Positions 1 through 26,536 of a stretch of DNA of 26,536 nucleotides are shown one piece after another (position 1 is the stretch's first letter; the number at the start of each line of letters is the position of its first letter). Location: IMG/VR virus record IMGVR_UViG_3300048011_000240, positions 1-26,536 of that record. One strand, 5' to 3'. The translations under genes were made by a program, and so were the position numbers. The notes beneath the pieces were generated by a model. The model saw only the letters and a program-made list of their open reading frames with translations. It was not told the DNA's origin and did not search any database. The DNA comes from a virus.

Positions 1-1
1 C

Positions 2-385
2 CCAAATGATTTAAGCAATATGAGCCATGATGACTTTTTTATGGTTTATAAAAGAATATTACAAAAAACTTATTCTAAATTAAAAAATAACCGTTTTGCA
101 GTTATTGTGATGGGCGAAGTAAGAAACAAAAAAGGTCAGTACATCGGCACTATTCCTAAAACAATAGAAATAATGGAAAGCGCAGGCTATAAATATTACA
201 ACGAAATTATTTTAGTAAACAGCGTTGGCACACTTGCATTGCGCTCTGGCAAACAAATGCAGGCCAGTAGAAAAGTCGGCAAAATTCATCAAAACGTGCT
301 TGTGTTTGTTAAGGGTGACGCCAGTGTTGCCGCCGATGAACTAGGCGAAATAGAAATAAATTTAGAGGAAGCAGATGGAGACTAA
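2..385 (+). CDS. DNA modification methyltransferase, C-terminal part (5' truncated by window edge)
   Basis: The reading frame is open to the window edge: the codons before the first ATG (base 20) read PNDLSN, so the gene starts upstream and the ATG at 20 is internal. The visible part resembles the C-terminal half of phage N6/N4-type DNA methyltransferases: an NDLSNM segment of the kind that follows the catalytic DPPY region, a strand RFAVIVMGEVR, then a block around LVNSVGTLALRSGKQM and the ending RKVGKIHQNVLVFVKGD, which is very typical of these enzymes. The catalytic DPPY motif itself is outside the window. Such enzymes transfer methyl groups from SAM to DNA, often to protect phage DNA from restriction. 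The last 11 bases overlap speD, which suggests translational coupling. Target base and site are unknown. Confidence 0.75.
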   Translation, partial: PNDLSNMSHDDFFMVYKRILQKTYSKLKNNRFAVIVMGEVRNKKGQYIGTIPKTIEIMESAGYKYYNEIILVNSVGTLALRSGKQMQASRKVGKIHQNVLVFVKGDASVAADELGEIEINLEEADGD

Positions 386-713
386 AGGCTATCATGTCAT
401 AGCAGACGTTTGGTTAAACGAGTACCCAGAAGATAACATTGCTGAAGTGCAATTAGGTATTGGCGAAGCTATAGAAGAATATTTAACTATTGTAGGCTTT
501 AAAGACCACCAGTTTAACGAACAAGCATTTACAGCCGTTTGGTTATTATCCGAAAGTCATTTTAGCATTCACACCTACCCAGAGCGCAATTTTGTTAGTT
601 TAGATTTATATACTTGTGGAGAACGCGCCGCATCAACTTTGCAAATAATGGGTGACATAATGGGAAACTTCAACGTAAAAGAAGCAAACGTAAAGGTAAT
701 TAATCGTGGTTAA
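375..713 (+). CDS. speD: S-adenosylmethionine decarboxylase proenzyme (SpeD family)
   Basis: AdoMetDC makes decarboxylated SAM, the aminopropyl donor for spermidine synthesis. The 112-residue protein has the core of the short bacterial/archaeal class: LLSESHFSIHTYPE at residues 57-70, in which Ser61 is the expected self-cleavage residue that becomes the pyruvoyl cofactor, His66 the processing histidine, and Cys81 in DLYTCG the catalytic cysteine. These correspond to Ser63, His68 and Cys83 of the Thermotoga enzyme, with the same spacing. All key residues are present, so it should be active. GAGGAA lies just upstream of the ATG, inside the end of the methyltransferase gene, which it overlaps by 11 bases. 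Both enzymes use SAM. No spermidine synthase gene is in the window, so the host would have to supply it. Confidence 0.93.
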   Translation: METKGYHVIADVWLNEYPEDNIAEVQLGIGEAIEEYLTIVGFKDHQFNEQAFTAVWLLSESHFSIHTYPERNFVSLDLYTCGERAASTLQIMGDIMGNFNVKEANVKVINRG

Positions 714-714
714 A

Positions 715-921
715 TTATGCGTTATGCAAATGTGCGCTGTTACCAAGGTCGTTTACTGCATAAATCATAGTGCGAGTATCTTGGTAAGTGTCGGCATACC
801 TAATAGCATCGGCATACTTAGTAAAGTCGCTTCTAGTACGGTTGCGGCCAAAGCCTCGTACTGCCGTAAAATATATAGCAGTGTCAAAACAAAATTGGCT
901 ATGTGTGTCTTCAAAGTGCAT
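715..921 (-). CDS. small hypothetical protein, isolated minus-strand gene
   Basis: A 68-residue protein of unknown function that I do not recognise at family level. It is soluble, with an N-terminal FCFDTAIYFTAVRGFGRNRTRSD stretch and a C-terminal DTRTMIYAVNDLG stretch of the kind seen in small phage proteins. It is favoured over overlapping plus-strand frames because the minus-strand ATG is preceded by a very good Shine-Dalgarno (AAGGAGTATTACA before ATG) and a promoter-like TTTACA/TATAGT leader, and because it fills almost exactly the gap between speD and terS. It ends one base from the end of speD and converges on it. It interrupts an otherwise wholly plus-strand late region, as an independently transcribed accessory (moron-like) gene would. 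Confidence 0.7.
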   Translation of the reverse strand: MHFEDTHSQFCFDTAIYFTAVRGFGRNRTRSDFTKYADAIRYADTYQDTRTMIYAVNDLGNSAHLHNA

Positions 922-949
922 TGTAATACTCCTTATTGCTGTAAACTAT

Positions 950-976
950 ACTATAACAAAACGTAAAGTATGTAAA
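950..976 (-). promoter_or_regulatory. putative promoter for the minus-strand gene at 715-921
   Basis: Reading the minus strand, TTTACA (976-971) and TTTACG (967-962) are followed by TATAGT (955-950), then the AAGGAG ribosome site and ATG. The spacer from TTTACA to TATAGT is 15 bases, shorter than ideal, so the exact -35 is uncertain. The paired TTTACA-like hexamers recur in two other minus-strand leaders of this window. The same intergenic stretch must also serve the divergent terS gene, but no clear plus-strand promoter is visible. Confidence 0.45.
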
Positions 977-977
977 G

Positions 978-1358
978 ATGGAAAATAAAAAAAATGTAGG
1001 CGGTAGACCAAAAATAGTTTTAACGGATGAGCAAAAACGTGAAGTTGAAACATTAGCGGCAGTTTTAACAACAGAACAAATAGCTGATTATTTTAGTATA
1101 AGCAGGCGGGTTTTCTTTGATATATTAGAAAGAGATGAAGAGGTTTCTGCACTATATAAAAAGGGAAAAGCAAGGGCTGTTGGATTTGTAGCGCAAAATT
1201 TAATACAAAAAGCAAGAACAGGTGATTTAGGCGCACAAATATTTTATTTAAAAACTAGGGCAGGGTGGAAAGAAACACAACGCATCGAGGGCGCAGGCGA
1301 CACAGGCGAACACGTTATAGCTTATAAGTGGTTGGACGATGACAACGAGGACGATTAA
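978..1358 (+). CDS. terS: terminase small subunit (TerS-like)
   Basis: A 126-residue protein directly upstream of, and overlapping by 20 bases, the large terminase gene, the classic TerS position. The N-terminus GGRPKIVLT and the segment at residues 30-52 (LTTEQIADYFSISRRVFFDILER) form a helix-turn-helix like those small terminase subunits use to bind the packaging site. The segment GKARAVGFVAQNLIQKARTGDLGAQIFYLKTRAGWKE is typical of phage TerS/Nu1-like proteins, where it helps form the oligomeric ring. The C-terminus is acidic (DDDNEDD), as expected for the end that contacts TerL. Role: recognise viral DNA and load the packaging motor. Assignment rests on motif and position. Confidence 0.85.
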   Translation: MENKKNVGGRPKIVLTDEQKREVETLAAVLTTEQIADYFSISRRVFFDILERDEEVSALYKKGKARAVGFVAQNLIQKARTGDLGAQIFYLKTRAGWKETQRIEGAGDTGEHVIAYKWLDDDNEDD

Positions 1359-2598
1359 CTACCGCCCCCGAAAGCTAGTTAAAAGTTTTCATAAACGCCA
1401 AGAAAGATTTGCTGTAATTGTTGCCCATCGTAGGTTTGGCAAAACAGTGGCGGCTATAAACGATTTAATAAAAACGGCATTAACCACAGACCGCAAAAAT
1501 GTCAGGGTTGCTTATATTGCGCCATACTACAGACAGGCCAAAGCAATAGCGTGGGACTACCTATTAGAATATACACAAGACGTTGAAGGTGTTGTTTACA
1601 ATACTTCGGAGCTTCGTGCCGACTTTCCTAATGGGGCTAGATTTAGGCTATTTGGGGCTGACAACTACGATGCTATGCGTGGTTTGTATTTTGATAGCGT
1701 TGTACTAGACGAGCCTGCCGACTTCCCTGCAAACGCTTGGCCAATGGTTATCAGGCCATCATTAGCAGACAGGCAAGGTAAAGCGACTTTTATAGGAACG
1801 CCGAAAGGAAAAAATGATTTTTGGGAAATTTATAACAATGCACAAAAAAACGAAAATTGGTTTTGTGCCATGTATAAAGCAGATGAAACCGAAATATTAG
1901 ATAAATTTGAATTAGAAGAAGCAAAGGAAACTATGGGCGAAGATAGGTTTGCTCAAGAGTTTCTTTGCAGTTTTGAAGCGGCAATACAAGGTTCTTATTA
2001 TGCTGTTGAAATGAAGAAAGCAAAAACCGAAAAAAGAATTACATCTGTTCCATATGACCCTTCAACAAGTGTAATTGTAAGTTACGACTTAGGAATTGGT
2101 GATAGTACCGCTTTGTGGTTTGCACAGTTTGTTGGTCAAGAAATACATTTAATAGATTATTACGAAAATAGTGGTGTAGGTTTAGACCATTATGCAAAAG
2201 TTTTAGATGAAAAAGGCTATCATTACGAAGCGCATATTATGCCACACGATGTAAGAGTAAAAGAATTAGGCACTGGCAAAAGTCGTTTAGAAACTTTAGA
2301 TAATTTAGGAATAAGAAATATTGAAATAGCACCCAGATTAAGTATTGATGACGGAATACAAGCTTCAAGGTCTATGCTTAACAAATGTTGGTTTGACGAA
2401 AAAAAATGTGAGCGTGGTATTGAAGCATTGTTGCAATACCGTAGGGAGTTTGATGAAAAGCTAAAATCTTGGCGTGGTCGCCCTTTGCACGATTGGACTT
2501 CACACGGCGCAGATAGCTTTAGATATTTGGCTGTTGGCTATAGGCCAAGCATAGATTGGGGCGAACCTATAAAACGTAATCTAAAGGGTATAGCGTAA
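1339..2598 (+). CDS. terL: terminase large subunit (packaging ATPase and nuclease)
   Basis: A 419-residue TerL. The N-terminal ATPase has a Walker A AHRRFGKT at residues 29-36 and a Walker B SVVLDE ending at Asp124-Glu125, followed by GTPKGKNDFW, a typical coupling-motif region. The C-terminal RNase H-like nuclease has VSYDLGIGDS, with Asp250 the probable first metal ligand, and HDWTSHGADSFRY, with Asp392 in the expected last acidic position. The length is at the short end of the usual range but both domains look complete. The ATG lies inside the end of terS with no strong ribosome site of its own, so translation is probably coupled. It cuts concatemeric DNA and drives it into the prohead through the portal encoded at 17004-19148. 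Confidence 0.96.
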   Translation: MTTRTINYRPRKLVKSFHKRQERFAVIVAHRRFGKTVAAINDLIKTALTTDRKNVRVAYIAPYYRQAKAIAWDYLLEYTQDVEGVVYNTSELRADFPNGARFRLFGADNYDAMRGLYFDSVVLDEPADFPANAWPMVIRPSLADRQGKATFIGTPKGKNDFWEIYNNAQKNENWFCAMYKADETEILDKFELEEAKETMGEDRFAQEFLCSFEAAIQGSYYAVEMKKAKTEKRITSVPYDPSTSVIVSYDLGIGDSTALWFAQFVGQEIHLIDYYENSGVGLDHYAKVLDEKGYHYEAHIMPHDVRVKELGTGKSRLETLDNLGIRNIEIAPRLSIDDGIQASRSMLNKCWFDEKKCERGIEALLQYRREFDEKLKSWRGRPLHDWTSHGADSFRYLAVGYRPSIDWGEPIKRNLKGIA

Positions 2599-2640
2599 TT
2601 TAATTTTATATGTTATAGAGATTTTTATAGGAGGGTGGCT

Positions 2641-2811
2641 ATGGCAAAACCAGTTTGGAAAAGTAAAAATCCAAAACCTAAAAGTAAGCGGCGCAAAATG
2701 ACCGCCAAGGAAGAAGCCAAAGCGAAGCGCACCGCAAAAGCGGCAGGCCGACCCTACCCTAATATGGTTGACAATTTACGAGCTATGAAAAAGAAGAAAA
2801 GGAAAAAGTAA
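2641..2811 (+). CDS. small lysine-rich phage protein
   Basis: A 56-residue, strongly basic protein (about a third Lys/Arg) with AKPVWKSKNPKPKSKRRK at its N-terminus, an AGRPYPNMVDNLRAMKK segment near its end and a poly-Lys/Arg tail. The AGRPYPN-VDN motif is familiar from small conserved proteins next to terminase or connector genes in many tailed phages; I know no proven function. It has one of the best ribosome sites in the window, AGGAGG at 2629-2634. The stop codon overlaps the next ATG (TAATG). The composition suggests nucleic-acid binding or an internal head component, which is inference only. Confidence 0.75.
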   Translation: MAKPVWKSKNPKPKSKRRKMTAKEEAKAKRTAKAAGRPYPNMVDNLRAMKKKKRKK

Positions 2812-2855
2812 TGCCCTACGGTAAAGGTAAGAAAAAAGGCGGCAAGAAAAAATAA
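2811..2855 (+). CDS. 14-residue lysine/glycine micro-ORF
   Basis: This reads MPYGKGKKKGGKKK and stop. It starts on the overlap TAATG with the gene before it, and its stop is immediately followed by the ATG of the gene after it (TAAATG), so a ribosome could move through all three genes without leaving. The MPYGKG opening is a familiar start for short basic proteins near connector genes in marine phages, which argues that it is translated and not chance. At 14 codons it is too short for statistical support. It could be a real peptide, or just a coupling device for the downstream gene, which lacks a clear ribosome site. Confidence 0.5.
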   Translation: MPYGKGKKKGGKKK

Positions 2856-3254
2856 ATGGCTTACACTAGCTTGATGGATATGTTTGACGGCGGCGGCGCA
2901 GGCCGTTCTGGTGCAACATTTCAAGGTGGTGGGCTATTAAGTGCATTAGCAAACAGGTTTGCCAAGCCTATAGGTTCTCAGCGTAGAAGCTCAGAAAACC
3001 TATCTAATATGATTAACCAGTTACAAAGCGGTGGAATGTCAAACAAATCCATTCCCAATATTATTGATATGACTGGCGAAGTAACAGACTTGTCAGGGGT
3101 TGGCATACCAGAAAAAATAAATGTAAGTGAATTAGATGACATATCTTTTAAAGAATTTTCAGAATTAGCTTTGCCAGTTTTTGAAGAAAAAGGTGTAACT
3201 CCATCTTATGATGATTTATTAAGGGCATATGTTAATTATTTAAATAGGCCATAG
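2856..3254 (+). CDS. hypothetical virion-region protein
   Basis: A 132-residue protein I do not recognise. The N-terminal 40 residues are glycine-rich and probably flexible (DMFDGGGAGRSGATFQGGG), the middle holds an ENLSNMINQLQSGGMSNKSIPNIID segment, and the C-terminal 50 residues are acidic and look helical. No signal peptide, membrane segment or catalytic motif is seen. It begins right after the preceding stop with no convincing Shine-Dalgarno, so it probably depends on coupling. Position between TerL and the adaptor suggests a minor head or connector component. Confidence 0.75.
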   Translation: MAYTSLMDMFDGGGAGRSGATFQGGGLLSALANRFAKPIGSQRRSSENLSNMINQLQSGGMSNKSIPNIIDMTGEVTDLSGVGIPEKINVSELDDISFKEFSELALPVFEEKGVTPSYDDLLRAYVNYLNRP

Positions 3255-3255
3255 A

Positions 3256-3516
3256 ATGGCAAAAGACCCTAGACTAAAACGTGCAGGAGTTAGCGGATAC
3301 AACAAGCCAAAACGTACCCCTAGCCACCCTAAAAAATCCCACATAGTTGTCGCAAAAGAAGGTAGTAAAATAAAAACTATTCGCTTTGGGCAACAAGGTA
3401 AAACTGGTGATAAAACCATGACTAAACGAGCTAAGTCATTTAAGGCAAGACACGCTAAAAATATTGCTAAAGGCAAAATGTCAGCGGCGTATTGGGCAAA
3501 CAAAGTAAAGTGGTGA
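3256..3516 (+). CDS. conserved small basic phage protein
   Basis: An 86-residue basic protein starting MAKDPRLKRAGVSGYNKPKR, continuing with TPSHPKKSHIVVAKEGSKIKTIRFGQQG and ending FKARHAKNIAKGKMSAAYWANKVKW. This is the pattern of a widespread small protein found next to terminase and connector genes in marine podoviruses and myoviruses, with a conserved His/Ala/Lys-rich C-terminus ending in Trp. The function is unknown to me. The high charge and the location suggest a DNA- or head-associated role. It starts one base after the previous stop, in the same operon. Confidence 0.8.
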   Translation: MAKDPRLKRAGVSGYNKPKRTPSHPKKSHIVVAKEGSKIKTIRFGQQGKTGDKTMTKRAKSFKARHAKNIAKGKMSAAYWANKVKW

Positions 3517-3521
3517 TATAG

Positions 3522-4139
3522 ATGCCATTATCAAATTATACAGAACTAACGGCAAGTATAGCTGACACATTAAACAGAACTGATTTAACGGCAGTTATAC
3601 CAGATTTTATAAGATTAGCTGAAGCGCAGTTAAGTAGGGATTTAAGGCATTGGCGCATGGAAGATAGGGCGACAGCCACGGTTGACACGCAATATACTGC
3701 TTTACCCTTAGATTTTATTGCCCCTATTAGAATAACAATACCCGCTAGTCCTAGCCATACTTTAGAATTAATTAGTCCTTTTGACATTTCAAAAATGCGA
3801 ATGGAAAACTCAGATAATGTTGGTCGACCTGAGTTTTATGCGGTTGTAGACGGTTCGTTTGAAGTTTACCCAACGCCAGATGCCGATTACACCGTAGAAC
3901 TGGTATATTATGAAAGCATACCTGACCTGTCAGTAAATAATACAAATTGGCTTTTAACGCATTACCCAGACGCTTATTTGTATAGTTCTTTGCTTCACAG
4001 TTCACCATATCTACAAGAAGACCAAAGAGTGGCAGTCTGGAACACGTTGTATCTAAACTCAGTTTCTGCTATAAATTTAGAAGGAGAGCGAGCTAGAACA
4101 TCTGGTTCGGGTCGTCGAATACAAATTAGGAGCTATTAA
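3522..4139 (+). CDS. head-tail adaptor protein (SU10/P22-like connector)
   Basis: A 205-residue protein with the layout of podovirus adaptor proteins that bind below the portal: an N-terminal helical part (YTELTASIADTLNR, then IPDFIRLAEAQLSRDLRHWRME), a beta-rich middle with LPLDFIAPIRITIP and GRPEFYAVVDGSFEVYPTPD, then VELVYYESIPDLS and WLLTHYPDAYLYSSLLHSSPYLQEDQRVAVWNTLY. The last segment is the most diagnostic, matching the usual NWLL-PDAYLY-LL-A-L--D-R---W pattern. A C-terminal Arg-rich tail (GSGRRIQIRSY) could insert into the portal. It would seal the filled head and seat the nozzle encoded at 9506-11332. The next gene follows with no gap. Confidence 0.82.
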   Translation: MPLSNYTELTASIADTLNRTDLTAVIPDFIRLAEAQLSRDLRHWRMEDRATATVDTQYTALPLDFIAPIRITIPASPSHTLELISPFDISKMRMENSDNVGRPEFYAVVDGSFEVYPTPDADYTVELVYYESIPDLSVNNTNWLLTHYPDAYLYSSLLHSSPYLQEDQRVAVWNTLYLNSVSAINLEGERARTSGSGRRIQIRSY

Positions 4140-4571
4140 ATGGCAAGTTTTACAAAAGTAAATGACTTTGTGGTCAACCTAGCTAATGCAATGGATATGA
4201 ATGCTGACACGTTCAAAGTTGCGCTATCTAATACAGACCCAACATCAGGCACAAATGCGGCGGCTGATGGAAATGGTGTTTTAGCAAATATTACAGAAGT
4301 AAGTTACACTAATCTTTCAAGCAGAACATTAGCAAACGTGACAAGTACCCAAACAGGCGGTACTTATAAACTGTCAGCTGATGATAAAGTTTTAACTGCA
4401 TCAGGCGGTTCAGTGGCGGCTTTTAGGTATGTCATTATTTACAACGATACACCAACATCACCCGCTGACCCTATTGTTGGCTATTACGATTACGGTTCTT
4501 CGCTTACATTGAATGACGGTGATACTTTTACAATAGACATCGGCACAAACGGTATATTAACGCTTACATAA
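4140..4571 (+). CDS. putative structural protein
   Basis: A 143-residue beta-rich protein beginning ASFTKVNDFVVNLANAMDMNADTFKVALSNTDP. This pattern (a short helical N-terminus, then TFKVALSNT and a Gly/Thr/Asp-rich beta region with a late YYDYGSSLTLNDGDTFTIDIG) recurs in small structural proteins of tailed phages found near connector and tail genes. It has no membrane segment. It abuts the adaptor gene. It may be a capsid decoration or tail-surface protein; I cannot choose between them from sequence. Confidence 0.7.
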   Translation: MASFTKVNDFVVNLANAMDMNADTFKVALSNTDPTSGTNAAADGNGVLANITEVSYTNLSSRTLANVTSTQTGGTYKLSADDKVLTASGGSVAAFRYVIIYNDTPTSPADPIVGYYDYGSSLTLNDGDTFTIDIGTNGILTLT

Positions 4572-4583
4572 TAGGAGAACATC

Positions 4584-5795
4584 ATGGCAAAACTATTTAA
4601 TAGAGCCAAGATGAACACCTCAACGACTGGGGCGGGAACCATTACGTTGGGCAGTGCAGAAACAGGCTTCCAAAGTTTTGCTGATGCAGGCGTAGCAAAT
4701 AGCGATGTTGTTCAATATGTCATTGAGGATGGCTCAAGTTGGGAAATAGGAACTGGTACTTATAGTTCTAGTGGAACAACATTGACACGTTCCCCTACTG
4801 AAAGCAGTGGTGGCGGTAGTGCGCTATCCCTCAGTGGTAGTGCAAAAGTTTCTATTACTGTTATTGCTGATGATTTTAAAAGGCTACAATTAGCAGGGGC
4901 TACAAAGGCAGAGGCTACTTCTGGCGGTTTAGATGTTACTGGAAATATTGTTGTTAGTGGCAATGTTGACGGTAGAAATGTTGCTAGTGATGGCACAAAA
5001 TTAGACGGCATTGAAGCAAGTGCAACGGCTGACCAAACTAACGCAGAAATAAGGGCGGCAGTGGAAGCGGCTTCAGATAGTAATGTGTTTACTGATGCTG
5101 ACCACACTAAGTTGAATGGCATTGCGGCTAGTGCAACTAATGTAACTAATACAAATCAGCTAACAAATGGCGCAGGGTTTCTTACTGGATTTTCTGGTAT
5201 GACTTCAAGTCATGTAGTTAATTCTTTAGGATTTACGCCTCTTGCCCCTGATGATGACGCTCAATTAAATTCTCTTGAAATAGGTGATACATCAGGTCCA
5301 ATATTACAGGAAGAGCGTAACCAAAATTTAAGGATTAAAGGTAGCAGTAGTACAGATTGCGGTATTGTCGGTATTGGTTCAAATAATGCGTTTTGTTTTC
5401 AATTATATGGCGCAGGCAGTCAACATGGATTTTTAAGGTCTACTTGGGGTTCTTGGGGTGCTTATGCTGACACTAGTGGAAACTGGACTGCCACAGGAAA
5501 TGTCACAGCGTATTCAGATGAAAAACTAAAAGACAATATTGAGCCAATAGAAAACCCTATCGAAAAGATAAAAGCTATCCAAGGTGTAACTTATAACCGT
5601 AACGACATTGAAGGTAATCCACGACAAACTGGTGTTGTTGCCCAACAAGTCGAAAGAGTTTTGCCAGAGGTGGTTATGACTAATGACGAAGGAATAAAAA
5701 CCGTAGCTTACGGAAATATGGTTGGCTTGCTAATCGAAGCAATAAAAGAACAGCAAGATGAAATAGAGCGACTAAGAGCGATACTTGAGGGTTAA
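4584..5795 (+). CDS. tail fibre with C-terminal S74 self-cleaving chaperone
   Basis: A 403-residue trimeric-fibre-type protein. Its N-terminal and middle parts are Ser/Gly/Thr-rich with fibre-like repeats ([37 protein letters not shown]). The last ~95 residues are an intramolecular chaperone of peptidase family S74: [11 protein letters not shown] with the Ser311/Lys316 catalytic pair at the family's usual spacing, then [15 protein letters not shown] and a final coiled coil ([23 protein letters not shown]). In this family the chaperone guides trimer folding and is then cut off in front of the Ser, so the mature fibre should end near residue 310. AGGAG precedes the ATG. Role: host-surface recognition. 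It opens the fibre cassette. Confidence 0.9.
5723..5749 (+). repeat. near-identical 27-base segment, copy 1 (fibre chaperone end)
   Basis: Twenty-six of 27 bases match the segment at 8633-8659. Both encode the GLLIEAIKE-type stretch at the end of an S74 chaperone. Flanking DNA is much more diverged, so this is a short conserved block shared by two fibre genes. Confidence 0.8.
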
Positions 5796-5797
5796 AT

Positions 5798-6781
5798 ATG
5801 ACGTTACAAAGCAGTGGAGCAATATCACTAGCAAATATTGCGTCTGAATTTGGAGGCTCTACACCACACTCTTTAAGCGAATATTATTTAGGTCATAGCG
5901 GAATACCTTCGAGCGGCACAATAAGTATGAGCCAATTTTATGGTACAAGCTCACCTTCATATGTTTACGCAAGTGGCGGCAGTGTTTCGCAAAGTGGCAA
6001 TTACAGAACACATTATTTTTATGGTGCTGGATATTTAAATGTTACAAACTCTGGCAATGCGGCAGGGTCACAGTCTGTGACTGCCTTAATCATTGCAGGG
6101 GGCGGTGGCGGCGCAGGAATAGGCGGCGGTGGTGCAGGGGGTTATAGATACCTTTCATTTAATATTGGAACAGGCAACCATTACGTTGGAGTAGGCGGCG
6201 GTGGCGGCGGTTCGTATGGAAATTACAATACAGCAAAAGGTGGCAATGGTGGCAATAGTTCGTTTTACGGCTATACATCAACTGGCGGTGGTGGCGGTGC
6301 GGCAACCGAAAACTGGTACGGGACAGTGCCTTACGCCCCTGCGGGAAGCGGTGGTTCTGGCGGCGGCGCAGGGTTTGCGACTTCTGTAACAACAACCTAC
6401 TCAGGCGGTAGCGGTATTAGTGGCCAAGGTCATAACGGCGGTTCTGGTTCTAGACTAGCAGGCGGCGGTGGCGGTGGTGCGGCGGCGGCAGGGCAAAACG
6501 GTCACGCAAGGGCAACCCATCATGGCGGAAACGGTGGTTCTGGCTCTTATCATTTCAGTGGAGCCAGAGGCGGTGGCGGCGGTGGTGTTACTTGGTCTTA
6601 CAATGCTCCAAGCCCTGCAAGTGGCGGTTATGGTGGTGGCGGCAACGGTGGTGCGATTAATACTCACCAAGTAAGCGCAGGGTCAACGAACACTGGTGGC
6701 GGCGGTGGTGCGGCTTGGACAACTGGCGGCTCTAAAAATGGCGGTTCTGGTATTGTTATTATTCAGTATAGGTTTCAGTAG
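5798..6781 (+). CDS. glycine-rich tail-tip adhesin / fibre
   Basis: A 327-residue protein. An N-terminal attachment-type module (LQSSGAISLANIASEFGG to ISMSQFYG, about residues 3-48) resembles that of the fibre at 8689-9504. After a beta region it becomes a long glycine-rich domain from about residue 95 to 315, with many GGGGG runs separated by short aromatic or polar loops (for example GGAGGYRYLSF, GGSYGNYN, GGSGIVIIQYRF at the end). This composition resembles the polyglycine-helix receptor-binding domains of T-even-like gp38 adhesins, in which the loops vary with host. It begins two bases after the preceding fibre gene. A chaperone role, as for gp38, cannot be tested here. Confidence 0.8.
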   Translation: MTLQSSGAISLANIASEFGGSTPHSLSEYYLGHSGIPSSGTISMSQFYGTSSPSYVYASGGSVSQSGNYRTHYFYGAGYLNVTNSGNAAGSQSVTALIIAGGGGGAGIGGGGAGGYRYLSFNIGTGNHYVGVGGGGGGSYGNYNTAKGGNGGNSSFYGYTSTGGGGGAATENWYGTVPYAPAGSGGSGGGAGFATSVTTTYSGGSGISGQGHNGGSGSRLAGGGGGGAAAAGQNGHARATHHGGNGGSGSYHFSGARGGGGGGVTWSYNAPSPASGGYGGGGNGGAINTHQVSAGSTNTGGGGGAAWTTGGSKNGGSGIVIIQYRFQ

Positions 6782-7189
6782 ATGGCGCATTTTGCAAGAT
6801 TAGATGGAAACAAAGTTATTGATATTGTTGTAGTAGATAATAACGATATTATAGGCGCAGACGGAAATGAAAGCGAAGCTGTTGGTGTTGTTTTTTTAAA
6901 AGATATGTTTGGTCAAGATACGGTCTGGAAACAAACAAGTTGGAATTATAATTTTAGAAAAAACTATGCGATGATTGGCGGCACTTACGATGCTGACAAA
7001 GATGCGTTTATTGATGTAAAGCCTGATTTTGCGTCTTGGCAGTTAAATGAAGAAACTTGCATATGGGAAGCACCAGTACCAATGCCAGATGACCACGAAA
7101 CAAATCCTGTCCGTTGGGATGAAGAAAACCAAGAATGGGTTGATTTTACCCCATTAGGTGACGAACCAGATTTAGGAGAAAAACCGTAA
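6782..7189 (+). CDS. conserved phage tail-fibre-region protein
   Basis: A 135-residue acidic protein of a type common in marine phages: MAHFARLDGNKVIDIVVVDN at the start, KQTSWNYNFRKNYAMIGGTYD-DKDAFI in the middle, and WEAPVPMPDD-ETNPVRWDEENQEWVD near the end. The W-rich C-terminal part is highly typical. No function has been shown to my knowledge. It is usually encoded among fibre genes, as here, where it abuts the polyglycine adhesin gene on one side and the repeat protein on the other. It could be a fibre connector or assembly protein. No membrane segment or enzyme motif is seen. Confidence 0.78.
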   Translation: MAHFARLDGNKVIDIVVVDNNDIIGADGNESEAVGVVFLKDMFGQDTVWKQTSWNYNFRKNYAMIGGTYDADKDAFIDVKPDFASWQLNEETCIWEAPVPMPDDHETNPVRWDEENQEWVDFTPLGDEPDLGEKP

Positions 7190-7822
7190 ATGTTAGGCTT
7201 TTCCCCATTAGCAACAACTGCGCTAGGCTCACCAACAGCTAACGAAGCGCACACAATGCAAGTCACAAGCGGTACGTTTACGCTTTCTATGCAAGGTGCA
7301 GGACAATTAATAACTGACATTTATCCAAGCGGAACATTCACGCTAAGTGGTCAATCTGTCGGATTAAGTGCAGGGCGTCCGTCTACATTTACAACAGGTT
7401 CTTTTACTTTAAGTGGTCAAAATATAGACTTCGACCAAAACTTTGGCTTAATTATAGATAGCGTTTATAACAGCGCGACATTTACCTATGCAGGGCAAAA
7501 TATAGTTTTTGATACTGGTTTCGGTATGGTGCTTGCTAGCGGTTCTTTTACTTCTAGTGGTCAAAGTGTAGATTTTACAAAACAAATGAACATAGGGGCT
7601 GACACAGGTGCTTTTACCCTAACAGGGCAAGACGCACTAAAAGGAATAAGTGATGTAGTTAGCCAAGGGGTGTTCACTTACACAGGCCAAGCCGTAGACA
7701 TGACTGTTCAACGCTATTTTGGTGCAGAAACAGCAAGTTTTACATATAGTTTTAATGAATTTAAAATTAGAGGTTGGCTAACGCCTAATGTTCCCGCTGA
7801 AATATGGACGGATGTAGCCTAA
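7190..7822 (+). CDS. repeat protein with G(T/S)FTLSGQ units, probable fibre component
   Basis: A 210-residue protein. After an N-terminal MLGFSPLATTALGSPT segment, it is built of about eight beta-strand-like units of some 20-28 residues, each centred on a variant of (S/T)G(T/S)FTLSGQ: SGTFTLSMQ, SGTFTLSGQ, TGSFTLSGQ, SATFTYAGQ, SGSFTSSGQ, TGAFTLTGQ, QGVFTYTGQ and a decayed TASFTYSFN. The C-terminus (KIRGWLTPNVPAEIWTDVA) is unique. Regular short beta repeats of this kind suit a fibrous shaft or stacked beta-solenoid. It has no chaperone or enzyme motif. It sits in the fibre cassette directly after the 6782-7189 gene with no gap. Confidence 0.8.
   Translation: MLGFSPLATTALGSPTANEAHTMQVTSGTFTLSMQGAGQLITDIYPSGTFTLSGQSVGLSAGRPSTFTTGSFTLSGQNIDFDQNFGLIIDSVYNSATFTYAGQNIVFDTGFGMVLASGSFTSSGQSVDFTKQMNIGADTGAFTLTGQDALKGISDVVSQGVFTYTGQAVDMTVQRYFGAETASFTYSFNEFKIRGWLTPNVPAEIWTDVA
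7262..7770 (+). repeat. tandem coding repeat, eight FTLSGQ-like units
   Basis: Each unit encodes a strand like GTFTLSGQ followed by a variable spacer. Units 2, 3, 5 and 6 are closest to consensus and the last is degenerate. DNA sequences of the units differ in synonymous positions, so this is an old protein-level repeat and not a recent DNA duplication. Confidence 0.75.
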
Positions 7823-7853
7823 CATGATATGCTCTAAGAAATAGGAGAAAAAA

Positions 7854-8705
7854 ATGGCAATTAGTATTTCAAAACCGACTATTGGAGGTAGTGAGGGAAC
7901 ATGGGGGCAAACAATCAATGATGCGCTTGATGTAATTGTCAATGCCGCTAATGGTACGACAGGCACGATTGCGCCAAATTTAACAACAATAACAATAAAC
8001 GGTGTTTCTAGTAGCGTAACAGCCCCTAAATTAGATTTATTAAACAGTTTAAGCACTTCTGGAACTGTTATGCAAAGTTTTGTTTTAGAAGATGGTGATG
8101 GAACAGAAGTAACTATTACCGAAGGTAAAGAAGTTAAGTTTGTAGAAGGTCACGGTATAGACATTAACTGGACTGACACTTCAACAGGTTCAGACGCAGA
8201 CCCTTACGATTTAGAGTTTTCGCTTAAAACCGATATGCGAATAAACAGTAATACAGATGTTTATACTGGCAATTCTAACGACTACATTCATTATGATACT
8301 GATGTAGGTATGCGTTTTTATACCAACCAAGCTGAAGATATGCGGCTGACAGACGGTGGAGACTTGCACGTTGATGGAAATATTATTGGTTATTCTTCAA
8401 CAATTTCTGACCAAAGGTTAAAGGGCAACATTAATAAAATAGACAACGCATTAGATAAACTCATGCAAATTAATGGTTACACATTTACTTATAATCACGA
8501 TGGAAAGCAAAGCGCAGGGGTGATAGCGCAAGAAGTTGAAAACATTATGCCAAGCGCAGTTCAAAGCACTAATTTAGTTTTTAACGAAGATAATAATGTT
8601 GAGTTTAAAACAGTGCAATATGACCAACTTCATGGCTTGTTAATCGAAGCAATAAAAGAGTTAAAAGCTGAATTAGAGGAACTTAAAAATGCCTCTGCCA
8701 AGTAG
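7854..8705 (+). CDS. second tail fibre with C-terminal S74 self-cleaving chaperone
   Basis: A 283-residue protein starting AISISKPTIGGSEGTWGQTINDALDVI, a frequent opening of phage fibre proteins, followed by Thr/Asp-rich beta regions. The C-terminal ~99 residues are a family S74 chaperone: SSTISDQRLKGNI with Ser185/Lys190 as the catalytic pair, QSAGVIAQEVENIMPSAV, and a terminal coiled coil ([20 protein letters not shown]). Cleavage before Ser185 would leave a short mature fibre. TAGGAG lies upstream of the ATG. It shares the chaperone type and a 27-base near-identical block with the fibre at 4584-5795, so the two are paralogues at least in this domain. Its end overlaps the next gene by 17 bases. 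Confidence 0.88.
   Translation: MAISISKPTIGGSEGTWGQTINDALDVIVNAANGTTGTIAPNLTTITINGVSSSVTAPKLDLLNSLSTSGTVMQSFVLEDGDGTEVTITEGKEVKFVEGHGIDINWTDTSTGSDADPYDLEFSLKTDMRINSNTDVYTGNSNDYIHYDTDVGMRFYTNQAEDMRLTDGGDLHVDGNIIGYSSTISDQRLKGNINKIDNALDKLMQINGYTFTYNHDGKQSAGVIAQEVENIMPSAVQSTNLVFNEDNNVEFKTVQYDQLHGLLIEAIKELKAELEELKNASAK
8633..8659 (+). repeat. near-identical 27-base segment, copy 2 (fibre chaperone end)
   Basis: Partner of 5723-5749 with one mismatch. It lies in the coiled-coil end of the second S74 chaperone. Confidence 0.8.
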
Positions 8706-9504
8706 TGGCCAGATAACAATAAACCAAATTCACGTTGAAGCGGGTGGTGGAAGCGGCTCACAAGCCGCAATAAACGATGCTGATATTCGTGACATGATTG
8801 GCAAAGGGTCAAACGCAGAAAACAGATTTAATGACTACTATGGTGTTTCTGCCGCTTCCCCTGTCGCGACTTACAAAGGCCGCACACTCACAACTGGCAA
8901 TGGCTTCCCAACTGGTAACGTTACTTTAAGTTCTGGCTCAAAGTTAGTTGTTGTTACCTGTCAGCTTGCAGGGGGTGGGAATACCTATGTAAATGTAGGT
9001 GGTGTTAGCGCAACGCTTGCCGCAAAAATGGATACAGCGCCTACTGGTGGCGTTTGGGGCGCAGGGCTTACATCAGCAGTTTATTATTTAGTAACTTCTG
9101 CCTCTGGTTCTACGCAAATTACTGGTAACGGTGGCAGTGGTAGGTCAATGACCCATGTTTGGGAAATAACAGGTTATAATAGTTCTACACCTACAGCTAC
9201 CGCAACGGCTCAAAATACTGATAATACAAGTTTTTCAAAAACCATTTCGCTTTCAACACAATACAACGGAGTGACTATTGGTTCTGGAATAACTGAGGAT
9301 ACTAATCCTGCGGGGTCGGTAACTGTTAGCAATTCAGACCAAATAGTACAACAAGATTTAGAAAGTGCCACTAATCATTTTTGTTGGAAAGATGAAGGTA
9401 CATCGACAGGAACGACGAGTTATTTATGTGACCAAAATAGCCCTGCAAGCAATGTTGTTTCGGGGTCAGCAATCATGCAATTATCTGCCGCACATTGGAA
9501 ATAA
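8689..9504 (+). CDS. tail fibre / adhesin-like protein
   Basis: A 271-residue protein. The N-terminal ~55 residues (LPSSGQITINQIHVEAGGGSG, then INDADIRDMIG and FNDYYG) form a module typical of marine phage fibres and related to the start of the glycine-rich adhesin at 5798 (shared SSG-I--I--E-GG and a closing YYG/FYG). The rest is Ser/Thr/Gly-rich and beta-like (VATYKGRTLTTGNG, SKLVVVTCQLAGGG, VWEITGYNSSTPTATATAQN), ending AIMQLSAAHWK. It looks like a compact beta-sandwich, perhaps a carbohydrate-binding head; that is inference. GAGGAA stands before the ATG inside the end of the previous fibre gene, so the two are coupled. Confidence 0.78.
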   Translation: MPLPSSGQITINQIHVEAGGGSGSQAAINDADIRDMIGKGSNAENRFNDYYGVSAASPVATYKGRTLTTGNGFPTGNVTLSSGSKLVVVTCQLAGGGNTYVNVGGVSATLAAKMDTAPTGGVWGAGLTSAVYYLVTSASGSTQITGNGGSGRSMTHVWEITGYNSSTPTATATAQNTDNTSFSKTISLSTQYNGVTIGSGITEDTNPAGSVTVSNSDQIVQQDLESATNHFCWKDEGTSTGTTSYLCDQNSPASNVVSGSAIMQLSAAHWK

Positions 9505-9505
9505 T

Positions 9506-11332
9506 ATGCCTTTAGTACCACTAGATTTAAAAGCAGGGTTTTATAAAAACGGAACGGAGCTTGATGCTATTAACAGGTGGCATGACGGAAGTTTAGTCAG
9601 GTGGCGAGATGGCTCGTTACGGCCTATAGGCGGGTGGCAAAATTTTAAAAAAGGCTTTTGTGCAAATCCAATTAGAGGCGCACACGCTTGGGAAAGCAAT
9701 AACGGTACTGCATATTTTGCGGCGGGTAGTTATAACGAACTGACAGCAATGACAGGCTCAGGCATAACATACGATATAACGCCAACATCAATGTCTACTG
9801 GAAGGGAAGATGCAGGGTTAAATTTAGGTTTTGGCGGTGGATTTTATGGAACTGGGTACTTTGGAACGCAACGCCCTGCGACTGGTACATATTCTGAGGC
9901 AACAAGTTGGTCACTTGATAATTTTGGTCAATATTTAGTTGGTGTGCATTACGACACTGGAACGCTTGTAGAATGGCAATTAGGGTCTAGTGCCGTTGCC
10001 GCTCCTGTTGCAAATGCGCCAACTAATAATTTAGGTTTAGTTGTAACAGAAGAACGATTTATATTCTTGCTCGGTGCAGGCAGTAACCCAAGAAAAGTCC
10101 AATGGTGTGACAAGGAAGCAAATACTGTTTGGACGGCGGCGGCAACAAACGAAGCGGGTGACTTTACCTTGCAGACAACTGGTCAAATTATGCAGGGATT
10201 AAAAACCAGAGGGCAAACATTAATTATAACAGATAGCGATGCGTTTTCTGCAAAATATCTTGGACCTCCTTATGTCTATGGCTTCGATAGGGTTGGAACT
10301 TCTTGCGGGGCTGTTTCGCGTATGTCGGCAGTAGATACTGACCAAGGTGCTTTCTGGATGGGGCAAAAAGGTTTTTTTGGCTTCGATGGCAACTCTGTTA
10401 AAGAAATATCATGTGAAGTTCACGACTATGTTTTTGATGATATAAACGTCAACCAACAATCAAAAATTTGGGCTTGGAGCAACACAGAATTTAGTGAGGT
10501 GTGGTGGTTTTACCCATCAGCAAATAGTTTAGAAATAAATCGTTATGTTGCAGTAGATTTAGCTGAAAACCATTGGTTAATAGGTAATTTGTCAAGAACT
10601 GGTGGAGTTTCTAGGGGTGTTTTTAGAACGCCAATTATGAGTGGAGAAAATGCTGAAAGTTTTACTTATAATGTAACGGTGGCTAACTCTGGCGGTAATA
10701 AATATTTTATATCGGAACATTCTGGAGCCGCCCCAACACTTACATTTATAAAAGGAAACACTTATAGGCTAGACCAATCAGACGCTACTAATATCGGTCA
10801 TTTATTGCAGTTTTCTACAACTTCTAATGGGACACATGGCGGCGGGTCAGCGTATAGCACAAATGTAGTCACCACAGGTTCGGCGGGTAATGCAGGGGCA
10901 TACACAGAAATAACAGTTACAGATAGCACACCTACAACGCTTTATTATTATTGTACCGCTCATAGTGGAATGGGAGGAACAATAAACGTTATAGAGCCTG
11001 TTGCAGTTTTTAACCACGAACAAGGTCTAAATTATGATAATGGTGCTATTTTTTGCGAAACTGGACCAATTTCTATAGGCAACGGCGATGCTATTGCAAA
11101 AGTAACTGATGTTATACCTGACGAAAAAACACAAGGTGACGTTAATTTAAAATTTAAAACTAAGTTTTATCCTAACGATACCGAAACAACACATGGAACT
11201 TTTAACCCAAGTAACCCGACTTCTGTGCGTTTTACTGGCAGACAAATGAAAATGCGAGTTGAGGGAGACCAACCTACAGCGTGGCGAGTAGGAACAATGA
11301 AGCTAGAAACTAAATCGGGGGGCAGACGCTAA
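9506..11332 (+). CDS. nozzle-like tail protein with inserted cupredoxin-like domain
   Basis: A 608-residue protein. The start at 9506 (MPLVPLDLKAGFYKNGTELDAINRW) is preferred: an earlier in-frame ATG at 9365 would overlap the fibre gene by 140 bases and add an unrelated sequence. RWHDGSLVRWRDGSLRPIGGWQ and the C-terminal RFTGRQMKMRVEGDQPTAWRVGTMKLETKSGGRR are hallmarks of the P22 gp10/SU10-type nozzle or stabilisation proteins that continue the channel below the adaptor. Between residues ~380 and 500, just before the FNHEQGLNYDNG strand, lies an extra domain with FIKGNTYRLDQSD, GHLLQFST and YYYCTAHSGMGG. It resembles a type-1 copper fold with possible ligands His432, Cys483, His486 and Met489. 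The stop overlaps the next ATG by one base. Confidence 0.83.
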   Translation: MPLVPLDLKAGFYKNGTELDAINRWHDGSLVRWRDGSLRPIGGWQNFKKGFCANPIRGAHAWESNNGTAYFAAGSYNELTAMTGSGITYDITPTSMSTGREDAGLNLGFGGGFYGTGYFGTQRPATGTYSEATSWSLDNFGQYLVGVHYDTGTLVEWQLGSSAVAAPVANAPTNNLGLVVTEERFIFLLGAGSNPRKVQWCDKEANTVWTAAATNEAGDFTLQTTGQIMQGLKTRGQTLIITDSDAFSAKYLGPPYVYGFDRVGTSCGAVSRMSAVDTDQGAFWMGQKGFFGFDGNSVKEISCEVHDYVFDDINVNQQSKIWAWSNTEFSEVWWFYPSANSLEINRYVAVDLAENHWLIGNLSRTGGVSRGVFRTPIMSGENAESFTYNVTVANSGGNKYFISEHSGAAPTLTFIKGNTYRLDQSDATNIGHLLQFSTTSNGTHGGGSAYSTNVVTTGSAGNAGAYTEITVTDSTPTTLYYYCTAHSGMGGTINVIEPVAVFNHEQGLNYDNGAIFCETGPISIGNGDAIAKVTDVIPDEKTQGDVNLKFKTKFYPNDTETTHGTFNPSNPTSVRFTGRQMKMRVEGDQPTAWRVGTMKLETKSGGRR

Positions 11333-11679
11333 TGCCAGTTACACCGCCAGTTATCGGGACAGATATTCGCCAGTGGGGTAGAGAATTAAATTTATTTCTT
11401 AGCAGAAATTTAGGTAAACTTTTTTTTAAATCTTCGGGAGATGTGCCTGCCGATAATGGTATTTTTTTATGGGACGATGAAAAAAATTACCCTGTTGTTT
11501 CTTCAGATGGTGCATTTAGGCAAGTTGCAATGAAACAAGCAACGCCTAGTTCTAGTGTTGGGGCGGCAGGCGATGTATCAGGCATGATAGCTTGGGATGG
11601 TAATTATATTTATGTTTGTACGGCCTCACATGATGGCAGTACAGCTATTTGGAAACGTGTTTCTCTCAGTTCTTACTAG
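11332..11679 (+). CDS. small tail-associated protein
   Basis: A 115-residue protein starting MPVTPPVIGTDIRQWGRELNLFLSR, with a C-terminal GDVSGMIAWDGNYIYVCTASHDGSTAIWKRVSLSSY. That C-terminal block recurs at the end of many marine phage fibre and tail proteins as a small beta domain. No enzyme motif is seen. It overlaps the nozzle gene by one base (TAATG), so it is probably made with it, and it is the last gene of the tail block before a short gap. It may decorate the nozzle or anchor fibres; this is inferred from position only. Confidence 0.75.
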   Translation: MPVTPPVIGTDIRQWGRELNLFLSRNLGKLFFKSSGDVPADNGIFLWDDEKNYPVVSSDGAFRQVAMKQATPSSSVGAAGDVSGMIAWDGNYIYVCTASHDGSTAIWKRVSLSSY

Positions 11680-11701
11680 GGGTGTAATTAAATTTAAAAT
11701 G

Positions 11702-11710
11702 TGGTATAGA
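11702..11710 (+). promoter_or_regulatory. possible extended -10 promoter element
   Basis: In the 53-base gap after the small tail protein, TGGTATAGA matches an extended -10 (TG-n-TATAGA). The sequence 17 bases upstream (GTGTAA) is a poor -35. It would drive the ejection-protein, portal and capsid genes. This is weak evidence in AT-rich DNA. Confidence 0.3.
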
Positions 11711-11732
11711 ATAGATAGATTGGAGTAGAGTG

Positions 11733-12500
11733 ATGGGTGTTATGGACTTTTTATTGGGAAAACCCGCAAGCACTGAAAGTGACCCGCGAACAAAAGCGGC
11801 TAGGGATTTTATCCTTGACGAACTTATGAGAATATACGGCCAAGGTCCAATAAACGTTCCAAAGTATATTGCAGAAGTACCAGAGCAAAGATACAGCGGA
11901 ACTAACAGTTTGTTATCTGCACTAGGTCTAGATACTGTTGCCCCCCCCCAAATGGATACAGTAAACATCGGCGGTATTAACGCTTATTCTAGTGAGCCAT
12001 ATCAGGAACAAATAGAAGCTGACTTTGCTGAAAAATACCCATCACTTTACGACCAATTAACAAATAGACCAGACCCATCAATGACTTCTTCTTTTCAACC
12101 AGTATCAGGTGGTGGTGGTGGCGGTGGTGGTTCTGACCCTTATCACGGTGGCGACAGCGTTACTGATTTCTTAGACCCAAATGGAAGATTTGGTTTGGCC
12201 GAACATATGGCTAGGCAAAAAAGAAATTATGCTGATGGCGTAACTCCAAACCCTAGTTTTGGTTATGGTCAAGATGATAAAGGCGGTGTTGTTGCTATTG
12301 GTTATAAAGGTGGACAAGTTGACCCTGCATTAGCTTCTGCCGCAGGGTATACAACTATAAAAGATAAAAATCCTTTTGATATGTCTTTTGGTGACCATAT
12401 GAGCCAAATAGGAAGTGACGTTGGCACAATGGCAAGTAAAGTAGCAAACGATATTAAGAAAACTTCGCTAATTGGGAAAATATTTGGAGGCGGAAAATGA
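11733..12500 (+). CDS. hypothetical virion protein, probable ejection-block component
   Basis: A 255-residue protein I do not recognise. A GTG three bases earlier is in frame, but ATG 11733 has better spacing to the GGAG at 11722-11725. Features: MGVMDFLLGKPASTESDPRTKAARDFILDEL at the start, a proline-rich middle, a glycine run (SGGGGGGGGSD) and a C-terminal part with FDMSFGDHMSQIGSDVGTMASKVANDIKK ending KIFGGGK. That ending is helical and amphipathic, as in proteins that insert in or cross membranes during ejection. The coding sequence contains a run of nine C bases at 11941-11949. It overlaps the next gene by four bases (ATGA). Confidence 0.72.
   Translation: MGVMDFLLGKPASTESDPRTKAARDFILDELMRIYGQGPINVPKYIAEVPEQRYSGTNSLLSALGLDTVAPPQMDTVNIGGINAYSSEPYQEQIEADFAEKYPSLYDQLTNRPDPSMTSSFQPVSGGGGGGGGSDPYHGGDSVTDFLDPNGRFGLAEHMARQKRNYADGVTPNPSFGYGQDDKGGVVAIGYKGGQVDPALASAAGYTTIKDKNPFDMSFGDHMSQIGSDVGTMASKVANDIKKTSLIGKIFGGGK
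11941..11949 (+). repeat. C9 homopolymer inside a coding region
   Basis: Nine consecutive C bases encode part of A-P-P-Q in the gene at 11733-12500. The frame is intact as written. Such a run is unusual in this AT-rich sequence and is prone to slippage or sequencing error. Confidence 0.85.
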
Positions 12501-13252
12501 TAGGCGATAATATAAACGGTGTTTTCGTACAGCCAAGACCTTATGACGTACAGCCAACTCAAACAAATAATTCAAGCCAAAACAATGCAATGTCTGCACC
12601 AATTAATCCTAATGTTTTTCAGCAAACTACAAATGCACAACAAGTGGCGGGAAATGTTTATGACCAAATGGCAACGCAGGGAATAAACCCCAACGCTTAC
12701 CAACAGTATATGAACCCTTATGTTGATGATGTAATAAATAGAACTCAACAAGACATTGAACGTCAAAGGCAAATGGCCGTTAATCAAAACTCTGCAAATG
12801 CAATGGGGCAAAATGCGTATGGTGGTTCTAGGTCAGCATTAGTTGATAGTTTAACCAACGCAGAATACGATAGAAACAGCCAAAATATGGCGGCGCAACA
12901 ACGATTAGCGGGTTTTAATGCGGCGCAAAATATGGCGCAAAGAGATATGAACACAAGGCAATCAGGCGCGTCAGGGCTTACTGGTCTAAGCAATCAGATG
13001 TTTGGTCAAGGACAGTATGGCTTGCAACAACAACAACGGGCGGCAGAATTAGCGCAACGCCAACAACAAATGATGCTTGATGCGGCGCGACAACAAACAC
13101 TAGCTAATTTAGGATACCCACGCGAAAATTTAAGTTATTACAATAGTATTTTTGGCGGGTTGCCACAATTTGACATAAATGTACCTGAGAGACCAGGATT
13201 ATTTGACTTTCTAACTGCGGCAGGCAGTTTGCCGCCGATTCCTGGTTTTTAA
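12497..13252 (+). CDS. internal virion / DNA-ejection-like protein (Gln/Asn-rich)
   Basis: A 251-residue protein very rich in Gln, Asn and Ala. The core QYMNPYVDDVINRTQQDIERQRQMAVNQNSANAMGQNAYGGSRSALVDSLTNAEYDRN follows a pattern common in podovirus proteins encoded beside ejection genes (NPY---V-----D-ER---------A---GA-GGSR). It is followed by a long helical Gln/Ala region and the segment PRENLSYYNSIFGGLPQFDINVP. It lacks a signal peptide or enzyme motif. I infer an internal core protein that leaves the head with the DNA. It overlaps the previous gene by four bases and abuts the lysozyme-domain gene. Confidence 0.75.
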   Translation: MIGDNINGVFVQPRPYDVQPTQTNNSSQNNAMSAPINPNVFQQTTNAQQVAGNVYDQMATQGINPNAYQQYMNPYVDDVINRTQQDIERQRQMAVNQNSANAMGQNAYGGSRSALVDSLTNAEYDRNSQNMAAQQRLAGFNAAQNMAQRDMNTRQSGASGLTGLSNQMFGQGQYGLQQQQRAAELAQRQQQMMLDAARQQTLANLGYPRENLSYYNSIFGGLPQFDINVPERPGLFDFLTAAGSLPPIPGF

Positions 13253-14713
13253 ATGATAACATGGCCAGAAGTACAGCAAGGCATATTTGATGGTGAAAGC
13301 AAAGGTGACTATAACGCTTTATTTAATTACCAAAACAAGCCAGAGGGGATTTTTAGCAATACCCAACTGACAGATATGACTGTCGATGAAGCACTTTTAT
13401 TTGCTGACCCAAAAGGAGATTACGCTAGGTATGTTGCAAGTTTAAATAACGGCCAAATCGCAACCCCAATGGGTGCATATCAAATAGTAGGCACAACTCT
13501 AAGGGATGCAAAAAATAATTTAAATTTAAAAGGTGATGAAAAACTAACGCCAAGTTTGCAAGATAAAATTGGAAAGTGGATTTATGAAACGCAAGGAACA
13601 AAGGCATGGGCAGGCTATAAGGGTCCAAAAGGAGGCAAACAAATGAACCAACCACTAAACGCATTACAAATGCAACAACAACAGCGACAGGGTGGTGGTT
13701 TGATGGGGTTTCTTCGTGACCCTAGAACACGCCAAGCTTTTTCTAGTTTAAGCCGAACGGACACAGGCGCAAGGCTTAACAAATTAGCACAAGCCGATGA
13801 AGCGCGACAAATTAAAACAGACGATGCAAATGCAACGGCTCGTTGGTTAGATACACAGCCTGATGGCAAAAAATATGCTGAAGCTATTAGAATGGGCATG
13901 AATGCAAAAGAGGTGCTAGAACAGTACAAACGCGACAAAGGCATGGGTACTTCAAGCAATGTGCAATCTTCAACGCCATTATTTGGTGGTGGCGCAATTA
14001 TAATTGATAGGGCGGGAAATGTTATTGTAAGGGACACCAATAACAAAATTTTAAAAGGGCAAGAAGCTCAAGACTACATAAATGCGGCAGATGAAAAGAA
14101 ACTAAAATTTGACCAAGATACTGCGGCGGGTAAAAAATTGGGTGCTATTACGGCTGAAAAAGCGGGTAAAATTTTCGATGAAATTAAAGTTGTAAACGAC
14201 TCTATTACGAATATTGATACTGCTCTTGGAGCATTACAAGATGGGGCTCTCTCAGGATTTTTTGAAAATTATCTTCCAAACATCACTAAAGCTTCAGCCG
14301 ACTTAAAAACAGCAATGAATGCAATGGGTTTAACAACTATTTCCGCCGCAACATTTGGCGCACTATCTGAAGCTGAAATGAAATTTGCTATAGCAACATC
14401 TGCGCCGCCAGATTTATCCCCCGAACCACTTAAAGAATGGTTGCTTAAAAAACGAAGAACACAATTAGCCTCAAGAGATGCACTAGAACAAGCGGCAATC
14501 TATCTTTCATCATCTGGAAATACTATAGAAGGCTATCTAAAACAGCAAATTACAAATCGTGAACAAGCTAATGCGGATAACCCTTACATGACAAAAAGTT
14601 TAGAAGATTTGTTAAAAATAGCGCAAGATTTTAGAGACGAAACAGTTACTTTGACACAAACACAACAAGCGCAATTACTACAAGCCATAAAAGCAAAACG
14701 GTCGCCAGACTAA
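13253..14713 (+). CDS. virion-associated lysozyme-fold (transglycosylase-like) ejection protein
   Basis: A 486-residue protein. Residues ~5-125 form a lysozyme-like domain: GIFDGESKGDYNALFNYQN with Glu15 as the probable catalytic acid, ATPMGAYQIVGTTLRDA (G74-A-Y-Q77, the usual G-x-Y-Q substrate-binding motif), and TPSLQDKIGKWIYETQGTKAWAGY. The rest is a long helical, Ala/Lys/Gln-rich region with no clear motif (for example AGKIFDEIKVVNDSITNIDTALGALQDG). The enzyme would cut peptidoglycan locally during genome entry, in contrast with the lysis endolysin at 23919. Its position amid ejection proteins supports this. It starts directly after the preceding stop codon with no obvious ribosome site of its own. 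Confidence 0.82.
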   Translation: MITWPEVQQGIFDGESKGDYNALFNYQNKPEGIFSNTQLTDMTVDEALLFADPKGDYARYVASLNNGQIATPMGAYQIVGTTLRDAKNNLNLKGDEKLTPSLQDKIGKWIYETQGTKAWAGYKGPKGGKQMNQPLNALQMQQQQRQGGGLMGFLRDPRTRQAFSSLSRTDTGARLNKLAQADEARQIKTDDANATARWLDTQPDGKKYAEAIRMGMNAKEVLEQYKRDKGMGTSSNVQSSTPLFGGGAIIIDRAGNVIVRDTNNKILKGQEAQDYINAADEKKLKFDQDTAAGKKLGAITAEKAGKIFDEIKVVNDSITNIDTALGALQDGALSGFFENYLPNITKASADLKTAMNAMGLTTISAATFGALSEAEMKFAIATSAPPDLSPEPLKEWLLKKRRTQLASRDALEQAAIYLSSSGNTIEGYLKQQITNREQANADNPYMTKSLEDLLKIAQDFRDETVTLTQTQQAQLLQAIKAKRSPD

Positions 14714-14724
14714 GGAAAAATAAA

Positions 14725-16992
14725 ATGGAAACTGATGAAGCCATAAATTTTTTAGAAAACAATATCCAACAAACGGAGAGCGAAGAAGCGTCTTCAGTTA
14801 CAAAAGAACTAAAGGCTATAGTACAAGAGCAAAATTTTCTACCCCCTGACGTCGAAGTAAAAGAAGATAAAAGGGGTTTGCTAAAAAGAACGGCTGATTG
14901 GTTTAAAGGTGGCCAAAGAGATAGCACTATACCAACTATTGCAGAAATGGCTTTAGGAAACACTGCACAAAAACTAGCATTAGATGGAAAACAAGCCACA
15001 AGGCTCGCGGCACTTATTACCACCACAGTCAGCGATGAAAGACTTCGCAGAGGCATAAAAAATATTTTGCCTGACGCTAATTTTACCAACGATGAATTTG
15101 GAAATTTAGTTGTTATTTCGCCAGTAACAGGCAAGGGAACACCACAAAATTCACAATATGTAAGGTTTTACCCAAACCCTAAAGGACTAGATAAAACTGA
15201 TTTAATGCCATTAACTGGCGCACTTGGGGGCGGGGCTGTTTTAGCAGGCGGTGCGGCACTAATGGGTATCCCTGCGGGTGGTTATTTTGGGTCTGCGTTG
15301 TTAGGTATGGCTGAAGGAACTTTAGCTGAATTAATTAGTAGTAGATTAACCAGTAGCGTTTTTCAAATTTTTGATGTTCCACTTAGCGCATTTGGCGGGA
15401 TTTTGGGTAAAGCGGGAATGGACAAGGCGGCTAAAATTCTAGGTGGCATTGTTTCTAAGCTAAAATCAAAACCGTTTGAAGTAATAGACCAAACAACAGG
15501 CCAACTAAAAACATCAGTACAAGATAATTTAAGGGCAAATGGCATAGACCCTGATGGTGTAAGTGAAGCTTTAGCAAAAGAAATAAATGAAAAAGTTGGC
15601 CAATCAATAGACGCGCAGGCGGCGGCCTCAGTTACCGAAGCGGAAAGTCTGCCGATACCAGTTCCGTTGACTAAAGGGCAAGCATCAGGCAACCCAAGCG
15701 ACCAATTATTTGAAGATGCCATCACGAAAGGCACATATGGCACAACTAATAAAGATAAAATAGATGACATTATTACTAAACAAACTGACCGTATAAATGA
15801 AAATGTTGGTGCTATAGAAACTTCTTTGGGTGGCGGTGCGCCCAAACCTACTACAATAGAAGTTGGCGAAAATATTCAAGGAACCTTAAATAATATAAGG
15901 CGAACTGAAAAACAAAGGGCAACGCAACTTTTTACAGAAGCGGGTGAAAAAGGTTACGCATTTATACCAACAGAACACGCAGGGGAAGTAAGTGACATTT
16001 TAAGAAGAAGTGTTGATGGCTTTCCAAAAACAGAAATAGAGAATGTTTCTAAGTTAATTGATGAAATGGAAGAAATATTAAGTTCTGGTGGCGATGTTAC
16101 AAGTTTGTTTAATATTAGAAGGCAGTTAAACGGCTTTCAAAAAGGCTCACCCTCACAAGCGGCGGCAATAAAACTAAAAAATACACTAGACAACGTTTTG
16201 GACGGCTTAGTAGAGCAAAAATTACTTGACGGTAATCCTGAAGCTGTTACCGCGCAAATGAAAGCTATAGCTAATTATAAAGATTATGCCTCACGTTGGA
16301 AAGATAAGGGCATTTTGCGAACTTTAACAGAAGTTGAGCCAAATAGTGGAACTTTCCAACTTAAAAAAGACCCCGCCGAAATAGCTAACTTTTTATTTAA
16401 TTCATCAGGAACAAGATTAATTAAACAGCCTAAACTAAGAAACGATTTAAGAATATTAAAACAAAATTTGCCAGAAGATGTATGGAACCAAATACGCCAA
16501 GAAGCTTTTATGACTATTGTAAAACAGGCTAATTTACCACAAACAGGCACAGACCAAATAAAATTATCTGGCGTAAAAATGAGCAATTTTTTGTTTAAAA
16601 TGACGCAAGATAATCCAGAAGTTATGCGCGGGTTGTTTTCAGCAGATGAAATAAAACTTTTAAAACGTTTTGCCTCAGTAGCAAGGCGAGTTACAGACAC
16701 AACGAAAAACGTTTCTAATACAGCATACGCCGCGCAAGGTATTTTAGCCCAACTTTATAGAAGTTTAGATATGAGTAGAGTGGGTCGAGCAGTTAACCAG
16801 ATACCGTTAATAAATACTCTACAAAGGTTCGTAGCAGGGGAAGCAACTGAAGAAGCTAGCCCCATAATGTTTAGAAGGCCAAGCGCAGGCGCGGGGGCAG
16901 GCGGTTCTGTTGGAGGTTCTGAGCAACTTAACCCAATGCAAGAAGAATTAAATAGACTTACTGGCAACCGTACACCAAACGCATATTATTAA
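14725..16992 (+). CDS. large internal virion (ejection) protein
   Basis: A 755-residue, mostly helical protein. Near residues 163-200 it has a glycine/alanine-rich hydrophobic segment (LTGALGGGAVLAGGAALMGIPAGGYFG) that could insert in a membrane, followed by long helical regions with many Lys/Glu and a C-terminal glycine-rich tail (PSAGAGAGGSVGGSEQLNP). This layout suits podovirus proteins that leave the capsid and build a conduit across the envelope (P22 gp7/gp16/gp20 or T7 gp14-16 in role), though I see no close family motif. AAGGAAAAATAAA precedes the ATG. Location between the lysozyme-fold protein and the portal agrees with that role. Confidence 0.75.
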   Translation: METDEAINFLENNIQQTESEEASSVTKELKAIVQEQNFLPPDVEVKEDKRGLLKRTADWFKGGQRDSTIPTIAEMALGNTAQKLALDGKQATRLAALITTTVSDERLRRGIKNILPDANFTNDEFGNLVVISPVTGKGTPQNSQYVRFYPNPKGLDKTDLMPLTGALGGGAVLAGGAALMGIPAGGYFGSALLGMAEGTLAELISSRLTSSVFQIFDVPLSAFGGILGKAGMDKAAKILGGIVSKLKSKPFEVIDQTTGQLKTSVQDNLRANGIDPDGVSEALAKEINEKVGQSIDAQAAASVTEAESLPIPVPLTKGQASGNPSDQLFEDAITKGTYGTTNKDKIDDIITKQTDRINENVGAIETSLGGGAPKPTTIEVGENIQGTLNNIRRTEKQRATQLFTEAGEKGYAFIPTEHAGEVSDILRRSVDGFPKTEIENVSKLIDEMEEILSSGGDVTSLFNIRRQLNGFQKGSPSQAAAIKLKNTLDNVLDGLVEQKLLDGNPEAVTAQMKAIANYKDYASRWKDKGILRTLTEVEPNSGTFQLKKDPAEIANFLFNSSGTRLIKQPKLRNDLRILKQNLPEDVWNQIRQEAFMTIVKQANLPQTGTDQIKLSGVKMSNFLFKMTQDNPEVMRGLFSADEIKLLKRFASVARRVTDTTKNVSNTAYAAQGILAQLYRSLDMSRVGRAVNQIPLINTLQRFVAGEATEEASPIMFRRPSAGAGAGGSVGGSEQLNPMQEELNRLTGNRTPNAYY

Positions 16993-17003
16993 AAGGATAA
17001 GCC

Positions 17004-19148
17004 ATGAAAATCGAGGCAATGGATGACGAAACAGTTCAAGGCATTATACAAAAGGCCGTGGAAGATGCCGTTGATTTTATAGAAGCTGAAATAACTGAAC
17101 CTAGACTAAAATCACAACGTTATTACGATGGCGAAGTTGACATAGGATACGAAGACGGTCGCTCAAGAGTCGTAGCTACAAAATGCCGTGAAGTGGTAAA
17201 AAGTTTAAAACCATCTATCCAACGTGTTTTTCTAAGCACTGAAAACGTTGTAGAGTTTGTTCCCAGAATGCCAGAAGACGTTCAGGTTTGTGAGCAAATG
17301 ACCAAGTTTGCTAATTATAAATTTATGCAAAATAACGGTTATAGATTGCTCAACGATGTTTTTCAGGACGCGATGGTAAAGAAAACTGGCATAGCCAAAG
17401 TAATGTTTGAAGATATTGCAAAAACTGAAGTACACGAAGCGCACAACCTGACAGATGACGAGTTTGCTTATTTAACAGAACCCGACAATGTAACGGTTTT
17501 AGAGCATACAAAAAATTCTATAGGAACTTTAGATGAAGAAGGCATAGGCACTGAAACAATTATGCACGATGTAAAAATGAGCATCGAAATAACAAACGGT
17601 GATATTACTATAACTTCTATACCTCCAGAAGAATTTTTTGTAGATAGAAACGCTCGCAGTATTGATGACTTTTTTGTGATTGGCCACAGAACAGATATGA
17701 CTATTGGCGATTTGCTTGCAATGGATTTTGACCATGAAGAAGTTCATAACTTGCAAGGCAATATGTCAACGTTTGAAGCTGAAAGCGAGTTTGAACGTAG
17801 AAATTACGCTGTTGACGAGGACGATGATGAAAGTGCCGACCCAACAAGTAGAAAAGTCGTTGTAACAGAAGCTTACATGAAAATAGATAAAGAAGGCACT
17901 GGAAAGCCTTTAATGTATCGTTTTATTCTAGGCGGTTCTAGTTACAAAGTTCTTTCGTGTGAATTAGCAGATGAAGTGCCGTTTGCAATATTTGAAGTTG
18001 ACCCCGAACCTCACGCCTTTTTCGGTAGCAGTTTGGTTGACTTAGTTATGGACGACCAAGATGCGGCAACTTCCATGCTTCGTGGCGTTTTAGATAACGT
18101 TGCGTTGACTAACAATCCTGGTCTCGAAATAGTAGATGGCCAAGTTTCAGTTGATGATTTGCTTAACAACGAAATAGGAAGAATAGTGCGAGTAAAGCAA
18201 GCGGGTTCTATTCGTGAGCAAGTTGTTCCTTTTACGGCGGGTTCAACCCTTCCCGCCCTACAATATTTTGACCAATTAGTTGACAATAAAACAGGTATAA
18301 GCAAAGCCTCACAAGGCTTAAACGCTGATGTGTTGCAGTCAGCAAGTGCAACAGCAATAGCGGCAACAATGCAAGGGGCGGCAGGCCAAGCAGAAGTAAT
18401 AGCGCGAAATTTAGCAGAAGGCGGTATGCGAAGATTATTTAAACTTATAGCGCACTGCATAATAAATAACGCAGATAAAGAAGAAATAATAAGATTAAAT
18501 AATGAATTTGTTGAAGTAGACCCACGCAGTTGGAACGCTGACGCTGATATGATTGTAAACGTTGGCATAGGAACAGGTCAGCAAGCCGAAAAATCAGCAG
18601 TGTTGCGCGAAACTTTGCAAATGCAAATGTCAGTTTGGCAACAGTACGGAGCGCAAAATGGCTTAGTAACCATGACAAACGTTCGAAATACTTTGGCTGA
18701 TTTATTAGGTTCAGTAGGTTTAAGAAACACAGACCGTTACTATTTACCAGTAACTTTTGAAAAAGAACAAGAATTAATAATGGCAAAACAAGAAGAAGCT
18801 CAAATGCAACAGCAAATGATGCAACAAGGGCAACAGCAAACAGACCCGAACCAAGCATTTATGGCAACTGAGCAAATGAAAGCACAGACAAGGGCGCAAG
18901 TAGATATGGCCAAATTGCAACTTGACGCGCAGAAAGCGGCTAGTGATGATAAATTTAGAATGCACGAATTAGCTATGAAAGACGATTTACAGCGTGATGA
19001 AATGGTGCAAGAATTAGCGGTTAAGGTTGCGGAAATATTAGGTAAATATGAAACTGCGGTTGACACAACGGCAATAAAAGCCGAACAAGATAAAGTAAGA
19101 CCGCATAATAAAGAAATGATGAATGGATTACAAGAAAAGAGCTATTAG
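17004..19148 (+). CDS. portal protein
   Basis: A 714-residue P22/SU10-type portal. Supporting features: an N-terminal RYYDGEVDIGYEDGRSRVVATKCREVVKSLKPSIQRVF (residues 39-76), the usual portal opening; LLNDVFQDAMVKKTGIAKVMFED; TITSIPPEEFFVDRNARSIDDFFVIGHR; PFAIFEVDPEPHAFFGSSLVDLVMDDQDAATSMLRGVLDNVALTNNP, the most conserved wing/stem region; and a Gln-rich C-terminal coiled coil (AQMQQQMMQQGQQQ onward) like the barrel of P22-type portals. It forms the dodecamer through which TerL pumps DNA and to which the adaptor binds. AAAAGGATAAGCC is the ribosome site. It overlaps the next gene by 26 bases. Confidence 0.93.
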   Translation: MKIEAMDDETVQGIIQKAVEDAVDFIEAEITEPRLKSQRYYDGEVDIGYEDGRSRVVATKCREVVKSLKPSIQRVFLSTENVVEFVPRMPEDVQVCEQMTKFANYKFMQNNGYRLLNDVFQDAMVKKTGIAKVMFEDIAKTEVHEAHNLTDDEFAYLTEPDNVTVLEHTKNSIGTLDEEGIGTETIMHDVKMSIEITNGDITITSIPPEEFFVDRNARSIDDFFVIGHRTDMTIGDLLAMDFDHEEVHNLQGNMSTFEAESEFERRNYAVDEDDDESADPTSRKVVVTEAYMKIDKEGTGKPLMYRFILGGSSYKVLSCELADEVPFAIFEVDPEPHAFFGSSLVDLVMDDQDAATSMLRGVLDNVALTNNPGLEIVDGQVSVDDLLNNEIGRIVRVKQAGSIREQVVPFTAGSTLPALQYFDQLVDNKTGISKASQGLNADVLQSASATAIAATMQGAAGQAEVIARNLAEGGMRRLFKLIAHCIINNADKEEIIRLNNEFVEVDPRSWNADADMIVNVGIGTGQQAEKSAVLRETLQMQMSVWQQYGAQNGLVTMTNVRNTLADLLGSVGLRNTDRYYLPVTFEKEQELIMAKQEEAQMQQQMMQQGQQQTDPNQAFMATEQMKAQTRAQVDMAKLQLDAQKAASDDKFRMHELAMKDDLQRDEMVQELAVKVAEILGKYETAVDTTAIKAEQDKVRPHNKEMMNGLQEKSY

Positions 19149-19371
19149 AGCCAGAAATTTATTAAATAACGAAGAATTTCAAGGCATTATAAAAGATTTG
19201 CGAGAAGACCAATTACGGTTAATCGCGAATACGAGCGCGTCAGAGGTGGAAAAACGTGAGGATGCTCACGCCATTTATCGGGCGTTAAATGAAATTGAGT
19301 TTTTATTAAGGGCTGATGTAGATGCTGAAAAACTCATAGAACGAAAGGCAAGGGACGCTCATGAGCACTGA
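19123..19371 (+). CDS. small conserved protein between portal and scaffold
   Basis: An 82-residue helical protein (MDYKKRAIRARNLLNNEEFQGIIKDLREDQLRLIANTSASEVEKREDAHAIYRALNEIEFLLRADV). Small proteins with this NNE-F---------- and REDAH-IY-AL--IE-L pattern are often encoded between portal and scaffold genes in podoviruses; I know of no assigned function. It overlaps the portal gene by 26 bases and the scaffold gene by 11, so all three are translationally linked. Close coupling to the portal and scaffold suggests a role in prohead assembly. Confidence 0.78.
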   Translation: MDYKKRAIRARNLLNNEEFQGIIKDLREDQLRLIANTSASEVEKREDAHAIYRALNEIEFLLRADVDAEKLIERKARDAHEH

Positions 19372-20362
19372 ACCTAACAGTGGCAGTATAAATGATATTG
19401 CAAATTTAATATCAGAGCCACCGCAAAAATTAGAAGATAATCTAAACGAAGTTGCTGAAGCTGTTATTGAGGAACCTCAGGACACTGAGACTGAAGAAAC
19501 GGTTGAAGTAGCCGAAAGTGAAGATGTCGCTGACCACGATAGCGATGATGAAGAACAAATCGTGGATGAGGATATGCTAAATGACGACGAAGCCGTTCCC
19601 TTTGAACTTTCTGATGATATGGAGCTAGAGTATAAAAGCGATGGCGAAATTAAGAAGGCAACCATTGGGGAGCTAAAGCGAAGTGCCGCAGGACAAGATT
19701 ATATCCAAAAGGGTATGGAAGATAATGCAAAAGTTAAAAAACAACTTGAGCAAACTACCCAATCATTGCAGGAAGACCGTCAAAAACTTAATGCAATATT
19801 ACAAGCGTACGAAAATGGTGACGCTCCAAGACCACCAATAAAACCAACCAAGGAGCTACAAGATAGTGACCCTATAGGTTATTTGGAGGCTATGGAGCAA
19901 TATCGGCAAGACGTTGAGCAATTTGGTAAGTTTAAGGCAGAAGCCGAAGAACAAGCTAAAGCTAATGAACGTGTAATGTATGAACAAGACCAACGATATG
20001 CGGCAGAACAAGCTGAAATATTGAAAAAGGAAATGCCAGAGTTAAATGACCCTGAAAAAAGTAAAAAGCTTTTGGAAGACATTCAAACTGTTGCTGTTGA
20101 TTATTATCAAGTTCCTATCGAGATATTAGGCAATCTAAAACATACTTGGGAATTTAAAATTGTTCGTGATGCTGTTGCCTACCGCAAACTACAAACTTCT
20201 AAAACTAAGGTTGTAGAAAAAACCAAAGGCGCAAGGCCAATGGTAAAAGCGGGAGCAAAAAGAACTGCAAGTGGTACGAAAGTGATAAAGCAGAAAGAAG
20301 CGCGGTCAAGAATGCAAAAATCTGGGTCACTAGACGATGTGACTAATTATCTCTTGTCTTAA
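19361..20362 (+). CDS. capsid scaffolding protein
   Basis: A 333-residue protein directly upstream of the major capsid gene. The first ~90 residues are extremely acidic (for example DHDSDDEEQIVDEDMLNDDE), then LEYKSDGEIKKATIGELKRSAAGQDYIQKGME, a motif common in phage scaffolds, then a long coiled coil (VKKQLEQTTQSLQEDRQKLNAILQAY and later EQAKANERVMYEQDQRYAAEQAEILKKEMPEL) and a basic C-terminal end (VKAGAKRTASGTKVIKQKEARSRMQK). A basic C-terminus is how scaffolds grip coat protein. It would direct coat assembly and leave or be degraded before packaging. No protease motif is visible. Confidence 0.87.
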   Translation: MSTEPNSGSINDIANLISEPPQKLEDNLNEVAEAVIEEPQDTETEETVEVAESEDVADHDSDDEEQIVDEDMLNDDEAVPFELSDDMELEYKSDGEIKKATIGELKRSAAGQDYIQKGMEDNAKVKKQLEQTTQSLQEDRQKLNAILQAYENGDAPRPPIKPTKELQDSDPIGYLEAMEQYRQDVEQFGKFKAEAEEQAKANERVMYEQDQRYAAEQAEILKKEMPELNDPEKSKKLLEDIQTVAVDYYQVPIEILGNLKHTWEFKIVRDAVAYRKLQTSKTKVVEKTKGARPMVKAGAKRTASGTKVIKQKEARSRMQKSGSLDDVTNYLLS

Positions 20363-20377
20363 AGAAAGGACTATATC

Positions 20378-21370
20378 ATGGCCGTTACAGCCAATACAAA
20401 CGAAACATACGATGTTTCGACAATTAGGGAAGACCTATCCGAAGCGATGGCTTCTATTACCCCAACAGAGACTTTACTTATGTCCTCTATTGGAACACGC
20501 AACGTTGACAACACTTACTTTGAGTGGAGTGAAGTCGACCTAGCCGCAACTGGAGCGAACCGCCAAATTGAGGGTGACGTTGGACTATCCAATACTGCCC
20601 CGACTAACGCTGTTCGAAAGGGAGCGTATACTCAAATCAGTGCTAAAGTCGTGGAGGTCTCCTCAACGAACCAAGCAGTGAACGGAGTGGCGAATGCTCA
20701 GACAGTTGCAAAGCAAGTGGCTTATAAATTATCCGAATTAAAGAGGGATATGGAGGCCATGCTCTTGGCGAATGTAAATTCGGCGGGAGGAGCGTCTGGT
20801 ACTGCTAGACAGACTGCGGGTTTGCCTGCTTACCTAACTTCTAACGTTTCTCGTGGTGGTTCTGGTGCTAATGGTACAACCTCAGGTTCAGGCGAAAGCG
20901 GTTTTGTAAATGCGGCGGCAACGGACGGAACATTGCGTCCGATTACTGAAGCACTTCTGAAAACTGTTATTGCTAGTTGTTGGAACTCTGGTGCTACACC
21001 AAAAATTGTTATGTGTGGTTCAGCGCAAAAGCAAAAAATCTCAACCTTTACTGGCAACGCTACACGCTACAAAGAAGCGGAAGACAGCAAGCTAAATGCG
21101 GCTATTGACGTCTATATTTCCGACTTTGGAGAGGTGCAAATCGTGCCAAATCGCCATATGCGAGTTCGAACAGTCTCAAGTGTAGATTATACACCTGACG
21201 TTCTTGTTATAGACCCATCATATGCTGAGGTTGCTTACTTGCAAACTGCGAAGCAAGAACCACTAGCGAAAACTGGTTTGTCTGAGCGTAGACTAATTTC
21301 TTGTGAGTATGGCTTACAAGTTACTTCGCAAAAGGCACACGGTATTGTAGCGGACATTAACGCATCATAA
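20378..21370 (+). CDS. major capsid protein (SU10-like)
   Basis: A 330-residue coat protein of the SU10-like family (HK97 fold, the group long listed as DUF5309). Matching parts: the N-terminal DVSTIREDLSEAMASITPTETLLMSSIGTRNVDNTYFEWSEVDL, then KVVEVSSTNQAVNGVANAQTVAKQVAYKLSELKRDMEAMLLANV, a spine-helix-like block, PKIVMCGSAQKQKISTFTGNATRY, and the C-terminal DVYISDFGEVQIVPNRHM followed by VLVIDPSYAEVAYLQ and a late LISCEYGLQVTSQKAHGIVADI. AAAGGA stands before the ATG. The gene is followed by a strong stem-loop. With scaffold and portal upstream, this is the prohead module. Confidence 0.93.
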   Translation: MAVTANTNETYDVSTIREDLSEAMASITPTETLLMSSIGTRNVDNTYFEWSEVDLAATGANRQIEGDVGLSNTAPTNAVRKGAYTQISAKVVEVSSTNQAVNGVANAQTVAKQVAYKLSELKRDMEAMLLANVNSAGGASGTARQTAGLPAYLTSNVSRGGSGANGTTSGSGESGFVNAAATDGTLRPITEALLKTVIASCWNSGATPKIVMCGSAQKQKISTFTGNATRYKEAEDSKLNAAIDVYISDFGEVQIVPNRHMRVRTVSSVDYTPDVLVIDPSYAEVAYLQTAKQEPLAKTGLSERRLISCEYGLQVTSQKAHGIVADINAS

Positions 21371-21377
21371 AAATAGG

Positions 21378-21395
21378 TGGGGCAGAAATGCCCCA
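21378..21395 (+). terminator. stable hairpin after the capsid gene (no U-tract)
   Basis: TGGGGCA-GAAA-TGCCCCA: a perfect 7-base-pair stem closed by a GNRA-type GAAA tetraloop, eight bases after the capsid stop codon. It is followed by TCACTACGGAGG and not by a T run, so it is not a standard intrinsic terminator. It may stabilise the capsid mRNA 3' end or reduce read-through. Confidence 0.55.
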
Positions 21396-21412
21396 TCACT
21401 ACGGAGGACATT

Positions 21413-21670
21413 ATGAAAGTTAAAATTACAACTGACAGGCGACCTTTTGTGAACGGTGTTGCTACTAATAAAGGCGAAGAAATAGAAGTTGATTCTGAAG
21501 AAGGTGCTATTTTATTGCAAGCAGGATTTGCATTAGAGTTAGGAGCTACTAAGCCAAAACGAGCAAGAACGGCAACTGGCAAATTAAAAGCAGATGACCC
21601 TTCAACTCCAGATGTGAATGAGGCTTGGGAAGGCGGCAAAGCTCCCAAAAAAAAGAAAGGTAAAAAATAA
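21413..21670 (+). CDS. small post-capsid protein
   Basis: An 85-residue protein: an N-terminal beta-like half (MKVKITTDRRPFVNGVATNKGEEIEVDSEEGAILLQAGFALELG) and a disordered basic tail ending APKKKKGKK. The start at 21413 is chosen because CGGAGG lies just upstream; an in-frame GTG at 21377 would place the coding start on the hairpin. Short proteins with a G--I-V---EA--L---G-A sequence often follow capsid genes and act in capsid or connector assembly in other phages, but I do not recognise the exact family. Its stop overlaps the next ATG (TAATG). Confidence 0.75.
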   Translation: MKVKITTDRRPFVNGVATNKGEEIEVDSEEGAILLQAGFALELGATKPKRARTATGKLKADDPSTPDVNEAWEGGKAPKKKKGKK

Positions 21671-21822
21671 TGACTATTGGAAACATACCTAAAGAAGAAT
21701 ATCTAGAAATGCTGAAAAAAATGTTAAAGATGCAAACTGGCGGTGCGGCGGCATTAGCTATAAAAAAAGAAATGGAATCACTGGGATATAAAGGAAAATT
21801 TAACTGGGATAAAGAAAAATGA
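21670..21822 (+). CDS. 50-residue hypothetical protein
   Basis: Reads MTIGNIPKEEYLEMLKKMLK, then MQTGGAAALAIKKEMESLGYKG and KFNWDKEK. It is a compact helix-turn-helix-sized helical protein with no recognised motif. Support for it being real: TAATG overlap with the gene before and ATGA overlap with the gene after, filling a 150-base gap exactly. Amphipathic helix spacing of Leu/Met/Ile is regular. Function unknown. Confidence 0.72.
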   Translation: MTIGNIPKEEYLEMLKKMLKMQTGGAAALAIKKEMESLGYKGKFNWDKEK

Positions 21823-22094
21823 GCGTACAAACAAAATATTTTGACGAAGACGGTAAAATTGTAATTAACCGCAGTCAGGATATTCAGCGCATTTTAGATT
21901 TTAATAAAGAGCGCAACATAGATGGCCACAACCGTAAATCTGATATGCGGCTTGCAGGGTCTATTCCATTTGTAGTTATAGAAATGTGGATGAAAGAATG
22001 TGGCGCAAAATTAGGTAGTCCAGAGCTAAATCAGTACATTAAGAAAAAATTAATGTCGGGTGAATTTAGCAAGTTGGTAGCTAATGGGTATTAA
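21819..22094 (+). CDS. conserved small phage protein
   Basis: A 91-residue protein with the pattern DIQRILDFNKERNIDGHNRKSDMRLAGSIPFVVIEMWMKECG--LGSPELNQYIKKKLMSGEFSKL. Proteins with this DI--IL--NK--RN----K--MR-A-SIP--V-E-W pattern are found near capsid and tail genes in many T7-like and marine podoviruses. Their function is not known to me. The C-terminal KKKL---EF-KL may contact nucleic acid or a partner. It overlaps the 50-residue gene by four bases and the following membrane-protein gene by one. Confidence 0.8.
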   Translation: MSVQTKYFDEDGKIVINRSQDIQRILDFNKERNIDGHNRKSDMRLAGSIPFVVIEMWMKECGAKLGSPELNQYIKKKLMSGEFSKLVANGY

Positions 22095-22489
22095 TGAGTG
22101 ATAAACTACCAAAAGTCAGCATTGCTGTTGTGGGGGTTGTTATCGCCCAGATTGGTGGATTTATTTGGTGGACGGCACAGCAAGCAAGCACAATATCTAA
22201 CTTAGAAGAAACAGTGAATATTTTAACTGTTGAAAATAACGCTACTGATAAAACTAATCTCATTAGAGATGTGCAACGTAATACTGATAACTTGCAAGAA
22301 ATTATTGATATTTTGTCGGAAGTTTACGAAGAAATTGAAGACGGTGATAATGAAATTTGGACTGATATAGATATGATTAATGAAGACATGGGCGGCATGG
22401 CTAGTCACATGATGGAAATAATTAAGCTCCAATCTCGTATTGCTATATTAGAAAAGACAGTTGAGTTTAGCCGCAACGATGGGATGTAA
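22094..22489 (+). CDS. single-pass membrane protein with coiled coil (lysis region)
   Basis: A 131-residue protein with an N-terminal hydrophobic helix (residues ~8-28, VSIAVVGVVIAQIGGFIWWTA) followed by a long acidic helical region with heptad-like spacing (ISNLEETVNILTVENN, NLQEIIDILSEVYEEIEDG) and a C-terminal SRIAILEKTVEF. The layout resembles an inner-membrane anchored spanin or an accessory holin-type protein. It lacks a lipobox. It is the first of five consecutive genes with hydrophobic segments that lead to the endolysin, so a lysis role is reasonable but inferred. It overlaps the previous stop by one base. Confidence 0.75.
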   Translation: MSDKLPKVSIAVVGVVIAQIGGFIWWTAQQASTISNLEETVNILTVENNATDKTNLIRDVQRNTDNLQEIIDILSEVYEEIEDGDNEIWTDIDMINEDMGGMASHMMEIIKLQSRIAILEKTVEFSRNDGM

Positions 22490-22491
22490 TT

Positions 22492-22947
22492 ATGGACCCG
22501 ATTACGATTCTCGCAGGCATAAAAACTGGTCTCGCGGCAGGAAAAACCGTTGCAGGACTTAGTAAGCAAATCGGGCAATTCTTTGACGCAACTGACCAAG
22601 CTAAGAAAACGTTACAGAAAAAAGGTGTATCAAGCAAAAGTGCAAATGCTACGGCGTTGGATAGATGGGCGAAACTCCGACAGGCGGCTGAGGCAGAAGA
22701 AGAGCTTAAAGAGTGGATTACCCAAACCTACGGACGGTCAAAATACTTAGAACTTTTGAAAATTCGCAGAGAGGTATTAGCCGAAAAACGCGAGGCAGAA
22801 GCTAGGGCGAGGCGTGAGGCACAAGAAAGGGCAGACTTAGCACTTACTGCGGTTTCTATCATTTTGCTACTCACGGCGGCTCTGGTCGGCTCTACGGCCT
22901 ATTTGCATCATATGGGTTGGCTCGATATTCGGGATTATTTGCCGTGA
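22492..22947 (+). CDS. tail-anchored membrane protein of lysis region
   Basis: A 151-residue protein with the frequent phage pattern MDPITILAGIKTGLAAGKTVAGLSKQIGQFFDATDQA, then a charged helical middle (AEAEEELKEWITQTYGRSKYLELLKIRREVLAEKREAEARARRE), and a single hydrophobic helix at residues ~116-138 (LALTAVSIILLLTAALVGSTAYL). The C-terminus is short. Related proteins occur near lysis genes of marine phages and have no firm function. Topology suggests a cytoplasmic coiled coil with a C-terminal anchor, as in some spanin or holin partners. The stop overlaps the next gene's GTG start by four bases. Confidence 0.78.
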   Translation: MDPITILAGIKTGLAAGKTVAGLSKQIGQFFDATDQAKKTLQKKGVSSKSANATALDRWAKLRQAAEAEEELKEWITQTYGRSKYLELLKIRREVLAEKREAEARARREAQERADLALTAVSIILLLTAALVGSTAYLHHMGWLDIRDYLP

Positions 22948-23114
22948 TTTATGTTTTAGTATTCTTGCATTTTATAAATACTGATAATTTAAAATTTTAT
23001 CAGATAGCTACATTTTCGGATAAAGAAGAATGCCTAAAACAAGCGGAGAAAGCAAAAATATTAGTAACTCACAATTCCATGAAAGTTTCGTGCTTGGAGA
23101 TTACGACCCAATAG
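22944..23114 (+). CDS. small exported or membrane-anchored Cys protein
   Basis: A 56-residue protein whose likely start is GTG at 22944, on a GTGA overlap with the preceding stop; an in-frame TTG at 22917 lies inside the previous gene and is less likely. The N-terminus is hydrophobic (MIYVLVFLHFI, residues 1-11), then KFYQIATFSDKEECLKQAEKAK with Cys30 and a later VSCLEI with Cys50. A short hydrophobic start and two Cys suggest export and a disulfide. This pattern recurs in tiny proteins of marine phage lysis regions. There is no lipobox in the usual place. Function unknown. Confidence 0.62.
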   Translation: MIYVLVFLHFINTDNLKFYQIATFSDKEECLKQAEKAKILVTHNSMKVSCLEITTQ

Positions 23115-23233
23115 TAATAGAACATGGCAAAAAATGGGCGGCATACGATAAAAATGGACGTTTAATAATTTTAGGATATAATAGGCGCATATGTCAGGAG
23201 TACGCAAATGACAGAGTTCGACAAGCTAGATAA
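23090..23233 (+). CDS. small hypothetical protein
   Basis: From GTG 23090 this gives a 47-residue protein with IEHGKKWAAYDKNGRLIILG followed by YNRRICQEYANDRVRQAR. KWAAYDKNGRLIILG-----C-EYA resembles many short phage proteins. An ATG at 23030 in the same frame would give 67 residues but overlap the previous gene by 85 bases, and the added part has no recognisable character, so the GTG is preferred. Neither start has a strong ribosome site. The end overlaps the EF-hand gene by 26 bases. Confidence 0.55.
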   Translation: MLGDYDPIVIEHGKKWAAYDKNGRLIILGYNRRICQEYANDRVRQAR

Positions 23234-23522
23234 GGATAAGAACGGCAACCTTAGTAAGAAAGAGTTTCAACAACTTGAAATAGAAGACCGCCGACTTAAA
23301 ATAGCTGATGCAGACGAAAAAAGAAACACTGAACGATTGCTTGTTAAAGCGTGTTGCGCGGGAATGTTATTATACCCTTTTATTATTTTATTAGCATCTG
23401 TTCTTGGCTTTGAGGTGGCGGCAAGTCTTATAACAGATATTGCAAGCGTTTATGTTGTGGCGGCTAGTGGAGTCGTTGTCGGTTATTTTGGGTTTAACAG
23501 CATAAGGGATAAAAACGCATGA
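23208..23522 (+). CDS. EF-hand protein with two membrane segments, holin-like candidate
   Basis: A 104-residue protein. Residues 8-19 (DKDKNGNLSKKE) are a textbook EF-hand loop: Asp1, Asp3, Asn5, Gly6, Leu8 and Glu12, flanked by short helices. A charged linker (ERLLVK) follows, then two hydrophobic helices at about 46-66 (VKACCAGMLLYPFIILLASVL) and 75-96. Size and two membrane helices suit a class II holin or holin partner, and the neighbouring genes are a holin candidate and an endolysin. GGAG lies before the ATG. Whether it binds calcium, or opens the membrane, is inference from motifs. It overlaps the next gene by four bases. Confidence 0.78.
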   Translation: MTEFDKLDKDKNGNLSKKEFQQLEIEDRRLKIADADEKRNTERLLVKACCAGMLLYPFIILLASVLGFEVAASLITDIASVYVVAASGVVVGYFGFNSIRDKNA

Positions 23523-23902
23523 TAGCACAACTATTAGGTCCAGTTGCAAGTTTAGCAGGCTCTTGGCTTGATGCAAAAACAACCAAACAAGCGGCTGAAG
23601 CCAAATTAAAGCTAACGGAGGCAGAAGCAAAAAGTAAAATATTGCTCTCAAAAGAAACATCGGTTGCCGATTGGGAGCGGATAATGGCGCAAGGAACTCA
23701 AAACTCATGGAAAGACGAATATTTGGTTGGCTTGTTCAGTATTCCATTAATTTTAGTGTTCACAGGTGAAAAAGGCCGTCAGATCGTTGCAGAGGGCTTT
23801 ATAGCGTTGGAAAGTATGCCAGAGTGGTATCAATATACGTTAGGAGTTATCGTAGCCAGTAGCTTTGCCGTCAGGTCTGCCACAAAGTTTTTTAGAAAAT
23901 AG
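23519..23902 (+). CDS. putative holin (GTA/3TM holin-like)
   Basis: A 127-residue protein with N-terminal LLGPVASLAGSWLDAKTTKQAAEAKLKLTEAEAKSKI, a helical middle, then NSWKDEYLVGLFSIPLILVFTGEKGRQIVAEGFIALESMPEWYQYTLGVIVASSFAVRSATKFF. The SWKDEY--------P--L-F and PEWYQY-LG-I-A--F patterns are characteristic of a holin family common in alphaproteobacterial and marine phages. Hydrophobic segments are near residues 67-83 and 106-120, with the first ~15 residues partly hydrophobic too. It lies directly upstream of the endolysin gene, as holins do, and would form the lesion that lets it reach the wall. It overlaps the EF-hand gene (ATGA). Confidence 0.8.
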   Translation: MIAQLLGPVASLAGSWLDAKTTKQAAEAKLKLTEAEAKSKILLSKETSVADWERIMAQGTQNSWKDEYLVGLFSIPLILVFTGEKGRQIVAEGFIALESMPEWYQYTLGVIVASSFAVRSATKFFRK

Positions 23903-23918
23903 TAATAGGAAAATTAAA

Positions 23919-24386
23919 ATGTCTTTTAAATTATCAAGTAGGTCTTTGGGCAAGCTAGAGGGTGTTCACCCTGATATGGTTGCTACAGTACAAAAGGCCA
24001 TAGAACTTACAAAAGTTGACTTTGGCGTGACGTATGGCGTCAGAACTGTTGAGGAACAGCAACGGCTTTTTGATATGGGCAGAAGCCAAACAATGAAATC
24101 AAAACACTTAATGCAAGAAAGCGGTTTTTCACACGCTGTTGATTTGGTGGCATACGATGGTTCTGAAGTTGTTTGGGAAATAAATGTATATGATGACATA
24201 GCTGATGCAATGGCTAGTGCGGCCAAGGAAGTAGGTTGTCGGCTTAGATGGGGCGCGGCATGGCATATAGACGATATAGGCGACTTTGAAGGCACTATGG
24301 AAGATGCTATGAATGAGTATGTAGACCTTAGAAGGTCACAAGGGCGCAGGCCGTTTATAGATGGTCCACATTTCGAATTAAGGTAA
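23919..24386 (+). CDS. endolysin, M15-family peptidase (VanY/L-Ala-D-Glu peptidase type)
   Basis: A 155-residue protein. The start at 23919 (MSFKLSSRSLGKLEGVHPDMV) has TAGGAAAA upstream; the longer frame from 23865 would run into the holin gene. Family features: SLGKLEGVHPDMVATVQKAIELTKVDFGVTYGVRTVEEQQ-LF, zinc-ligand region MKSKHLMQESGFSHAVDLVAYDG with His63 and Asp75, RWGAAWHIDDIGDFEG, and GPHFELR with His151. Spacing His63 to Asp75 is longer than the usual H-x6-D, with about five extra residues. It cleaves the peptide stem of peptidoglycan for host lysis. No signal peptide is seen, so it depends on the holin. It is the last plus-strand gene before a strong terminator. Confidence 0.88.
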   Translation: MSFKLSSRSLGKLEGVHPDMVATVQKAIELTKVDFGVTYGVRTVEEQQRLFDMGRSQTMKSKHLMQESGFSHAVDLVAYDGSEVVWEINVYDDIADAMASAAKEVGCRLRWGAAWHIDDIGDFEGTMEDAMNEYVDLRRSQGRRPFIDGPHFELR

Positions 24387-24411
24387 GGGGGCTAACTGCC
24401 CCCCCCTTTTT
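24387..24411 (+). terminator. rho-independent terminator of the late plus-strand block
   Basis: GGGGGC-TAACT-GCCCCC followed by CCC and TTTTT, beginning directly after the endolysin stop codon. It separates the plus-strand block from the converging minus-strand genes. The T run overlaps the stop codon of the minus-strand gene. On the minus strand the stem is followed by a weaker TTACCTTAATT stretch, so it may act in both directions. Confidence 0.85.
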
Positions 24412-24736
24412 ATGCCGCCTTTTTGTAAGTGTTGGGGTTTACCTCTATGGCTTGTTCTTCGTAAAATTCTTTGCTTTGCTCGTCCATATCGTCAAGAACG
24501 GTTTGCCATTCTGCATAAGTTCTAACGCTTCTTACAAACTCTTTATGGCCTAAATTGTTAGTGGTAACTATTGCCGCCACAAAAGCCATAGCGTCTTGCT
24601 CACGCTCTAAACCTTGCACAACGTAATCGTCGCCGCCTTTATACTTCCAACGGTGTAGTCCCTCTGCAAACGCCCCAGAACCTACTTCTGCGCCATCATT
24701 TTCTAAAATTTGTGTGCTAACAACATATACATTCAT
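24410..24736 (-). CDS. hypothetical protein
   Basis: A 108-residue acidic protein of unknown function (MNVYVVSTQILENDGAEVGSGAFAEGLHRWKYKGGDDYVV, later REQDAMAFVAAIVTTNN). MNVYVVSTQ---NDG---G at the start and WKYKGG--Y-V-GL----DA-AFV in the middle recall small phage proteins seen in early regions. It has no membrane segment. Ribosome site AGAGGA lies before the ATG, and a good promoter is just upstream, so it is probably a single-gene transcript that runs into the hairpin shared with the plus-strand block. Its leader is almost identical to that of the gene at 24857-25159. Confidence 0.78.
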   Translation of the reverse strand: MNVYVVSTQILENDGAEVGSGAFAEGLHRWKYKGGDDYVVQGLEREQDAMAFVAAIVTTNNLGHKEFVRSVRTYAEWQTVLDDMDEQSKEFYEEQAIEVNPNTYKKAA

Positions 24737-24762
24737 TTTTAAAATCCTCTTTTTTGCTTATA
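24734..24762 (-). repeat. shared 29-base leader, copy 1
   Basis: Identical over 29 bases to 25157-25185. It covers the ATG, the AGAGGA ribosome site and the TATAAGCAAAAA segment, which is probably the whole untranslated leader of the transcript. Confidence 0.88.
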
Positions 24763-24767
24763 CGTTA

Positions 24768-24796
24768 ATTATAAATTAATAAATTGTAAATGTAAA
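24768..24796 (-). promoter_or_regulatory. sigma-70-like promoter for the gene at 24410-24736
   Basis: On the minus strand: TTTACA (24796-24791), a 17-base spacer, then a perfect TATAAT (24773-24768). A second TTTACA follows the first directly (24790-24785). Transcription would start near 24761, giving a leader of about 25 bases with the ribosome site. Confidence 0.78.
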
Positions 24797-24830
24797 CTAC
24801 TTTTTTTGTAAAAAGTAAAATAAATTAAAA

Positions 24831-24849
24831 AGGGGGCTATTAACCCCCT
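24831..24849 (-). terminator. rho-independent terminator for the gene at 24857-25159
   Basis: On the minus strand: AGGGGG-TTAATAG-CCCCCT followed by TTTTAATTTATTTT, seven bases past the stop codon. The T-rich tail on this strand fixes the direction. Confidence 0.8.
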
Positions 24850-24856
24850 CTAGCTT

Positions 24857-25159
24857 TTAAACATTTAATGTCATACACACTTTAGTTTCTGCTACTTTAA
24901 CCGCCATTCTAATAGTGTCAAAAGGTCCACACTCTTCCAATACTTTTGTATTGTTATCGTGTTCGTAAATTGTAGTAAGGTATCCTCCTTCAGCAAAATC
25001 TTCTATGGTAACATACTGTGCGGCATTGCCGCCTTCAGAAACTGGCTTTGCCTTCCAAAACGTGTTTATGTGATGTCCGTCAATATACTCGTCAACTTGG
25101 TCAAAACGCATAATACCATAATCAAATTTTGCGGGTTGTTCTTTAAAATAGTTACTCAT
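24857..25159 (-). CDS. hypothetical protein
   Basis: A 100-residue acidic, soluble protein (MSNYFKEQPAKFDYGIMRFDQVDEYIDGHHINTFWKA, then GNAAQYVTIEDFAEGGYLTTIYEHDN, FDTIRMAVKVAETKVCM). I do not recognise it. It has the same leader as the gene downstream and its own terminator, so it appears to be a separate transcription unit. The protein sequences of the two genes are not obviously related, so the leader was copied or retained as a unit and not the gene. Confidence 0.78.
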   Translation of the reverse strand: MSNYFKEQPAKFDYGIMRFDQVDEYIDGHHINTFWKAKPVSEGGNAAQYVTIEDFAEGGYLTTIYEHDNNTKVLEECGPFDTIRMAVKVAETKVCMTLNV

Positions 25160-25185
25160 TTTTAAAATCCTCTTTTTTGCTTATA
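25157..25185 (-). repeat. shared 29-base leader, copy 2
   Basis: Partner of 24734-24762, identical over 29 bases. Similarity continues more loosely to about 25228 through the TTTACA boxes and the following T run. Confidence 0.88.
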
Positions 25186-25190
25186 TGTAA

Positions 25191-25219
25191 ACATTACACT
25201 ATAAATTTGTAAGTGTAAA
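25191..25219 (-). promoter_or_regulatory. putative promoter for the gene at 24857-25159
   Basis: On the minus strand: TTTACA (25219-25214) directly followed by CTTACA (25213-25208). The distance to the leader is the same as in the sister promoter, but at the -10 position it reads TAATGT (17-base spacer) or TGTAAT (15-base spacer), so it is probably weaker or differently regulated. Confidence 0.55.
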
Positions 25220-25249
25220 GCACTTTTTTTATAATTTTTTAATTTATTT

Positions 25250-25456
25250 TTACCAAGGTCTTATTTTAGGTTTAGTTAATTTAGATAAAGCATCGCTTAC
25301 ATCGCAGTGTCCAGAAGTTGCATTTAATTTATCGTAAATAGTATTTGTATTTGTTAAAATATTCCAACAATCGTTTTCCGATAAAAACCAAACGCTAAAC
25401 TGTAATTCATGTTCTGCTATTGGGTAAAATATTGTCAAAAGCGTATAATATTCCAT
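25250..25456 (-). CDS. small hypothetical protein
   Basis: A 68-residue protein (MEYYTLLTIFYPIAEHELQFSVWFLSENDCWNI, then NATSGHCDVSDALSKLTKPKIRPW). The ending with S-ALSKLTKPK-RPW and the SVWFLSE-DCW motif recall small proteins of early regions in marine phages. It has three aromatic-rich strands and two Cys. The ribosome site is weak. It probably belongs with the other small minus-strand genes; no promoter is clear upstream. Function unknown. Confidence 0.68.
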   Translation of the reverse strand: MEYYTLLTIFYPIAEHELQFSVWFLSENDCWNILTNTNTIYDKLNATSGHCDVSDALSKLTKPKIRPW

Positions 25457-25490
25457 TGTGTTTACTGCTCGTTTTTTTTATAAATAATAA

Positions 25491-25549
25491 GGGGAGGCAA
25501 ATGCCATTAATTTAGTTGGTGTCTATTAGTGTCGTTTAATATCCTCCCC
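25491..25549 (-). terminator. possible long-loop terminator for the minus-strand operon
   Basis: On the minus strand GGGGAGG (25549-25543) pairs with CCTCCCC (25497-25491), followed by TTATTATTTATAAAAAA. The loop is 45 bases and includes the last codons and the stop of the gene at 25526-25801, so it is not a standard shape. Confidence 0.35.
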
Positions 25550-25801
25550 ACGAATATCCCAAGGAACTTTTGGTAAAGTTATTCTTTGGTTTGCTATTTT
25601 TTTAGCATCTGTTTCTATAGAAGTTTTGCCGCCATAATGCTTGGCAAATTCAACGCCAAATCTAAATGCGTGTGTTCTAAGTGAGTTTGTATCTATCCCC
25701 ATTGCCCTAGATGCTTCAACTATTGTCAGGTGGCTAAATAACTCAAAAAGTTCTTTTACTTCTATAGCCTGCTTTTTTCTTAATTTCTCCCAAGGTTTCA
25801 T
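25526..25801 (-). CDS. putative helix-turn-helix protein
   Basis: A 91-residue basic protein. Residues ~17-50 (KELFELFSHLTIVEASRAMGIDTNSLRTHAFRFGVEFA) have the look of a helix-turn-helix, with -TIVEASRAMGID-NSLR-HA-R as recognition region. A C-terminal part contains VPWDIRGEDIKRH. This suggests a small DNA-binding regulator, but no family is certain. Two overlapping Shine-Dalgarno sequences (GGGAGGAAGGAG) precede the ATG and lie within the end of the upstream gene, with which it overlaps by four bases. Confidence 0.72.
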   Translation of the reverse strand: MKPWEKLRKKQAIEVKELFELFSHLTIVEASRAMGIDTNSLRTHAFRFGVEFAKHYGGKTSIETDAKKIANQRITLPKVPWDIRGEDIKRH

Positions 25802-25977
25802 ATTCTAACTCCTTCCTCCCTTAGTTTTTTAACTAATACCGCCATAGCTTCTTTTGCTTGCCTATAGTCTTGTTTAACTGATGGCGGTGCTTCTGGTAGT
25901 AAGGCTAGAGGTTCTAACCTATCTATATCGCGTTTTATACTGTCTCGAGTGTCCCTATCTTCTGGTTTAATTTCCAT
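25798..25977 (-). CDS. 59-residue charged hypothetical protein
   Basis: Translates as MEIKPEDRDTRDSIKRDIDR, then LEPLALLPEAPPSVKQDYRQ and AKEAMAVLVKKLREEGVRI. It is helical with a central proline-rich turn. It fills the gap between two other minus-strand genes, has AGAGG before its ATG, and its stop overlaps the next ATG (ATGA). I see no known motif. The codons for REEG also provide the next gene's ribosome site. Function unknown. Confidence 0.72.
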   Translation of the reverse strand: MEIKPEDRDTRDSIKRDIDRLEPLALLPEAPPSVKQDYRQAKEAMAVLVKKLREEGVRI

Positions 25978-25988
25978 TTTTGCCTCTT

Positions 25989-26210
25989 TTACTTTTGTTT
26001 TAAATTATGTTCCTTTTCAAATACAAACCATTTATTTCTAAAAGAGTTTGTAAACTCGTCCATTCTAGTTCTAAAAAGTTCTGGGTGGTGGTCAAAACTA
26101 TTTTTTTCTTCGTTTCGTACTTCTTGGTCATTTTCCACCCATGTCGCTATATGCTGTAAAACAAAGTTTTCTAACTCTGGCCATGTTAGCGGGGTTGTTA
26201 CTTTATCCAT
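25989..26210 (-). CDS. small hypothetical protein
   Basis: A 73-residue protein (MDKVTTPLTWPELENFVLQHIATWVENDQEVRNEEKNSF, then FRTRMDEFTNSFRNKWFVFEKEHNLKQK), acidic and aromatic-rich, with no recognised domain. AAAGGA before the ATG is a fair ribosome site. It overlaps the gene upstream by 13 bases and is followed after 11 bases by the next gene, so all lie in one operon. Confidence 0.7.
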   Translation of the reverse strand: MDKVTTPLTWPELENFVLQHIATWVENDQEVRNEEKNSFDHHPELFRTRMDEFTNSFRNKWFVFEKEHNLKQK

Positions 26211-26383
26211 TCTTTGTGTCCTTTATCCATTGCATCTATTGCGTTATTTATAACGTAGTTTTCAGTAGCCATATCTGAGTCTACAAACTCAACACCCATA
26301 ATATCCAAGCAATGTCCTTGCAATGCTTGAACAACTGCAAAATATTGTGGTTCAGTTAATTCTATTTTTATCTTTTTACTCAT
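26198..26383 (-). CDS. small hypothetical protein
   Basis: A 61-residue protein (MSKKIKIELTEPQYFAVVQA, then LQGHCLDIMGVEFVDSD and NYVINNAIDAMDKGHKEWIK). The KIELTEPQYFAVVQAL segment resembles small phage proteins with a beta-strand and helix, function unknown. Its ATG overlaps the stop of the preceding membrane peptide gene by four bases, so translation is probably coupled. Confidence 0.7.
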   Translation of the reverse strand: MSKKIKIELTEPQYFAVVQALQGHCLDIMGVEFVDSDMATENYVINNAIDAMDKGHKEWIK

Positions 26384-26475
26384 TGCATCACCATAAAGCT
26401 GTCTATGTTAAGGGCGGCTATAATCATCATTATAATCATAGCCACAAAAATTATTTTATCTTGCCAATCAATCAT
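26380..26475 (-). CDS. 31-residue single-pass membrane peptide
   Basis: Reads MIDWQDKIIFVAMIIMMIIA, then ALNIDSFMVMQ. A hydrophobic helix covers residues 8-22, with a charged N-terminus. TTGGAG lies a good distance before the ATG and the stop overlaps the next ATG (ATGA), so I take it as real despite its size. It has no recognised family. Small membrane peptides of this type occur in phage early regions and may modify the host membrane; this is a guess from composition. Confidence 0.6.
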   Translation of the reverse strand: MIDWQDKIIFVAMIIMMIIAALNIDSFMVMQ

Positions 26476-26478
26476 TTT

Positions 26479-26536
26479 TTATAACTCCAATACTTTTATA
26501 GTACCGTTACATTCATTAGCGGTTTCACTTGCGCTT
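26479..26536 (-). CDS. C-terminal fragment of a gene entering from the right edge
   Basis: An open minus-strand frame runs from the window edge (first whole codon at 26535) to a stop at 26479, giving SASETANECNGTIKVLEL. It ends three bases before the next gene's ATG, and its last codons carry that gene's ribosome site. This fits operon packing seen elsewhere on this strand, but 18 residues cannot be assigned. Confidence 0.4.
   Translation of the reverse strand, partial: SASETANECNGTIKVLEL

What the first reader, a model, noticed from the sequence alone, without database searches (positions are those of the whole stretch)
10638..11004. Cupredoxin-like domain with a possible type-1 copper site inserted in a phage nozzle protein
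Residues ~380-500 of the protein at 9506-11332 break the nozzle-type sequence just before its FNHEQGL strand. The inserted part has FIKGNTYRLDQ, GHLLQF and YYYCTAHSGMGG, giving His432, Cys483, His486 and Met489 in the order His...Cys-His-Met used by blue copper proteins. The Cys-x2-His-x2-Met loop is shorter than in plastocyanin. Sequences of this look occur in marine phage fibres, but a complete candidate ligand set inside the tail channel protein is unexpected. It may bind copper, sense redox or surface conditions, or be a structural relic of the fold.
Basis: partly seen in the sequence, partly recalled or inferred. Interest (0 to 1): 0.65.

Follow-up and report, generated by a model that had tools for sequence, protein, structure and literature searches.

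The report
Blue-copper-like domain in phage tail nozzle
Part of this marine phage's tail-nozzle protein is an inserted module that is predicted to fold like small blue copper proteins and keeps their copper-holding residues; the same module recurs on virion proteins of many marine phages, which suggests that these viruses carry copper-binding domains on their tails, although copper binding has not been measured.

Summary
The 608-residue nozzle protein (9506-11332) carries an inserted domain (residues about 386-498, 10661-10999) just before the FNHEQGL strand. Of 90 related nozzles, 49 lack it, 30 carry it at this site and 11 carry it just after the HExG motif.

AlphaFold2 models it at pLDDT 95.6. 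Its best structural matches are cupredoxins: nitrite reductase N-terminal domain, small laccases, rusticyanin. His432, Cys483 and His486 align with the ligands of genuine cupredoxins; Met489 is offset by the shorter loop. The loop Cys-x2-His-x2-Met has amicyanin's spacing.

All 39 nozzle copies counted, and 99 of 106 non-redundant copies, keep the four residues. Exceptions are Met to Gln (a known blue-copper axial ligand) or two to four lost together. This argues for a working metal site and against a relic.

The domain is a recurrent module of marine phage tail proteins and of some marine cells' surface proteins. Best reading: a surface-displayed type-1 copper domain, six per nozzle, probably for host contact or stability. 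Copper binding and function are untested. I found no paper describing it in the open-access library searched.

The parts
9506..11332 (+). Nozzle (P22 gp10-like) tail protein gene, 608 aa, with inserted domain
   Evidence: phrog_3287 3e-76; PDB nozzle chains 9nwi_Y 1e-9, 8zkm_E, 8zkk_O by sequence; Foldseek of the full model 9nwi_Y 1.4e-21, SU10, P22 gp10
9506..10660 (+). Nozzle part before the insert (residues 1-385)
   Evidence: aligns with insert-free homologues
10661..10999 (+). Inserted cupredoxin-like domain (residues 386-498)
   Evidence: absent from 49 of 90 homologous nozzles; AF2 pLDDT 95.6; cupredoxin matches
10799..10801 (+). His432, candidate first His ligand, just before a strand
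   Evidence: aligned with the PHN His of plastocyanins; conserved in 95% of 111 cluster representatives
10952..10972 (+). Candidate C-terminal ligand loop Cys483-x2-His486-x2-Met489
   Evidence: Cys and His in register with cupredoxins; same spacing as amicyanin; conserved
11003..11329 (+). Nozzle part after the insert, starting with the AVFNHEQGL strand (residues 500-608)
   Evidence: HExG conserved in 34 of 34 nozzle sequences aligned, insert-free ones included

Best explanation
A cupredoxin domain has been inserted as a module into an exposed joint of the hexameric nozzle. It binds one copper ion per subunit through His432, Cys483, His486 and Met489 in a type-1 (blue) site with an amicyanin-length loop, giving up to six copper sites per tail. 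The domain is displayed on the outside of the tail, as it is on fibres and baseplate proteins of other marine phages and on lipoprotein stalks of marine archaea. There it most likely acts as a host-contact or virion-stabilising module whose fold or binding surface is set by copper taken up outside the cell. Shown by computation: insertion, predicted fold, ligand conservation, recurrence. Inferred: copper as the metal, exposure on the outside, and the role in contact or stability. An electron-transfer role is less likely, because no redox partner is seen among the annotated window genes.
For: AF2 model pLDDT 95.6, pTM 0.88; His432 lies just before strand 56-59 of the model, Cys483 ends strand 100-105, His486 and Met489 lie in the loop before strand 113-118, the cupredoxin order. 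Structure matches: 2dv6_A and 6tfo_C Z 10.0 over 105-106 residues, small laccases Z 8.6, rusticyanin Z 8.2; Foldseek best 4e-4, all cupredoxins. Profile-profile alignment to eight PF00127 proteins puts His, Cys and His in register, P 3e-5, against 0.099 at best for 20 column shuffles. 39 of 39 nozzle copies and 99 of 106 non-redundant copies keep all four; 100 of 106 have exactly one Cys; loss is concerted (5 groups lost two or more, 0.96 expected, 3 of 10000 permutations as high); the two single losses are Met to Gln. A genome scan with a ligand-free pattern gave 41 of 52 copies intact plus 2 with Gln. Two insertion positions in nozzles. Domain in fibre and baseplate proteins of marine phages and on archaeal lipoprotein stalks.
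Against: No metal analysis exists. Sequence similarity to known cupredoxins rests mostly on the ligands themselves: masking them drops the profile match to P 0.12. The window domain scores below the Pfam Copper-bind cut-off (17.6 of 21.2 bits). Structural matches also include copper-free cupredoxin folds such as factor VIII parts. The window copy has Leu at two nearly invariant family positions. Ligand distances were not measured. Position on the outside of the nozzle is inferred, as the full model is weak (pLDDT 71).
Confidence: 0.62

Rival explanations
1. Copper-independent adhesion module: an Ig-like or cupredoxin-like beta-sandwich that binds host glycans or proteins; the conserved His, Cys and Met are packing or hydrogen-bonding residues and no metal is bound in nature.
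For: Phage tails commonly carry beta-sandwich decorating domains, and the SU10 nozzle has four inserted Ig-like domains (PMC9509320). L064 carries another, CBM-like insert in the same protein. Some copies have lost the ligands and still exist. Assembly in the cytoplasm offers little copper (general knowledge).
Against: Packing residues would be expected to vary one at a time; here two to four ligands go together, and single changes are only Met to Gln in the representatives. One unpaired Cys kept in 94% of groups is costly unless it has a job.
Confidence: 0.22
2. Metal Trojan horse: the copper-loaded domain is presented to a host outer-membrane copper or metallophore receptor, as proposed for iron in phage tails.
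For: Iron in phage tails and a Trojan-horse route have been proposed (PMC11705849). The domain is confined to marine phages among 50,697 phage records: 68 hits, nearly all cyanophages, Pelagibacter, Methylophilales or marine virus records.
Against: No receptor is known here, and no adsorption data exist. Many copies sit in proteins not known to touch receptors.
Confidence: 0.1
3. Redox or electron-transfer device: the copper site senses redox state or exchanges electrons with host surface proteins to trigger tail opening.
For: Type-1 sites are usually electron-transfer sites (established for cupredoxins; amicyanin).
Against: No partner gene seen among the annotated window genes; the domain occurs in many unrelated tail proteins, which does not suit a dedicated trigger in the nozzle.
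Confidence: 0.06

Closest known systems
Cupredoxin superfamily, type-1 copper proteins with short loops (amicyanin; also rusticyanin, N-terminal domain of Hyphomicrobium CuNIR, two-domain laccases)
   Same: Predicted fold, ligand order His...Cys-His-Met, and the C-x2-H-x2-M spacing of amicyanin
   Different: Very low sequence identity (8-22% in structural alignments); His is usually followed by Pro, as in the laccase HPxHxH motif (from memory), not Asn; fused inside virion proteins; a C-x2-H-x3-M variant in about a quarter of copies
Marine phage tail-fibre domain in phrog_30742, phrog_27200, phrog_693 and phrog_677 (cyanophage and pelagiphage fibres, gp9-like connectors)
   Same: Same domain by sequence, 40-60% identical, same ligands
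   Different: There it lies in fibres or baseplate proteins; here in the nozzle, at two different positions in the family
Inserted nozzle domains of phage SU10 (PMC9509320)
   Same: Beta-sandwich domain inserted in the nozzle protein, presumably displayed at the tail
   Different: SU10 has four Ig-like domains between propeller blades 2 and 3; no metal site is described in the passages read
HxH iron sites of T4 gp37 and marine phage fibres (PMC11705849)
   Same: Metal carried on phage tails
   Different: Octahedral iron by paired His in a trimeric fibre, versus a predicted mononuclear copper site inside a folded domain

Membership tests
Cupredoxin fold | Greek-key beta-barrel or sandwich of seven to nine strands | tested here: met
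   AF2 model pLDDT 95.6 with nine strands; cupredoxin chains at Z 8-10 over 104-110 residues. Predicted, not solved
Type-1 (blue) copper protein | His...Cys-His-Met/Gln ligands at the right strand positions | tested here: met
   positions in the model, register with PF00127 proteins for His, Cys, His, conservation
Type-1 (blue) copper protein | Ligand side chains meet around one metal | not testable with these tools
Type-1 (blue) copper protein | Binds copper with an absorption band near 600 nm | not testable with these tools
   needs purified protein
Pfam PF00127 Copper-bind (plastocyanin/azurin) | Score above curated cut-off 21.2 bits | tested here: not met
   window domain 17.6 bits, E 0.0054; not filed as a member
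Pfam PF25489 At5g54830-like domain | Score above curated cut-off 27 bits | tested here: not met
   25 of 114 copies match weakly, best 22.6 bits
P22 gp10-like nozzle (phrog_3287) | Sequence and fold of phage nozzle proteins | tested here: met

The most novel reading that the evidence does not exclude
Marine phages carry a dedicated, virion-borne blue copper domain that has spread repeatedly among nozzles, fibres and baseplates, and copper loading outside the cell controls host attachment or tail opening, a copper counterpart of the iron Trojan horse.
Probability: 0.12. Interest if true: 0.85.

Novelty: new variant of a known kind. Interest (0 to 1): 0.62.

Why it matters
If copper is bound, an abundant group of ocean phages carries type-1 copper sites on its tails, and adsorption, particle stability and the marine copper budget would have an unstudied link. 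The with/without pairs of nearly identical nozzles make the role of the domain directly testable. The family also shows a natural experiment: coordinated loss of ligands and Met to Gln exchange. No curated family in Pfam or NCBIfam claims the domain above its cut-off, so many phage proteins named tail fibre, hypothetical or immunoglobulin domain could gain a specific, testable annotation.

Tried and rejected
Sequence search of the PDB with the domain profile gave only chance-level hits (pseudoazurin 3tu6 E 0.47, a SUMO entry at 0.0016 whose stretches are individually weak). Structural relic: rejected for the family as a whole because of ligand retention and concerted loss. Single origin of all nozzle copies: the domain tree places them in several spots among fibre copies and the backbone tree needs at least eight changes of state, but the AU test does not reject one clade (p 0.27), so repeated acquisition is likely, not shown; the test for site B plus long-loop site A did not finish. 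Ascertainment: two of the viral scans used patterns that include Cys and His, so the ligand-free genome scan is the fair count. Pfam At5g54830 and CBM_4_9 hits were considered and left aside as below cut-off. One scan failed on a stop codon in a guessed range and was not repeated.

Full report
What is there. The window is a 26.5 kb virus record with terminase, portal, scaffold, major head protein, fibres and an endolysin. The gene 9506-11332 encodes a nozzle protein: phrog_3287 at 3e-76, solved nozzle chains 9nwi, 8zkm and 8zkk by sequence, and Pa223, VP1, SU10 and P22 gp10 by structure. The coordinates given were out of frame; the domain proper is residues 386-498, 10661-10999.

The insertion. 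Relatives from IMG/VR split into those with and without the insert. Of 90 nozzles with both flanks, 49 lack it, 30 have it where the window does, before the HExGLN strand, and 11 have it just after that strand. L031, 78% identical, is a clean empty site. The backbone tree needs at least eight changes of state. The domain tree puts nozzle copies in several places among copies from other proteins, but one origin is not rejected (AU p 0.27).

The domain family. The same domain is found in 68 of 50,697 phage records, almost all phages of marine Synechococcus, Prochlorococcus, Pelagibacter or Methylophilales, in fibres, virion structural proteins and gp9-like baseplate connectors, and in hundreds of marine virus contigs. 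In cells it is found in marine genomes, for example as the C-terminal domain of Marine Group II lipoproteins behind a collagen-like stalk. This common thread is display outside the cell or on the virion.

Fold. With 107 relatives, AlphaFold2 gave pLDDT 95.6 and pTM 0.88. The best solved matches are cupredoxins: the N-terminal domain of Hyphomicrobium nitrite reductase (Z 10.0), small laccases (8.6) and rusticyanin (8.2). Factor VIII and ceruloplasmin parts with the same fold also appear, so fold alone does not show copper.

The site. Profile comparison with eight genuine PF00127 proteins aligns His432, Cys483 and His486 with their ligands (P 3e-5; shuffled controls at best 0.099); Met is offset because the loop is shorter. 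With the ligand columns masked the match is lost (P 0.12), so at the sequence level the similarity is carried by the site itself. The Cys-x2-His-x2-Met spacing is that of amicyanin, whose ligands are His53, Cys92, His95 and Met98 (PMC12723479). A minority has Cys-x2-His-x3-Met, 90 of 324 copies.

Is the site kept? Copies were collected with a ligand-masked profile. Of 106 non-redundant complete copies 99 have all four residues; two have Gln for Met; five have lost two to four at once, against 0.96 expected if losses were independent (3 of 10,000 permutations reach five), while the structural core residues of the losers are mostly kept. One hundred have exactly one Cys. All 39 nozzle copies counted are intact. 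Redundant single departures exist (L129 DCHL, L238 HCSM). The scan of bacterial and archaeal genomes used a pattern without ligands and gave 41 of 52 intact plus two with Gln. Concerted loss and the Met to Gln exchange, the natural axial variant of stellacyanin (from memory), fit a metal site and do not fit independent packing residues.

How it may work. SU10 nozzles carry inserted Ig-like domains that lie at the tail tip and rearrange on infection (PMC9509320). By analogy, and because both joints of the insert are poorly ordered in the full model, I place the domain on the outside of the nozzle, six per tail. I think it a copper-bound display module for host contact or stability. That step is inference. 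Trojan-horse and redox roles are less supported. A copper-free adhesion module is the main rival.

Literature. Searches of 5.39 million open papers for cupredoxin or plastocyanin-like domains in phage structural proteins found none. Subscription papers are not held, so this is a bounded statement.

Noticed in passing
L064:4001-6202 (also L320): This nozzle has the cupredoxin-like domain at the second site and a further insert of roughly 100-130 aa near residue 166 with a carbohydrate-binding-module-like sequence.
   Followed up: partly
L348, L349, L353, L355, L356, L358, L360: Marine Group II archaeal lipoproteins (lipobox, collagen-like DGADGADG stalk) end in the same domain with all four ligands. 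L357, labelled Acidiferrobacter, holds the same gene and is probably mis-binned.
   Followed up: partly
window 10736-10813: The window copy has Leu at two family positions that are otherwise nearly always Phe (YRLDQ) and Pro (GHLLQF).
   Followed up: no
L091:1474-1812 (cyanophage PSS2 gp080): A stand-alone copy of about 113 aa that has lost His, Cys and His but keeps the rest, annotated baseplate wedge subunit.
   Followed up: no
window 375-713: Gene similar to phage S-adenosylmethionine decarboxylase families (phrog_3125, 1.7e-19).
   Followed up: no
window 4584-5795 and 7854-8705: Two tail fibre proteins ending in the endosialidase-type chaperone domain Peptidase_S74.
   Followed up: no
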